From: Bacillus sp. THAF10
Lineage (GTDB): Bacteria > Bacillota > Bacilli > Bacillales > Bacillaceae_I
Length of the DNA: 64,000 bases
Assembly (NCBI RefSeq): GCF_009363695.1
Contig: NZ_CP045403.1
Location: 3,358,501-3,422,500 of the forward strand
Direction of reading: 5' to 3'
Below the pieces are notes generated by a model that saw nothing but the letters and a program-made list of their open reading frames with translations, did no database searches and was not told where the DNA came from. How positions within the stretch are numbered: position 1 is the stretch's first letter; every line of letters starts with the position of its first letter. The translations under genes and the position numbers were made by a program. Of this stretch, positions 1 to 64,000 are shown piece by piece.

Positions 1-243
1 ATTCATCGTGGATAATGGAAGCTTGTTCGCTCCACGTGGCATCATCTTTCCAAACATTTTTTCAATAAAGTTCTTCTTTGTTGGAACAAGCTCCTCTTTA
101 CGTAGTGCATTTAATCCCCAGAATGTGTGAAAAATCGTTACTTCATGATCATAGGCAGCTGCACCGTTTGCAATAATATAGGCTGCAATTGCTTTATCAT
201 AATCACCACTGAAAAGTACAATCGTTGTTTTCTTCTTTTCCAT
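1..243 (-). CDS. DsrE/DsrF/DrsH-like sulfur-relay protein (partial, 3' end outside window)
   Basis: The first 81 codons of a gene that runs off the left edge of the window. The start ATG is at 243-241, with a GGAGAG ribosome site about 7 nt upstream. The protein begins MEKKKTTIVLFSGDYDKAIA, followed by an alanine-rich helix and the segment TFWGLNALRK. This pattern belongs to the DsrE-like fold proteins that accompany TusA and rhodanese proteins in persulfide handling. It lies 25 bp downstream of the TusA-like gene in the same direction and probably shares its transcript and its CstR-type control. The C-terminus is not visible, so family-specific cysteines cannot be checked. Confidence 0.8.
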   Translation of the reverse strand, partial: MEKKKTTIVLFSGDYDKAIAAYIIANGAAAYDHEVTIFHTFWGLNALRKEELVPTKKNFIEKMFGKMMPRGANKLPLSTMN

Positions 244-268
244 GTTGATTCTCTCCTTTTGATTGTCA

Positions 269-496
269 TTATGCTTTTTTAATATAGAAAGTGAAGACGT
301 CGTTTTCTTCTTTCATGTCTACTAGTTCATTTCCTGTTGCTTTGCACCAAGCAGTTAGATCTGTTTTGGCACCTTTATCTGTTGAAATCACTTCTAAAAT
401 CTCACCAGAATTCACTTCATTTAATGCTTTCTTCGTTTTTACCAGTGGCATTGGACATGCTAACCCTTTTGCGTCTAATACTTTATTAACATTCAT
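269..496 (-). CDS. TusA-like sulfur carrier/sulfurtransferase
   Basis: A 75-aa protein of the TusA (SirA/YeeD) family. These small proteins carry sulfur as a persulfide on a conserved cysteine. The signature CPMP follows LDAKGLA, with the active Cys at residue 14. Length and the final beta strand (FTFYIKK) agree with a complete family member. The ribosome site is AGGAGG just upstream of the ATG. The neighbours are a DsrE-like gene downstream and a CsoR/CstR-family repressor upstream, which points to persulfide stress or sulfide metabolism rather than tRNA thiolation. The promoter region holds four putative repressor operators. Confidence 0.9.
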   Translation of the reverse strand: MNVNKVLDAKGLACPMPLVKTKKALNEVNSGEILEVISTDKGAKTDLTAWCKATGNELVDMKEENDVFTFYIKKA

Positions 497-517
497 GTTT
501 TATTCCTCCTATTTTTT

Positions 518-642
518 ATACCCACACGGGTATATATTTCTCTATAAATTTCCATATACCTACAGGGGTATATGATTAGATAAAAAAATATTTAAATACC
601 CTACCAGGTATTACATTAGCTATAATATACCACTAGGGGTAT
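518..642. promoter_or_regulatory. Cluster of four CstR-type operators upstream of the TusA gene
   Basis: Four 16-bp imperfect palindromes of the form ATACCN-N4-NGGTAT lie at 518-533 (ATACCCACACGGGTAT), 556-571 (ATACCTACAGGGGTAT), 596-611 (ATACCCTACCAGGTAT) and 627-642 (ATACCACTAGGGGTAT). A fifth copy precedes the repressor gene itself at 968-983. GC-core palindromes of this form are the known type of site for CsoR/CstR-family repressors. Binding is inferred from sequence form and position. Confidence 0.85.
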
Positions 643-658
643 ATTGTCAACTCTTTCG

Positions 659-925
659 TTACCTACTTTTGATTAGAAGGTTCACAGCCTGCTGTACTAG
701 CTCGCTTGTATCTTCTCCATTTTGTACGCTCTCTCTGACACATTGTTCCAGGTTTGAGCTTACAATCACCCCGATGGCACGCTCTATTGCAGTGGTTGCT
801 GCATTTAGTTGTGACACCACATCCCGGCAATCCTCACCCTGTTCCATCATATGAAGCACACCACGAATTTGGCCTTCCGCACGCTTTAGACGATTTTTTA
901 CTTGAGTGCTATATTCCATTTTCAT
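659..925 (-). CDS. cstR: CsoR-family repressor, CstR-like persulfide sensor
   Basis: An 88-aa all-helical CsoR/RcnR-family DNA-binding protein starting MKMEYSTQVKNRLKRAEGQI. I chose the ATG at 925 because GGAGG lies 5 nt upstream. A longer reading of the frame would begin inside the upstream operator at 968-983. Copper-sensing CsoR uses Cys-His-Cys. Here the two cysteines are present (C33, C62) but the usual His is Asn (N58), as in persulfide-sensing CstR proteins. The neighbouring TusA-like and DsrE-like genes fit that role. It probably represses itself and the downstream sulfur genes through the ATACCC/GGGTAT palindromes. Confidence 0.85.
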   Translation of the reverse strand: MKMEYSTQVKNRLKRAEGQIRGVLHMMEQGEDCRDVVSQLNAATTAIERAIGVIVSSNLEQCVRESVQNGEDTSELVQQAVNLLIKSR

Positions 926-967
926 CAACACCTCCTCCTTTCTATCCTTAACATGTAAGTACATATT

Positions 968-983
968 ATACCCCTTTGGGTAT
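968..983. promoter_or_regulatory. CstR-type operator upstream of the repressor gene
   Basis: The palindrome ATACCCCTTTGGGTAT matches the four sites at 518-642 in arm sequence, arm length (6) and spacer (4). It lies about 43 bp upstream of the repressor start codon, which fits autoregulation. Confidence 0.8.
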
Positions 984-1040
984 TTTGTCAAAAAAAAGGA
1001 ATTTAAACAGCAAGCCTCGCCATTAAAATTCCCTTTCTTC

Positions 1041-1919
1041 TTATCCTTTTATTAATTCAGGTATATCATGAAGGTAGTTTTTTGCTTTTAGCAAGCCTTG
1101 CTTTGTTTTCTCCAAATCTCCGCCCCACACAGGATCTTCGTGTTCAATGCTAATGACTCCATCGTATCCAATCGTGTGTAATTCGGATAAGAATGCAGTC
1201 CAATCGAGGGACCCAAGACCCGGGAGACGATACCTCCACCAGCTAAAATCTGTGAGGATCCCGACTCTTTTCAACTGTTCTTCCTTTATCTCCGTATCCT
1301 TTGCATGTACATGGAAAATACGGTCACCGAATTCTTTTATAGGCGAATAAGGATCGATAAATTGCCAAATTAGATGGGAAGGGTCATATGCTAGACCGAC
1401 ATTAGGTGAATTCAGTCGATCCAAAAGCGTGCGCATCAGTTCAGGTGAAATAGCGATATTGCCCATTAATGGACAGTTTTCAAAAGCAATCTTCACTTTC
1501 ACTCGCTCGGCCAGTTCTACAATCTCTTCAAAAAAACCTTCTACCTTATCCAAACTATAGGCAGGCTTCGGTCGAATGGAATCGTAGCTATCGTAAAAAT
1601 CACCTGATGTATTCGGGGCAATTCCTGTTGATGTCACCACTGTCGGAATTCCTAGTTCTCCTGCTTTCTTTATCCGGGTAATTAATTCCTTCCGGTGAGC
1701 TTTAGCTATCTCTTCATTCTCACTCAAAAAGTTACGGCAATAGGTGAGAGCTGCTATGTTTATCTGTCCGCTTAGCACTACTCTCTCTAGATGTTCAAAT
1801 GGAATATTTGGTCCAATTTCTAAATGCTTAAAGCCGTGATCTAATGACCAGCTGACGATTTCATTAATATCTGTTACTCCGTGGTGTACGAGAGAATTTG
1901 TAAGATATCCGAGTTTCAT
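1041..1919 (-). CDS. Sugar phosphate isomerase/epimerase family (AP endonuclease 2-type TIM barrel)
   Basis: A 292-aa TIM-barrel protein of the xylose-isomerase-like (AP_endonuc_2) superfamily. Members isomerise, epimerise or eliminate sugar substrates with a bound divalent metal. Visible ligand regions are AFENCP (Glu of the barrel), YDPSH (Asp-His), FHVHAKD (His-Asp) and ISIEHEDP (last Glu). The start MKLGYLTNS at 1919 was chosen because a paralogue in this window (9046-10014) also begins MKLG and a G-rich ribosome site precedes it. An in-frame ATG at 1943 overlaps the stop of the upstream ROK gene. Last gene of the operon that starts with the Gfo/Idh/MocA gene at 5205. The substrate is unknown. 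Confidence 0.85.
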   Translation of the reverse strand: MKLGYLTNSLVHHGVTDINEIVSWSLDHGFKHLEIGPNIPFEHLERVVLSGQINIAALTYCRNFLSENEEIAKAHRKELITRIKKAGELGIPTVVTSTGIAPNTSGDFYDSYDSIRPKPAYSLDKVEGFFEEIVELAERVKVKIAFENCPLMGNIAISPELMRTLLDRLNSPNVGLAYDPSHLIWQFIDPYSPIKEFGDRIFHVHAKDTEIKEEQLKRVGILTDFSWWRYRLPGLGSLDWTAFLSELHTIGYDGVISIEHEDPVWGGDLEKTKQGLLKAKNYLHDIPELIKG

Positions 1920-1939
1920 TTCGTTCGTCCCCCGTTCGC

Positions 1940-3103
1940 TCATTTTTGAGAGCTTACTGTAAATATTCCATCCAGTAAGGCAATGCTTGCGGCCCCAATC
2001 ACCCCTTGTGCTTCTCCTAACAAGGAAGGTACTACTTCAACCTCTCTTTTTTTAGCTAAAAAAGAACGAGACTGGATGGTTTCACGAATTTCTTTTATGA
2101 CCGGTAAATCCTCCTGCGCTAGCTTTCCACCTAGGACAATTTTTTGCACGTGAAACATGTTTAAAAAAGAAGTGAGAACCATTCCAATACGCTCACCTGC
2201 TGATTGTAGACTACGAACCACTTGTTCCTCTCCGTTATGAAGAACATCCATTAACTGATCAACAGTGGCAAGGTCTAATTCATGTAACAGTGCTTCCTCA
2301 GAGGCGTAGCGTTCAAGACACCCTTTGTTTCCGCACCAGCAATCCACACCATTTGGCTCGAACGTCATATGGCCAATTTCCCCTGCACCTGTCATATGGC
2401 TGCGGTAAATCTGATCGTTTAAAAATAATCCTGCGCCAATTCCTTGTCCAATATAAACACATAGGAAATCGGAGTCCGTTTTGGATACGCCAAACATCTT
2501 TTCCGCCAAGGTCATGCCGCGAACATGGTGATCTAGGTAAACTGGCATGTGGAAAGTGCGAGAGAGCTCTGAAACTAGCTCGACGTTTGTCCAACTCAAA
2601 TGCTCGGCCTCAAGGATCCCGCCATTTTCATAATCCACCAGTCCTACTGAGCCAATTCCAATGCAGGAAACTGGTAGGGAGGAGTAGGTTTGTAAAAACT
2701 CCCCCAATTTTTCATTTAAAAGCTGGAGAAAATCCGTTTGCTGAATTCCTAATGGCATTGAAAAGCTCGTTGCCGCACGAACATTCCCCTTTAACGTTAC
2801 AATGCCCATTTCCACGCGGTCGCTTCTAATATGAACCGCGGCAACTCGGTTCTTTTCTTCATTCAAACCAAGCACCACGGTTTTTCTTCCTGCCCTTTTT
2901 TTCTCAAGGACACCACTGCCAAGCTCCACCACAAAGCCCTCTTCCATCAACTCACTGACGATGTTCGTAATAGTAGCAGGTGTTAGCTTCGTAAAAGCGG
3001 CAATTTCCTGTCTTGACGGCGCCTCTAAACGCAATAGTGTTTGAAAAACAAGGGTTCTATTTAATTGTTTTGTTCTTAACGTGTTTTGACCAATAAACGA
3101 CAT
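1940..3103 (-). CDS. ROK-family transcriptional regulator (XylR/NagC type)
   Basis: A 387-aa protein with an N-terminal winged helix-turn-helix (about residues 15-75; EAPSRQEIAAFTKLTPATIT) followed by a ROK sugar-kinase-like domain. The ROK zinc motif is present as CWCGNKGCLERYAS, and the ATP/sugar-site glycine motifs include GIGSVGLVDY and GQGIGAGLFLN. This architecture defines sugar-responsive repressors. The start ATG has AAGGAG upstream. It lies inside a catabolic operon between a GH43-like gene and a TIM-barrel isomerase, so it probably senses the substrate or product of that pathway. No specific effector can be named. Confidence 0.9.
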   Translation of the reverse strand: MSFIGQNTLRTKQLNRTLVFQTLLRLEAPSRQEIAAFTKLTPATITNIVSELMEEGFVVELGSGVLEKKRAGRKTVVLGLNEEKNRVAAVHIRSDRVEMGIVTLKGNVRAATSFSMPLGIQQTDFLQLLNEKLGEFLQTYSSLPVSCIGIGSVGLVDYENGGILEAEHLSWTNVELVSELSRTFHMPVYLDHHVRGMTLAEKMFGVSKTDSDFLCVYIGQGIGAGLFLNDQIYRSHMTGAGEIGHMTFEPNGVDCWCGNKGCLERYASEEALLHELDLATVDQLMDVLHNGEEQVVRSLQSAGERIGMVLTSFLNMFHVQKIVLGGKLAQEDLPVIKEIRETIQSRSFLAKKREVEVVPSLLGEAQGVIGAASIALLDGIFTVSSQK

Positions 3104-3137
3104 TTCTTAAATCTCCTTAGTGGGAGTTCACTTTTGC

Positions 3138-4118
3138 TTAGAGCTCCACCTTACATAAACGAAGCTCATGAGCACCGTCTTCTCTTGTGTATTCATAATA
3201 ATACCATATTTGTCCTTGATGAATGATGGCATCCGCATAGCGCACAGCTTTCTTTAGGCTTGTTTCCAATGCAGGGCCATCGACATTTAATTTTGCGAAG
3301 GTTTTTAAATCTGAAGAGTAAGCTACTGCCAGCTTCTCCTCGTAATTCTGCTCCACTCCAACACTTCCATCCCAAAGCACCGTAAATCCACCTTCAAATG
3401 GGACAATGGTAGTAAGACGGGATTGATACTGATCCCAGCCCTTCTCACTTACCGGTAATACAGTGTCCGTCCATGTAAAGCTTACCCCATCCGTGCTGAC
3501 GGCAAGACCTGTCGGTGCAACCGCAAGACCTGTATTATGAACATCCCCTGTTTCATGCATGCCGCTAAGATCTGCTTCCTCGACTCCTTTTGCATAAACA
3601 AAATACATGAAATACTTACCGTCATGCTTCACGATATAAGGATCTTTCACGCCCTCGACTCCCGAAAGGTCTGAGGCTGTTAAGACCTTTTTACGAGTTT
3701 TCACATCAAATGAATTCGGCGTTTCGGCCTCTACCACATCTATTCTCCAGCGATTATCAGCAGAATCCACGTAACTAATGTACAAACGGTAGAGATTGTC
3801 ATGAACTTTGACAAGTGCAGAGCGCTCAATAGAACTTGAAGCAAGCTCCTTTTTATGTAGGCTCCATACATCTGTAAAGCTTTCTCCATCCTTACTAGCT
3901 GCAATTCTCACCTCAAAGCCGCGCTCATTTTCCCCTAAACCACGAGGATTTCTCAAACGGTAGTATAAATAGAATGTATCGTCCTTTTCATCAAAAAGAA
4001 TCGTCGGTGCCCCCGCCCAATAACCTGATTCAAAACCAAGCGGTGAAATAACTGCTTTTCCTTCCTCTGGATTAAATAGTGGTGCAAGCTTAAGTTCTCT
4101 CCCCATTGTTTGTTGCAT
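3138..4118 (-). CDS. GH43-like five-bladed beta-propeller glycosidase family protein
   Basis: A 326-aa protein with repeated beta-propeller blade signatures: APTILFDEKDDTFYLYYRLR, SALVKVHDNLYRLYISYV, KDPYIVKHDGKYFMYFVYA and the closing IHQGQIWYYYEY. These are typical of the GH43/GH32/GH62/GH130 five-bladed propeller fold. No signal peptide is seen, so it should be cytoplasmic. The start at 4118 (MQQTMGREL) has GGAGG 8 nt upstream; longer readings would overlap the preceding gene. It sits 1 bp downstream of a Gfo/Idh/MocA gene in the same operon. Catalytic acids cannot be assigned with confidence, so the substrate and even hydrolase activity are open. Confidence 0.75.
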   Translation of the reverse strand: MQQTMGRELKLAPLFNPEEGKAVISPLGFESGYWAGAPTILFDEKDDTFYLYYRLRNPRGLGENERGFEVRIAASKDGESFTDVWSLHKKELASSSIERSALVKVHDNLYRLYISYVDSADNRWRIDVVEAETPNSFDVKTRKKVLTASDLSGVEGVKDPYIVKHDGKYFMYFVYAKGVEEADLSGMHETGDVHNTGLAVAPTGLAVSTDGVSFTWTDTVLPVSEKGWDQYQSRLTTIVPFEGGFTVLWDGSVGVEQNYEEKLAVAYSSDLKTFAKLNVDGPALETSLKKAVRYADAIIHQGQIWYYYEYTREDGAHELRLCKVEL

Positions 4119-4119
4119 G

Positions 4120-5205
4120 TTAATTTCCTCCTTCTGTGATTTCAGATAGTTGTACTCTTCTACCTTCCGCATCAGATAAAACCGCTGCATCAATTACTTT
4201 GGCTGCCTTTGCTCCATATGCAAAAGATAGGTCGTGATTTTCTCTATTTGCGATTGCCCCATGAAACTCTGCATACTGCTTTCCACGTGCAAGCCCAGGA
4301 AATTGATGTCTTTCTTCAAAGGAAACCTTCACCTTTTCATTTGCCCAGCCGCCATGTTCTGCACGACTACGGAAAAACACTTCTCCTTCCTGGTTCATGG
4401 AGATTGCGCCTTTTGTTCCGACAATCTCTAATCCATCCCCCTCCTGTGGCAACAGACGAGAGTTATTCAACGTACAAATTGCTCCGTTTTCTAGTCGCAA
4501 CACAACTGCAGAAAGGTCATCATTTGTGACAGTCTCCTGTCCGTCCTCTGAATGACGCTTGTCAATAAACGTTCCGAGTGTGGCTTGAACATCCATGATT
4601 TCTCCACAAAGATCAGAAAGAAAGAAATTTATCAGGTCTACTTGATGAATACCAAAATCAGCTACTGCCCCTGCTCCTGACGTTTCTTTTTTCATTCGCC
4701 ATTCCATTGAGACATTTGGATTGCCTATTCTTGCTCCACCAAGCTTATGACGGTAGGAAAAAATCTCCCCGAGCTCTCCTGCTTGAATCCGTTCTTTTAT
4801 TGCTTGTGCATAAGGGTGGTAGCGGTACTGCATGCCCATGTAGTTCACAACACCAGCCTCTTCCGCTTCTTTTGCAAGAAGAAGTGATTCCTTGTAGTTA
4901 ACAGAGAGCGGTTTTTCACATAAAACATGAAGGCTTCGTTTCATTGCTTCTCTAGCAATCGTTCCGTGGGAGAGGTTGTCTGTACAGATGGCAACCGCAT
5001 CGACCTTGTCTAAAAGCGCTTCCAAACTTGGACAAATAATATCGGTAGACAGGCTATTGCGCTCCACCCAGTTCCTCGCGTTTTCTGCATTTAAATCGTA
5101 TACTGCTGTGAGTTCCCACTCCGGAACTGCTTGAATGCCGTGCAAATGATCTGTTGCTACTCCGATTGTACGTCCTGTCCCTATAATTCCAATTCGTAGT
5201 TTCAC
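4120..5205 (-). CDS. Gfo/Idh/MocA family NAD(P)-dependent oxidoreductase
   Basis: A 361-aa protein with an N-terminal Rossmann fold (GIIGTGRTIG near residue 6) and the family catalytic lysine motif EKPLSVN near residue 100. A C-terminal substrate domain contains DFGIHQVDLINFF. Such enzymes oxidise or reduce sugars and inositols. The start codon is GTG, with GAGGTG upstream. First gene of the operon running to 1041, divergent from the GH35 beta-galactosidase; the shared control region contains a GAAACGTTTC operator. One of three Gfo/Idh/MocA paralogues in the first 16 kb. Confidence 0.9.
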   Translation of the reverse strand: MKLRIGIIGTGRTIGVATDHLHGIQAVPEWELTAVYDLNAENARNWVERNSLSTDIICPSLEALLDKVDAVAICTDNLSHGTIAREAMKRSLHVLCEKPLSVNYKESLLLAKEAEEAGVVNYMGMQYRYHPYAQAIKERIQAGELGEIFSYRHKLGGARIGNPNVSMEWRMKKETSGAGAVADFGIHQVDLINFFLSDLCGEIMDVQATLGTFIDKRHSEDGQETVTNDDLSAVVLRLENGAICTLNNSRLLPQEGDGLEIVGTKGAISMNQEGEVFFRSRAEHGGWANEKVKVSFEERHQFPGLARGKQYAEFHGAIANRENHDLSFAYGAKAAKVIDAAVLSDAEGRRVQLSEITEGGN

Positions 5206-5327
5206 TTAGATTACACCTCTCTGCTTAGAATGGATGTTGCATAATCAGATAATTGATTAATTCATTAAATTTATTTATAATCCCAATCTTAACATCCCCC
5301 TTTCTTTCCTTCAACTGTTTTCTAAAT

Positions 5328-5426
5328 AAAAACGTTTCAACAACTTTCTTTCTATGATACTATTACTTTGTAAACGCTTTATTTAAATTTAACCGTCTTA
5401 AAAGCTAGCAATATACGAAACGTTTC
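5328..5426. promoter_or_regulatory. LacI-type and cre-like operators in the divergent GH35 / Gfo-Idh control region
   Basis: A perfect palindrome GAAACGTTTC lies at 5417-5426, about 45 bp before the GH35 start. A half-like copy AAAACGTTTC is near 5329-5338. A catabolite-response-like site TGTAAACGCTTTAT is at 5369-5382 (last position deviates from the CcpA consensus). All are types bound by LacI/GalR-family proteins. A LacI regulator is encoded at 13276-14262, and the same palindrome recurs at several promoters in this window. Confidence 0.7.
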
Positions 5427-5471
5427 AACCGCACTTAAAGAACCCCTACCCCATTTGAGGAGGAACTCACC

Positions 5472-7883
5472 TTGATTGAAATTAAAAATAAGCAAATTAT
5501 CATTGATGGAAAGCCCACCCTTATTATGTGTGGTGAGATTCATTATTACCGTCTCAACCGCAAAGATTGGCAAGATCGCATTGATAATCTAAAAGAAGCA
5601 GGCTGTAACGCGGTTGCGACTTATGTTCCATGGCTTTGTCATGAGCCGGTGGAAGGACAATTTGACCTTGATGGCCATACAAGACCGGAGCTAGATCTTG
5701 GCGGCTTTATCGATCTTTGCGCTAAAAACGACCTCTACTTTTTCGTTCGTCCTGGTCCGTTTATCATGGCAGAAATGAAAAATGAAGGCATTCCTTATTG
5801 GGTTGCAAAAAAACATCCTGAAATTGTTCCCCTTGGGTGGGATGGCAACGATGCCACTACCCCCACCCTAGACTATCTTGCACCTGGCTTTTTAGCAGAA
5901 ACGAAAAAATGGTACAAGGAAGTTATGGGTGTAATTGCACCGCGACTTCATACCAACAACGGAAATATTATTGGTGTTCAGCTTGATAACGAAATCGGGA
6001 TGCTTTCGTGGGTAAGCAATTGTCCAGACTTAACCGATCACGTAATCGAGGACTTTTCTGGCTGGCTGATGGAAGAATACGAAGCAGCAATTTTAGCAGA
6101 GCGTTATCCCTTCGACTTGGCAGAGCATGAGGTACGGGTGGAAAAGTTCCGCTCACCATCGGAGGATTATGCACCAGAGCTTTTAAGGGACCTTGGTCAT
6201 TACATGAGAAACCGCTTTGCACGTTATGTTGCCATTTTGCGTAACTACGCAGAGGAATTCGGTGTTAAGGATGTTCCGTTTATCGTCAACATTCATGGTA
6301 CAGGTGGCGGCCGTGGCTTAACCTATCCAATTGGAATCAGTCAGCTCTATGAGTCTTACACTCAAGATGAAGGATATCTATCAGGCTCTGATATTTATTT
6401 TGGCGACTTGGATGTGACAACGTTTCAAGACCTTTATTTGATCAACGGTTTTATGGATGCTGTTCATAACCCTGATCAACCATTAACTTCCGTAGAGTTT
6501 AACTGCGGTGATGGAAACTTTGGCGAAACCTATGGTGCACGCTATGATGTATCAGCAGCTGATTTCAAAACGCGCATGTGTGTCGCGCAAGGAAACCGTC
6601 TTATCAACTATTATCTGTTTACTGGTGGCTACAACTATCAGATAGAAGAAGCCGCTGGTGATGGTAATGGACGGATTGCTTCCACTGGAGAACGCCATGG
6701 ATTTGCGGCACCAGTAAATCCGGAAGGAAAGCTAAACTATACGTTCCCAAGAATGGCTAGATCGATCAAAACGATGATGGCGGTCGGTGATAAGCTTGCT
6801 GGCATGGATGAAGAGCGTGATGAAGTTGCTTTTGCCTTTATTCCGGATTACTACATGACCGAATATCGTTATCCAAAAAGCGCTAAAATGAAAGAAATCA
6901 TTGATAATGTTACAATGCATCGAGGTGCCGGAGCGTGGGAACTTGTTGCTCGTGCCATGCTGTTAGCTAACTACCGCTTTGGTTCAGTTGATATTCAAAA
7001 TAAAGAATTAAACCCTGACACCACTCGCTCTATCGTTGTCCCATCTGCACGCTATATGGATAGAGAAGTGCAAGAAAAGCTTGTTCAGTATGTGGAAAAT
7101 GGCGGCGGTCTTTTCCTTTATGGTGAGGTACCTACTTTTGATATGGAAGGAAAGCCTTTTACAGCCTTAGCAGATGCACTTGGGGTAGAGCCGGTTGGGG
7201 TTACGTTCAATCACCATGGCCACAATATGTCACTCACTGCAGAGGCTTGGGCGGCACCACGGCCTGAAATACGCACGTATTTTACGCAAACCTTTAAGAC
7301 TGCGGATGGGGTAGTACCGTTTATGCGGGTTACCGAAACAAACGATATTTGTGGCTTCGAGTCAACGGTTGGAAAAGGAAAAGCGATTGTGCTTGCGGCT
7401 GCTTACCGCTGTGATCTGGATTTTGTTGAGAAAGCCCTTGGGAGGCTTGGTGCAAAGGCTGGACTCACACATGACTGCGAATATCATGGGATTTTCTCGA
7501 CATCTGTTGCAGCTGAGGGCGAACGCTTTATCCATCTATTGAATCTGGATGGATTTGACAAGGACATTCAGCTTACTTTCCAGGGTGAGAAGCTGTTAGG
7601 TGGCCGAAGATTTACCCTTCAAAGCAAGGACGGCGTGATGCTTCCGATGAATGTGAGCTATCACGATGTAACGATTGCTTATTCTACCGCTGAGGTGCTG
7701 AAGGTAGAAAAAGATAGCTTTGAATTCAGGCTAACGCAAAGTGCGGATACGATTTGTCTGGAGACAGCTCGGGAAGTTGCGGAAAGTGAAAGCTATTCTG
7801 TAGAAATGTTGGATGGAAAAATACTTATTACATCAAAAAAACACGCAAAAGTAGACGATAAGCTCGTTGTTTACTTTTCATAG
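5472..7883 (+). CDS. GH35 family beta-galactosidase
   Basis: An 803-aa intracellular protein (no signal peptide) opening with the GH35 barrel: LIMCGEIHYYRLNRKDWQDR, then NAVATYVPWLCHEP. The expected acid/base Glu is E174 in QLDNEIG and the nucleophile Glu is E342 in SVEFNCGDG. The C-terminal half carries further beta-rich domains, including a trimerisation-like glutamine-amidotransferase fold (IVVPSARYMDREVQEKLVQY). The start codon is TTG with GAGGAGG 8 nt upstream. It is the only plus-strand gene in the first 38 kb, divergent from the Gfo/Idh operon and followed by a strong terminator. The true glycoside may not be lactose, since GH35 enzymes vary in linkage and sugar. Confidence 0.9.
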   Translation: MIEIKNKQIIIDGKPTLIMCGEIHYYRLNRKDWQDRIDNLKEAGCNAVATYVPWLCHEPVEGQFDLDGHTRPELDLGGFIDLCAKNDLYFFVRPGPFIMAEMKNEGIPYWVAKKHPEIVPLGWDGNDATTPTLDYLAPGFLAETKKWYKEVMGVIAPRLHTNNGNIIGVQLDNEIGMLSWVSNCPDLTDHVIEDFSGWLMEEYEAAILAERYPFDLAEHEVRVEKFRSPSEDYAPELLRDLGHYMRNRFARYVAILRNYAEEFGVKDVPFIVNIHGTGGGRGLTYPIGISQLYESYTQDEGYLSGSDIYFGDLDVTTFQDLYLINGFMDAVHNPDQPLTSVEFNCGDGNFGETYGARYDVSAADFKTRMCVAQGNRLINYYLFTGGYNYQIEEAAGDGNGRIASTGERHGFAAPVNPEGKLNYTFPRMARSIKTMMAVGDKLAGMDEERDEVAFAFIPDYYMTEYRYPKSAKMKEIIDNVTMHRGAGAWELVARAMLLANYRFGSVDIQNKELNPDTTRSIVVPSARYMDREVQEKLVQYVENGGGLFLYGEVPTFDMEGKPFTALADALGVEPVGVTFNHHGHNMSLTAEAWAAPRPEIRTYFTQTFKTADGVVPFMRVTETNDICGFESTVGKGKAIVLAAAYRCDLDFVEKALGRLGAKAGLTHDCEYHGIFSTSVAAEGERFIHLLNLDGFDKDIQLTFQGEKLLGGRRFTLQSKDGVMLPMNVSYHDVTIAYSTAEVLKVEKDSFEFRLTQSADTICLETAREVAESESYSVEMLDGKILITSKKHAKVDDKLVVYFS

Positions 7884-7886
7884 TAG

Positions 7887-7925
7887 AAGAGGACCGGCCT
7901 GTTGGGGGCACGGTCCTCTTTTTTT
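7887..7925 (+). terminator. Rho-independent terminator of the GH35 gene
   Basis: Arms AAGAGGACCG (7887-7896) and CGGTCCTCTT (7911-7920) form a 10-bp stem followed by a run of T. It lies 3 bp after the stop codon. Confidence 0.9.
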
Positions 7926-7944
7926 GTGATATTGGGAGTGGCTG

Positions 7945-8044
7945 TAAGTGAGAATTAATCCAAGTTTTCCTTATTTAAGCCACTTTTCGTTTTTTCTGTC
8001 CAACTTTTCAATAATTGAGCCACTTTTTCATTTATTTGTCCAAC
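7945..8044 (-). repeat. 20-bp alternating repeat tract, five units
   Basis: Read on the minus strand, TTGGA and GTGGC blocks alternate exactly every 20 bp (block positions near 8043, 8023, 8003, 7983, 7963), each followed by AT-rich sequence and AAAA. Examples are TTGGACAAATAAATGAAAAA and GTGGCTCAATTATTGAAAAG. The same 20-bp alternating pattern occurs on the plus strand at 54441-54580. It fills most of the 341-bp gap between the GH35 gene and the next gene, and the rest of that gap holds the two terminators. Confidence 0.8.
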
Positions 8045-8166
8045 TCAGCATATATAAAGGCCATTCGACACCTTTCAGCAAAATCTGCACAAACAGAAGC
8101 TCTCTAGCGCCGTAACCTCGGCTCCAATCACTCTCAAACTACTACCATGCACCCACATCAACCCAT

Positions 8167-8210
8167 AAAAAAAAACCCGCCAATCCAAGCAAACAGCTCG
8201 AATTAACGGG
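8167..8210 (-). terminator. Rho-independent terminator after the TIM-barrel gene
   Basis: On the minus strand a long stem with CCCGTTAAT pairing to ATTGGCGGG (two G-U pairs) and an inner TCGAGC/GCTTGG continuation is followed by TTTTTTTTT. It lies 14 bp beyond the stop of the gene at 8225-8983 and closes the ThuA-like operon. Confidence 0.85.
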
Positions 8211-8224
8211 GACCACCACATATT

Positions 8225-8983
8225 TTATAGCTTATCAATCATCTTATGCAAATTCCCAATACTCACTCGCAAACTATCAAGCGGGTTACCCTGACACTCA
8301 TCCTGCTCCACGGCATACCACTCCACGCCATTTTCCTCTCCCCAGCGTAAAATCGGCTCAAATGAAATGGAGCCCGTTCCTACCTCTGCAAAGCTCTCAC
8401 TTTCATCTTTCGCCATATCCTTCAAATGGATAATTGGCATTCTGTTTGAATATGTGTCCAGGTAACTCACAATATCCTTGCCGCCTTTTTTCAGCCAATA
8501 GACATCTAGCTCAGCTAGCAACAAATTATCCTCAGATGGATCTAACAAGTAATCCAAGGCGTTTTGCCCATCAATCTCTGTTTCAAACTCAAAATCATGA
8601 TTATGGTAGCTGATGCGATAGCCATCCCCTTGAAGCTTACTAGCAATCTCATTAAGCTCTTTTTTTAACGCAATATAGCTTTCTGCATTTCTATCTTCCT
8701 CCACCAAGTAAGGTAAAATCAGATCCTTTGTTTCAAAAAGCTCCGCTTGCTCGAGCACAGCCGGTAACTCATTTCTGAATTTGTTTAGATCCACATGCAT
8801 TCCAGCTGTTCGAAGGCCGAGCTCTTGCATTAAAGAAAAAATCTCCTTTGGATCATGGCCAAACATGCCAGAAATTTGCACACCAGCATACCCCATTTCG
8901 CTCAACTCCCTTAATACACCAGGGAAGTCTTCCTCTAACAAATCACGTACTGTATATAGCTGTGCTGCTATTTTATGCTTCAT
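8225..8983 (-). CDS. Sugar phosphate isomerase/epimerase family TIM-barrel protein
   Basis: A 252-aa AP_endonuc_2-type TIM barrel starting MKHKIAAQLYTVRDLLEEDF, a typical opening of this family. Metal-ligand regions include ISYHNHDFEFE, LAELDVYWLKKGG, IIHLKDM and YAVEQDEC. The start is preceded by GGAGG. It is the last gene of the operon ThuA-like, Gfo/Idh/MocA, TIM barrel, TIM barrel. Sequence family alone cannot tell epimerase, isomerase or keto-glycoside-cleaving roles apart. Confidence 0.85.
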   Translation of the reverse strand: MKHKIAAQLYTVRDLLEEDFPGVLRELSEMGYAGVQISGMFGHDPKEIFSLMQELGLRTAGMHVDLNKFRNELPAVLEQAELFETKDLILPYLVEEDRNAESYIALKKELNEIASKLQGDGYRISYHNHDFEFETEIDGQNALDYLLDPSEDNLLLAELDVYWLKKGGKDIVSYLDTYSNRMPIIHLKDMAKDESESFAEVGTGSISFEPILRWGEENGVEWYAVEQDECQGNPLDSLRVSIGNLHKMIDKL

Positions 8984-9007
8984 TCTAAAAATTCCTCCTT
9001 AGTAAAA

Positions 9008-9034
9008 TAACCAAGAGTACGAAACTCTTGGTTA
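9008..9034 (-). other. Intercistronic hairpin
   Basis: TAACCAAGAG (9008-9017) pairs with CTCTTGGTTA (9025-9034) across a 7-nt loop, between two co-directional TIM-barrel genes. It has only a weak T-rich tail on the minus strand, so it may stabilise or partly terminate the transcript. Confidence 0.6.
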
Positions 9035-9045
9035 CTTATTTTTTA

Positions 9046-10014
9046 TTACACCCACCACATATCCGAAGGTTGTTCTTTTATCAATACAGATTGAAGGTTT
9101 GTCACTGCACGTGCAAAGCCTTCTTCAATGGACATGATTGGGTCTTCGTGCTCAATGCTGACCACATAATCATAGCCATATGTGCGCAGGGCACTCATCA
9201 TATCCGACCATTCCTGCACGCTGTGGCCGCAACCAACCGAACGGAAGCTCCAAGCGCGCGTTTGCACTTCGCCGTATGGCTGCATATCCGTTAAGCCGTA
9301 CATGTTCACATTATCTTGGTCAATGTACGTATCTTTTGCATGGAAATGGTGGATCGCGCCAGCTTTTCCTAAAATTTTGATCGCAGCAACCGGATCGATT
9401 CCTTGCCACCATAAATGACTTGGATCAAGGTTTGCACCAATTGCTGGAGACGTTAACTCACGAAGCTTCAGCATTGTGTGTGGCGTATGTACTAAGAAAC
9501 CACCATGAAGCTCCAGACCGATTTTGATGTTACGTTCCTCTGCATACTTCCCAACTTCCTTCCAATAAGGAATTAGCTTGGTTTCCCACTGCCATGTTAG
9601 CACGTCACCGTACTCATTTGGCCAAGGAGCAACTGGCCAGTTTGGTGCCTTCGCTGTTTCGCTGTCACCAGGAACACCGGAGAAGCAGTTTACTACTTCC
9701 ACCCCAGTTAATGCAGCAAGGTCAATGGTTTTTAATAGCGTTTCATGCGATTCTTTTGCAAAAGCTTCATCTGGTGAAATCGGGTTACCGTGGCAGCTGA
9801 ATGCGCTAATTTGAAGACCGCGAGAGTGCACTTCATCCATATAGGCATTGCGTGCGCCTTCATCCTCAAGCAAGGTATCAAGTGGGCAATGCTTATTGCC
9901 AGGATAGCAGCCTGTGCCAATCTCTACTGCATCTAGACCCGCACCTTTTACATAATCCAGCATTTCTGTGAATGTTTTATCGGCAAAAAGAACCGTGAAT
10001 ACTCCTAGTTTCAT
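9046..10014 (-). CDS. Sugar phosphate isomerase/epimerase family TIM-barrel protein
   Basis: A 322-aa TIM barrel starting MKLGVFTVLFADKTFTEML. Ligand motifs are GLELHGGF, LDPSHLWWQG, HHFHAKDTY and VSIEHEDP, matching the paralogue at 1041-1919 and giving a full set of expected Glu, Asp and His ligands. GGAGGG precedes the start. It is co-transcribed with a Gfo/Idh/MocA oxidoreductase 15 bp upstream and a ThuA-like gene. Within AP_endonuc_2 proteins some members act on 3-keto-sugars made by Gfo/Idh enzymes, which this pairing would allow; that is inference. Confidence 0.88.
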   Translation of the reverse strand: MKLGVFTVLFADKTFTEMLDYVKGAGLDAVEIGTGCYPGNKHCPLDTLLEDEGARNAYMDEVHSRGLQISAFSCHGNPISPDEAFAKESHETLLKTIDLAALTGVEVVNCFSGVPGDSETAKAPNWPVAPWPNEYGDVLTWQWETKLIPYWKEVGKYAEERNIKIGLELHGGFLVHTPHTMLKLRELTSPAIGANLDPSHLWWQGIDPVAAIKILGKAGAIHHFHAKDTYIDQDNVNMYGLTDMQPYGEVQTRAWSFRSVGCGHSVQEWSDMMSALRTYGYDYVVSIEHEDPIMSIEEGFARAVTNLQSVLIKEQPSDMWWV

Positions 10015-10029
10015 TCTAAGTCACCCTCC

Positions 10030-11070
10030 TTAGTTTAAGTCGCTTTGGATGTTGACAATGCGCTTGGTTTCGTTGGATTCTAATGCTCCTAAAATAACCA
10101 TCAAGGAGTTTTTCCCTTCGTTTCCGTCCACAAGTACTTCTTTATTTTCAAGAATGCTTGCAACAAAATGGTCAATTACTTGAGAACCAGTTTGGCCTCC
10201 AGCATCATTGCTTTGGATTTTTCCGAGCTCATAGCGAACCACTTCGCCAGTTGCATATTGAACAACCAGAGAGTGAGTTGGATCGTCCTCTAAACGAAGG
10301 ACTGCTTTTTCTGCATAGATAATGGTAGAGTTATCTTCACGCTTGTAGGACCAACTTGCCGCAAGTGTTCCAACAATGCCGCTTTCTGTGCGAAGGGCAC
10401 AAACCGCTGTATCATCCACATCTGTGTTTTCTTTGGCAGATGTTTCGATGAATGCCCCCACTTCCACAATTTCTTCGCCTAGAAGATAACGCATGAGGTC
10501 AGACTTATGAACCCCAAGATCTCCCATTGCACCAATGAACGCCTCTTCTTTGCGGAAGAACCAGCTGTCTTTTCCATCCACACTCCAGCCTTCTGGTCCT
10601 GGGTGACCGAATGCAGTACGGAAGCTGTATACTTTTCCAACTTCGCCACTTTCAATCAGACTTTTTGCTTTTTGATGAGAAGGCACAAAACGTTGGTTGT
10701 GGGCTATCATTAGCTTTTTGCCAGATGCTTTTGCAGCAGCAATCATTTCGTCCGCTTCTTCTTTAGATGTTGCCATTGGCTTTTCACAAAGCACATGGGC
10801 ACCAGCCTTAGAAGCATATATAGAAACAGGTGCATGCAGGTAGTTTGGTGTACAAACACTTACAATATCAAGGTTTTCACTATCAATCATTTCTTGATAG
10901 CTCTCATACGCTTTTCCACCATATGTTTCTACCGCTTTTTCCGCGCTTTCTAAAACAACATCACATAGAGCGACAAGCTCCACATTTTGGTTTGCATGGT
11001 ACTCAGGTAAATGGCGGTGTTTTGCAATGCTTCCGCAGCCTACTACGCCTACTCGTAATTTTGTCATCAT
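10030..11070 (-). CDS. Gfo/Idh/MocA family NAD(P)-dependent oxidoreductase
   Basis: A 346-aa protein with an N-terminal Rossmann motif (GVVGCGSIAKHRHLP) and the catalytic lysine motif CEKPMATS. A later segment GDLGVHKSDLMRYLL supplies the usual Asp-His pair of the substrate domain. GGAGG lies just upstream of the tandem ATG ATG start. It lies 12 bp downstream of the ThuA-like gene, an arrangement like the ThuA/ThuB pair that handles 3-keto-trehalose in rhizobia (known for those proteins). The substrate here is not known. Confidence 0.9.
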   Translation of the reverse strand: MMTKLRVGVVGCGSIAKHRHLPEYHANQNVELVALCDVVLESAEKAVETYGGKAYESYQEMIDSENLDIVSVCTPNYLHAPVSIYASKAGAHVLCEKPMATSKEEADEMIAAAKASGKKLMIAHNQRFVPSHQKAKSLIESGEVGKVYSFRTAFGHPGPEGWSVDGKDSWFFRKEEAFIGAMGDLGVHKSDLMRYLLGEEIVEVGAFIETSAKENTDVDDTAVCALRTESGIVGTLAASWSYKREDNSTIIYAEKAVLRLEDDPTHSLVVQYATGEVVRYELGKIQSNDAGGQTGSQVIDHFVASILENKEVLVDGNEGKNSLMVILGALESNETKRIVNIQSDLN

Positions 11071-11082
11071 GATTTCCTCCCC

Positions 11083-11805
11083 TTATTTACTTTTGATTTC
11101 TTCAAGTGGTTTTGCATTTCCGTAAACAACATCGCCTGTTATCGTTGGCTTTGCCCACTTAACAGCATTAGTAATGACCTTTTGTACCTTTTCGTGATAA
11201 TACGTTGGGTACGTTTCGTGTCCAGGACGGAAGTAAAATACCTTTCCTTTTCCGCGTTTATATGTACACCCACTGCGGAACACCTCGCCGCCCTCAAACC
11301 AACTAACAAAAATGAGCTCATCAGGATCTGGAATGTCAAAATGCTCGCCATACATTTCCTCGCGCTCGATGTCGATATATTCACCAATGCCCTCTGCAAT
11401 GGGATGACCAGGAGAAACAACCCAAATCCGCTCCTTCTCGTCTGCCTCTCTCCATTTCAAATCACAAGTAGTTCCCATTAATGTTTTGAAAATTTTTGAG
11501 AAGTGACCAGAGTGAAGAACGATTAGCCCCATGCCATCTAGTACTCTATTTTTTACACGTGTCACGATTTCATCTTCCACATCGTCATGTGCCATATGTC
11601 CCCACCATAACAGAACATCGGTGTTGTTTAACACTTCTTCAGTTAGCCCATGCTCTGGCTCATCTAAAGTTGCTGTTTTCACCTCATATTCTTCCTCTTT
11701 CAGGAAGCTAGCAATGGCGCCATGGATGCCCTCTGGATAAACCTCTCTCACTTTTTCATTAGTCTGTTCATGACGGTTTTCATTCCAAACGGTGACTCTA
11801 ATCAT
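11083..11805 (-). CDS. ThuA-like domain protein
   Basis: A 240-aa protein of the ThuA (trehalose utilisation) family with a glutamine-amidotransferase-like fold: [29 protein letters not shown], and the C-terminal [17 protein letters not shown]. The start [14 protein letters not shown] at 11805 has AGGAG 8 nt upstream and matches the usual family start; an upstream in-frame start lacks a ribosome site. First gene of the operon 11805 to 8225. In rhizobia ThuA works with the Gfo/Idh/MocA enzyme ThuB on trehalose and related disaccharides. Here the sugar is unknown. Confidence 0.85.
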
Positions 11806-11884
11806 TTCACATGCTCCTTTCAATCTGCTCATCTATTTTTCTAGTAAAATTTCTAACTCTCGTAAACTAACATGATTGTATTTA

Positions 11885-11965
11885 TGGGAACGTTTCCATA
11901 TTGATGAACATGAAACCCATTCCACACCAACACTTTCATTATAAGTGGATAATAAAGCGTTTTCA
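11885..11965. promoter_or_regulatory. LacI-type palindrome and cre-like site upstream of the ThuA-like operon
   Basis: TGGGAACGTTTCCA at 11885-11898 is a near-perfect palindrome of the LacI/GalR type. ATAAAGCGTTTTCA at 11952-11965 resembles a catabolite-response element except for its first two bases. Both lie 80-160 bp upstream of the start codon at 11805, where promoter control is expected. Confidence 0.55.
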
Positions 11966-12009
11966 ATGTTAAAGTCCGAAATAAATAGTAAAATTCCGAC
12001 TTGTTATCA

Positions 12010-12871
12010 GAAGTGCGGAGGGCGCTTGCTCAGAGGCGTACAAATTGGACTGAACCGTATGAGATAAAGAAGACACGAAGAGCGAAAGCGATTCGATGTC
12101 GCCTTATCGTAAGGAGGTGAGGGAAATTTGCTAGCCTCTAGCGCCCGGAGCCAGACAACTCGAAGTGCGCAGGCGGCTCGTTCAGCCCCGACAAGCATAA
12201 GACAGTTTTCGGAAGAGGTCGCTTTTTGACCTCTGTAGAAAAATGGCTTATGACCTCGAGGGGCTAGCCGCCGGAGCCGGACAACTTGAAGTGCGCAGGG
12301 CGCTTGCTCAGAGGCGTACAAATTGGACTGAACCGTATGAGATAAAGAAGACACGAAGAGCGAAAGCGATTCGATGTCGCCTTATCGTAAGGAGGTGAGG
12401 GAAATTTGCTAGCCTCTAGCGCCCGGAGCCAGACAACTCGAAGTGCGGAGGCGGCTTGTTCAGCCCCGACAAGCATAAGACAGTTTTCGGAAGAGGTCGC
12501 ATTTTGACCTCTGTAGAAAAATGGCTTATGACCTCGAGGGGCTAGCCGCCGGAGCCGGACAACTTGAAGTGCGGAGGGCGCTTGCTCAGAGGCGTACAAA
12601 TTGGACTGAACCGTATGAGATAAAGAAGACACGAAGAGCGAATGCGATTCGATGTCGCCTTATCGTAAGGAGGTGAGGGAAATTTGCTAGCCTCTAGGGC
12701 CCGGAGCCGGACAACTCGAAGTGCGGAGGCGGCTCGTTCAGCCCCGACAAGCATAAGACAGTTTTCGGAAGAGGTCGCTTTTTGACCTCTGTAGAAAAAT
12801 GCTTATGACCTCGAGGGGCTAGCCGCCGGAGCCAGACATCACGAAGTGCGGAGGGCGCTTGCTCAGAGGCT
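12010..12871. repeat. Tandem array of 278-bp structured repeat units (three full copies plus a truncated fourth)
   Basis: Units start at 12010, 12288 and 12566, with a fragment at 12843-12871. Each unit has two halves, A (152 bp; from 12010, 12288, 12566) and B (126 bp; from 12162, 12440, 12718). Both halves begin GAAGTGCG and end with CCGGAGCC and ACAACT. In half A GGGCGCT pairs with AGCGCCC and AGAGGC with GCCTCT. In half B GGCGGCT pairs with AGCCGCC and AGCCCC with GGGGCT. Inner hairpins include GCGAAAGC, CCTTATCGTAAGG and GAGGTC/GACCTC. Open frames here repeat with the units and have no coding features of their own. A degenerate fragment recurs near 13190-13225. Confidence 0.9.
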
Positions 12872-12918
12872 GGTGGAATAACGGGGAGCAGCGGGAAATA
12901 GAAAATGCTTCGAAATGC

Positions 12919-13077
12919 GAAATGTCACAATAACTCTAAAAAAAGTCACAATAACCTCTCGAAATGTCACAATAACTCCAAAAAAAGTCACAATAACCTC
13001 TCGAAATGTCACAATAACTCCAAAAAGAGTCACAATAACCTCTCGAAGTATCACATTAACTCCAAAAAACGTCTTAA
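12919..13077. repeat. 42-bp tandem repeat, about 3.8 units
   Basis: Units begin at 12919, 12961, 13003 and 13045 (the last degenerate). Each has two similar 21-bp halves, GAAATGTCACAATAACTCC and AAAAAAGTCACAATAACCTC. There are no spacers, so it is not a CRISPR array. It lies directly after the 278-bp array. Apart from a degenerate fragment of that array near 13190-13225, I see nothing else between 13078 and 13275. Confidence 0.9.
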
Positions 13078-13275
13078 TCCCCACCTCCCGCACCCCGACT
13101 CACCCCATAAAATTCAAATCCCATCACAAAAAAACCTTCACACTAAGTGCAAAGGCCAAAATCTTCCGTTATATCTTCAATAATGCTAGAGCGCATAAAT
13201 TGGACTAAACTTGAAGTGCGGAGCCTGATAAACAATATATGCCCCGCCATAATTGGAACAGGCACATACTTTCGT

Positions 13276-14262
13276 TCACCTCACCGACTTGCGCTCCACA
13301 ATCTCCGTGGAAAGTTTGTAGGTGTTATCGACGGTGTCTTCTTTTGATAATGCTTGGAAGATAACGTGTACGGCTAAGGCACCTACTTCATATTTCGGTT
13401 GGCGAATGGTGGTAAGTGGTGGATCGATATATTCTGAGAGTTGAATGTCATCAAATCCCATAATGGATACGTCACCTGGAACGCTAATTTTGTTTTCTTT
13501 AAATGCTTGGATGCCGCCAATCGCCATTTCGTCATTCGCATAAAATATAGCTTTTGGTAGCTGACGCTGGGCTATTAGCATTTTTGTGGCGCGGTAGCCG
13601 CTTTCTCGGGTAAAGTCTCCAAACACTTTCCACTTATTTTCATATTTAATGCCATGCTCTGTTAAGGCATGTAAATACCCATCAAAGCGCATTTGGTTGT
13701 CATGTGAGTTTAGCGGCCCGCTAACAAAGCCAATTTCCTTATGTCCGCTTTTAATGAGGTATTCGGTTGCTTGAAAGCCGCCATGGTAATTATCAACTTC
13801 TACCTCGTACACATATTTATGGTCCATTTTCCGGTCTAATACGACAATTGGAAAGCCTTCACGAGCTGATTCTAGAATAATATCATTGGTAATGTTATGG
13901 GCGAGGATAATTGCTCCGTCTACCCTTTTCTCTTTTAAAAACTTAGCTGCAGTGGATTGTGCGCCACCAACTGAGCTGCATGCGATCAGGTCGTACCCAT
14001 TTGTCATGGAAACTTCCTGCACTCCTTTGATGAGCTCCGAATAGAAAGGACCGGAAAGATCACGCAGTATGAGTGCGATCGTATTGGTTTTCGTTCTTTT
14101 TAAGTCAGACGCAAAGCCGTTTTTGAAATAGTTTAATTCTCTTGCGGCGTCCTGAACTTTTTTTATCGTGGCAGGACTAACCTTGTTGACGTTGTTAAGT
14201 GCATAGGAAGCGGTGGAAACGGCCACCCCTGCTAGCTTTGCCACATCTTTTATTGTTGCCAT
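13276..14262 (-). CDS. LacI/GalR-family transcriptional regulator
   Basis: A 328-aa repressor with the N-terminal LacI helix-turn-helix (TIKDVAKLAGVAVSTASYAL, residues 3-22) and hinge (NNVNKVSPATIKKVQDAARE). The periplasmic-binding-like effector domain includes ALILRDLSGPFYSELIKGV and the C-terminal SIMGFDDIQLSEYIDPPLTT. The likely operator is GAAACGTTTC, found just upstream of this gene (14313-14322) and at five other promoters in the window or as close variants. It is the last gene of the 1,2-beta-oligoglucan region and probably senses an imported or phosphorolysed glucan. Effector and targets are inferred. Confidence 0.92.
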   Translation of the reverse strand: MATIKDVAKLAGVAVSTASYALNNVNKVSPATIKKVQDAARELNYFKNGFASDLKRTKTNTIALILRDLSGPFYSELIKGVQEVSMTNGYDLIACSSVGGAQSTAAKFLKEKRVDGAIILAHNITNDIILESAREGFPIVVLDRKMDHKYVYEVEVDNYHGGFQATEYLIKSGHKEIGFVSGPLNSHDNQMRFDGYLHALTEHGIKYENKWKVFGDFTRESGYRATKMLIAQRQLPKAIFYANDEMAIGGIQAFKENKISVPGDVSIMGFDDIQLSEYIDPPLTTIRQPKYEVGALAVHVIFQALSKEDTVDNTYKLSTEIVERKSVR

Positions 14263-14312
14263 TTTGTTTTACCCCCTATGGGAATGGATCGGTGATGATG
14301 CCGCTCCCTTTC

Positions 14313-14357
14313 GAAACGTTTCAATCTCCTTATTCTAGCATAATGTAAACACTTTCA
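14313..14357. promoter_or_regulatory. LacI-type operator and cre-like site upstream of the LacI gene
   Basis: GAAACGTTTC at 14313-14322 is a perfect palindrome. TGTAAACACTTTCA at 14344-14357 matches the catabolite-response consensus except for A in place of the central G. Position before the regulator suggests autoregulation. Confidence 0.65.
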
Positions 14358-14377
14358 TAAATCAATAGTTTACCCTT

Positions 14378-15493
14378 TTAGCTTAGAAATAGGTGCTGAT
14401 TTTCTTGGGATAATCCATTAGGTAATGCAGCGGGACGGTCACATTTATGGGATATGTGTACGTGCTTTCCTTCTATAGAAGACTCGTGAATGCCATGCAT
14501 CACCTCAAGCACTTGAAGGGCGAGTTGACCATTTGCTCGGTGCGGCCTGTTTGCTCGGATTGCATGTGCCATGTCTGCCGCTCCAATTCCACGACTGTTT
14601 TCAGAATATCCATGGCTAAGAGGAACAGATTTAAATTCATGCTCGCCTACAGCCCTTACTCGGACGACACCTCCGAAATTATTGGGATCAGGAACACTTA
14701 AGGTTCCTTTTGTACCGTGGATTTCCATGCAAGGAAGCTCTGTTCCACCCTTTACGTCAAAGCTAGTAATGATGGTCCCAACTGCACCGTTCTCAAAGTC
14801 GAGTATGCCTGCAACATGGGTTGGTGTTTCCACAGAAATTTTCCGACCATAGTCTTCTTCTCTAGTTACCGTTCGCTCGGGGTATCCAGATTGTGCGGAG
14901 CCCGTTACTCTTGAGATGGGTCCTAAAAGATGAATAAAGGCCGTCAAATAATATGGTCCCATATCAAACATTGGACCTCCGCCTTTTTGGTAATAAAAAT
15001 CAGGTGCGGGATGCCAGCCTTCTGGACCGCTGTTCAGCATAAATCCTGTTGCAGCAAGTGGGCGTCCAATTGCTCCTTCATCGATTAATTTTCTACATGT
15101 TTGCAGGGCGCCTCCAAGAAAGGTATCTGGTGCAAAGCCAATTCGCAGATCTTTTTGCTTGGCAAGCTCTACTATTTTTCTTCCTTCCTCTACTTCAAGT
15201 GTTAAAGGTTTTTCTACGAAAACGTGTTTTCCAGCGTTTAGTGCTGCTAGAGTCACCTCATAATGCGCTTTAGGGATGGTAAGATTGATGATCATTTCTA
15301 TCTCAGGATCTGCTAACATTTCTTCTACAGAGTATACTTTTTCAATGTGGTAATCGTTCGCTTTGGCTTTTGCACGTTCAATGTCAAGGTCCGCTACAGC
15401 GACAATTTGTAAAATATCAAATTTAGCTGGTGCCTCGAGGTAAATTCCACTAATGGTGCCTGTTCCAATGATGCCTACTTTCATTTTTTGCAT
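14378..15493 (-). CDS. Gfo/Idh/MocA family NAD(P)-dependent oxidoreductase
   Basis: A 371-aa protein with the Rossmann motif VGIIGTGTISGIYLEAP and catalytic lysine motif VEKPLTLEVEEG. The substrate domain includes MFDMGPYYLTAFIHLLG. The start at 15493 (MQKMKVGIIG) was chosen because AGGAG lies 10 nt upstream; a longer reading would translate the terminator hairpin at 15515-15547. It lies between the GH94 gene and the LacI gene. Unlike the two paralogues at 4120 and 10030 it has no TIM-barrel partner beside it. Confidence 0.88.
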   Translation of the reverse strand: MQKMKVGIIGTGTISGIYLEAPAKFDILQIVAVADLDIERAKAKANDYHIEKVYSVEEMLADPEIEMIINLTIPKAHYEVTLAALNAGKHVFVEKPLTLEVEEGRKIVELAKQKDLRIGFAPDTFLGGALQTCRKLIDEGAIGRPLAATGFMLNSGPEGWHPAPDFYYQKGGGPMFDMGPYYLTAFIHLLGPISRVTGSAQSGYPERTVTREEDYGRKISVETPTHVAGILDFENGAVGTIITSFDVKGGTELPCMEIHGTKGTLSVPDPNNFGGVVRVRAVGEHEFKSVPLSHGYSENSRGIGAADMAHAIRANRPHRANGQLALQVLEVMHGIHESSIEGKHVHISHKCDRPAALPNGLSQENQHLFLS

Positions 15494-15514
15494 CGTTTTC
15501 TCGCTCCTCATAAA

Positions 15515-15547
15515 GAAATACGGCGCAGGAGGGCTACGCCGTATTTC
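15515..15547 (-). terminator. Terminator-like hairpin between GH94 and Gfo/Idh/MocA genes
   Basis: GAAATACGGCG (15515-15525) pairs with CGCCGTATTTC (15537-15547), an 11-bp perfect stem followed on the minus strand by TTTATG. It lies 65 bp after the GH94 stop and probably limits read-through. Confidence 0.7.
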
Positions 15548-15611
15548 CATTTTATTTTTTTAGATAAGGCTATTTTCGCATACTTTGTTGCTCTGCATAT
15601 ATCTTAATGCC

Positions 15612-18600
15612 TTAGATAAAAATTGCTATTTTGTTCTCACCGTTCGTAAGGTGGTTGTTTAGCGTTTCTTTGCTGATGACAAGACCGCCTTCACGATAGC
15701 GGTTAGAGATGGTTTCCCCTAAAACGTCTGTACCGTTTAGAAGAATCTTCTTTTCGTTCTGACCAAGGTGGTAGACGAAAGTTACATCGTGACCGTTCAC
15801 TTTGTAGGTAAAGTTTAGACCGTCCATTTCTGCTGGTAATATTGGGTCAACAACCAAGTCCCCACCTTGGAAACGAATACCAAGACAATTGGAGATAAGC
15901 TGATTCATGTAGATACCAGGTCCGCTAGAGTAAATTCTCCAGCCACCTTTAACCTTAACAGAACCATCTCGGAGCTTATCAAAATTTTCTTGGGCCTCAT
16001 ATCGGTTGTTGAACTGACCGTCTGAGCTGCTAAAGTACGCATTGCTTTGACGGCGTTCTGCGTTTGGCACGGCCTCTTGGATGTTGATTGGGTTAATCGT
16101 GTTTAAGCCTTTCCATACTTCATCCGTTTTCCCTAGCTTTGCCATTGCTTCGACATAGCGGATATGTGCGTGCACGTATTGTAGTCCGATTTCTCGTCCA
16201 AAGTTTGCTGCTTGTTCTGCACGCTTAAAGTGGGTGCTCACGCCACCTGCATAATTCGCTGGACGATTCATTAGGCGGACGCCATCTGGGCAGTAGAATT
16301 TTTCTTTGATAAGACTATAATGAGATTCCGCTTGCTCTGGTGTTAGCAACTCACTGATCATGCTTCTTGTCATTGGAAGCAGTCGGTAGTGGATTCCTGT
16401 TTTTGTGTCTTCTGGGTGGACCATTAATTCTGGCTTCCCTTTTTCTTCCATGTAAACAAATCCTGGGATTACGTCAGATGCCAGCATGTATTTATTAAAG
16501 TCGATTTCAATGCCTTTTGCTAGTGATCTTAGCTCATCTGCATCTTCTTTGGAAACTTCCTCAAGCACTTTAGAAAGTGTATTCAACACTTGATACGTTA
16601 ACGATACTGTCCAGCTGGATACCATGAATTTTTTTAGCTGCGCATTTGCCGGCTGCAAGGTATCATCCCAGTCTCCATCTCCATAGGAAGAAAGGAAAGT
16701 ATCATGCAAGAAGTGATCTTTCATATATTGAATTTCTTTTTTCGCATGTTCAAACACGGTTGCTGTTTCCTCTGTAAAATGGAAAGCGCCACGAACAGTA
16801 TAAGGAATTTTTTCCTCAAGAATCGAAAAGTCCTTTGTAATTGTGAGGTAATCACTTAATACCTTCAATGGCCAAACAATAATGTCCCCATGGCTCTCTT
16901 GGCTTTGAATTGGGAAGTACTTATCAAACATGAACCATTGCGGCCAGTTACCCGTATCCTCGTATTGGTGCGAGTAAACTTTTTTGATAATTTCCTTCAC
17001 ACTCTCGTAGTTTTGGGTTGCCATAAAGTATTCTGTTGGACCTTGGCAAACGTCACGCGTTCCCCAAGCCGCTCCGCCATATTGCTCTAGGCCATGTGGC
17101 ACCGAATAGTGGACAAGCATGTTGTGCGTGTACCACCATGCTGTCGCATTCATTTTTTCCAGTTCTTTCTTCTTTTCACCACTTAGGGTTAATTCGAAGC
17201 CATTCATCACTTTTTGGAAGAAGGCACGGTAACGAGCTACCTCTGTAGCAAAATCACGTGCTATAAACTCACTAGCTTCCCCGTGTAATAAGCCGTGAAC
17301 AGTGATGCTGAAATCTTGTGTTGCTTCTGTTTCCAGCACAACTAAAGATGCGGTGCCTGATACAGCACCTTCAGCTAGTGTTGTTTCATCGCTTAAGGTA
17401 AATTCTGCTCCTGAAAGTGTCATCTTGTAGGCAAGATCTGGGTATCTATGCTTGCTGTCTGATCCATTAACTGCTGTAAACTTGAGCATTTTTCCGTCTT
17501 GTTCCATGTTATACCCAACAACCAGCTCGTTGTTGTTCATGGAAATTTGGTTGGTAACAAGAAAACGATAAGCCTTTCCACTTTCTGATTTAACCTCTAA
17601 CTGAATTTCAGGAGAGTCGACCACCGTGTAGTTGGTGACAACAATTATATCATCGGTTGTTTTGTAGAACCAACGGGTGTAATTAAAGCCAATTTCAAAT
17701 AGGGACGGCATGGTTAGTAATCGGTAGTTTCCTTCTACTTCAACATAAATGCGTTGACCGGAAGTTTTCATTACGTTTAAAGCGTTTCGCGCATTTGTCA
17801 TCATTTTATGGAAGGAGGTGTTGCCAACCACAAGCTGTGAATTGAAGATACCGTACATGTACGATGTTGATGTAATCACATTTTCTGTCATCTTATCATT
17901 GTTGCCTGACATGATGATATGACCGTGCGGACGTTCTACGACAAGTTCTTTTTCTTTTAAGACAATATGCTCATATGTATCCGTGAAGAAGGAAAGCAGC
18001 GTATCACCATCCCATTCCTCCTGCTGACGAACAGGGAATAGAGTGTTTAGCTCATTTTTTGTAAAAGACACACCTGAAAGCACACCAGACACACGGTCTT
18101 TTCCGCTTACTTTTTCAAGTTCTTCCGCTTCCACTTTGTTACGTGCCTGCACTTCCGCCCACGCTTGAGCTACCTCGTCTGCAAACGCAAGCTCCGTTAC
18201 AGCCTCGGCATGGTTTTCTTTGAATAATCCGTAGAAAACAAAGCTTTCCGATCCGTCAAGCTCCACCTTTTCAGATTGCAAGCCAGTGTAGGCAAATTCA
18301 TATTGATAGATTTCGTTTGGAAGATTTTCTTTCGTTAACACTTCTGGTTGGTTTGTTTCCTTGTAGGAAAGCCCAAAGAACTGGAAGCCATCCGTTGAAT
18401 AGCCTACTGCTTTCGTTAAAGAGCCTTGCTGGAGGTATGGAAAACCCCCTGGTTGCGGCTGATTTTGACGAGAGCAAACAATATAACCATTTTTCTCATC
18501 CTTAAAGACGGTATGGTCAATGTATTGGGATAGGTAAGATTCATTTGTACGAACAAGCCCCTTACTTCCAATACCAACATCCTGACCGTAGACAACATCT

Positions 18601-18956
18601 ACCGTTTGGCCAGTGCCTTCTACTCGTACATCCCAAAACCAGATGCCTTTTTCAGATAGTCGGAAGCTTATATTGTAACGGATGCTTGCTGCTGTTCCTT
18701 CCCACGTCATCTCTTGTGTCGCATGTTTCACCTTGCTTGTTGAATGTACCCCAAGCAGTGGGTAAACCTCTATCCCGTTTTCCCCATGAACACGTAGGAA
18801 TAAATTGTTCAGTGCTCCATCCAGTGGATTTGACATCCATTGGTTGATCATGATGTCTTTGTGCATTGCTTCAAATAGATCTCCACTGTTTAAAAACGTA
18901 AACTGAATATTTCCTGCTTCTATGTTAAGTTTTGAATGTTGTGTTGTTGTTTGCAT
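15612..18956 (-). CDS. GH94 family phosphorylase, probable 1,2-beta-oligoglucan phosphorylase
   Basis: A 1114-aa protein with the GH94 layout: an N-terminal beta-sandwich domain (to about residue 600), an (alpha/alpha)6 barrel and a C-terminal jelly roll. The barrel motif SYGDGDWDDT places the likely general acid at D762 to D765. Nearby conserved segments are QYGGAAWGTRDVCQGPTEYF and HGDIIVWPLKVLSDYL. The unusual length matches 1,2-beta-oligoglucan phosphorylase (SOGP) of Listeria innocua, also encoded next to a GH3 beta-glucosidase and a solute-binding protein. It would split sophorooligosaccharides with phosphate to glucose 1-phosphate, in the cytoplasm (no signal peptide). The linkage is inferred from length and neighbourhood. 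Confidence 0.8.
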   Translation of the reverse strand: MQTTTQHSKLNIEAGNIQFTFLNSGDLFEAMHKDIMINQWMSNPLDGALNNLFLRVHGENGIEVYPLLGVHSTSKVKHATQEMTWEGTAASIRYNISFRLSEKGIWFWDVRVEGTGQTVDVVYGQDVGIGSKGLVRTNESYLSQYIDHTVFKDEKNGYIVCSRQNQPQPGGFPYLQQGSLTKAVGYSTDGFQFFGLSYKETNQPEVLTKENLPNEIYQYEFAYTGLQSEKVELDGSESFVFYGLFKENHAEAVTELAFADEVAQAWAEVQARNKVEAEELEKVSGKDRVSGVLSGVSFTKNELNTLFPVRQQEEWDGDTLLSFFTDTYEHIVLKEKELVVERPHGHIIMSGNNDKMTENVITSTSYMYGIFNSQLVVGNTSFHKMMTNARNALNVMKTSGQRIYVEVEGNYRLLTMPSLFEIGFNYTRWFYKTTDDIIVVTNYTVVDSPEIQLEVKSESGKAYRFLVTNQISMNNNELVVGYNMEQDGKMLKFTAVNGSDSKHRYPDLAYKMTLSGAEFTLSDETTLAEGAVSGTASLVVLETEATQDFSITVHGLLHGEASEFIARDFATEVARYRAFFQKVMNGFELTLSGEKKKELEKMNATAWWYTHNMLVHYSVPHGLEQYGGAAWGTRDVCQGPTEYFMATQNYESVKEIIKKVYSHQYEDTGNWPQWFMFDKYFPIQSQESHGDIIVWPLKVLSDYLTITKDFSILEEKIPYTVRGAFHFTEETATVFEHAKKEIQYMKDHFLHDTFLSSYGDGDWDDTLQPANAQLKKFMVSSWTVSLTYQVLNTLSKVLEEVSKEDADELRSLAKGIEIDFNKYMLASDVIPGFVYMEEKGKPELMVHPEDTKTGIHYRLLPMTRSMISELLTPEQAESHYSLIKEKFYCPDGVRLMNRPANYAGGVSTHFKRAEQAANFGREIGLQYVHAHIRYVEAMAKLGKTDEVWKGLNTINPINIQEAVPNAERRQSNAYFSSSDGQFNNRYEAQENFDKLRDGSVKVKGGWRIYSSGPGIYMNQLISNCLGIRFQGGDLVVDPILPAEMDGLNFTYKVNGHDVTFVYHLGQNEKKILLNGTDVLGETISNRYREGGLVISKETLNNHLTNGENKIAIFI

Positions 18957-18991
18957 TATTTAGAAGTCCTCCTTTAATAGCTTGATTGATT

Positions 18992-19169
18992 AGCTCTGTT
19001 AATCGCCGTAGTTGATTTCCGCAAAATGGTTCCTTGTCCTGCGGGTCGATTTGTAAGCCTCCTCGGCTTCGCTTGTGGGAATCGCTTCATTTCCATGGGA
19101 GTCTCCGCCAGTTGCTTCAATCAACAGCTAGAAACAATTTAAATTCAACAAGCTTCTTTAACAAAGCTA
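18992..19169 (+). repeat. Dispersed palindromic repeat, copy A (degenerate)
   Basis: The core from 19011 opens with GTTGATTTCCGCAAAATGG, continues through GCCTCCTCGGC and closes with CAATCAAC. The outer ends are GCTCTGTT on the left and AACAAAGC on the right, an imperfect inverted repeat. It fills the gap between the GH94 and GH3 genes. Related copies are at 34085, 37841 (opposite orientation), 56016 and 60861. Confidence 0.8.
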
Positions 19170-21326
19170 TTAGATTAGTGAAAACGGAAGTATGGTTAGC
19201 TCGTTGCTGTTCGGTCCAATCATTGCATGAAATTTGCCTTTGTCACTTTTAAAGCTCAGGTCGCCGTGATAATAACGAAGCTGTGCTTCTGTAATCGAAA
19301 AGCTTACTTCCTTTGTTTCACCAGGATTTAGCGATACTTTTTCATAGCCCTTCAATTCCTTTAATGGACGGACAATTTCACCTGAGAGGTCACGAATGTA
19401 GAATTGAACGGTTTCTTCTCCAGCTAGCTTGCCAACATTTGTTACTTTCACAGATGCCGTAATCTCTGAATCTACTGTCAAAGTATCGGTGGAGAGATTC
19501 ATTTCACCATACGCAAAAGTGGTATAACTTAACCCAAAACCAAATGGCAGCAAGGGCTCATTAGGAATGTCGAGGTAGTGAGTCACATAGCGTTCCTGCT
19601 TGTTTTCCCCTTGAGGGCGACCAGTGTTAAAGCAGTTGTAGTAAACTGGAACCTGACCCACGCTATATGGGAATGACATCGTTAGTTTTCCTGATGGATT
19701 CGCGTCTCCATATAAAAGGTCTGCAATGGCTGATCCAGCTTCAGTTCCTGGGTACCATGCTTCTAACAGGGCATCTGTTTGATCGATAACGCCATGAAGA
19801 TCTAAGGGACGTCCATTAAATAACACGGTTACAACAGGCTTTCCTAATTCTCTTATTCTCCCAACCAACTTCAGCTGCGCTTCTGGTAAACGAATATCCG
19901 CGCGGCAGCCACCTTCTCCGCTCATTGCTGAAGCTTCCCCTAGTGCTAGAACTATGACATCTGCATGCCTCGCTATTTCACATGCTTCTGCTAGCTGTTC
20001 TTGTGAGACTGTTTCAATATCCGAACCCTTTGCAAATGTCAGATTGGCAGAAGGGCTTTTGGTTAACAATCCGTCATAAACTTGGACCGATTCTTCCTTT
20101 GAACCATGCCAGGACCAAGGACCAAGCACATCCCCGTTTTTCGCAAACGGGCCAATCAGCGCCACTTTTTGTTCTTTACTTAATGGCAATACTCCATCAT
20201 TTTTTAATAGAACAGAGGATTTCACCGCAAGCTCCTTGGCGACACTTCGATGCTTTTCTGACATAATCAGTTCTTTCTCCAGCTCTTCACTTGTTCCGCG
20301 ATATGGATTTTCAAACAAACCTAGTTTGTTTTTTAGATTTAAGATTCGTAGCACAGACTCATCAAGGAGTGCTTCTGCAAGCTCGCCGCTCTCAACTAGA
20401 TCCTTAACATTTTTTGCATAGCAGGCAGTCATCATTTCAATGTCCACTCCAGCTTCTAAGCCTTTCCGTGCTGCTTCTCGCTCATCCTCGGCAACGCCGT
20501 GTGGAATCATTTCTTTCACTGCACCCCAGTCAGAAATGATGACCCCATCAAAGCCCCATTCTTCTCGTAACAGCTCTCTCATCAGCTTTTTGTTACCAGA
20601 GGCAGGAATGCCATCCACCGTGTTGAAGGCCGTCATCACCATTTCACAGCCTTCATCGAGGGCCGCTTTATAAGCTGGTAGATAGGACTCGCGAAGCTGT
20701 CTCTCTGACATGTTGACGGTGTTGTAGTCACGTCCGCCCTCTGGTGCTCCGTATGCAGCAAAATGCTTCACACAAGCTGCCACGCGGTCGGTTTCCTCTG
20801 TCAAGTTATCGCCTTGAAAGCCTCGAACAAAGGCTTTTGCAAACAGGCTGTTTAGATATGGATCTTCCCCAGTGGACTCCATCACACGACCCCATCTTGG
20901 ATCACGAACAAGGTCTACCATCGGTGCAAATGTGACATGCACACCAGAAACAGAGGCTTCCTTGGCAGCAATCTCTGCACTTTTTTCGGCAAGCTCTGTA
21001 TCCCATGAACAACCAATCGCTAAAGGTACCGGGAAGATGGTTTTAAAGCCGTGAACAATATCCGCCATCATTAATAATGGAATACCTAAACGGTTGTGTG
21101 CTAAATGCTCTCGTTGAATGTTCGTTACTTCTCTCGCTCCTGAGGCACCGAGGACAGAGCCACTGTTTTCTACTACCTCATTGGTAATTCCCATATCTTG
21201 AAGCGGTCCAGTAATTTCCCCATCACCTGCTGCACCCTTGTAGAAGAAAGTCGCTAACTGCATCAATTGCGCTATTTTTTCGTCTAAGGTCATTTGTTGT
21301 AAAAGATTTTCCATGTTTTTCTCCAT
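19170..21326 (-). CDS. GH3 family beta-glucosidase
   Basis: A 718-aa GH3 enzyme starting MEKNMENLLQQMTLDEKIAQ. The (alpha/beta)8 domain carries DPRWGRVMESTGEDPYL and the nucleophile D266 in VIISDWGAV. The alpha/beta sandwich domain follows (SVLLKNDGVLPL), and a C-terminal fibronectin-III-like domain (GEETVQFYIRDL) closes it. No signal peptide is seen, so it is cytoplasmic. GGAGG lies 9 nt before the ATG. Beside the GH94 gene it would hydrolyse sophorose or related disaccharides left by phosphorolysis. Two LacI-type operators lie in its upstream gap. Confidence 0.92.
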   Translation of the reverse strand: MEKNMENLLQQMTLDEKIAQLMQLATFFYKGAAGDGEITGPLQDMGITNEVVENSGSVLGASGAREVTNIQREHLAHNRLGIPLLMMADIVHGFKTIFPVPLAIGCSWDTELAEKSAEIAAKEASVSGVHVTFAPMVDLVRDPRWGRVMESTGEDPYLNSLFAKAFVRGFQGDNLTEETDRVAACVKHFAAYGAPEGGRDYNTVNMSERQLRESYLPAYKAALDEGCEMVMTAFNTVDGIPASGNKKLMRELLREEWGFDGVIISDWGAVKEMIPHGVAEDEREAARKGLEAGVDIEMMTACYAKNVKDLVESGELAEALLDESVLRILNLKNKLGLFENPYRGTSEELEKELIMSEKHRSVAKELAVKSSVLLKNDGVLPLSKEQKVALIGPFAKNGDVLGPWSWHGSKEESVQVYDGLLTKSPSANLTFAKGSDIETVSQEQLAEACEIARHADVIVLALGEASAMSGEGGCRADIRLPEAQLKLVGRIRELGKPVVTVLFNGRPLDLHGVIDQTDALLEAWYPGTEAGSAIADLLYGDANPSGKLTMSFPYSVGQVPVYYNCFNTGRPQGENKQERYVTHYLDIPNEPLLPFGFGLSYTTFAYGEMNLSTDTLTVDSEITASVKVTNVGKLAGEETVQFYIRDLSGEIVRPLKELKGYEKVSLNPGETKEVSFSITEAQLRYYHGDLSFKSDKGKFHAMIGPNSNELTILPFSLI

Positions 21327-21362
21327 CCCTCGGAACCTCCTCGATTATTGTCACTATTACAC

Positions 21363-21439
21363 GAAACGTTTTTATAGTTAAAAATGAATAAAATAAAGCA
21401 GTTTTAAAGTTAGTTATCTTTGTTTTTTCGAAACGTTTC
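21363..21439. promoter_or_regulatory. Two LacI-type operators upstream of GH3-GH94
   Basis: GAAACGTTTT at 21363-21372 and the perfect palindrome GAAACGTTTC at 21430-21439 lie in the 155-bp gap before the GH3 gene. This suggests a separate promoter for GH3-GH94 inside the long transcription unit. Confidence 0.7.
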
Positions 21440-21481
21440 TATTTATTTCGATAAAGAGGCCCATACGGCGCTCTTTATCCC

Positions 21482-22441
21482 CTATTCACCTGCAATACCA
21501 GAACGGTCGACACCTTCGACAAACCAGCGTTGTGTAATCGCATAGACCACCAGCATTGGCAGAATCGTCATTACAGTTCCAGCCATATTGATTCCTTCAT
21601 TAATTTCAGATGTTTCTCCGCCACTCTGTGGATACATCTGTTGATAGGTTGCGACAAACTTCTGTAGCTCCAGAGGCAAGGTCGTTAACGAGTTACCAAA
21701 GTAGATTGCTGCTAGATACGTTTCATTCCAGTACCAAACAAATGAGAACAGGAAAGAAATGATGATGGCCGGTGCCGCCATCGGTAGAGCAAGTGTTAGA
21801 AAGATCCGTAAAGCCCCTGCACCATCGAGCTGTGCTGCTTCTTCTAATGCTTTTGGCATCATTTTAAAGAACTGATAAAAAATTAAGATGAATATCGCAC
21901 TATTGATTCCTTGTCCAAGTAATGCGGGAAGCAAGAAAGCCTGAATGCTTCCTAAGATACCAATCTCGTTAAAAAATACATAACGAGGAATGACCGTTAC
22001 TTGCGGCGGAATGATGAAAGTTGCAAGTACCAGAACAAACATTGTTCTTTTAAAAGGAAAGGCAAAACGTGCAAAGCCATAGCCAATGACGGCACAAACC
22101 GCCGTTTGAACAATCGCTGGAATTGCTGTTACATATAACGATTCTGCCATTGTTGGCAGGAACTTCAGTACTTTATATGCCGCTTGATAGTTATCTAGAT
22201 AAAGCTGAGTCGGAATCCAATTGACCAATGGATTTAAAATATCATCTAGACTTTTTAAGCTGTATGAAATCATATAAAGCAACGGAAATAAGTAGACAAA
22301 GCCGATTCCGATTAATAAGCCGTAGATAAAAAGCTTATACAGAAGGCCGTCGTTTCCTTGCATTCCAAAAGCGAGCTTTTTTAACCTAGTGATGATACTT
22401 GTGCCTTTTGGTTTTCGGTTAGCTAGCGATTCGCTTGCCAT
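21482..22441 (-). CDS. Carbohydrate ABC transporter permease (MalG type)
   Basis: A 319-aa inner-membrane protein with six predicted transmembrane segments, including LFIYGLLIGIGFVYLFPLLY and ALLGQGINSAIFILIFYQFF. The cytoplasmic EAA loop reads EEAAQLDGAGALRIFLTLAL, typical of MalG/CUT1 permeases. It is the last of four permease genes in the locus and partners the gene 14 bp upstream (22456-23319). No ATPase gene is visible, so a shared MsmX-type ATPase elsewhere is likely. Confidence 0.92.
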   Translation of the reverse strand: MASESLANRKPKGTSIITRLKKLAFGMQGNDGLLYKLFIYGLLIGIGFVYLFPLLYMISYSLKSLDDILNPLVNWIPTQLYLDNYQAAYKVLKFLPTMAESLYVTAIPAIVQTAVCAVIGYGFARFAFPFKRTMFVLVLATFIIPPQVTVIPRYVFFNEIGILGSIQAFLLPALLGQGINSAIFILIFYQFFKMMPKALEEAAQLDGAGALRIFLTLALPMAAPAIIISFLFSFVWYWNETYLAAIYFGNSLTTLPLELQKFVATYQQMYPQSGGETSEINEGINMAGTVMTILPMLVVYAITQRWFVEGVDRSGIAGE

Positions 22442-22455
22442 GATATCGGCCTCCT

Positions 22456-23319
22456 TTAAGCATAATTTTTCTTTCCTCTAACTGTTAGTAGCCCAACGGA
22501 AATGGCAAGTGCTAATGCTATCAGTAAGAAGTAAATCCACGATAAGGCAGAGGCATAGCCAAAGCCCGTATTAATCTGGAACATATTGCTCTTAATATGC
22601 TCAATAACAGGGTTTAAGGAGAAAATCGAGAATGTCACAATTGTGTATACCGTATTAACGACAATCATCGGGAAGATGCTAGGTAGCGTAACCTTCCAAA
22701 AGCACTCCCAGTTGGATGCTCCATCAATTTTAGCAGCCTCATATACCTGCTTATCAATCTTCTGCAGAGCGGCAAGAAAAATGAGGAACTGCACACCTGA
22801 AAACCAGAGAATAATGATTAAGTTGTCCATTAAATAAACAAGCACATTACTAAAAAAATTGTCTGCCGCTAGCATTGCCTCAAAAACCGCATATTCCTTA
22901 ATAGAAGGAATGGAAGTGACTCCTTGAGAGATCAGCTCGTTGATAACAGGTCCGCTGGCAATAATCACCGGTAGGAAGAAGATCATCCGGAAAAAATTAC
23001 GAAAGCGAATCGGCTGATTCAGTAAAATGGCAATGATTAACGAGAATACGATAATGATAGGAACAGATAGGACCAGCTCCTGCAAGAAGGTAAGTAGCTT
23101 CTGGGTAAAAAGAGCATCCACCGTAAAAGCATATTTAAAATTATCAAACTTCACAAAAGATGTTTGAATACCCTGTGTGGTGATTCGCACCTTTTGAAAG
23201 CTTAAAAACAACGAATAGAAAAGAGGATATGCAGTAAAAAGCAGAAATCCGATAATCCATGGTGAGATGAATAATAGTCCTGTTAGCGAGTTCTTCGAGC
23301 GCATGGATAACTGTTTCAT
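22456..23319 (-). CDS. Carbohydrate ABC transporter permease (MalF type)
   Basis: A 287-aa permease starting MKQLSMRSKNSLTGLLFISP, the usual MalF-like opening (SPWIIGFLLFTAYPLFYSLF). The EAA loop is YEAAKIDGASNWECFWKVTL. Six transmembrane segments are predicted. It pairs with the MalG-type permease directly downstream. The gene 2 bp upstream encodes a DUF5696 protein, so the importer is embedded among surface proteins of unknown function. Confidence 0.92.
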   Translation of the reverse strand: MKQLSMRSKNSLTGLLFISPWIIGFLLFTAYPLFYSLFLSFQKVRITTQGIQTSFVKFDNFKYAFTVDALFTQKLLTFLQELVLSVPIIIVFSLIIAILLNQPIRFRNFFRMIFFLPVIIASGPVINELISQGVTSIPSIKEYAVFEAMLAADNFFSNVLVYLMDNLIIILWFSGVQFLIFLAALQKIDKQVYEAAKIDGASNWECFWKVTLPSIFPMIVVNTVYTIVTFSIFSLNPVIEHIKSNMFQINTGFGYASALSWIYFLLIALALAISVGLLTVRGKKNYA

Positions 23320-23321
23320 GC

Positions 23322-25583
23322 TTAGTTCCCCCTTTCTGATACTTCATAGGATGTTGCTTCCACAGTAATTCCATCTACTGTAACCGCTGCATCCGTGTAA
23401 TTAACGATAATCGAAATGCCGTTGTCATACATTACCTCCGACACACCAGGTTTATGGATCATACGATTGGTAATCGCACTGTTTTCCACTTCCCCTAAGC
23501 TGTCCACGACAAGTTTGTATTGACGAATGACTTCCTCTTTCCAAATATCAAACTCGGATGTGTACAAGCCTTTTGATGGTGTCTTAAGAAGAAGCTGAGC
23601 CGATTCTTTCGTTAGATAAAACGAAGGATATGCACCAAATTCGATCATTCTGAGCACTTCTTCCTTTGGATTATGGGAGAAGTTTGAGAAGGTAGCATAA
23701 TACGGGCTGTATCCCTTTAACACAATTTGCAAAAATGGCACCGTGTCTGTTACAAACATATAGTTGGAAGAGTACATTGGCATATCAAGATACTTATCCA
23801 TGTAGCCCCAGGCATAGTTGTTTGGACGATAGAAGGCTAGCTCCATGTCGTGTTCTTGATAGTGTGTGAAAAGTTTCTGATTAAGGTCGATCATTTCCGC
23901 TCGGGAAGAAGACATGCCTTTATTAAAATCAGAAAATAGCTTGCTTGCTGTTGTTTCAACGGCAATGTTGCTTACGCCGTGTTCTTTAAAGTGGGAAACA
24001 TCTTTTTTGGCAATTTCTAAGGATTTTGTTGGGCTAAGATAGTAGCTGCCATAGCCAAATTGACGCTTGATCATCGGCTGCCCATTAATTTTTTTCGAAA
24101 TATCCTTGCTACCAGCAAAGCCAGACGCACCATCAAAGGCAGTGGTGAAATCGGTGTGCAGGTAGAAAGAAATATCCTTTTCCTCTAGCTGACGAATAGT
24201 TTCATCTAAGTCTCCCTTACTGCCAAGCTTCTTTTCTAATGGAAACTTCTTCGGCAGTGTTCCAGTTAATCCGCCTTTTGTCCAGCCTCTTAGAACGACG
24301 TGCATGTTATCCACATCATTTTGCTCTAACTCTTCCACAAAAGCAGGAATGTCTTGTAGCTCTGTCATTTTTTCAACCGTATTCCAGAGAAGACCTTTCT
24401 TCGTTTCCCCACCTAAAAGCTCCAGTCGAACATCCACTTTGTCACTGTCGTTTTTAGAAAGGGAACCTGAGGCTTCTAAATGCTGCTGGTATCTATTTGC
24501 CATCCCAACATAATCTGCTTCTTCCCCTGTGAGGAACATCACTTTCTGCTTGATGTTAAAGCTATTCTTTTCTTCCTGATAAACATTAAAGCCACCCATG
24601 CTTTTACTTGTAGGTTGAAAGTAATTAAAGCGGTATTGATAATCCGATGTTGCCCAGAAAAAGTCGGTAGATGCTCCGGACGGATATGCTAAAATTCTGC
24701 CATAGCTTTGTCCTTCTTCAATAGAAGTGATAAAAGCATTTTCCTTCACGCCATGAACGGCACCATAGACTGGCACAGAAATGGTTTGTGTTGGATAGGT
24801 GTTTCCTTCTTCTGTGTTTTTTGGTTTTGTGAAGCCTTCATCCTCTCCATAGATGCTTCCAACAAATGGGGTATCGGAACGAAAGGCGCTTTTCTCAAAT
24901 CGCATCAGCGCGCCGCTGCCGTCAGGAATGAATAGATAGCCAGTAATATCATCCATATGAGCTGCCCCAAGGAAAGGATAGACCTTCATGGCAACAATCT
25001 TATTATAGGTGCCATCCTGTACGCCTTCATTTGGGATATCAATGACGATGTTATCCTCTTCTAGGGTGACGTTTAGCTCCACTTCAATGCTAGCTCCACG
25101 AAAATCAACCACTGCAGTAAAGCCGTTGTTCTTCATTTTGATTTCTGGAACCGTATCCTCTGTTAAAATACTCTCGGTCTTGATGTTCCCTCGACGGTCC
25201 AAATAATCAATGGTAAGTGCTGATTGCACCATATCTGTCCAAGTATTGTTTAAGCGATAATTTTCGGCATTATCGACCCCAGAGTGCCAAATATAGCCTG
25301 TTTCTTTGTTTTGAATTTTAATGGCCAGTGACTCTTCCTGAACGAATAATACAAGCTGGTCATTTTCTGTTACTTTCGTAAAGCCTTCCAATGTTCCTTT
25401 TGGCAATGGTTTGTTTTCTTTTTCTGGCTGTGTGAACTGATTAGAATCAAAGCGGAGAGTTTCTTCTCCGAGCTCTGTTTCCACTTCCGTTTCTTCCTGC
25501 TTCTTAGTAGATGTGAGCGACTCAGCAAAGACAGAAACAGGTAACACGACGATAAGGATGGCTAACAGTATTTTCTTATACAC
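23322..25583 (-). CDS. DUF5696 domain protein, exported, function unknown
   Basis: A 753-aa protein with an N-terminal signal peptide (MYKKILLAILIVVLPVSVFA). A beta-rich region follows (about 60-350), including VAMKVYPFLGAAHMDDITGY and LFIPDGSGALMRFEKSAF. A probable TIM-barrel-like region (about 390-690) contains VDNMHVVLRGWTKGGLTG and SFYLHTDFTTAFDGA. I recognise the DUF5696 pattern, which in Paenibacillus-type genomes sits with sugar ABC importers and Yip1-type proteins. The domain order resembles large retaining glycosidases, but I see no assignable catalytic pair. It overlaps the upstream gene by 8 bp and is translationally coupled. Confidence 0.75.
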   Translation of the reverse strand: MYKKILLAILIVVLPVSVFAESLTSTKKQEETEVETELGEETLRFDSNQFTQPEKENKPLPKGTLEGFTKVTENDQLVLFVQEESLAIKIQNKETGYIWHSGVDNAENYRLNNTWTDMVQSALTIDYLDRRGNIKTESILTEDTVPEIKMKNNGFTAVVDFRGASIEVELNVTLEEDNIVIDIPNEGVQDGTYNKIVAMKVYPFLGAAHMDDITGYLFIPDGSGALMRFEKSAFRSDTPFVGSIYGEDEGFTKPKNTEEGNTYPTQTISVPVYGAVHGVKENAFITSIEEGQSYGRILAYPSGASTDFFWATSDYQYRFNYFQPTSKSMGGFNVYQEEKNSFNIKQKVMFLTGEEADYVGMANRYQQHLEASGSLSKNDSDKVDVRLELLGGETKKGLLWNTVEKMTELQDIPAFVEELEQNDVDNMHVVLRGWTKGGLTGTLPKKFPLEKKLGSKGDLDETIRQLEEKDISFYLHTDFTTAFDGASGFAGSKDISKKINGQPMIKRQFGYGSYYLSPTKSLEIAKKDVSHFKEHGVSNIAVETTASKLFSDFNKGMSSSRAEMIDLNQKLFTHYQEHDMELAFYRPNNYAWGYMDKYLDMPMYSSNYMFVTDTVPFLQIVLKGYSPYYATFSNFSHNPKEEVLRMIEFGAYPSFYLTKESAQLLLKTPSKGLYTSEFDIWKEEVIRQYKLVVDSLGEVENSAITNRMIHKPGVSEVMYDNGISIIVNYTDAAVTVDGITVEATSYEVSERGN

Positions 25584-27600
25584 GGAGAATCACCTCCTGA
25601 ATGATTGCTGTAACAAAATCAATAACTTGATCCATCAAGACATAAATGATGAAGCAGACAAGCACGATGATGATCATGCAGAATATCGTGGTGAGAATAT
25701 TACGTACTGTCCCCCAGAATTCAAAGGCATGAATCTCTTTAATCATGATAAAGAGAATAACGAGCGACCAGCCAATCATTATTTGATTCGAAAACACATA
25801 CAAGAACTCTTCATTCATGGTCAGTACATTCGACATCAAGGTGATAGGCACGATTAGTAGAATAACAGGAGCCAAAGAATAGATGGTTCCTATGTAAATG
25901 TCCGAAAACTTTCCTTCTCCATCATTGATCGTACTTACGAGATAATTCGCAATGACAAAAAGAAGAATAGGAAGGAATAGAAGAACAAAATCGACACCAA
26001 AATTTATCTGTTCAAAGGTGATGCCACCTCTGAAAATAAAGCCTGTAAAGTATTTACCAATAATAAATTCGATGTAAAGGACGAAATAAAGAATCGTTGC
26101 TGAAAGAATCGACACTCTTCTTTGACGCTTAATATAATAGAAGCTGTCTATTGGATGGCGTAAGAACTTTCCTAAGAATAAAAGTTCACTTATAAGCTTG
26201 AAATCTTTTATTTTCTGCCATCTATTTCTTACAGGAGCTAAAATTCCTTTTCTCTTGTCTACAAATAACAAGGTAGCCCTTATGGCAAACAAACCTATTA
26301 AAATTGCAAACACAAACGCTAGATTTTCATTCATCCACTTGTTTCGAATCTCCCAAAACGAATCAGAATATCCATAGACATTCCCAACAAGCTCAAAGGA
26401 TTCTAGTGCTTTTTCGTATTCCTGCTGCTTGTAATAGGCTTCCCCCATCGCATTATGAGCTAGCCCAATGGAGGAGTTCATCCGAAGTACTTCACTCCAA
26501 TACTCCTCACTCTCGAGATAAAGCCCTTCAGCGTAGAGTGCAATTCCCCCATGCATCATTTCTGCAAAGGCAGTAGGTTCTAAAAGCTGAACCGTGCCAC
26601 GCTCTCTATCGGTTATAAATATACGGCCTAAGCTATCTGTTGCTAACCCGGTTGGATCCATGAACAAGCCAAGACGGTTAGTGCCATCATCCTTTCCACC
26701 GAAGATAAAGAGCAGGTTTCCAAAGCTGTCATATTCATAGATTCTGCCATCCTTACTTAGGACAAAAAAGTTCCCAAGCGGCCCTATTGTTATATCTTGA
26801 AGATTGGTGGCATCCGAAATGTCGGGCCAAAAAATATTCCCACCAGAAATATTTAGTTTCCGAATGACCTCGAAGCTTGTCCCAGCTGTAATCGTGTACA
26901 CCAGACCTTTTTCATCAATTGATATATTGGTAGGCGCTGGCGGCACCTTCAAAAACATGCTGGAGCGCTGCTGGTCTGTTGTTAGAGCATCCTGAACAAT
27001 CGACATTAACGAAGGTCTTGTACGGTTTACCCCGAAAAATCCAAGGAATGTCCCGTCCTGCCCCACTTGAATGATACCGTTTGTGGAGCCCTCGCCAATA
27101 ATGTACAAATTACCTCGTTTGTCTACGGTTATTTTTTGCGGTTTATATGGAGTTCGTGTTCCAAACAATGGGGAATCTGGACGTCCGTATTCTTGAAGCA
27201 TTTCACCCTCTGCTGAAAAACGAAATACTTTTTCATTGGTGTAATCAGCAACAAAAATTTGACCTTCTTCATCTACAAATACTCCTGTAGGCATTTGAAG
27301 TGTTCCTTCTCCTACTTCCAAAAGCTTTTTGCCGTTTTTATCAAACTTGGTAATTTTCTTGGTTCCGGAATCTGCCACATACACATGGTTATTTTTATCA
27401 ATATAGACATCTTCCGGACTGACTATCTCACTCGTGCTTCCAAAAAGACCAACCGGAATATAGGCGGTTTGCGTTTCAATGATTTCCCAATCCGTAGACA
27501 CTGTTTCCGTTTTATACGGAACCGACAGGGAAGCAAAAGACTGCAAAGGAGAAAGGAGAAATAACCAAACAGTCAGTAAGCCTATGAAAATGCGCTTCAT
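25576..27600 (-). CDS. NHL-repeat propeller / TPR / Yip1-like membrane protein
   Basis: A 674-aa protein with a signal peptide (MKRIFIGLLTVWLFLLSPLQ) and an extracellular six-bladed NHL propeller (about 45-340) with repeated units such as PTGVFVDEEGQIFVADYTNE and PTGLATDSLGRIFITDRERG. A TPR-like segment (SIGLAHNAMGEAYYKQQEYE) and one transmembrane helix come next. A C-terminal Yip1-type multi-helix membrane domain (about 470-674) ends the protein. It lies between two permease pairs. A propeller outside linked to a membrane bundle suggests a sugar-sensing or scaffolding role at the importer, but no function is established. Confidence 0.75.
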   Translation of the reverse strand: MKRIFIGLLTVWLFLLSPLQSFASLSVPYKTETVSTDWEIIETQTAYIPVGLFGSTSEIVSPEDVYIDKNNHVYVADSGTKKITKFDKNGKKLLEVGEGTLQMPTGVFVDEEGQIFVADYTNEKVFRFSAEGEMLQEYGRPDSPLFGTRTPYKPQKITVDKRGNLYIIGEGSTNGIIQVGQDGTFLGFFGVNRTRPSLMSIVQDALTTDQQRSSMFLKVPPAPTNISIDEKGLVYTITAGTSFEVIRKLNISGGNIFWPDISDATNLQDITIGPLGNFFVLSKDGRIYEYDSFGNLLFIFGGKDDGTNRLGLFMDPTGLATDSLGRIFITDRERGTVQLLEPTAFAEMMHGGIALYAEGLYLESEEYWSEVLRMNSSIGLAHNAMGEAYYKQQEYEKALESFELVGNVYGYSDSFWEIRNKWMNENLAFVFAILIGLFAIRATLLFVDKRKGILAPVRNRWQKIKDFKLISELLFLGKFLRHPIDSFYYIKRQRRVSILSATILYFVLYIEFIIGKYFTGFIFRGGITFEQINFGVDFVLLFLPILLFVIANYLVSTINDGEGKFSDIYIGTIYSLAPVILLIVPITLMSNVLTMNEEFLYVFSNQIMIGWSLVILFIMIKEIHAFEFWGTVRNILTTIFCMIIIVLVCFIIYVLMDQVIDFVTAIIQEVILRV

Positions 27601-27617
27601 ACTCGTTTCTCCCCTTT

Positions 27618-28496
27618 CTACTTAATACCTGAATGTGCCATTGTATTCATTACTTGACTTTGCAGGATGATAAAGATGATTAAATTTGGAATAAACATAA
27701 TTAACGATGCGGCTGCCGCCATCCCTTGACCTGCTACCGTATTGCCTGTAGTGGCAGATGATAGGGTAGACATATAAAAGGCAAAGGTTTTTAAGTTTTC
27801 ATTATCAACAAACAAGGTTGAGGTTTCGGTATTATTCCAGACAAGCTGAAAGGATAATATCGCAATGGTGGCAATTGCCGGCTTCACCAGCGGAATGATG
27901 ATTTTGCGAAAAATTTGAAAATCTGTTGCCCCATCCATCTGAGCTGCCTCAATCAACTCATTTGGTATTTGATCAATGAATTGTTTAACGAGAAACAGGC
28001 CAATTGGCATTGCGATTAGCGGGAAAATATGAACAAGAAACGTGTCCAGTAATCCCACTTTCTCAATGAGCAAATAACGTGGTATCACTACAGCTGCAGA
28101 TACGAACATCAGCGCAAGTGTGTTAATTTCAAATATCGTTTTTTTCAATTTAAAGCGTTTCTTGGATAATGCGTACCCTGCCATCGTAGAAATTAATACG
28201 GTGACAAACACCACAATCAAGGTAATCGAAATACTGTTAAACAAGTACCGTGACATTGGAACGCCGGAAGTACTTGTGTTATTCATTAAATCAATAAAGT
28301 TCTGCATCGTCGGCTTTTGCACAAAAAAGCGTGGCGGATAAGCGAAAAGCTCATCAATCGGCTTAAAGGCGTGAGAAAAGACAAAGACGATTGGCATAGC
28401 CATAAAGATGGCGAGCGGTACTAAAAATGCGTAGAACTTTAATTGACTTCGGTGAAATCGATCTGGATTAATTTTTGTTCCATGAAATGCCGACAC
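27618..28496 (-). CDS. Carbohydrate ABC transporter permease (MalG type)
   Basis: A 292-aa permease with N-terminal helix [20 protein letters not shown] and EAA loop [20 protein letters not shown]. Six transmembrane segments are predicted. It lies 15 bp downstream of the MalF-type partner (28512-29405) and directly upstream of the propeller/Yip1 gene. The large solute-binding protein at 29395 is the likely delivery protein of this pair. Confidence 0.92.
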
Positions 28497-28511
28497 ATCA
28501 TTACCTCCCCT

Positions 28512-29405
28512 TTAGTCTTTTTCGCCAAATAAACGCCAGGCAACCTTTGAAAATAGATAAACAATTAGTAGTAATAGTACCGAGATGGCTGCTGCGTACC
28601 CCATCTCGTATCGGATAAACCCATAATCCTCTAAGTGGTTGACCATCAACTGTCCGGCATATTGCGGCGTCGGGTTGGCACCTGATAACGCTACTCCAAT
28701 GGCACCTGCCTGGAAGGTTCCCACAACCGCCATGACAGCTCCAAACAGCATTTGTGGCTTCATTGAAGGTATGGTAATATAGAGAATTTCTTGAAATCTA
28801 TTTTTTATCCCGTCAATATAGCCAGCTTCATAGATTTCCTTGTTTATGTTTAAAACCCCTGAAAGCATGGCAAGAAATCCTACTCCCATGCTTCCCCAAA
28901 GCGTAACGACAATCATAATCGTCATCAGGTGATCTGGAGATTGCAGCCATTGTACTGGTTCAAAAATAACCCCCATCGTGATAAGAAGACTATTCAAATA
29001 TCCTGTTTGGTCTCCACTGAAGATAATCGTCCAGACAACAGCCATTGCAATCCCCGCTGTCATCGATGGCGAATAAATTATGAGGGCGAGGATGGTTCTC
29101 GGCCCCTTAGAAATTTGTGCAAGCATCCAAGCAAGCAGGAAAGATAAAATATATCCTCCCGGCCCGACAATTACCGCAAACATTAACGTGTTAGGCAGGA
29201 CGATTTGCATGAAGACCTCATCCTGTGTCAGCACACTGACATAGTTAGCAAGGCCGATAAAACTAGGCATCTCAATTGCGTTAAAGTACGTAAACGACAA
29301 GAGAATGGCTACCACAACTGGTATGATAATAAAGGTAGCGAAAAAGATTAAATATGGTGCAAGAAAGATTGATGTACTTGCATGCTTTTGAAGGCTACTC
29401 CTCAT
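28512..29405 (-). CDS. Carbohydrate ABC transporter permease (MalF type)
   Basis: A 297-aa permease with opening helix [20 protein letters not shown] and EAA loop [20 protein letters not shown]. The Ala of the canonical EAA is replaced by Gly, and the loop after DG is slightly longer than usual. It overlaps the 3' end of the 979-aa solute-binding protein gene by 11 bp, so the two should be translationally coupled and function together. Confidence 0.92.
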
Positions 29406-32334
29406 TTTCTTCCACCCAGCTTTCTACTTGTTCAATCGTTGGAATATGATACGGCTTGACCACTTTACCGTCCTTCATGTAGCCAAACTCCTCCATTTTC
29501 CGTCGCATTTCACGGTTTATCGTGACTACCGCGTCATCAACGGCAGAGCGTGTATTTTCCCCATCAAAGACCACTCGGTTCCATACATTACTGATTTCGC
29601 GCTCCACCATATACGTGTAAGGCGTTTTTGGCACTTCCTTCAAGTACTCCCATTGCTTTAAAATAACTTCTTTATGTTCCTCTGGCCATGGCAATTGCTT
29701 AAAGGCATCAAGGTTTGCTGTATTCCACATGTAGGAAGGACCATACATGATTTGCAGGGTCGTCGCAAAGTCGGTTTGCGTTTCCGTGGACATCCACCAT
29801 TTCAACAGCTCCCAAGCCTCGTCTTTATTTTTACTGCCGTTAAAAATCATTCCAGATTGGCCAGAGCCTGTTGCCCATCTTTCCACGGTTCCATTCTCCT
29901 GCTTCACACCAGGGTGCGGGGAGATGTCCCACCAACCAGAAAGCTCTGGGGCTGCTGATGTTAGCTCTACATAGGTTTGGAAGTTAGAGACACCTATTGG
30001 CAGGGTGGAATAACGGAAATGGTTATAGAAATTTGGCACCTGCAACGGCGTACTATAAATTGTATTTAAATCCGTCATTAGCTGAATTCCACGTAAGGTT
30101 TCATCACTATTAATCGTCGTTCCCATTCCATCCTCTTCATACAAATCTCCTTGATGTTGATAAATGAAAGGAGAGGTTGCTTGGAATGGCTTAAAGGCTA
30201 CTGCACCGGCAATTGGGGTATAGTAGTTTAATCCAAAGCGCTGCAGCTCTGGTAGAACGTTCACGACATCATCCCATGTATCAGGAACAGGGATATCAAG
30301 GGCATTCATAATATCCTTCCGATAAAACTGAACAAAGAAATCCTGTGTTTCTGGAATACCGTACACTTGATCATCAATCATCATTGGCAGGAAAGCCCCA
30401 GGTGAAAAATGACCAAGCGTATCATCAAAGTCATCAAACTGTCGTAGGTCATATGCTGCATCACGAATGGCAAGCTCGTAGGGAAGCCAGCTGCTGATTC
30501 CAAGTGCTAGATCAGGCTGACTGTTCGCAGCATTTGCGAGAATGAGTTTTTGCTCCGATGGCATAATGGAGAACCTGACTTTAATGCCCGTTTCTGGCGT
30601 AAAGTTCTGATCGGCCATGTTCTGCATCAATTCCACATATTGACGCGGTCTGTTCACCCAGACTTCCACAACATCATCGTCTACCTTCTCAGTTGCCAAA
30701 GTATTGGACTGGAAGGAGTGGAAAAATTTAAGAATAGATTCCTTTGTTTTAGCAAAAAATCCAAGCTCTGGTTTTGGTAACGCATCGTCACCATGAATAT
30801 ATAGTCGATCCATTATTAATGGCTGTTTTTTCAAGTCCAGTGTTGCTTTTCCAAGAAGCTGCGCGACAGAGCTAGAGCCTTCAGAAAGCTGTGTTAAGCG
30901 CGCTGGAATTTTATCAGGATCTGCCGCAAGCTCTCGCAGTCTTTCCACTGCAATTTGCAACGACACAATTTCTACTGATTCTCTTCCATTACTTAACTCA
31001 AGCAAATACTCACTTTCCGCTTCTAAATTATCTGCCCATGTAGAAAGCTTTTCTTCAATCTCAGGCATGTACTCGGTAATTCTCCACCCGCGTGAGCGAT
31101 CTTGGTTATTTCCAGTTAGTCGTTTAATGGATAAGCTGAGCTCTTCTATTCCTCTCATTACTTGATCCATTTCAAATAATGTCGTGTTAACAGGTGAGGC
31201 ATCAACTTTTAGTGTTAGGGTGTTTTTCCCCTTGTTTAAGTAAAATAATAATGGTTCTTCGTTTTCGTTGCTGAGCGTTTCATTCACCCAGTTTTTTTCC
31301 TGCTCAAAGGAGTAATGCTCCACTTCTTCAAATGGTACTTCTCCGTTAATCATGACGGTTCTAAACACCGGAAACCCGGTTTGTTTTTCCTGTAAGACCT
31401 TTAAGGAAATCTGGTAGTAGCCTGCTTCTTCTACTTCTATTTCCCATGAAGCTTGTTGTCCGCTCGTCTGCCATGAATCCCCGCCAAGCGCGTTAAGAAG
31501 GCGTCTGTCACGTTTATATGGGACAACAGAAGCGTCTTGTCTATTTACAGGTCTAATAAAAGAGCTATTTTTTATAGAAGGGTGCTCTGCTTCGACTGTT
31601 ACTGTCTCAGCGTTGGTGAGATTCCCCTCGTGTTTCTTTTGGTATTCTTCATATGTAGGGATCGTTCCCACACTGTTTACGTATACATTGCCAAGCAGCA
31701 TTTCTCCACGTAAATTCGTTAGGGTAATCGTGTTTTTGCCTTTTTTCAACTCATACTTTAAAGGTCTGGAGTGCAAATAACTGGAATCCTCCGCCTTTAC
31801 AAAATGCCATTTTTCAACCGACATCTGTGCTGGGATGATTTCATCTCCAAAACGGTCCTGCTCAAAATCATTCGTGGCACTTTTCCAATCCTTCGGGAAA
31901 ATGATACGGCGGCTCTCATAATACGGAAACTCACCGTTCACCTGAATCGATCCTTCAATAGGAACAATTCCTTCTCCTAGAGGATAATAATCAAAGCCAA
32001 GCTCATATAAACCGTCTTCGTCTACTTCCACTTCTATCGTGATAACATCTTGATCGCCCCAAGCATAAACCTGTTCCCCATACTCTTTACTTTCAGCACC
32101 AGAAAGCAGGCTATTCTCATCCTTGGATAAAAAATCAGTGGGAGCAACAACGCGCTCGACTTCTTGCGCGTTGTCTTGTCCCACTTCATTCCACTGCTTA
32201 AGGATTGATAGATAGCGAGGTTCAATGACTTGTTCTGCCACCTGCTCAAGGCTTTTCTCTTTATCAGCAAATGCGAGTTGGCCTGGTACTAGCAAAAGCA
32301 ATATTAATGACCAGAACATCATTTTACGTTTCAT
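29395..32334 (-). CDS. Extracellular solute-binding protein fused to N-terminal carbohydrate-binding-like modules
   Basis: A 979-aa exported protein (signal peptide [20 protein letters not shown]). Two beta-sandwich modules resembling galactose-binding/CBM domains appear at about residues 60-230 and 245-400: [20 protein letters not shown] with [12 protein letters not shown], then [19 protein letters not shown] with [14 protein letters not shown] helical linker follows. The last 410 residues are a family 1 solute-binding domain ([20 protein letters not shown], then the late motif [18 protein letters not shown]). Ordinary importer binding proteins are about 420-450 aa, so this is over twice the usual size. 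No lipobox is present, so anchoring may depend on the uncleaved signal or wall binding. Confidence 0.88.
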
Positions 32335-32384
32335 ATCTAATCCCCATCCCCTTCACAGTTGAGCTCATTCATCACGATTATATC

Positions 32385-33758
32385 TTATTGACCAATCGCT
32401 TCTTTACCTTCTTTGTACTTTTGATTTGCTAATTCATTAATTTGAGCAGCATAATCTTCAATTTTAAGTTCGCCTTTAATACTTGCATCAATCAATCCAG
32501 CGATATTGACGTTCGGGTTGTCTCCAACAGCGACACCAGTTGGTGCTTCCCATCTTGATTGAACAAAGCCTGGTACTGTTTTCACAGGCTCTACAATTCC
32601 TTTTCCAAGGTTGTCATAGGCTGTACGTAATCCAGGAATATCCTGCACTTCAAAGAATGCATCTAATACTTCTTCGTCTTGTGTAACAGGTAGGTTGTTA
32701 ATTGCTTTTTCATGTTCTACCGCTAAATCAATACGCTTTAAGAATCCTTCTTTACCAAAGCTCATCCATTTAGCAAATGTGTAAGCTTCCTCAGGATGCT
32801 CTGTAGATTTAGAGATTCCCATAAAGTCATTTACGATGACTGTTCTTCCACCAGGTGTTCCAACAAAATCCCAATCAAAATCAAGGTTTTTAGAGAAGTT
32901 TTCTACTGCCCAAGAACCGTCCCAATTTAGACCAATTCCACCGCTAGCAAATACTTCACCGGCATGCTCCCCATTAAAGTTCGCTTTTTGATCATCCGTT
33001 AGGTTGTCATAAGAATACCCGTTTGTTACAAAGTTGCTTGTTAGGTTTACACCAGAAATAAATTCATTGCTATCTAAGTGATACTCACCATCATTAAAGG
33101 TATACCAGCCAATTGCTTCGTTTACTGCTGAAGGATACCAATCAACAATCGCGAATGGGTTGTTTAAACCAACTACTCCATTTTTTACATTTGTGATAGA
33201 GCGTACAGATTCAGTAAATTCATCAACGGAAAAACCATATTCAGGTACATCCAGGTTTGCCTGGTTGTAAAGGTCTTTATTTACAAAATAACCAAGGAAA
33301 TGCTGTGCACTTGGAATAGCGTAAATAGACTCATTGTATGTAACAGAGTTTGTGACAACTTCAGGAATTTTGGCAAATTCCTCATCTGCTTTTGCCATTT
33401 CTGTTACATCTAGTAACCAGTCATTAGCAAGACCAGTTGGCACTTGAGAAACCATAAATAAATCTGGCATCGCATTTGCACTTGCCGCAGAAGATAACGA
33501 GTTGTTCCAATCATCCGTTGCAATCGACTCATCAATTTCTACTTTAATGTTTGGATGTTCCTCTTCAAATGCATCAATCATTAAACGCTCAAGATTTTGA
33601 TCTTCTTCCGTTCCAAGAGCCCAGCTTGCAAATTTAATCGTTACTTGATCTTCCTTGCTTTTTTCATCGTTTGTTTCATTTGATGCATTATTGTTACTGC
33701 ACCCAACCACAAGCATGAACGACGCAAGAATGGCGATCCAAGGCTTTACCAACTTCAT
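32385..33758 (-). CDS. Carbohydrate ABC transporter solute-binding lipoprotein
   Basis: A 457-aa lipoprotein with signal peptide MKLVKPWIAILASFMLVVGC ending at the lipobox Cys. The family 1 solute-binding signatures are present (ERLMIDAFEEEHPNIKVEID, then the late EHPEEAYTFAKWMSFGKEGF). The start at 33758 has a well-spaced GAGGGG; an ATG two codons earlier at 33764 is possible. First gene of the long importer operon, with LacI-type and cre sites upstream. In the related Listeria locus such a protein binds sophorooligosaccharides. Which of the two permease pairs it serves is not clear from order alone. Confidence 0.92.
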   Translation of the reverse strand: MKLVKPWIAILASFMLVVGCSNNNASNETNDEKSKEDQVTIKFASWALGTEEDQNLERLMIDAFEEEHPNIKVEIDESIATDDWNNSLSSAASANAMPDLFMVSQVPTGLANDWLLDVTEMAKADEEFAKIPEVVTNSVTYNESIYAIPSAQHFLGYFVNKDLYNQANLDVPEYGFSVDEFTESVRSITNVKNGVVGLNNPFAIVDWYPSAVNEAIGWYTFNDGEYHLDSNEFISGVNLTSNFVTNGYSYDNLTDDQKANFNGEHAGEVFASGGIGLNWDGSWAVENFSKNLDFDWDFVGTPGGRTVIVNDFMGISKSTEHPEEAYTFAKWMSFGKEGFLKRIDLAVEHEKAINNLPVTQDEEVLDAFFEVQDIPGLRTAYDNLGKGIVEPVKTVPGFVQSRWEAPTGVAVGDNPNVNIAGLIDASIKGELKIEDYAAQINELANQKYKEGKEAIGQ

Positions 33759-33796
33759 TAACATACACCCCTCAATTTATTATTTCACTGCTTATC

Positions 33797-33917
33797 GAAA
33801 CGTTTCAATTCGTTCGCAAAAATAAAAAGGAGAGTAAAATCAACCTTTTATCTTTGTTTCATCTGCAATTGATACGTTTCACTAACGTCATTATACTCCC
33901 TCTTGAAAACGATTACA
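33797..33917. promoter_or_regulatory. LacI-type operator and cre site upstream of the importer operon
   Basis: GAAACGTTTC at 33797-33806 is a perfect palindrome, with a variant GATACGTTTC at 33871-33880. TGAAAACGATTACA at 33904-33917 fits the CcpA catabolite-response consensus at every fixed position. Together they suggest induction by the glucan plus carbon catabolite repression. Confidence 0.75.
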
Positions 33918-34022
33918 ATAATATTTTCGAAATATTTTCGTAGACTGATAGATTTGTTTGAAAGTTCTTACTACATAAGGGATTGGAATCAATTTCCTTT
34001 ATTTCTAGGTTTGTGAAACAAA

Positions 34023-34057
34023 TAAAAAAGAACCGATCCCTCTAGTAGAATCGATTC
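34023..34057 (-). terminator. Terminator beyond the DUF1854 gene
   Basis: On the minus strand GAATCGATTC pairs with GGATCGGTTC (10 bp, three G-U pairs) and is followed by TTTTTT. The dispersed repeat copy B lies between it and the DUF1854 stop codon. Confidence 0.75.
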
Positions 34058-34084
34058 GATAAAAACTATCTGAAAAGACTTTCC

Positions 34085-34232
34085 GTTGAATGCCGCTGTT
34101 GATTTCCGCAAATGGCTCCGCGTCCTGCGGGGCGATATATAAACCTCCTCGGCTGCGCCTGTGGGGTCTCCAGTCTATCGCTTCGTTCCCGCGTGGAGTC
34201 TCCGCCATTTTCTCCAATCATCAGCTAGGTAC
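34085..34232 (+). repeat. Dispersed palindromic repeat, copy B
   Basis: It contains GTTGATTTCCGCAAATGGCT, CGCGTCCTGCGGGGCGA, ACCTCCTCGGCTGCGCCTGT and GGGGTCTCCAGTCTATCGCT, ending near CCAATCATCAGCTAG. It aligns closely with copies C and D and has the same orientation. It lies in the 500-bp gap after the DUF1854 gene. Confidence 0.85.
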
Positions 34233-34266
34233 TGCTTATAATCAGGATAAATCTACGACATTCCGT

Positions 34267-34761
34267 TTAAATTACTTTTGAAAGCTCTTTTCTACTAGAG
34301 AGATCGAGTGATTTTAGACTACGTATTTCACATCTTTTCCCGTCCATGTCGGTAATAATAATTCGGTTTTGGGGTAGCACTGTGAGGTGTTCATGAATAT
34401 TTCTCATCATTAGCTTCATTTTCCCACGGTCTGTCTCTAAGTTGAAAGTCCATAAACCAGGCTCTTCTTTTATCGAAAGGACTCTAGTAACTTCAGGAAT
34501 TACATAACGCACATGCAGCTCTTGCTTGAGGGCTTTTTGACTTTCCTTATCTAAATCCTCTATGTTATGGATGATTCCTAATTCGGTTTCCCCATTCCAG
34601 ACGGATAGGTGTTCATAAGGAGCAGAAAATGGAAAGGCTCGATGAATCGATATCTCCTCCAATACTTTCCCTCCAACTCTCATTTGCAAGGGACCACTAT
34701 CACACTTAAAAAACGCCACTTCATCAGACCGAAAGATTTTGATATCGTAAAGCTCGCTCAT
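34267..34761 (-). CDS. DUF1854 domain protein
   Basis: A 164-aa protein recognised as DUF1854 from RVGGKVLEEISIHRAFPFSA and the later YVIPEVTRVLSIKEEPG and NIHEHLTVLPQNRIIITDMD. In proteobacteria this family is encoded beside an exporter-type ABC protein in cyanophycin gene clusters. Here it overlaps the ABC gene by 4 bp (ATGA), so the pair is conserved but the context is sugar metabolism. No signal peptide or membrane segment is visible. Its biochemical role is unknown. Confidence 0.8.
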   Translation of the reverse strand: MSELYDIKIFRSDEVAFFKCDSGPLQMRVGGKVLEEISIHRAFPFSAPYEHLSVWNGETELGIIHNIEDLDKESQKALKQELHVRYVIPEVTRVLSIKEEPGLWTFNLETDRGKMKLMMRNIHEHLTVLPQNRIIITDMDGKRCEIRSLKSLDLSSRKELSKVI

Positions 34762-36944
34762 CCTACCTCTACTCCTTTAATCTGGGAGAGCTCTTTTTGC
34801 GCCTCTACCAGCTTATAATAGATTCCCTCTTTCTCAAGCAGCTCTTCGTGTGTGCCAACCTCAGCAATCATTCCCTTATCAACCACCACCAGTCTATCTG
34901 CATTTCTGAGTGTAGAAAGACGATGCGCGATAGCAAAAGTAGTTCTGCCTTTAACTAGTCTAGAAATGGCTTCTTGGATTTTCCTTTCTGTTTCCGTATC
35001 AACCGAGGCAGTCGCTTCATCTAATATCAAAATCCGCGGATCGTGCAAAATCGCCCTTGCAATCGCAATTCGTTGCTTTTGTCCTCCTGATAAACGATGG
35101 CCCCGTTCGCCAACCTTCATGTCATATCCATCGGACATTTTCACAATAAACTCATGAGCATTGGCAATTTTAGCTGCCCTCATAATTTCCTCTGGGGTCG
35201 CATCCTGCTTGGAATACGCAATATTTTCGGCAATGGTTCCATCAAACAAGAACGTCTCCTGCAACACTACCCCGATACTTTGATGTAGCTGCTCCTGCTT
35301 TAGATCCTTGAGATCTACACCATCTAGTAAAATTCGGCCTTCATTCGGATCATAAAATCGGGTAATCAGGTTGATGAGCGTTGACTTTCCGGCACCAGAA
35401 TGCCCGACAAGTCCAATCATTTCACCTGGCTTCACATCAAGGCTGATGTTTTTCAAAACAGGAAGGTGTTTTTCATAGCCAAATGTTACTTTTTCCAATT
35501 GTACATGTCCTGCTATTTTATCCAGCACCCTTGCAGTCTCTTTATCAGGAACCTCTGAAGGTGCGTCCATAATTTCAAAAATTCTGTTCGCGGAGGAAAT
35601 TGCCCTTGTCACCCAGCTGATCATTTGATTAAACCATTGCAGGGGACCAAAAAACATTCCAAGATACGCAACAAAAGCAAGAAGTGTCCCAAGTGAAATA
35701 TCCTCACTAATAACGGATAGCCCGCCAATATACCAAACAAGCAGCATCCCAGAGCCTGTCACAAACGAAAACAACGGAAATACCCCTTGCCACAGACCAT
35801 CTGTTTTCAACGTTTGTCGCATAAGCTGCTGGTTTCCCTCCATGTAGCGATTCTGCTCTTGCCCTTCCTGTCCAAAAGCCTTTACGACACGAATTCCTTG
35901 CAGCGTATCACCGACAATCATGTTCAATTTATTGATGGACTGCCATTGCTTATACCACAAATGCTGCACACGCGGCCAAATGATAACAGAAAACAGTACC
36001 ACAAGCGGGGAAGGGAGAAGAGCAAATAGCGCTAGCTGCCAATCAAGGCTAAACATCATGATGATAATAGCGATTAGAAGCATCATTTGCCCAATTACAT
36101 ACAACACACCATCCGTTAAAAACTGCCTTATCGACTCCGCATCACTGTTTACTCTTCCTATAAACTGAGAGGTTTGTCTTCTATCAAAATAGCTCACAGA
36201 AAGCCTCATGAGAGATTCATAGATTTCTCTTCTCATATCCTCCATTATTTTACTACCGATCCAAACACCTAAGATTCCTTGTAAAAACTGCATTAAGGTA
36301 AGCGTAAGCGCGGTAACTCCAAGCAGCAGGACTAAAATGAAAAGAGAACTCCCTAATTCCTTTGGTTCTAACACCTCATCTACAAGCACCTTCGTTAAAT
36401 ATGGTGGTGCAAGCTCCAAAAGGGTGGCAGCCACTAAAAACAATGCTGCAAGTGCCATCTTGCCACGATACGGCTTCGCAAATTCTAACACTCTGCCAAT
36501 TACCTTTTTTCTATCCACACAAACAGAACAAACCTCTGTGCCATCCTCAAATGGACGCTGACACTTTTGACAAAGCTTCGGCTGATCCGCTTTTGAGATT
36601 GTTGGCACAGGTTCATTTTTTGCCAAGCTGCTCATGACTTTATCCGCTATGGAAAACTTTTGTAGCATGGAGGAGGAAAAACGAAGCAGCACTTCTCTTC
36701 CAATACATGTTTCTATGATGAGTGCCCCGGCACCAACATATTGCTCGAGCTTACATGAGTTCACATCCTCCAACATAATGTTCTTTAATACACTACCCTT
36801 TTCATTCAGCAGGAGAATTTCCTTATCTGATATCGCCAGCCAGCACTCATCAAACTGACCAGCTACGTTCATATCTGATTTTGCAAAAAATAATAAGGTA
36901 CCCTTTGGATGTATCGTGAAGTGATAGCTTTCTATTAATGACAT
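34758..36944 (-). CDS. Exporter-type ABC protein with N-terminal domain and zinc ribbon
   Basis: A 728-aa half-transporter. Residues 1-120 form a beta-rich, PH-like domain (ECWLAISDKEILLLNEKGSV). A four-cysteine zinc ribbon follows (CQKCQRPF, then CSVC) at about 125-145. Next come six transmembrane helices (about 160-450) and a nucleotide-binding domain with Walker A GLVGHSGAGKSTL, signature LSGGQKQR and Walker B ILILDEATAS. A zinc ribbon between the regulatory and membrane domains is unusual for ABC exporters. It is coupled to the DUF1854 gene and follows an esterase gene by 12 bp. The transported compound is unknown. Confidence 0.85.
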   Translation of the reverse strand: MSLIESYHFTIHPKGTLLFFAKSDMNVAGQFDECWLAISDKEILLLNEKGSVLKNIMLEDVNSCKLEQYVGAGALIIETCIGREVLLRFSSSMLQKFSIADKVMSSLAKNEPVPTISKADQPKLCQKCQRPFEDGTEVCSVCVDRKKVIGRVLEFAKPYRGKMALAALFLVAATLLELAPPYLTKVLVDEVLEPKELGSSLFILVLLLGVTALTLTLMQFLQGILGVWIGSKIMEDMRREIYESLMRLSVSYFDRRQTSQFIGRVNSDAESIRQFLTDGVLYVIGQMMLLIAIIIMMFSLDWQLALFALLPSPLVVLFSVIIWPRVQHLWYKQWQSINKLNMIVGDTLQGIRVVKAFGQEGQEQNRYMEGNQQLMRQTLKTDGLWQGVFPLFSFVTGSGMLLVWYIGGLSVISEDISLGTLLAFVAYLGMFFGPLQWFNQMISWVTRAISSANRIFEIMDAPSEVPDKETARVLDKIAGHVQLEKVTFGYEKHLPVLKNISLDVKPGEMIGLVGHSGAGKSTLINLITRFYDPNEGRILLDGVDLKDLKQEQLHQSIGVVLQETFLFDGTIAENIAYSKQDATPEEIMRAAKIANAHEFIVKMSDGYDMKVGERGHRLSGGQKQRIAIARAILHDPRILILDEATASVDTETERKIQEAISRLVKGRTTFAIAHRLSTLRNADRLVVVDKGMIAEVGTHEELLEKEGIYYKLVEAQKELSQIKGVEVG

Positions 36945-36956
36945 ATAGTCCCCCTA

Positions 36957-37712
36957 TTAGAGCTGATTTTCAAAAAACGCTAGAACGTTCCCAATCTGCT
37001 TGTCCCAATAACCCCAATCATGTCCCCCTGGACCATCTTCAAAGGTAAGGCTCAGACCAGCTTGTAACGCATAATCACGAAAACGAACATTCGCCTCATA
37101 ATTATGATCCTCTGTTCCACAGCATTGATATAACATTGGTGATGGTGCCTTGATGTTAGTTGCCAAATGATATAGATCATCCTCACTTCCTACAATCGGA
37201 CGATCTCCAAATATATGCTTGAAATCCCGTGGAAACGCCGGCATTCTCTCGTTAATATCGAGTGAGCCTGACATACTGGCCGCTGCAGCAAATTTCTCTG
37301 GGTTTCTTAACGCCACCTTAAATGCCCCATACCCTCCCATTGAGAGACCGGCAATAAAGTTTTCCTCTCTTTTTTCAGAGAGCGGGAAAAAGCTTTGCGC
37401 GAGCTGAGGTACTTCTTCACTGACATAGGTGTAAAAATCATATCCATGCTCCATATTCGTATAAAAACTTCGTCCGGCTGCAGGCATGACAATGGCCCAG
37501 CCAAGGGAAGATGCATACCTCTCAATGGATGTGAATCTTGTCCAAATCGTATGGTCATCGGAAAGACCATGAAGCAAATAAAGTGTTGGATGCTTTTTCT
37601 GTTTCACCTTTGAGGTGACCCCTATATGCGAATTCGGCTGTGGCAACAAAACCGTCATCGAAGTGGAGCATTGTAACGCCTCAGAAAAAAAATCACAAGT
37701 AATTCTAGCCAT
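36957..37712 (-). CDS. Alpha/beta-hydrolase esterase (EstA / S-formylglutathione-hydrolase-like, CE1 type)
   Basis: A 251-aa esterase with the nucleophile elbow GLSMGGYGAFK, oxyanion segment LYLLHGLSDDHTIWTR and C-terminal His in GPGGHDWGYWD. This sequence class covers acyl-ester and acetyl/feruloyl-sugar esterases. I chose the start MARITCDFF at 37712 because it matches family starts; the longer reading would cross the operator at 37741-37750. No signal peptide. First gene of the operon esterase, ABC protein, DUF1854, under a LacI-type operator, so it may deacylate imported sugars. Confidence 0.88.
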   Translation of the reverse strand: MARITCDFFSEALQCSTSMTVLLPQPNSHIGVTSKVKQKKHPTLYLLHGLSDDHTIWTRFTSIERYASSLGWAIVMPAAGRSFYTNMEHGYDFYTYVSEEVPQLAQSFFPLSEKREENFIAGLSMGGYGAFKVALRNPEKFAAAASMSGSLDINERMPAFPRDFKHIFGDRPIVGSEDDLYHLATNIKAPSPMLYQCCGTEDHNYEANVRFRDYALQAGLSLTFEDGPGGHDWGYWDKQIGNVLAFFENQL

Positions 37713-37740
37713 GAATGTCACATCCCCTTTTGTCATAATT

Positions 37741-37750
37741 GAAACGTTTC
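37741..37750. promoter_or_regulatory. LacI-type operator upstream of the esterase operon
   Basis: A perfect palindrome GAAACGTTTC, 28 bp upstream of the start codon. It links this operon to the same regulon as the GH3-GH94 and importer genes. Confidence 0.7.
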
Positions 37751-37840
37751 GACTTTTTATATTATACGAGCACAAGAATGCGCTTTCAATGTTTTTGTTA
37801 GAAAATGTTAACAGTGCATAGTGAATTACCGATACTTTCT

Positions 37841-37963
37841 AGCTGTTGATAGGAAGAAAAAACGAAGCGTCCCACTACATTGGAACCCCAGAACAGGCGT
37901 AGCCTAAGAGCCACACAAATCTTCCCTCAGGACGCCATGCATTTTTCAAAAATCAATAGCTGA
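37841..37963 (-). repeat. Dispersed palindromic repeat, copy E (degenerate, opposite orientation)
   Basis: On the minus strand it reads GCTATTGATTT, then GGCGTCCTGAGGG, GGCTACGCCTGT, GGGGTTCCA and finally ATCAACAGCTAG, following the order of blocks in copies B to D. Divergence is high. It lies between the divergent esterase and VOC genes. Confidence 0.65.
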
Positions 37964-37997
37964 GTAAAAAGATCACTATTTTGTCGAACGTATGTTC

Positions 37998-38026
37998 TTT
38001 ACTTTTTCTTGACCGTCCTATATAAT
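37998..38026 (+). promoter_or_regulatory. Probable sigma-A promoter of the VOC gene
   Basis: TTTACT, a 17-bp spacer and TATAAT (38021-38026) lie about 40 bp before the start codon. Confidence 0.6.
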
Positions 38027-38064
38027 GAAATAGTAAGTACATATTCTATAAAAAGGAGTGTTGA

Positions 38065-38484
38065 ATGTTGAAATATCAAGCTGTTCCTTATTTAGCGTTT
38101 AACGGAAATGCAAGACAAGCTTTGGAATTTTACAAAGAAGTGTTTGAAGGTGAAATCACTTCCATTATGTTATTTGGAGAAGCGGACTTTCCGACACCAC
38201 CAGAAGCCGCAGAGCTTGTGATGCATGCACGCTTTGAAAAAGGCAATATGCAATTAATGGCGTCTGACACCTTCCCAGGTCAAACAGTAGAAGTAGGAAG
38301 TAACGTTTCCCTCATGCTGGAAATGGAAAGCGAAGAACAAATCGACACTCTTTACGCAAAACTTAGTGAAAATGGCAAAGTTCTAATGGAGCTTCAAGAT
38401 ACCTTCTGGAATGCAAAATTCGGAAGCGTTCAAGATCAGTTCGGTGTGAAGTGGGATTTGAACTATACAAAACCTCAACAATAA
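38065..38484 (+). CDS. VOC superfamily protein, PhnB/glyoxalase-like
   Basis: A 139-aa protein with paired beta-alpha-beta-beta-beta modules of the vicinal-oxygen-chelate fold: YLAFNGNARQALEFYKEVF at the start and a C-terminal FGSVQDQFGVKWDLNY typical of PhnB-like proteins. AAGGAG lies 6 nt upstream of the ATG. It is monocistronic with its own promoter and a strong terminator. These proteins often bind antibiotics or small metabolites, and no substrate can be named. Confidence 0.85.
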   Translation: MLKYQAVPYLAFNGNARQALEFYKEVFEGEITSIMLFGEADFPTPPEAAELVMHARFEKGNMQLMASDTFPGQTVEVGSNVSLMLEMESEEQIDTLYAKLSENGKVLMELQDTFWNAKFGSVQDQFGVKWDLNYTKPQQ

Positions 38485-38490
38485 AAAGTA

Positions 38491-38527
38491 AAAACGCTTC
38501 ACGGTATAAGTTGCCGTGAAGCGTTTT
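38491..38527 (+). terminator. Terminator of the VOC gene
   Basis: AAAACGCTTCACGG (38491-38504) and CCGTGAAGCGTTTT (38514-38527) form a 14-bp perfect stem. A nearly identical hairpin is at 40454-40492. Confidence 0.9.
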
Positions 38528-38529
38528 GT

Positions 38530-38583
38530 TTACTTCGGTAAGATACTTTTCCAAGTTAGCCATTCAAAACTTCATAAAATTAA
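38530..38583 (-). pseudogene. Relic of the 3' end of an Mpo1-like gene
   Basis: On the minus strand this stretch reads SFEWLTWKSILPK and stop, close to the last residues of the intact gene at 40498-40803 (SFELLSGKRILP). The adjoining terminator hairpin is shared as well. About 95 bp (38485-38580 and 40446-40545) are duplicated in the same orientation. Only the tail of the gene remains. Confidence 0.6.
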
Positions 38584-38806
38584 GATTCATGGAGTAAGAC
38601 GTTTCTAATTCTTTCTTTCCATGTTTCCCCCTCATAAATTAATTCTTTATCACCACACCACTAATTTTTCTCTTTCACTGTAAAAAGTTATCCAAGCCTG
38701 TGGAAATCACCCAATCATTCCAAGATATCTCGAATATCTTTATATTAAAGATGTTTGTTGTTGGTATAACTCATTCATCTTTAAAGCTAGTAAAGGTGGT
38801 GTCATT

Positions 38807-38902
38807 ATGTCTGGATATGCAAATGGGTTTGCATTAATCGTTGTGCTGTTTATCTTGCTTGTAATTGTTGGAGCTGCAGCAGTTGGTAAATGTGGTTACT
38901 AA
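38807..38902 (+). CDS. YjcZ-family small membrane peptide
   Basis: A 31-aa peptide: [19 protein letters not shown] continues into a single hydrophobic helix and ends CGY. This matches the YjcZ family of tiny sporulation-associated membrane proteins in Bacillus (short Gly/Tyr-rich N-terminus, [11 protein letters not shown] helix). An AAAGGTGG ribosome site precedes the ATG. One of three paralogues within 1.4 kb; function unknown. A terminator follows. Confidence 0.85.
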   Translation: MSGYANGFALIVVLFILLVIVGAAAVGKCGY

Positions 38903-38935
38903 TTAGGAATGGCAATTAATCTAGTACCTCTAAGT

Positions 38936-38974
38936 AGATCACTTGAAAAAGAGTGTTCCTACCTAGAGGTTTTT
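38936..38974 (+). terminator. Terminator of the first YjcZ-family gene
   Basis: ACCTCTA pairs with TAGAGGT, with additional inner pairing (GTAG/CTAC, CACT/AGTG), followed by TTTTT. Confidence 0.8.
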
Positions 38975-39142
38975 ATCATACTTTTCAATACTATATTCAA
39001 AACCTCCCAATTGTGATTAGGCATTCATCTTGGGAAAAAAATAGTATTTTTATAATTCATAATAAAACTTAGACAAACATCCAATCTGTTAATTCAATTG
39101 AAACATACATATATAGTGTACGAAATAAGGAGGTGAAAACTT

Positions 39143-39265
39143 ATGTCTTGTTTTGGATATGGCGGATATGGTTATGGAGGATACGGATACGGTTCAGGTT
39201 TTGCTCTAATCGTTGTCCTTTTCATCCTATTGATCATTGTAGGAGCAATTTGCTTCAAGTGCTAG
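39143..39265 (+). CDS. YjcZ-family small membrane peptide with Gly-Tyr repeats
   Basis: A 40-aa peptide. The N-terminus is rich in [13 protein letters not shown], followed by the same helix [17 protein letters not shown] and a CFKC end. AGGAGGTG lies upstream. A sequence CATACATATA at 39104-39113 fits the -10 element of sporulation sigma factors E/K, consistent with expression during sporulation, though the -35 is not convincing. Confidence 0.85.
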
Positions 39266-39310
39266 TATTAATGGGAAAGGGTTGCTATGTTAAGCACCCC
39301 TTTCTTGTAC

Positions 39311-39841
39311 TTACATCTTTTCCAGTTTCACTCCTAGCCCTTCAGCCATTCTATTTACAAAATTAAAATAAGAAGCAATTTGACATATATCTAGAATTTC
39401 TTGATCAGAACAACCGTTAAATCGTAAATTTTCAACATCTTCATCTCTGATGCTATGTGGTTTTTTTGTCAATTTTACTGCATAATCCAAAATTGCTTTT
39501 GTTTTTTGATCTAATGACACCTCTAAGTAATTTTTCTTAAGATCATTAACAAGCTTTTGATCTTTCGTTAACAAATGGAGCGCCGCCCCATGATGTTCCA
39601 TTCAGTAAAAACATTCATTCTCTGATGACACTACAGTAGCAATCATTTCTCGCGTTACTCTTGGCAAAGGAGATTTTCCAAACATAATTACTTTATAATA
39701 TTCATAATGAGATTCAAGGGATTTAGGATTTAATGAATGCACCTTGAGTATGTTGGCCAATTGACCATTAAATTTGTCATACAGCTCTTTTAGCTTACCT
39801 TCTGCGTCTTTAGGTTCAACTATTTTAATTCTTGCTTCCAC
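39311..39841 (-). CDS. AhpD-like peroxidase-related protein with UGA at the second catalytic Cys (selenoprotein candidate or nonsense pseudogene)
   Basis: One continuous frame of 176 codons interrupted only by TGA at 39604-39602. The N-terminal part ends TVVSSENECFY, then TGA, then MEHHGAALHLLT. In carboxymuconolactone-decarboxylase/AhpD-type peroxidases this site reads C-x-x-C-x-x-H-H. Here C77 is present, the second Cys (position 80) is UGA, and H83-H84 follow in frame. Joined length is the family norm (about 175-180 aa). The ATG after the UGA has no ribosome site, so independent translation of the second half is unlikely. A hairpin follows the UGA (39575-39591). Either selenocysteine is inserted or a Cys codon mutated to stop. 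No Sec genes are visible here. Confidence 0.75.
39575..39591 (-). other. Candidate SECIS hairpin downstream of the in-frame UGA
   Basis: On the minus strand AUGGGGC pairs with GCUCCAU (7 bp, one G-U pair) around the loop GGC. The loop begins 17 nt after the UGA and has G in its first positions, which fits published bacterial SECIS rules as I recall them (loop 16-37 nt from UGA). Short GC-rich hairpins also occur by chance. Confidence 0.45.
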
Positions 39842-39952
39842 ATAATCACCTTCTTGTTAAAGATTTTTATTAAGCTACTAACATTGTAATGAAAACTTAT
39901 TTTTCAGTCAATTTCAATCAATCCATTGTGCTACTAAATAAAATAGAAAAAA

Positions 39953-39984
39953 CAGGACGAAAAACTATTCGTTTTTCCGTCCTG
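39953..39984 (-). terminator. Terminator-like hairpin after the third YjcZ-family gene
   Basis: CAGGACG and CGTCCTG flank AAAAAC/GTTTTT arms. On the minus strand the stem is followed by TTTTTT. The flanking AT-rich DNA (39842-40097) shows nothing else. Confidence 0.75.
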
Positions 39985-40097
39985 CAGTCTTTTAAGGTAT
40001 TTTAGATATTCCTCTTCATTTGCAAAAGAATCGTTCAATTCAGACCTTTTCTTTTATAGATAAAAAGAGGAAAATTAATGATAGTATTCATGAAATA

Positions 40098-40208
40098 TTA
40101 GTAACCGTAGCCTCCGCCACCGACGAAAGCAGCACCTACAATTATTAGTAGAATAAATAACACTACTACTAATGCAAATCCTCCTGCACCTACATATCCT
40201 CCAGACAT
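40098..40208 (-). CDS. YjcZ-family small membrane peptide
   Basis: A 36-aa peptide starting MSGGYVGAGGFALVVVLFI, with one hydrophobic helix and a Gly/Tyr end (GGGGYGY). GGAGGGTG lies upstream of the ATG. It is the third paralogue in this cluster, on the opposite strand from the other two. The family is linked to sporulation in Bacillus by name; its role is unknown. Confidence 0.85.
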   Translation of the reverse strand: MSGGYVGAGGFALVVVLFILLIIVGAAFVGGGGYGY

Positions 40209-40453
40209 ATTTCACCCTCCAATTCTAATGTTTACTTTGTTTAACAAACAGAAGACTTAAATCTGAAATGTATTGCTTGAAATTTGATGACTCAAATTTT
40301 TCAGCTGGATTTTATCTTTCATGGTATTCTATTCCTTTCTTTGCCTAATGTGTCTTGTGAATTCAATTATTCGAAAATCAAACGAATACCCAATTCTAAG
40401 CCCATATATAAAACTAAGGGCAAGGGAATTTGAAACCTCAAGAATAGAAAGTA

Positions 40454-40492
40454 AAAACGCTTCACGGTATGTAAGCTGCCGTGAAGCGTTTT
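40454..40492 (-). terminator. Terminator of the Mpo1-like gene
   Basis: AAAACGCTTCACGG and CCGTGAAGCGTTTT form a 14-bp perfect stem, followed on the minus strand by TTTTTAC. Nearly identical to 38491-38527. Confidence 0.88.
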
Positions 40493-40497
40493 GTTCA

Positions 40498-40803
40498 TTA
40501 CGGTAAAATTCTTTTCCCAGATAACAATTCAAAACTTCGTATAAAAAACCAAGTAAACCCTGCATAAAAGCCAAGTATAGGATACTTAAAGGATGCTGGT
40601 TTATTTTGTTCAAAGTAAAAGTGGCCAACCCACGAAAACACATAGTGTAATGCAGCAAGCCCAAGTGTCACCCACCAATTAATAAACAAAAAAATCCAAG
40701 CTAAGAATGCAAATAGAAAGGCAAAGTAATGAAGCCATTGATTCCATTTGTTTTGGTGCGCTTTTTGATAAAGGATTAAATCCTTTTTAACCTTTTCTCT
40801 CAT
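40498..40803 (-). CDS. Mpo1-like / DUF962 membrane protein
   Basis: A 101-aa protein with hydrophobic helices (YFAFLFAFLAWIFLFINWWV, YPILGFYAGFTWFFIRSF) and spaced histidines in YQKAHQNKWNQWLHYF and LHYVFSWVGHFYFEQNKP. These match DUF962, which includes yeast Mpo1, an iron-dependent dioxygenase acting on 2-hydroxy fatty acids. It lies 6 bp downstream of a short-chain dehydrogenase gene, and the pair is probably one operon. The bacterial substrate is not known. A relic of this gene's 3' end lies at 38530. Confidence 0.82.
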   Translation of the reverse strand: MREKVKKDLILYQKAHQNKWNQWLHYFAFLFAFLAWIFLFINWWVTLGLAALHYVFSWVGHFYFEQNKPASFKYPILGFYAGFTWFFIRSFELLSGKRILP

Positions 40804-40809
40804 TCGAGT

Positions 40810-41535
40810 TTACCCTTCATAAATCATTTTTCTCGTCATGCCACCATCTATTGTCAGGTTTTCCCCATTAACAAAGTTGTTTTCTGAATCAGTTAAATAC
40901 AAACAGGCCTTAGCAATATCCGAAGGCTTCCCAACTCGATTGGATAAATGTTGGGTGTGATCTTTTTCTCGTAAGTCCTCATAGTTTTCTGTCTGGATCC
41001 ACCCTGGGGAAATCGCATTTACAGTGATGTTGTAATCACTTAAAGATGCAGCCAGTGCATGAGTAAGTGCGACAATTCCACCTTTTGTGGCCGCATAAGC
41101 TTCTGAGTTCGGCTCAGACATTTTTGCCCGTGTAGAAGCGATATTTACAATGGACCCGCCGTTTTTCATGTGCTTGGATGCTTCCTTTGATGCGATGAAC
41201 ACACTTCGCAAATTCGTGTGAATCACATCGTCCCATGCTTCCACGGTAAACTCATGAAGGGGGGTAAACCGAAAAACACCTGCATTGTTGATGAGAATGT
41301 CGATTTTGTTAAATTGCGTCAACGTCGTGTTCATTAAATTGATGATATCTTCCTCTTTACGCACATCAGTCTGTACAAACAGCGAATGATCTCCTAGTTC
41401 TTTTTGAAGCGCTTGTCCAGCTTTAAGATTAAGGTCAGCGAGGATTACAATTGCACCTTTCTCGATAAAAGCTTCGGCAATGCCTTTTCCAATACCATTC
41501 GCAGCCCCAGTGACAATGACGATTTTGTTTTCCAC
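40810..41535 (-). CDS. Short-chain dehydrogenase/reductase
   Basis: A 241-aa classical SDR. The cofactor motif is TGAANGIGKG, the NNAG motif is DILINNAGVF, and the catalytic Ser-Tyr-Lys are in NIASTRAK and EAYAATKGG. The C-terminal VNGENLTIDGG is typical of the 3-oxoacyl-ACP reductase/glucose dehydrogenase group. GGAGG precedes the start. Partner of the Mpo1-like gene. Substrate not assignable. Confidence 0.92.
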   Translation of the reverse strand: MENKIVIVTGAANGIGKGIAEAFIEKGAIVILADLNLKAGQALQKELGDHSLFVQTDVRKEEDIINLMNTTLTQFNKIDILINNAGVFRFTPLHEFTVEAWDDVIHTNLRSVFIASKEASKHMKNGGSIVNIASTRAKMSEPNSEAYAATKGGIVALTHALAASLSDYNITVNAISPGWIQTENYEDLREKDHTQHLSNRVGKPSDIAKACLYLTDSENNFVNGENLTIDGGMTRKMIYEG

Positions 41536-41713
41536 TTAAAAATCCTCCCAAAATTATAGTATTTTTCATAGTATAACGCTTTCTAGGGAAGGAAGACAAA
41601 GATAGAGGATGAACCAACCTACTGACTTAACATACTTGGCAATAATAAAGACCACACCATGTGCGGTCTATCATTTGTAAAATATGAACGTTGGTGTGAA
41701 TAAAAATGGATTT

Positions 41714-43267
41714 TTAGTTAGTCTGTGGCAAAAGAATTTCCACCACTGCTCCACTGTCTTGGGCATTTCTAATATGCAGTTCACCATGATGAATTGTTTC
41801 AACAATGCGTTTGCAAACCATCAGTCCCAGCCCATTTCCATGCTTCTTTGTTGTCAAAAAGGGCTGACCCATACGCATTAGAATCTCGTCAGGAAACCCT
41901 TTGCCGTTGTCAGCAAAACAAATAAGAAGCATATTATTAGCAAGCTTTTTCACACTAATGGTTAGTGTTCCATTTTTGTCCATTGCTTCTACACTATTTT
42001 TCACCAAATTAATAAAAACCTGCTTCAATTGATTGCCATCAATAAAAACTAACGGAACTTCCTCAAAATCATAGATAATATTCACATTTTTGACTATCGT
42101 AAAGCTTGAAAGTAAAATACCCATTTCACTGATTAAGTCACGAACATCGTAGATATCCTTTTTTTGAACAGTTGGTTTTGATAGCACAAGAAACTCATTG
42201 GTAATCTGATTGATTCTTTCAATCTCTTTTAGCATAATCTCAGAATAAAAATTATCCTCATTAGTTTGCTGAGATATTTGAATGAAGCCCTTTAATGTAG
42301 TTAGAGGATTTTTGATTTCATGCGCCACTCCTGCTGCCATTTGCCCGACAATTGCCAGCTTTTCGGCATTTTGGATATAGGATTCCGTTTTTGTATATTC
42401 CGTAATATCATGAAGTTGAATAAGGGTTCCTTCCTGAAAAGGAAAGAAATTTATCAAACAAGTTCTCGTTTCCTTTCCATGCTGGAAAAAAATCTTATAA
42501 TCATGAATATCATTCCCCTGTAAGTGAAGGTCGTGAACTTCCCTCAATAGGTTTAACTCCTTAATGGAGGATGGTTTCTTATTGTGATTCAAATCGAAAA
42601 TCCCATACGCTTTTGGATTTATCTTTATTACTTCACTATATTTGTTCACTATAATGTAACCAGAATTAGACTGCTCTAGTACCATGTGATTCATTTCATT
42701 AAGATAGCGATTCTTCTCTAAAAGGTCAAGCTCACGTTGGATGGAATCAACCACGGTTTCCAAGGATGCCATAATCAAAGGATTTGCTACTTGAAGAAAC
42801 GTCATGATCGAAATTGTCCCAACCACTCGATTTTGATGAATTAAAGGAACACTATAACAGGCCGTCTCAGCAAGGAAGGAATAGAAGTGCTCCTCTCCCA
42901 CAACTTGTACAGAAACCCCGAGCTCTAGTGCAGCTAAAACAGAATTGACACCAGCTTGCTCTTCAGAAAATTGCACTCCTTTTTTCAACCCAACCTGATT
43001 GACCACCGTGTCCTCCAGGCTAGGATCTCCTAAGTATTCAATAATATTGCATTTATCATCAGTCACTGCTACTAATAATGGAATTCCTTTGCTTTTTTCT
43101 AGGAACTTATTCATAAACAAACGAATAATATCAAGTGTGTCTTTATATTCTAACTGAATTTTTTCAAGCTCCTCATCAGTTAATCGCTCAAAGGTGGGTA
43201 TCACTTTTGGGTCTAAACCATTCACGTGGCAACGTTCGCGTACATTCGTTAAATATTCTTCTAGCAT
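41714..43267 (-). CDS. Sensor histidine kinase with GAF and PAS domains
   Basis: A 517-aa cytoplasmic kinase. An N-terminal GAF-like domain (about 45-190; LLVAVTDDKCNIIEYLGDPS) resembles the sensing part of acetoin-operon activators. A PAS domain (about 200-300) comes next. The HisKA domain has H316 in VAHEIKNPLTTLKG, and the ATPase domain has an N box NLVKNSVEAM, DNGKGF and GNGLGL. There is no membrane segment. The start at 43267 has AAAGGA 7 nt upstream. No response regulator is nearby. The class resembles the sporulation kinases that feed the Spo0 phosphorelay, but that is only a possibility. Confidence 0.88.
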   Translation of the reverse strand: MLEEYLTNVRERCHVNGLDPKVIPTFERLTDEELEKIQLEYKDTLDIIRLFMNKFLEKSKGIPLLVAVTDDKCNIIEYLGDPSLEDTVVNQVGLKKGVQFSEEQAGVNSVLAALELGVSVQVVGEEHFYSFLAETACYSVPLIHQNRVVGTISIMTFLQVANPLIMASLETVVDSIQRELDLLEKNRYLNEMNHMVLEQSNSGYIIVNKYSEVIKINPKAYGIFDLNHNKKPSSIKELNLLREVHDLHLQGNDIHDYKIFFQHGKETRTCLINFFPFQEGTLIQLHDITEYTKTESYIQNAEKLAIVGQMAAGVAHEIKNPLTTLKGFIQISQQTNEDNFYSEIMLKEIERINQITNEFLVLSKPTVQKKDIYDVRDLISEMGILLSSFTIVKNVNIIYDFEEVPLVFIDGNQLKQVFINLVKNSVEAMDKNGTLTISVKKLANNMLLICFADNGKGFPDEILMRMGQPFLTTKKHGNGLGLMVCKRIVETIHHGELHIRNAQDSGAVVEILLPQTN

Positions 43268-43380
43268 CCTATCATCCTTTGAAACGCAAATTTTCACATA
43301 CATTATAGTATACACTAGTGCGGAGGGCTACTTCCAAATAAATCAAAATAAGTATTAGACTAGGTTTTTATAACATACAA

Positions 43381-43406
43381 AAGACCACACTAAAAAGTGC
43401 GGTCTT
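43381..43406 (-). terminator. Terminator of ssrA
   Basis: AAGACCRCAC and GTGYGGTCTT arms form a 10-bp stem just beyond the tmRNA 3' end, followed on the minus strand by TTGTATGTT. Confidence 0.8.
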
Positions 43407-43418
43407 CAAAATAATTTA

Positions 43419-43780
43419 TGGAGACGGAGGGAGTCGAACCCTCGTCCAGAAACATCGCCACTTAAGCATCTACGAGTGTAGTCGATATATTAGTGTTTCG
43501 CTGTCAGATCCGCCTATCGACTGGCATCCCTGCAGCTAGCCTGATTGTGCTCTTCCTTTGACCTCAGACGGCGATCTCCGGCGTAGCCCACTAAGAGTGA
43601 GTCCCTGATCCTACCACATGGGCGATGGAGGGAGGAACCGCATTAGACTGTTATTAAGCAGCTAAAGCGAAGTTGTTGTTTTCTTTGCCAGTTATATTGG
43701 CGTTGACGTTTGTAACGAGGACGATCCCCCCGACTCGCAACCTAAGCTCGAACTATCCCTGTCGAATCCGTAACGTCCCC
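43419..43780 (-). ncRNA. ssrA: tmRNA
   Basis: Transfer-messenger RNA of about 362 nt. The 5' end GGGGACG pairs with CGTCTCC near the 3' end as the acceptor stem, and the T-arm sequence GTTCGACTCCC is present. The tag reading frame is at 43689-43654 and encodes GKENNNFALAA followed by two stop codons, with GGC as resume codon. The terminal CCA seems not to be encoded after the discriminator A. It lies directly downstream of smpB, whose product is its partner in rescuing stalled ribosomes. Confidence 0.97.
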
Positions 43781-43955
43781 TCGATGAACTTGGTCAAACG
43801 ATAAGCTTCCTCAGCTTCTCCTTTGTCCTAGTTAAAGAGTATTAGTGAATGTTACATCACTAACACGTCAAGGGTGTTTAACGGGAGAGATAATCGTGCC
43901 AAAAAGTTGGCTATTCCATTATCAACATGCCGCTCTGTTTATCAGCGACAAGTAT

Positions 43956-43983
43956 ATTATAGCACATTCAGCGAACTTTTCAA
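43956..43983 (-). promoter_or_regulatory. Probable sigma-A promoter upstream of ssrA
   Basis: On the minus strand TTGAAA, a 16-bp spacer and TATAAT. It lies about 175 bp before the mature tmRNA 5' end, so a 5' leader would have to be removed. Confidence 0.5.
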
Positions 43984-44010
43984 TTGTAAGTTACTGTAAA
44001 ATAGTCTATA

Positions 44011-44478
44011 TTAACCCTTTTGGCGTTCACGGAATGCTCGTTCAATGTCTCGTTTTGCTTCTTTCTTCTTCAAGTCTTCACGCTTATCGTATTTCTTTTT
44101 CCCTTTTCCAAGGCCCAACAATAATTTAGCATAGCCGTTTTTCAAATAAATTTTTAACGGCACTAATGCATAGCCTTCTTCCTTTGTAAGACCTACTAGC
44201 TGACTTATTTGCTTTTTATGCAGCAAAAGCTTTCTCGTTCGGAGAGGATCATGGTTATAACGGTTTCCTTGCTCATATGGACTGATGTGGAGGTTGTGTA
44301 AAAATACTTCCCCATTCTGCACGCGGGCAAAGGAGTCCTTCAAGTTTACACGGCCGGCACGCAAGGACTTGATTTCTGTCCCTTGCAAGACCATTCCAGT
44401 TTCGTAGGTCTGCTCAATAAAATAATCATGATTTGCTTTTTTGTTTGTGCTAATTACCTTACCTTCGCCTTTAGGCAT
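44011..44478 (-). CDS. smpB: SsrA-binding protein
   Basis: A 155-aa SmpB that carries tmRNA to stalled ribosomes. It has the conserved opening [20 protein letters not shown], the central [18 protein letters not shown] and [15 protein letters not shown], and the basic C-terminal tail [18 protein letters not shown]. Complete length. It lies between rnr (upstream) and ssrA (downstream), the usual Bacillus order. Confidence 0.97.
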
Positions 44479-44710
44479 CTGTAGTTTCCCCCTTTCTTTC
44501 TATCTAACGGTAGTGAATATTTTACCAAATGGTTAGGATTCGTACAAGAAGACTCTTCTCCATAGGATTGTTTCAAAGGTCGGCCTGTGATCTATCCAAG
44601 AAAGAAGAATTTCTATATCTTCAGATGTCATTCACGAAAAGAGCATCACCGCAACGTTAATTACGGAATGTATCTATGTACATTAAAAACACGAAATTGG
44701 AAAATGGTCT

Positions 44711-44742
44711 ATAAAAAGAAGAGCCTCAAGCTGTGGAGGCTC
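44711..44742 (-). terminator. Terminator of rnr
   Basis: GAGCCTC (44721-44727) and GAGGCTC (44736-44742) form the stem, followed on the minus strand by TTCTTTTTAT. Nothing else is recognised in the rest of the 273-bp gap to smpB. Confidence 0.85.
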
Positions 44743-44751
44743 CGAAGATGA

Positions 44752-47109
44752 TCATTTTTTCTTTTTACGCTTTTGCTTTGGTGCGTTTTCAAAGAATTTT
44801 TTCTTCTTTTTCTTTTTGTTCGGGTTTTGGGTAGTCCAGCCTACCTCAAAGGTGTAATCATCAATGTCACTTTCCGACTTGCGCTTTTGACTGCGACCCT
44901 TTGCTGGCCTTTTTCGGTCGCTTTGAATGACACGAGGAGCTGTTTGTTTTTCAGGGCGACGAGTCCCTTTCATCCCTACCACTTCAAAGTCAATGGAACG
45001 CTCATCCTTATTCACGTTGATGACGCGAACCGTAATCTCATCCCCAATACGATAGACCTTCCCTGTGCGTTCGCCAATCATCGCATAATGACGCTCATCA
45101 TAACGATAATAGTCATCTGTTAGATAGCTGACATGTACAAGTCCTTCAATCGTGTTTGGAAGCTCCACGAACATACCAAAGTTCGTGACAGAGCTGATGA
45201 TGCCATCGTACTCTTCGCCAATTTTATCAAGCATGTACTCAGACTTTTTCAATTCATCCGTTTCACGCTCGGCATCCACGGCACGGCGCTCCATGTTCGA
45301 GGAATGCTCTGCGATTTCTGGCAGCTTATCACTCCACTTTTCCTGTGTCTTCGCATCAATCTTCTTTTCTAAAAGATACGTGCGAATCAGCCTGTGGACA
45401 ATTAAATCCGGATAACGACGGATTGGCGAGGTGAAATGTGTATAAAATTCAGTGGACAAACCAAAGTGTCCAATGCTTTCTTCATCATATTTCGCTTGCT
45501 TCATAGAACGAAGCATGACGGTGGATACCACCATTTCTTCTGGTTTTCCTTGAACCGCTTCAATTACTTCCTGTAAGGCACGAGGATGAATCTCATTTCC
45601 TTTCCCCTTTACCACATAACCGAAGTTTGTGATAAATTCGAAGAAGCGCTGTAGCTTTTCTTCCTTTGGATCCTCATGAATACGATAAATGAACGGCACA
45701 TTCATCCAGTGGAAATGCTCCGCTACAGTTTCGTTTGCAACAAGCATAAATTCTTCAATCAGACGCTCTGCCACAGAACGCTCACGTAGCACAACATCCT
45801 TTGGTGTCCCCTCTTCATCCACAATCACTTTGGATTCCTTAAAATCAAAATCAATTGCACCACGCTGCATTCTTTTTTTACGAAGAACAGCAGCAAGCTC
45901 CTCCATCAATTGGAACATCGGAACTAACGACTCATAACGAGAGATAACCTCTTCGTCCTTATCCACCAAGATCTTATTCACATCAGAATACGTCATTCGC
46001 TCTGTTGTTTTAATCACACTGTGGAAAATTTCATGCTTCACCACTTCACCAGATGAGTTAAGCTCCATTTCGCATGACATCGTTAAACGATTTACTTTCG
46101 GATTCAACGAACAGATTCCATTAGAAAGGCGATGTGGAATCATCGGAATTACTCGGTCTACAAGATAACAACTTGTCCCCCGCTCCATCGCTTCCTTATC
46201 AATAGGCGATCCTTCTGTCACGTAATGAGTTACATCGGCAATGTGAACACCTAGCTTGTAATTGCCGTTGTCGAGCTTCGTAACCGTAACAGCATCATCA
46301 AGGTCCTTCGCGTCTGCGCCATCAATTGTCACAATCACCTGATCACGAAGATCACGGCGGTCACCAAGGTCACTCTCATCTATTTCATCAGGCACACTAT
46401 TCGCTTGGTCTAGCACCTCTTTTGGAAACTCCTGAGGCAAGCCATGCTTATGGATAACGGAAAGAATATCGACACCTGGATCATTTTTATGACCAAGAAT
46501 TTGAATAACTTCTCCCTCAGCACTCAACCGTCCTTCTGGATACGTAACAAGCTTAACAACCACCTTATGACCTTCTACCGCTCCGTTTGTTGCACTTTTT
46601 GGAATAAAAATGTCATTGGCAATTTTTTTGTCATCGGCAATTACAAATCCAAAGTTCTTACTTTCGGTATATGTACCCACAATTTGTTTGACGGCCCGCT
46701 CAATAATACGAATGACGGTTCCTTCTTGACGAGAATCTCCCGTTGCCTTTCTACTAACACGGACGAGCACAATGTCTCCATGCATGGCATTGTGAAGTTC
46801 ATTTGGTGGAATAAAGATATCATCCATATCGGCCTCTTCTGGCATCACAAACGCAAAGCCCTTGGAGTGTCCGATTACCTTACCTTTAATCAGATTCATT
46901 CGCTCCGGTACACCATAGCGGTTGCTACGTGTGCGCACGACAAGTCCATTGTCTTCCATATGGACGAGTGCTTTGACAAAATCCTTAAATTCCTCTGAGT
47001 CCTTGATTCCAAAAGCTTTTTCTAGCTCTTGTGTAGTGAGTGGCTTGTAAGCTTCTTCCTTCATATAAGCGAGCAGCCTGTCAACATGCTGCTGAATTTG
47101 TTCATCCAT
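44752..47109 (-). CDS. rnr: Ribonuclease R
   Basis: A 785-aa 3'-5' exoribonuclease. N-terminal winged helix and cold-shock domains (to about 240) come first. The RNB catalytic domain carries [15 protein letters not shown], with the metal-binding aspartates near residues 270-280, and [16 protein letters not shown]. An S1 domain ([20 protein letters not shown]) follows, then a very lysine-rich tail. It degrades structured RNA and mRNAs released by tmRNA. Operon neighbour of est (42 bp upstream) and smpB. Confidence 0.97.
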
Positions 47110-47151
47110 TAGGATATCCCTCCCCTTTTGATGGGTTTCTTTCTACTAGTA

Positions 47152-47892
47152 TTACCAATCTAATGACTCTAAAAACTGAAAAACATCCTCGTGGAGTTGT
47201 TCGCGTTCTTTATCAAGGGTAATAACATGTCCTGACTCTTCATACCACTTGATTTCCTTGGTTGGTGATTCCACTTCATTGTAGATGATGTTCGCGCTAT
47301 CTGTATTTATCATATTGTCGTGACGGGCTTGGACAACAAAGGTCGGCGAATAGATCATGTCTACATTATTCCGCACCTCTGCGATTAACTCCTGCAGGGC
47401 CTTCAAAGTATTCATCGGCGTTTTCTCGAATTCCTTCATCTCTTGTTCAATCTGCTCGGCACTTTTTCCTTCGCGACGTTTAAATTCACGAGCATACTCA
47501 AGCACCCCTTTGTACATTATCTCCTCGCTCTTAATGTACATCGGAGCACACATAGGCACAATACCCTTCACCGGCATCGTATAACCTAACTTTAAGGAGA
47601 AAACTCCACCAAGCGATAATCCCACAACCGCGATGCTTTCATGTCCCATGTCCTTTAAGTATTGATATGCCTCCATTACATCCTTCCACCAATCCTCAGG
47701 ACCAGTATGTACTAATTCCTCTGGCGGTACCCCATGTCCCTTATATTGTGGAGCATGACAAGTATAACCTCTTTTCTCAAGGTAACGTCCCATCATCCGC
47801 ACATCCGCAGAATTTCCGGTAAATCCATGTAACATCAATACCGCACGGTCTCCACCCTCAAAGGTAAATGGTTTTGGCAATTTCACTTTCAT
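47152..47892 (-). CDS. est: Carboxylesterase (alpha/beta hydrolase, YvaK/Est30 type)
   Basis: A 246-aa monomeric carboxylesterase. The oxyanion segment is [14 protein letters not shown], the nucleophile elbow [11 protein letters not shown], the acid lies in [14 protein letters not shown] and the catalytic His in [12 protein letters not shown]. This is the Geobacillus Est30/B. subtilis YvaK type. In B. subtilis the order is secG-yvaK-rnr-smpB. Here about 6 kb of biofilm genes separate est from secG. Confidence 0.93.
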
Positions 47893-48345
47893 CCTAATCG
47901 AACTCCCTTTCGTTCAATGTCTATAATATATGCAACTTTATATTTTATATCAGATAGGAAAACTTCAAAGGATTATTTTATCACAGTAGCAAGAGAATAG
48001 CTTTTCGAAATACTTGTAAACCTCCTTCGTAGCAGTGTTTACTTTTAAGGGGGTAGGTTTTTATAATGAACGATTAGTAGGAAGGAATCGACAAAAATAG
48101 TTTTTATTCAAAAAATAAACCAACTTCTTTTTTGCCCCATAATGCTATTCAAATTCCGATAAAAAAATCGTAAAACCTATTTATCATACAGGATTATTCT
48201 TAAAAGAATTATTTTTAAATAATTTTACCATTTCGACATTAATCAGCAACATTCCATAAATAGTTAATTTATAATAAATCCAGGGAATAAAAAGGACAAT
48301 AGTTGCAATACCAAAGTTATAGGAAGAACAAAGCATAAAAACAGC
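47893..48345. other. Intergenic region without recognised gene
   Basis: AT-rich DNA between est and the riboswitch. A spaced inverted pair GTAAAC/GTTTAC lies near 48017-48042. A minus-strand 64-codon frame (48184-48378) with a TTG start overlaps the riboswitch and was not accepted. Confidence 0.5.
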
Positions 48346-48452
48346 CAAAGGCAAACTTACTGAAAAGTGAGGACGCAAAGTCTACAGATCTAAGGTTGCG
48401 TAAAAGTGATAGTAAAACCTTTTACCAATTAAGATGGCTGGGCTGCCTGAAA
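48346..48452 (+). promoter_or_regulatory. Class I cyclic-di-GMP riboswitch upstream of sinI
   Basis: The GEMM-I pattern is complete. It begins AAAGGCAAAC, then a hairpin CTTAC/GTGAG with a GAAA-type loop, then the hallmark GGACGCAAAGTC. CTAAGG and a second hairpin GTAAAAG/CTTTTAC follow, and it ends ATGGCTGGGCTGCCTGA. GGCA (48350-48353) pairs with TGCC (48444-48447) to close P1. Directly after it AAATAC-CGAA-GTATTT (48450-48465) forms a hairpin abutting the AGGAGGG ribosome site of sinI, which suggests control of translation. The class is recognised by eye. Confidence 0.88.
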
Positions 48453-48479
48453 TACCGAAGTATTTTAGGAGGGAAAAGG

Positions 48480-48629
48480 ATGGCGGAAAACATGACGATT
48501 GAAATGACAGAAAATTTAGATAAAGAATGGGTAGATCTAATTGCGAATGCATTAGAAATGGGTATTACTTCTGATGAAATTAGAGAATTCTTACATACTT
48601 ATCGCAATCATTCTGCAGATAAGCTCTAA
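48480..48629 (+). CDS. sinI: SinI-like antirepressor
   Basis: A 49-aa protein starting MAENMTIEMTENLDKEWVDL. The core LDKEWVDLIANALEMGITSDEIREFL is the SinI helix-turn-helix hook that pairs with SinR and frees its targets. AGGAGGG lies 6 nt before the ATG; an upstream in-frame start would sit inside the riboswitch. It is followed after 91 bp by sinR in the B. subtilis order. It is probably made in response to cyclic di-GMP through the upstream riboswitch. Confidence 0.92.
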   Translation: MAENMTIEMTENLDKEWVDLIANALEMGITSDEIREFLHTYRNHSADKL

Positions 48630-48665
48630 TTTTTGCGAATTTTCACATGTTTTTGTTCTAAATAT

Positions 48666-48694
48666 CTAACAAACCCTTCGTTATATGCTATAAT
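48666..48694 (+). promoter_or_regulatory. Probable sigma-A promoter of sinR
   Basis: CTAACA, a 17-bp spacer and TATAAT (48689-48694) lie 26 bp before the sinR ATG. SinR can thus be made independently of the riboswitch-controlled sinI transcript. Confidence 0.65.
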
Positions 48695-48720
48695 ATGAGC
48701 ATGATAGGAAGGTGAATACC

Positions 48721-49056
48721 ATGATTGGTGAACGAATAAAAAAATATAGAGAACAAAGAAAGCTGTCCATGTCCGAACTAGCCGAACGCGCTGGTGTAGC
48801 TAAATCATACCTTAGTTCCATCGAACGGAACTTACAATCTAATCCTTCCGTTCAATTTCTAGAAAAAATCTCTTCTGTGCTTGGTGTATCTGTCAACACC
48901 CTTTTACATGACGAAAATGATGCACAAGCTAAAGAAAACCTCGACCGAGAATGGGCCTCCCTTGTAAAAGAAGCCATGGACTCCGGCGTTACGAAGGATC
49001 AATTTAAAGAGTTCTTAGAATTTAATAGATGGAAAATGAATCAAGAAAACAAATAA
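48721..49056 (+). CDS. sinR: Biofilm master repressor SinR
   Basis: A 111-aa protein, the same length as B. subtilis SinR. The helix-turn-helix domain reads MSELAERAGVAKSYLSSIER and NLQSNPSVQFLEKISSVLGV. The C-terminal SinI-binding hook is LDREWASLVKEAMDSGVTKD. The ATG at 48721 has AGGAAGG 6 nt upstream; a GTG three codons earlier is less likely. It represses matrix operons and is titrated by SinI. A bidirectional terminator follows. Confidence 0.95.
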   Translation: MIGERIKKYREQRKLSMSELAERAGVAKSYLSSIERNLQSNPSVQFLEKISSVLGVSVNTLLHDENDAQAKENLDREWASLVKEAMDSGVTKDQFKEFLEFNRWKMNQENK

Positions 49057-49086
49057 TCGCTGATCTCAATCAGCGATTATTTTTAT
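49052..49086. terminator. Bidirectional terminator between sinR and a convergent gene
   Basis: AATAATCGCTGAT and ATCAGCGATTATT form a 13-bp stem with a CTCA loop and T-rich tails on both strands. Confidence 0.92.
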
Positions 49087-49286
49087 ATTTGTTGATTAAT
49101 GATAGACGACTTAATAACAATTTTTAACTGTCTCGATACCGGGAACCTCTTTTTCACATCAATCACTTCCACTAAACCAGCATATTGCCCTGTTAAATCT
49201 GTTGAACATACCGGACAGTTCCACTCAAACGTCGAGCAGCTGCTAAAAGATTTTTGACAACATGTTGGACAAACTTTGGTAAACAT
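49083..49286 (-). CDS. Small zinc-ribbon protein, function unknown
   Basis: A 67-aa protein starting MFTKVCPTCCQKSFSSCSTF, with a second knuckle CPVC, giving a plausible four-Cys zinc site. Its C-terminal half (VEVIDVKKRFPVSRQLKIVI) is beta-like. GGAGG lies upstream of the ATG. I do not recognise a named family. It is convergent with sinR and shares the terminator. Confidence 0.6.
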   Translation of the reverse strand: MFTKVCPTCCQKSFSSCSTFEWNCPVCSTDLTGQYAGLVEVIDVKKRFPVSRQLKIVIKSSIINQQI

Positions 49287-49464
49287 GGGGGGCCTCCTTT
49301 GATTTGTGTTGATTTTTTGCTATCTTTTTATGATTTTTCGGATAGCTTTTTCTAACGTTTCTTTCTTCTGTATTTGTTAAAACCACAAAATGTTTCACTT
49401 CAAATAATTGAATTTATTCATGTTAACTGCTTTCGTTTTTCTGTATCATTCACTAAACAAGTAA

Positions 49465-49493
49465 AGACCTCGACTCTACATTCATCAAGGTCT
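49465..49493 (-). terminator. Terminator of the tapA-tasA operon
   Basis: On the minus strand AGACCTTGA pairs with TCGAGGTCT (9 bp, one G-U pair), followed by TTTACTTG. It begins at the stop codon of the LPNTA protein gene. Confidence 0.75.
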
Positions 49494-50115
49494 AATTGTC
49501 TACCACTTTTCTTCTCCTAAATATAAATATAGTTATCAATCCGAAAATAACTAAAATAGTTCCAAGAAGAATATTGTTATAAAGGTTACTTGCTGTGTTA
49601 GGTAACTGTACTCCATTACCGTTTTCATTGACCTCAGTCAACCCTATAGCAGTAAAACTAAATTCAACTGTTGCAGATTTGTGTTTCACTTCATTTCCAG
49701 CTTCTCTAGGCAATTCCACTGAAAAAAATAACTCTTTATCTTTATGACTCAGCAAACTCCCCAAAGATAATTGTTGCAAATCATGGATTTTGCCCTTATA
49801 CAAAGTAGAAGTCTGGTCTGTTATCGTCATTAATAGGCTATCAAACAGCTCTTGATCACCTTTCTCTAAAATTGCACTGGCGATGTAATTGAAATCGACA
49901 TTCCCATTGTTCATAATTCTCAGAGGTTTTGTGGTTCTATCTCCAGGTGCCATATTAGAAAAAGTAATAAAGCTATTAGATGGTGAGGTAGATATACGAA
50001 TTATTTCTGAAGTTGGAGTAGCTTCTGTTTGATAAACAGGTAAATACACTGCGGAAAGGGCTCCAAGACACAAAATTGTCATTAAATATAACTTTATAAA
50101 TTTCATTAAAAGCAC
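49492..50115 (-). CDS. TasA-fold surface protein with LPNTA sortase signal
   Basis: A 207-aa exported protein. The signal peptide is KFIKLYLMTILCLGALSAVY. A domain with TasA/CalY-like features follows: FITFSNMAPGDRTTKPLRIM, NNGNVDFNYIASAIL and KHKSATVEFSFTAIG. The C-terminus is a full sorting signal: LPNTA at 171-175, a hydrophobic helix (ILLGTILVIFGLITIFIF) and RRRK. LPNTA is a known substrate motif of some Bacillus sortases. Last gene of the tapA-sipW-calY-tasA operon, 67 bp after tasA across a strong hairpin. It could anchor fibres covalently to the wall. No sortase gene is in the window. Confidence 0.82.
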   Translation of the reverse strand: MLLMKFIKLYLMTILCLGALSAVYLPVYQTEATPTSEIIRISTSPSNSFITFSNMAPGDRTTKPLRIMNNGNVDFNYIASAILEKGDQELFDSLLMTITDQTSTLYKGKIHDLQQLSLGSLLSHKDKELFFSVELPREAGNEVKHKSATVEFSFTAIGLTEVNENGNGVQLPNTASNLYNNILLGTILVIFGLITIFIFRRRKVVDN

Positions 50116-50144
50116 CTCCCAATTTTAGAATTGAGGTGTAATTT

Positions 50145-50175
50145 AAGAATAGACCGCGTTGGGCGGTCTATTCTT
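50145..50175 (-). other. Intercistronic hairpin between tasA and the LPNTA gene
   Basis: AAGAATAGACCGC and GCGGTCTATTCTT form a perfect 13-bp stem with a 5-nt loop. On the minus strand no T run follows, so it may stabilise the upstream tasA message or partly terminate. Confidence 0.75.
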
Positions 50176-50182
50176 ATGAATA

Positions 50183-50971
50183 TTAATTGTTACGAGCTTG
50201 TTCGAAGTGAGATTTAAATTCAAATTCAAGGGTTTTATTCTTAATAAAATTATTATTCTCATGATTTGTTAATGTTACTGTATAGCCTAAGTGTGCTGTT
50301 TCACCTGATTTTAAAACTAGGTGAGGAAAAACAGGCTCACCATCCAATAACCCCTTTAATGATCCTACATACACATCTGTCACTCTAATGCTATTACCAG
50401 AACCGTCTACATCAAATTTCCAATTAAGTATTTCTTTTCTAATATTTTCAGCTGCTTCAGCTTGCCCCATTCTAGCAAGCCATTTCGTCCATTTATTGCT
50501 CATTAAAGTTTTAAATAGAGAGTCAAATTGTCTATTAGCTGCTTCAAATTTAGAGTCATCGAAAACAACACCATTAGGATTTTCATAAACAGCAATTGTC
50601 ACTAACGCTTGATCTGCAAAATTTGTTACATCATTGGAATTTAATCCATCCTTTGCTTTCGCTGATACACTAACCAGCTTCCCATCTAATGTACCAGTGT
50701 TTTTAATAAACATTGCTCTAGTATGTGAATCAAGTGGCGCCCAAAGCCCAGTACCCATTTCCCCTTTAGGACCATTATCCTTATAGAACATTGGTCCTTC
50801 AATTGGAATATCATGACGGTGTTCAGAAAGAGTTAATGTTCCTGCCTCAAAACTATTCCCACTGTTTTCTTCTGTATCTGTAAATAAAGCATACGACGCT
50901 CCACCAACTAACAAACCGACAGACAACATACCAGTAGCGGCTATAGTAGCCATTTTTTTCTTTGTAAGCAT
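50183..50971 (-). CDS. tasA: Biofilm matrix fibre protein TasA
   Basis: A 262-aa protein, about the length of B. subtilis TasA. It has a SipW-type signal peptide ending GGASYALFTDTEENSGNSF. The mature part carries GTGLWAPLDSHTRAMFIKNT and SGETAHLGYTVTLTNHENN, typical of the TasA/CalY jelly-roll fold. It forms extracellular fibres after processing by SipW. It follows a smaller paralogue (51026-51535) in the operon. Expression should be repressed by SinR through sites upstream of tapA. Confidence 0.9.
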   Translation of the reverse strand: MLTKKKMATIAATGMLSVGLLVGGASYALFTDTEENSGNSFEAGTLTLSEHRHDIPIEGPMFYKDNGPKGEMGTGLWAPLDSHTRAMFIKNTGTLDGKLVSVSAKAKDGLNSNDVTNFADQALVTIAVYENPNGVVFDDSKFEAANRQFDSLFKTLMSNKWTKWLARMGQAEAAENIRKEILNWKFDVDGSGNSIRVTDVYVGSLKGLLDGEPVFPHLVLKSGETAHLGYTVTLTNHENNNFIKNKTLEFEFKSHFEQARNN

Positions 50972-51025
50972 CTATTTAAACCTCCGATAATATGATTTTA
51001 TTTATTGCAAGATATTTACTTAGGA

Positions 51026-51535
51026 TTACTCCCAACTAGTAGGACCACTATCTCCATCATTATTTCTTACTTGTACCGCTTGGAAATTAATAGTCAACTC
51101 CCCTTTTGCACCTTGGTATACATTTCCTGCTTCTTTAGGAAAATTATAAGAAAAATCAAATGTTCTTGACTGTCCTGCAGGTATCTTAACAACTTGAGTG
51201 TTTTCTGAAATTTCAAGTCCATGTTCCCCTTTAAATAAATCTCCAGTCATATCATATGCTTCAGCACCATCTACTACTTTTACCCATGCATCTAAATTAT
51301 TCTTATTTTCAATAGTAACAGTCCAACTCTCTGCATCTCCTGGTGCTAAATCATCAAAGAAATGAGTAGATTTTAAAGTAGATCCGATATCCTCAATCGT
51401 TACCCCACCAGTAGTAAACGTGTTTCCTGTGTTCTCAGCAGTATCTGTGAATAGTGCATAAGATCCCCCACTAATAAGTGCCGCGCCAAGAGCTGTTGCT
51501 AGTACTGCTCCGCCAATCTTTTTCTTAATACTCAT
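51026..51535 (-). CDS. TasA/CalY-family fibre protein (small paralogue)
   Basis: A 169-aa exported protein with a SipW-type signal (GGAVLATALGAALISGGSYA, then LFTDTAENTGNTF). The mature domain has the CalY/TasA pattern FFDDLAPGDAESWTVTIENK and FDFSYNFPKEAGNVYQGAKG. It is shorter than TasA and lies directly between sipW and tasA. B. cereus also carries paired TasA/CalY proteins downstream of sipW, so it may be a minor or alternative fibre subunit. Confidence 0.88.
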   Translation of the reverse strand: MSIKKKIGGAVLATALGAALISGGSYALFTDTAENTGNTFTTGGVTIEDIGSTLKSTHFFDDLAPGDAESWTVTIENKNNLDAWVKVVDGAEAYDMTGDLFKGEHGLEISENTQVVKIPAGQSRTFDFSYNFPKEAGNVYQGAKGELTINFQAVQVRNNDGDSGPTSWE

Positions 51536-51613
51536 TTCTCTTCCTCCTTTTATATCCTCTTATGTAGAGGTGTTGCAAAAATATATTTGAATTCTCATAG
51601 TTTATGAGAATAT

Positions 51614-52204
51614 TCAAACCTTAGGGTTATCAGAGGTTTCTGTTTTTGGATCCTCCATATTAGCAATCGCCTTCCAGACAGAAACTACTGCATAAACAAT
51701 GAATAGTACTCCAGGAACAATAACCATTAACACTGTGCCAATTTTCGATTTTACGAAATCAAGAATATATCCTAAAAATGGAATGGTGAAATCTGCATAT
51801 TTCCCTACTACATTCATTGAAGGAACCGGAGTTATATCATTAGCATCGTTATTATCACCTTTCGTTACATAATGGATGTTTGAATCTATTGTTTGAACAT
51901 CCATTATTCGATGAGTAATAAGAATGTTTGGATTATCATTTGACCTAAAAGTAATGACATCCCCAACTTTATAACTATCGGGATTCTCCGCTGGTGTAAT
52001 TGCAATTATGGATCCAGTTTTAATATCAGGTTCCATAGATCCGGATAGAACTGTTAACAGCTCTTTTCCAAAAACTTTAGGCCCTCCACCAGAGAGTTTT
52101 GATGATACGATGAAAAATACTATTAGGAGAATCAGAATTATTAAGACTGTAGAAATTAAAAAGTTTATTCCTTTTTTAATTGAATTTACGTTCAAATTTC
52201 TCAC
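51614..52204 (-). CDS. sipW: Signal peptidase I SipW (ER type)
   Basis: A 196-aa membrane protease. It has an N-terminal anchor (INFLISTVLIILILLIVFFI), the catalytic Ser in TVLSGSMEPDIKTGS, the His in LITHRIMDV (Ser-His dyad of ER-type peptidases) and a C-terminal helix (VLMVIVPGVLFIVYAVVSVW). It processes TapA and TasA-type precursors in B. subtilis. It lies 19 bp after tapA and 78 bp before the first fibre gene. Confidence 0.94.
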   Translation of the reverse strand: MRNLNVNSIKKGINFLISTVLIILILLIVFFIVSSKLSGGGPKVFGKELLTVLSGSMEPDIKTGSIIAITPAENPDSYKVGDVITFRSNDNPNILITHRIMDVQTIDSNIHYVTKGDNNDANDITPVPSMNVVGKYADFTIPFLGYILDFVKSKIGTVLMVIVPGVLFIVYAVVSVWKAIANMEDPKTETSDNPKV

Positions 52205-52223
52205 CTACCTATAACTTTTTTAG

Positions 52224-53051
52224 TTATTCTTCATCCTCAGTTTCCACACTTGAATTATCTTGGTTTTCATTAGAGGCATCTGTTGGTTCTTCTTCCTCGT
52301 CACTTATTTCTTCACTAGATTCATCATCTGTTGAATCTGTTGAATCTGTAGATTCAGGTTCCTTCTCATCATTTTGTTGACTATCTGATTCTTCTTGATC
52401 TTTTGCTTCAGTAGCTTCCTTATCTTCCTCATTAACTTCTTGTTCTTCATTGTTTTGTGAATCTTTAGGTGTCATTTCATTTGTTTCCTTGTCCTTTGTA
52501 TTTTCTTCTTCATCGTCTTCCTTAGTATTTTCAGTACAATTCTTCACCTTAATCACTTTACTCCAGAGCTCCCCTTTTCCAGGATGACCCTTACTTTGAT
52601 AAGCCTTAAACATGTAGCTACCTACTATAGGTTCATTAAAGATTAATTTAATTTCTTTACCACTTCTTAATTCCTCCACCTGACCTGCAAAAACTTCAGT
52701 TCCAGATTTCGGACTCCCTTCTGCTATGTAAAATACTTTATAGATTAGAGGTTGCTTCATATCATTTGAGTTTTTACCATTTTTAATCACCGCATAAATC
52801 TGTGAACAATTCCCACCTTGCCCTTTAAATTCTAAAGAACTTTTATCCCATTTAATCTCTTCAACCCATTGAGCTTGAAAATGAGCCGATGAGTTTGTAT
52901 GATCATTCAGCATACTTACTGTATTGTTGGTGGAAAATGTCGTTAGTAATAATGACAAATAAATAATTATTGCACTTTTCATTAATATAGTTAAAGACAA
53001 ATCTTTTCTATATTTCTTAATTCTCGGATATCTGATAAGAATTCCCTCCAA
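52224..53051 (-). CDS. tapA: TapA-like amyloid fibre assembly/anchoring protein
   Basis: A protein of about 275 aa with a basic N-terminus, one hydrophobic signal/anchor (MKSAIIIYLSLLLTTFSTNN) and a TapA-type domain (FQAQWVEEIKWDKSSLEFKG, then NCSQIYAVIKNGKNSNDMKQ). The last 100 residues are a low-complexity acidic tail rich in E, D, S and T. The first in-frame TTG (53051) overlaps its own GGAGGG, and the best-spaced codon after it is ATC, so the true start is uncertain. First gene of the matrix operon. SinR-type sites lie upstream. Confidence 0.85.
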   Translation of the reverse strand: MEGILIRYPRIKKYRKDLSLTILMKSAIIIYLSLLLTTFSTNNTVSMLNDHTNSSAHFQAQWVEEIKWDKSSLEFKGQGGNCSQIYAVIKNGKNSNDMKQPLIYKVFYIAEGSPKSGTEVFAGQVEELRSGKEIKLIFNEPIVGSYMFKAYQSKGHPGKGELWSKVIKVKNCTENTKEDDEEENTKDKETNEMTPKDSQNNEEQEVNEEDKEATEAKDQEESDSQQNDEKEPESTDSTDSTDDESSEEISDEEEEPTDASNENQDNSSVETEDEE

Positions 53052-53077
53052 TCAACGTGTGAACCCTTATGTTTTAT

Positions 53078-53187
53078 GTTCTTTTTTAAGAACTTCACAA
53101 TACGAAGTATAAACCACTTTTTTCTTAGTGAAAAACTTAAAATTTGTTCATTTTTTCTTAATTAAGAACATTTTGTTTGAGTTCTCT
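53078..53187. promoter_or_regulatory. SinR-type operators between tapA and the second sinR-like gene
   Basis: An inverted pair GTTCTTTTTTAAGAAC is at 53078-53093, AAGAAC at 53164-53169 and GTTCTCT at 53181-53187. The SinR consensus is GTTCTYT. The sites occupy the divergent control region of the tapA operon and the second SinR-like gene. Confidence 0.75.
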
Positions 53188-53220
53188 CTCATTATCTTCA
53201 ATTTTCTCACTATTTCGTTT

Positions 53221-53249
53221 TTTATAAAGAATAGATTGTGCTATATAAT
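53221..53249 (+). promoter_or_regulatory. Probable sigma-A promoter of the second SinR-like gene
   Basis: TTTATA, a 17-bp spacer and TATAAT (53244-53249) lie 34 bp before the ATG. Confidence 0.6.
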
Positions 53250-53282
53250 GAACATACGTCATAAGATGGTAAGGGGAAAAGT

Positions 53283-53666
53283 ATGCTTGGTGAGCGGTTA
53301 AAACGGTTGAGGAAGAGTAAGGGGTATTCTTTGAGCGAACTCTCTGAGCTGGCAGGTGTATCGAAGTCTTATTTGAGTTATTTGGAGAGAAACATCCAGA
53401 CAAACCCCTCTCTCCAGTTTTTGAATAAGATAGCAACTACGCTTGGTACGGATCTGGATTATTTGCTTAATGGCACAAATCTTCTCGATAAGCCAAAAGT
53501 TCAGGTGATGGACGATGAGTGGAGAGACCTGGTACAGCGGGCAATTGCAGAAGGAATGAGTAAGGAGGATTTCATCCATTTCAAGGAGTACATGGAATTT
53601 CAGAAGTGGCAGGGATCCAAACGACAACAGTTTCAATTTAATAAAAGGGAGGAAGATGAGGCTTGA
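53283..53666 (+). CDS. Second SinR-like regulator (SlrR N-terminal-like)
   Basis: A 127-aa Xre-family protein starting MLGERLKRLRKSKGYSLSEL, with helix-turn-helix LAGVSKSYLSYLERNIQTNP and a SinR-type hook DDEWRDLVQRAIAEGMSKED. It differs from SinR (48721) in its longer basic tail. Its stop codon overlaps the start of a SinI-like gene (53663). B. subtilis SlrR is a SinR-like domain joined to a SinI-like tail, so these two genes look like an unfused SlrR. It is divergent from tapA. Confidence 0.88.
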   Translation: MLGERLKRLRKSKGYSLSELSELAGVSKSYLSYLERNIQTNPSLQFLNKIATTLGTDLDYLLNGTNLLDKPKVQVMDDEWRDLVQRAIAEGMSKEDFIHFKEYMEFQKWQGSKRQQFQFNKREEDEA

Positions 53667-53797
53667 ACAAGGAATTGGATACGGAATGGGTAGAACTGAT
53701 GCAAATAGCAAAAGCTTATGGAATTTCCATTGATGAAGTGAGAGCCTTCCTCCAAGAATCTAGTCCTAGTAACAAAGAAGTTTTGGTCGTAAAATGA
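53663..53797 (+). CDS. Second SinI-like antirepressor, translationally coupled
   Basis: A 44-aa protein from a TTG start that overlaps the TGA of the SinR-like gene; GGAGG lies 9 nt upstream. It reads NKELDTEWVELMQIAKAYG, then ISIDEVRAFLQESS. This is the SinI hook, compare DKEWVDLIANALEMGITSDE in the first SinI. Order is reversed (regulator then antirepressor) relative to sinI-sinR. A terminator overlaps its end. Confidence 0.85.
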   Translation: MNKELDTEWVELMQIAKAYGISIDEVRAFLQESSPSNKEVLVVK

Positions 53798-53810
53798 CCA
53801 AAGCTTTTTT
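53782..53810 (+). terminator. Terminator of the second sinR-sinI pair
   Basis: TTTGGTC and GACCAAA form a stem across the stop codon, followed by GCTTTTTT. Confidence 0.85.
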
Positions 53811-53992
53811 GTTGTGCTCTTTTTAAAATGGACGTTGCTATTAACAAGTGAAAAGACGGCATTGGGACTTTTTCCAATAATACAAACAATATTGCCTCCT
53901 ATTTCGTTCTCCTTCTACGAAAAGAGCACGAAAGCAACGCAAAGTTATTATTATTCGCAGAGGAACAAACTTTGCGAATACTGCCTTTTGGT

Positions 53993-54021
53993 ATAAAAAA
54001 AGAGAAGCACCGTGGCTTCCC
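53993..54021 (-). terminator. Terminator of secG
   Basis: On the minus strand GGGAAGC pairs with GCTTCTC, followed by TTTTTTT. The gap upstream (53811-53992) also holds a spaced inverted pair GCAAAGTT/AACTTTGC and the motif CGAAAAGAGCA, also seen near 44636; no gene is seen. Confidence 0.85.
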
Positions 54022-54031
54022 TTGTTTATTA

Positions 54032-54262
54032 TTACGCAAAGTATGCAATTGTAACTGTCAGAATGAAGAATAACACTCCAAGTACAACTGTTGTACGGTG
54101 TAGGATTAGATCCAGTCCGCGTGCTTTTTGTTTTCCAAAAAGAGATTCTGCCCCACCAGAGATGGCTCCGGAGAGTCCTGCACTTTTACCTGATTGAAGT
54201 AGTACTACTGTGATAAGTGCAATTGCAACGATAATAAGTAAAATTGTTAAGAAAAGCGTCAT
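54032..54262 (-). CDS. secG: Preprotein translocase subunit SecG
   Basis: A 76-aa membrane protein, the usual length. Two helices are visible ([20 protein letters not shown] and [20 protein letters not shown]) joined by the conserved loop [20 protein letters not shown]. The start at 54262 has AGGAGGTG upstream; a longer reading has no support. In B. subtilis it precedes yvaK(est)-rnr-smpB, here separated by the biofilm island. Confidence 0.95.
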
Positions 54263-54440
54263 GTATACTACACCTCCTGCGAAACGCACATATGTCAATA
54301 CATTAAATGTACCACAAACTGTCAGAGGGAACAAGGAGAAGTTGGTAGAAAATCCTGGTGTGTTGGAAGAGATGTCAGGGGTGCGAATCAGCTTGTGGCG
54401 GAACGATGATGTTGCACGAAATTTGTTTTACTTTGTCGAA

Positions 54441-54580
54441 TGGCATTTATATTGTTTGAAATGGATCAATTATTTAAAAAGTGGCTTAATTATGTATAAG
54501 TTGGATTAATTATTCGAAAAGTGGCTTAATTATGTATAAGTTGGATTAATTATTCAAAAAGTGGATTAATTATCAAATCG
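54441..54580 (+). repeat. 20-bp alternating repeat tract, seven units
   Basis: Units begin at 54441, 54461, 54481, 54501, 54521, 54541 and 54561. GTGGCTTAATTATGTATAAG (54481 and 54521, identical) alternates with TTGGATTAATTATTCRAAAA (54501 and 54541). It lies in the 407-bp gap between eno and secG and is related to the tract at 7945-8044. Nothing else is recognised at 54263-54440. Confidence 0.9.
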
Positions 54581-54627
54581 CAACCCTGAATTCCTCGTCC
54601 CACACTCCTCTCAACCCCCTAAAATAT

Positions 54628-54656
54628 CAAAAAAAAGACCCAACCGAAGTCGGGTC
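54628..54656 (-). terminator. Terminator of the glycolytic operon after eno
   Basis: On the minus strand GACCCGAC pairs with GTTGGGTC around TTCG, followed by TTTTTTTT. Confidence 0.95.
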
Positions 54657-54669
54657 CTCTAAAAAGTCA

Positions 54670-58498
<3,829 letters not shown>

Positions 58499-59683
58499 TT
58501 ACTTATCGTTTAGAGCGACAACTCCTGGAAGTTCTTTTCCTTCCATGAATTCAAGAGATGCGCCGCCACCAGTTGAGATATGGCTCATTTTGTCTGCAAG
58601 CTTGAATTTTTCAACCGCAGCTGCAGAGTCTCCTCCACCGATGACAGAGTATGTATCGGTAGCTTCTGCTAAGGCTTCTGCAACAGCTTTTGTTCCGCCT
58701 GCAAATGCATCTAGTTCAAATACTCCCATTGGTCCATTCCAAATAACAAGTTTGGAGTTTTTGATCACATCTGCATAAATTTCACGGGATTTTGGTCCAC
58801 AATCAAGACCTTCCCAGTCACTTGGAATGCTGTCAACAGCGACAATTTGTGTGTTGGCGTCGTTGGAGAAATCATCTGCAACGATGACGTCAACAGGCAT
58901 GTACATGTTTACGCCTTTTGCTTTTGCTTGTTCGATGAAGCTTTTTGCTAAATCAATTTTATCTTCTTCTAATAGGGATTTTCCAACATCGTGGCCTTGT
59001 GCTTTGATGAACGTGTAAGCAAGTCCACCGCCGATGATTAGGTTGTCCACTTTATTTAAGAGATTTTCAATTACACCGATTTTATCTTTAACCTTTGCCC
59101 CACCGATAATTGCGGTAAATGGGCGTTCTGGGTTGGAAAGTGCTTTTCCAAGAACCTCAAGTTCTTTTTCCATTAAGAGGCCTGCTACTGCCGGCAAGTG
59201 CTGGGCAATTCCTTCTGTAGAAGCGTGAGCACGGTGAGCAGCGCCAAATGCGTCGTTCACATACACATCAGCAAGCTCAGCGAATGCTTTTGCTAGCTCA
59301 GGGTCATTTTTCTCCTCACCAGGATAGAAGCGAACGTTCTCTAATAAAAGAACATCTCCTTCGCTCATGTCATCTACGATCGCTTTTACGGATTCACCGT
59401 AAGCTTCATCTGCTTTTTTTACTTCTTTTCCAAGAAGCTCCTGCAGACGGGAGGCTACCGCAGTTAGGCGTAGTTCTTCTACAACCTGCCCCTTTGGACG
59501 TCCTAAGTGACTAGCAAGAAGTACTTTTGCACCGTTATCTACCAAGTGCTTGATCGTTGGCAAGGCAGCACGGATACGCGTTTCGTCTGTTACTTGTCCA
59601 TCCTTCATCGGTACGTTAAAATCTACTCGGCAAAAAACGCGTTGACCTTTCACGTCGATGTCACGAATGCTTTTCTTATTCAT
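58499..59683 (-). CDS. pgk: Phosphoglycerate kinase
   Basis: A 394-aa kinase with the N-terminal signature [16 protein letters not shown], substrate residues in [10 protein letters not shown] and the nucleotide-site [12 protein letters not shown] and [19 protein letters not shown]. Complete length. It lies between gapA (131-bp gap with a hairpin) and tpiA (24-bp gap). Confidence 0.98.
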
Positions 59684-59733
59684 CTGAAAACGGCCTCCTT
59701 TTATGAGGAAATGTAGTTATTTTAAAACATGAA

Positions 59734-59768
59734 AAGAGGGAGAGGGTGTGTTCCCCAATCCCCCTCTT
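59734..59768 (-). other. Hairpin in the gapA-pgk gap
   Basis: AAGAGGG and CCCTCTT arms bound a G-rich inner segment. On the minus strand TTTT follows. It is probably a partial terminator or 3' stabiliser that lets gapA mRNA exceed the downstream genes. Confidence 0.6.
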
Positions 59769-59813
59769 ATTATAGAATGCTTTGGTTGTGAAATCCAAAT
59801 AATATAGTAAAAA

Positions 59814-60842
<1,029 letters not shown>

Positions 60843-60860
60843 CTAAGAAATATATTTTTG

Positions 60861-61047
60861 GGGCTGTGTTAAGGTCGCAGTTGATTTCCGCAAAATGGCT
60901 CCGCGTCCTGCGGGGCGATGCTGGAGCCTCCTCGGCTAAAGCCTGTGGGGTCTCCAGTCAATCGCTTCATTCCCGCTGGAGTCTACGCCTTTTGCTCCAA
61001 TCAACTGCTGAGAATGTTAAGGCTAACATTCTAACTAAACAAAGCCT
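60861..61047 (+). repeat. Dispersed palindromic repeat, copy D (best preserved)
   Basis: The outer ends GGCTGTGTTAAG (left) and the complement of AGGCTTTGTTTAG (right) form imperfect terminal inverted repeats, and inside them GTTGATT and AATCAAC mirror each other. The core includes CGCGTCCTGCGGGGCGATG, GAGCCTCCTCGGC and GGGGTCTCCAGTCAATCGCT. It fills most of the cggR-gapA gap, where B. subtilis cggR-gapA mRNA is known to be cleaved nearby. Confidence 0.88.
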
Positions 61048-61060
61048 ATTATAGAAGGGA

Positions 61061-62080
61061 TTACTCCCTAATTAACTCTTTTGCTGCTCCTTCGTCCGTG
61101 ATAAGGATGGTTTGAGGAGCTTTCTTTAGGTAGGCCTGAATTGCCTTTGCTTTGGATGCGCCACCGGCAACGGCGATAACACTTTCTATCTTTTCCAAAT
61201 CAGCTAGCTGCATTCCTACTGTTTGCACTTTGTGTACCACTTCTCCTGCTTCATTAAAATAGTACCCAAATGCTTCTGCGACTGCGTGTGCACTTTCTAT
61301 CATGCGCATATTTTCCGGAGCTGTTTTACGGCGCTCTGCCATTGTTTTAGCGTCTCCAATTCCATGAATAACCATACTAGAATTTTTGATGAGTGAAATC
61401 ACTTCTTTTATAGACGGTTCTTCAATCATCGTCTGGTAGGATTCATGACTTAAGGAGTCCGGAATATGCAGCAGCCGGTAGTTTCCAGATGCTTTTTCTG
61501 CCATTGTGGCACAGATCGTGTTCGCCTGGTTTTGTACTTTTTCTCCAAGGCCTCCACGAGCCGGGACAAATAACAGGTTGCGATTTTTCGTATCCGGCTT
61601 CATCATTTCGGCAACCGATGAAACGGTCGTTCCACCTGCCACTGCGATGATGTTGTGGTGTTGGAATCGTGCTCGCATCGTACTGACACATGCACGTCCA
61701 AGCTCCTTTTTTACCCAAGGAGACTGGTCACTGTCACCAGGAACGACAACCACTTGTTGTATCCCTAACTTTTCTTCTATTCCCGCTTCAAGTAGCTTTA
61801 AACCGGAAACTTCTTTCATAATTTCCTCTAGGTCCTTAATGAGATACTGGCCTTCATTCGTTAACGTCATGCCAGCAACACTCATAAGAATAAGGTTTTG
61901 AGCTTTGAGAAAATCAACCTCACTACGTAGCACACGCTCACTAAGTCCCAGACTACCTGATAAGCTTCTTCTTCCAATCGGCTGCATCAACCTTATGTAA
62001 CGCAGGATTTCGTATCGTTTTTGCATAATGGAAAGAAGGTCAGGTAATAATTTCTTCTGTACTTCAATGATTTGCTTCAT
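61061..62080 (-). CDS. cggR: Central glycolytic genes regulator
   Basis: A 339-aa SorC/DeoR-family repressor. The N-terminal winged helix (RYEILRYIRLMQPIGRRSLS) is followed by a sugar-phosphate-binding domain (VVVVPGDSDQSPWVKKELGR, IAVAGGTTVSSVAEMM, VPARGGLGE). It represses gapA-eno and is released by fructose 1,6-bisphosphate in B. subtilis. Its operator is upstream at 62128-62163. First gene of the glycolytic operon. Confidence 0.97.
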   Translation of the reverse strand: MKQIIEVQKKLLPDLLSIMQKRYEILRYIRLMQPIGRRSLSGSLGLSERVLRSEVDFLKAQNLILMSVAGMTLTNEGQYLIKDLEEIMKEVSGLKLLEAGIEEKLGIQQVVVVPGDSDQSPWVKKELGRACVSTMRARFQHHNIIAVAGGTTVSSVAEMMKPDTKNRNLLFVPARGGLGEKVQNQANTICATMAEKASGNYRLLHIPDSLSHESYQTMIEEPSIKEVISLIKNSSMVIHGIGDAKTMAERRKTAPENMRMIESAHAVAEAFGYYFNEAGEVVHKVQTVGMQLADLEKIESVIAVAGGASKAKAIQAYLKKAPQTILITDEGAAKELIRE

Positions 62081-62127
62081 ATAGCAACCCCTTTAGAGTG
62101 CAAATTTTACCTTTGGGTGTCTAGTTG

Positions 62128-62163
62128 GACTTAAAATGTCCCACTGTGACATATTGTGTCCCA
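62128..62163 (-). promoter_or_regulatory. CggR double operator
   Basis: On the minus strand TGGGACACAATATGTC (62163-62148), ACAG, then TGGGACATTTTAAGTC (62143-62128). This fits the known CggR pattern of two direct GGGAC-N6-TGTC-like repeats separated by 4 bp (second repeat ends AGTC). It lies between promoter and cggR start, as in B. subtilis. Confidence 0.95.
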
Positions 62164-62171
62164 GTAGCGGT

Positions 62172-62212
62172 AAAAAAAATCACCCCTGCTACAATTTTGA
62201 TTGTAACAGAGG
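62172..62212 (-). terminator. Terminator of sigL/glutaredoxin-like genes
   Basis: On the minus strand CCTCTGTTACAAT pairs with ATTGTAGCAGGGG (13 bp, several G-U pairs) around CAAA, followed by TGATTTTTTTT. The cggR promoter overlaps it. Confidence 0.9.
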
Positions 62213-62228
62213 TTAAACCCTTATGCAA
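62200..62228 (-). promoter_or_regulatory. Probable sigma-A promoter of the cggR operon
   Basis: On the minus strand TTGCAT (62228-62223), a 17-bp spacer and TACAAT (62205-62200). The -10 lies inside the 5' arm of the upstream terminator, and the CggR operator starts about 37 bp downstream. Confidence 0.75.
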
Positions 62229-62235
62229 CTAGGGT

Positions 62236-62478
62236 TTAGCGGATTTTTTCAAGTAAACGCTTTCTTACTTCTTCTTTCACGACTTGCCCATATGCAAGCA
62301 TTTCTCCTTCATGCTCGACCACCGGAATCATCAGTTGATATTTTTCAAGAAGCGCGTCATCCTGATAGATATCTTTTTCTTCTATTGTAAAATTCAGGTC
62401 CTGTTGCAGTTCTTGTAATTTTCGTTTTGCTTTATCACACAGTGGACAATCCACTTTCGTGTAGAACGTAAGAATCAT
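62236..62478 (-). CDS. Glutaredoxin-like thioredoxin-fold protein
   Basis: An 80-aa protein starting MILTFYTKVDCPLCDKAKRK, with a CxxC redox motif (C11, C14), the cis-Pro region MIPVVEHEGEML and a C-terminal helix. It belongs to the small glutaredoxin-like (DUF836) group. It lies 18 bp downstream of sigL and is read on the same transcript. Its partner is unknown. Confidence 0.88.
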   Translation of the reverse strand: MILTFYTKVDCPLCDKAKRKLQELQQDLNFTIEEKDIYQDDALLEKYQLMIPVVEHEGEMLAYGQVVKEEVRKRLLEKIR

Positions 62479-62496
62479 TGATACATCTGCCTTTCT

Positions 62497-63831
62497 TTAT
62501 TCATAACGTTTTCTCATAGAAGAGCTTGGAATATTCAAGATATCACGATATTTCGCTACCGTTCTCCTAGAGATAGCTATACTATACTCTTTTTGGAGAA
62601 GATTTGTCAGCTGCTGATCGGATAGCGGCTTTTTCTTGTCTTCTTTTTTCACCAGTTCCTCCACTAGCTGCTGCACCTGCTTTGTGGAGGTTTCTTCCTC
62701 GTATTGACCTGCCAAGGCTTGGCTAAAAAAGTGCTTTAATTCAAAAAGTCCATATGGTGTTTGGACATATTTGTCTTTGGTTGCTCTGCTTACTGTTGAT
62801 TCGTGAATCTCTAGACGAGTTGCGATATCCTTTAATGTGAGCGGTTTCAAAAATGACGGTCCATTAAAAAAGAAAGTCTGTTGTGCTGTAACAATCTCTT
62901 CCATCACTTTGACTAGTGTATGCTTTCGATGCTCCATGCTTTTGACAATCCATTGGCACTGCTGGAGCTTTTCCTGCAAATAGCTTTCCAGCTCCCTTTG
63001 TTCCTTCAATGTAGCCTCATACTCCTTGTTAATGGAAAGATGAGGAACCATTTCTTCATTTAAGGAAACAACAAACTCGTTTTGGTGTCGTTGCACTAAT
63101 AAATCCGGAGTAATATATTTTGGCCGTTCAATCGTTTCATATTTGTTACCTGGCCTCGGATCTAGCTTTACTACTTCATCATGAATACTTTGTATTTCCT
63201 TTAAGCTAATACCGTATTTTCTCACAAGCGTTTTCCAGGCTTTTTCGGCAAAAAGTTTAAAGTCTTCCTTTATCATCTGTTCAGCGGTTTCATTTCGTAG
63301 AGGCAACCGTTGTAATTGTAAGAGCAGACATTCCTGGAGATTGGAAGCTCCTATTCCGGCAGGCTCCATCGTTTTAATAGTATCCAGTGCGTGTTCTACC
63401 TTTTCTTTCTCCCATTTCAACTGTTGCGCAATCACGGTTCCTTCTTCTTTTATATATCCATTGGGATCAATGTATGGAATAATTCTTTTCAAAGATTGCT
63501 GGTCATCTTTTGAGAGGCCGCTTTCTAATAGCTGCTGTTCCATATATTGATGTAAGGTTTGCCCGTACTTACTGAAATTTTCTATAGAAAATGTTTGTTT
63601 GGTGGTAGTTCCATTTTTTTTGGGCTTTAAACGCTGTACTCGGGAGGAGGCAAGCTCACGTATCGTTGTCGGCTCCGTTAGCTCGATTAGCGGATTCTCC
63701 ATGGATTGCTCTTTTAAAAACTCCACAAGCTCAAGCTGTGAATATTGCAATAACGCGATCGCTTGTTTGAGCTCCTGTGTCATCGCAAGCTTCAACGTCT
63801 GCTCCTGAAATAAACCTACAGACTGCCTCAT
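62497..63831 (-). CDS. sigL: RNA polymerase sigma-54 factor
   Basis: A 444-aa sigma-54 protein. The glutamine-rich activator region I is LKLAMTQELKQAIALLQYSQ, the core-binding domain is central, the helix-turn-helix is DIATRLEIHESTVSRATKDK, and the C-terminal RpoN box is ISRRTVAKYRDIL (canonical ARRTVAKYRE). In B. subtilis SigL controls levanase, acetoin and amino-acid catabolism with enhancer-binding proteins. The location next to cggR matches B. subtilis. From 63832 to the window end I see no further gene. Confidence 0.97.
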   Translation of the reverse strand: MRQSVGLFQEQTLKLAMTQELKQAIALLQYSQLELVEFLKEQSMENPLIELTEPTTIRELASSRVQRLKPKKNGTTTKQTFSIENFSKYGQTLHQYMEQQLLESGLSKDDQQSLKRIIPYIDPNGYIKEEGTVIAQQLKWEKEKVEHALDTIKTMEPAGIGASNLQECLLLQLQRLPLRNETAEQMIKEDFKLFAEKAWKTLVRKYGISLKEIQSIHDEVVKLDPRPGNKYETIERPKYITPDLLVQRHQNEFVVSLNEEMVPHLSINKEYEATLKEQRELESYLQEKLQQCQWIVKSMEHRKHTLVKVMEEIVTAQQTFFFNGPSFLKPLTLKDIATRLEIHESTVSRATKDKYVQTPYGLFELKHFFSQALAGQYEEETSTKQVQQLVEELVKKEDKKKPLSDQQLTNLLQKEYSIAISRRTVAKYRDILNIPSSSMRKRYE

Positions 63832-64000
63832 ACTACGTACCCTCCTCCGACCTTTTGTTCTAATCTGTATTTACCATTCTACCTAACTTTCAGTGAATAT
63901 GTAATCCTTAATATCTGGAATTAGGTATGGTCGTTTAGTTTATGAGAGTCTTGCTGAGAAAATGCTAGAAAAATAGCTTATTTGAACATAATATGTGGGA

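Follow-up and report, generated by a model that had tools for sequence, protein, structure and literature searches.

In Bacillus sp. THAF10, translation of an apparently split gene for an AhpD-like protein very probably continues through the stop codon, placing a selenocysteine (Sec) in the active site of the product. From sequence comparison, we estimate at about 96% the probability that this is a stand-alone AhpD-like selenoprotein gene, whose UGA would be read as Sec by SelB and Sec-tRNA with the help of a hairpin, and whose product would remove peroxides. Annotated as a stop, the UGA leaves a broken or split gene; annotated as Sec, it gives an antioxidant-type enzyme together with its most reactive residue. 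The gene is located in a stretch of 64,000 nucleotides that was analysed as a whole (the window), in a genome represented by a single contig of 4,087,834 bases (99.95% complete). The features identified are summarized in Table 1.

Table 1. Features of the AhpD-like gene, its surroundings and the selenocysteine machinery. Positions are those of the window unless a contig (C1 of the window's genome, G000) or locus (L018) is given.
Feature	Position	Strand	Remarks
AhpD-like (TIGR01926) protein gene	39311..39841	-	176 aa with Sec80; GTG start 39841, TAA stop 39313-39311
In-frame UGA	39602..39604	-	residue 80, taken as selenocysteine; second Cys of CxxC
Cys77 codon	39611..39613	-	position 1 of the CxxU motif
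SECIS-like hairpin	39575..39591	-	AUGGGGC-GGC-GCUCCAU; 7 bp, triloop; 17 nt from UGA to loop
Shine-Dalgarno-like AAGGTGA	39846..39852	-	5' of the GTG start; read by eye
Promoter-like TTGACT-17-TACAAT	39883..39911	-	10/12 matches; consensus match only (6 such sites in the window vs 3.8 in shuffles)
Terminator-like hairpin	39985-39952		ahead of the promoter-like site; consensus match only
YjcZ-like gene	40101-40208	-	PF09680, 40.2 bits
Two more YjcZ-like genes	near 39140-39260 and 38800-38900	-	seen by eye only
tmRNA gene	43416-43780	-	204.9 bits
c-di-GMP-I riboswitch	48340-48450	+	63 bits
Second CMD-family gene	G000:C1:3335230-3335475	-	stop-free, 80.8 bits
tRNA-Sec	C1:1876569-1876661		58.6 bits (gathering 47)
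selB	C1:1881730-1883595		377 bits (cut-off 242.25)
selD	L018:11622-12596 and upstream	-	plain ORF list begins selD late, at TTG
SelW-like gene	G000:C1:1884862-1885074 (L018:12863-13075)	+	UGA in CMQ-UGA; just 5' of selA; PF10262, 69.4 bits
selA	C1:1885184-1886539		569 bits (cut-off 267.9)

Translation of 39841-39311 on the minus strand gave one frame of 176 codons with a single internal stop, TGA at 39604-39602, in the context VSSENECFY*MEHHGAAL, as had been proposed in an earlier, sequence-only reading of this DNA. When read through, the frame scores 144 bits against TIGR01926 (peroxidase-related enzyme; cut-off 81.8), which bears out the proposed assignment to the AhpD-like family with a CxxU motif. 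Searched separately, the first half reaches 45 bits and the second 80.1 bits, and the two sides of the UGA thus belong to one protein. Against Pfam, the read-through frame matched CMD with 40.9 bits; the genome also holds a second gene of this family. Nine frames in the window, the AhpD-like gene included, have one TGA as their sole interruption, preceded by 60 or more codons and followed by 50 or more, and the other eight showed no Pfam family match when read through. A Shine-Dalgarno-like site precedes the GTG start; none was seen by eye ahead of the second half, for which the earlier reading had also stated that there was no ribosome site. The protein reached no selenoprotein-specific model cut-off, only the general cut-off of TIGR01926, and such genes may therefore be missed. 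The nearest model by name, NF041238 (AhpD_rel_CFYUT, alkylhydroperoxidase-related (seleno)protein), has CFYU in its name, as the window's protein has in its sequence. However, the model has 357 positions compared with the 176 residues found here, and at 52.7 bits (cut-off 175) the protein is not a member.

The UGA is shared by all close relatives found. Among 397 genomes of the order, 15 (the window's genome included) matched at an E-value threshold of 1e-20, each with exactly one stop, which was TGA at the identical codon in 15/15. The 14 relatives share 64-77% identity with the window's protein, and the 15 carriers belong to 10 numbered families and 12 genera. In a comparison of the motif, 54 loci yielded 17 with TGA and six with Cys, the remainder being dropped as without a motif match or out-of-frame; the 17 represent 15 distinct genomes, as L037 and L039 were taken as duplicates of L020/G036 and L031/G274. 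In the phylum sample, 12 of 398 genomes matched at 1e-15, namely the window's own, eight with one TGA at the same codon (42-59% identity) and three that were stop-free (L109-L111) with TGC, TGT, and TGT at this position. UGA was thus found at this codon in 8 of the 11 other phylum matches, and in 22 genomes besides the window's in all. Further out, Cys occupies the position in seven homologue rows from other phyla (L038, L040-L043, L045, and L046), obtained in a scan in which one of two patterns demands a Cys codon, so that its ratio of Cys to Sec is biased and these rows were used purely to illustrate Cys at the site. The claim that the TGA falls on the second Cys of C-x-x-C is borne out by these distant homologues. 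An in-frame UGA at the position where homologues have Cys, and its conservation in homologues from other species, are both features expected of a selenoprotein gene.

The UGA is followed directly by an AUG in the window, and the second half alone falls just short of the TIGR01926 cut-off. These two observations could be accommodated by two polypeptides, with termination at the UGA and a restart at the adjacent AUG giving a split AhpD. We regard this as very unlikely: the AUG is replaced by an Ile codon in L030, by a Thr codon in L031 and by Thr, Ile or Gln codons in seven of the eight distant sequences, with the UGA kept throughout, and a break within CxxC would separate the two redox residues. 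A split would also leave unexplained the frozen hairpin and the link to selA described below.

A hairpin resembling a bacterial SECIS element (bSECIS) starts 10 nt after the UGA. The 18-nt block 39592-39575 (+12 to +29 from the UGA) is invariant in the 15 orthologues, and no other invariant run reaches 9 nt within codons -72 to +90, the region covered by the comparison. Among 34 columns with invariant residues of four- or sixfold degeneracy, a single codon is used in 15/15 only at the four hairpin columns (GGG GCG GCG CTC) and at none of the other 30, which use 4.3 codons on average. The same was seen for twofold columns, where 2 of 23 are single-codon, both of them His codons of the hairpin block. 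We consider it hardly credible that a nonsense mutation of recent date, or an error in sequencing, turned the gene of a Cys enzyme into a pseudogene. Although TGA is one base from the TGT and TGC of distant homologues, the same TGA occurs in 22 other genomes, the protein is well conserved on both sides, and the synonymous positions immediately after the TGA do not vary. Sec insertion and recent mutation had both been put forward in the sequence-only reading; the first is clearly favoured by the shared UGA and the machinery genes, and the second is not upheld.

The lowest-energy fold contains the hairpin in 14 of the 15 order sequences, L028 forming a different, longer stem, and in all eight distant phylum sequences, with six or seven pairs. 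Across the 23 sequences (22 distinct), 98.1% of 154 stem cells are paired, compared with 38-57% when the stem is slid along the alignment. Two-sided changes occur at two pairs: seven sequences have CG in place of UA, and one has AU in place of CG. The cells paired, the two-sided cells and the covariation score all lie above 500/500 shuffles; the number of pairs with a two-sided change (reached by 23/500 shuffles) and the further pair types (486/500) do not stand out. The stem is invariant among the 15, so that all covariation comes from the eight distant sequences, where the seven cases of UA to CG may represent one event; on the 3' side this change also alters an amino acid (His to Arg), and the changes follow amino-acid differences. 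The outermost pair is broken in 3 of 22 rows. RNAalifold recovered, unaided, six of the seven stem pairs, with a consensus hairpin of -8.2 kcal/mol. Taken by itself, the hairpin of the window shows no exceptional stability (z -1.59, 12/200 shuffles as good); it reaches -10.9 kcal/mol with its flanks. When the 42-45 nt behind the UGA are folded, 22 of the 23 sequences give energies between -7.8 and -15.9 kcal/mol, and the remaining one (L107, loop AGC) gives -6.4 kcal/mol.

According to its text and Fig. 2 legend, the bSECIS model of PMC13188914 has a loop of 3-9 nt carrying G at positions one and two, a stem of 4-16 bp, a UGA spacing of 16-37 nt and a minimum free energy of at most -7.5 kcal/mol. 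Compared with these published constraints, which L107 misses in energy, the window's hairpin lies within all of them (loop of 3 nt, GGC; 7 bp; 17 nt; -10.9 kcal/mol), and the two agree on the stem, the loop starting with GG and the distance from UGA to loop. A difference from the model is that the hairpin is invariant in sequence as well as in shape in the order's 15 members. The 23 UGA homologues could be used directly to explore which features SelB recognizes in Bacillales. The 13-base core of the hairpin has no second exact copy in the genome; with two mismatches it was found in 12 places, compared with 5 for the reversed control.

The genes for SelA, SelB, SelD, and tRNA-Sec were all found in the genome, as expected for a Sec-decoding organism and as the sequence-only reading had proposed to check. 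The anticodon of the tRNA-Sec is tca (UCA) by ARAGORN, and 17 weaker tRNA matches below the cut-off are probably ordinary tRNAs. In 14 control genomes, tRNA-Sec, selB, and selA exceeded their cut-offs in five, two, and one, respectively; at a loose threshold the tRNA-Sec and selB searches matched in 14/14. selD, named from its sequence and not by model search, is flanked by selB and selA, is encoded on the opposite strand and has its own in-frame UGA (STKAG-UGA-GCKLGP), the region of which showed no plain fit to the bSECIS model. Behind the UGA of the SelW-like gene there is a hairpin, CCGCGA-GUU-UCGCGG, which resembles that of the AhpD-like gene and has the loop GUU. Formate dehydrogenase was rejected as an explanation for the presence of the Sec machinery, since no match to its alpha subunit (TIGR01591) was obtained in the window's genome.

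The presence of a tRNA-Sec with anticodon UCA also speaks against a UGA that encodes another amino acid, by near-cognate read-through as Trp or by a reassigned code, and although some read-through of UGA occurs in Bacillus subtilis, this is exceedingly improbable here, as the homologous residue is Cys and not Trp in the seven non-UGA alignment rows and in L109-L111, and, in the window's mechanical ORF list, 4 of the 37 entries with 200 aa or more terminate in TGA, in line with a normal stop.

The reading of the UGA as Sec is further supported by the distribution of selA. The earlier reading had regarded Sec as out of the ordinary for a genome of the Bacillus type, which does not apply to this order, where selA lies above the cut-off in 180/397 genomes. 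All 15 carriers of the AhpD-like UGA gene have selA (hypergeometric P 5e-6 for 15/15 vs 180/397, with kinship not corrected). None of the 15 further same-genus genomes that were searched has the gene itself; 14 of them are in the order sample, and 11 of these 14 have selA. The gene is thus dispensable. Three weak homologues (30-35% identity) in the same-genus search have no TGA, one having TAA and two being stop-free. The protein tree is poorly resolved (4/19 inner branches starred), and no inference on gene transfer was therefore drawn from it.

SelW-like matches (PF10262, 1e-8) were identified in 164/397 order genomes, all 164 within the 180 with selA and, among the matches listed, with one TGA each. 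The SelW-like Sec gene offers a reason why genomes without the AhpD-like gene keep the Sec machinery, and the patchy presence of the latter gene in such genomes provides a natural test of what Sec contributes to AhpD-type enzymes. Sixteen of the 180 genomes have selA and no SelW-like match at 1e-8 (G025, G061, G070, G075, G117, G139, G197, G221, G237, G264, G282, G299, G312, G325, G339, and G376). G117 carries the AhpD-like UGA gene, and the remaining 15 may hold other selenoproteins. Taken jointly, these data allow a tentative reading, which we consider possible and somewhat short of an even chance, that Sec is retained in much of the order for a small redox selenoproteome, consisting of SelD, a SelW-like protein whose gene is close to selA, and, patchily and in a minority of genomes, the AhpD-like peroxidase, with no formate dehydrogenase in the window's genome, and that the sequence-frozen hairpin reflects either the reading of specific bases by SelB, perhaps a G-U pair and the GGC loop, or a second regulatory role.

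AlphaFold2 with 22 aligned homologues gave an all-helical model (pLDDT 95.2). Foldseek matched it to 2prr with E 7.6e-12 and TM 0.88, and the model has TM 0.83-0.91 to 2prr, 2pfx, 3c1l, and 6k40; the AhpD-like, peroxidase-related 2oyo was also among the best solved matches, and Sestrin2 was a weaker one. On this model the protein would have the AhpD fold. The four Cys-type, peroxidase-related AhpD proteins 2pfx, 3c1l, 2prr, and 6k40 have the same fold, a similar length and 28-37% identity, and the 2pfx and 3c1l alignments show CxxC; the window's protein differs in having Sec for Cys. In Mycobacterium AhpD, peroxide is attacked by the second Cys of the motif. By analogy with the AhpD family, we propose that SelB and Sec-tRNA decode the UGA with the aid of the hairpin to give a predicted all-helical protein with Cys77-Phe-Tyr-Sec80, in which Sec80 would attack the hydroperoxide and Cys77 would resolve the selenenic acid as a Se-S bond. 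Reduction of this bond by a cellular thiol donor would complete the cycle, and the protein would thereby remove peroxides. The structure 6k40 is from Deinococcus radiodurans; according to a review (PMC8945050), a strain of this species without its AhpD-like protein is more sensitive to H2O2, and variants in the two Cys residues of CxxC restore less.

AhpD-like proteins with CxxU have been listed as selenoproteins before. Excerpts of PMC2398784 give 'AhpD-like 1' selenoproteins (COG2128, CxxU) with 299 sequences, those of PMC1794560 give 'AhpD-like (COG2128)' CxxU selenoproteins with two sequences, one of them in Alkaliphilus, and table rows of PMC9312934 and PMC13188914 contain CxxU selenoproteins of the AhpD-like family (TIGR01926). 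As described in these excerpts, they share family and motif with the window's protein, with Sec at the second position, and because CxxU proteins of TIGR01926 are already listed, the Bacillales protein belongs to a known kind. They differ in origin, the listed members coming from marine metagenomes and Alkaliphilus; no Bacillales member was named in the portions of the literature covered, including those of PMC1794560, PMC2398784, PMC5029168, PMC9312934, and PMC13188914. For Bacillales, three selenoproteins belonging to three families are given in PMC1794560, and one of them may be of the AhpD-like family.

When ORFs of 60 aa or more were compared among the 15 neighbourhoods of the gene (~11 kb each), no family besides the gene itself was shared by more than 5, and the genomic context therefore gives no functional hint. 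In the window, the gene has tiny YjcZ-like genes on both sides, and a tmRNA gene and a c-di-GMP-I riboswitch were also identified (Table 1).
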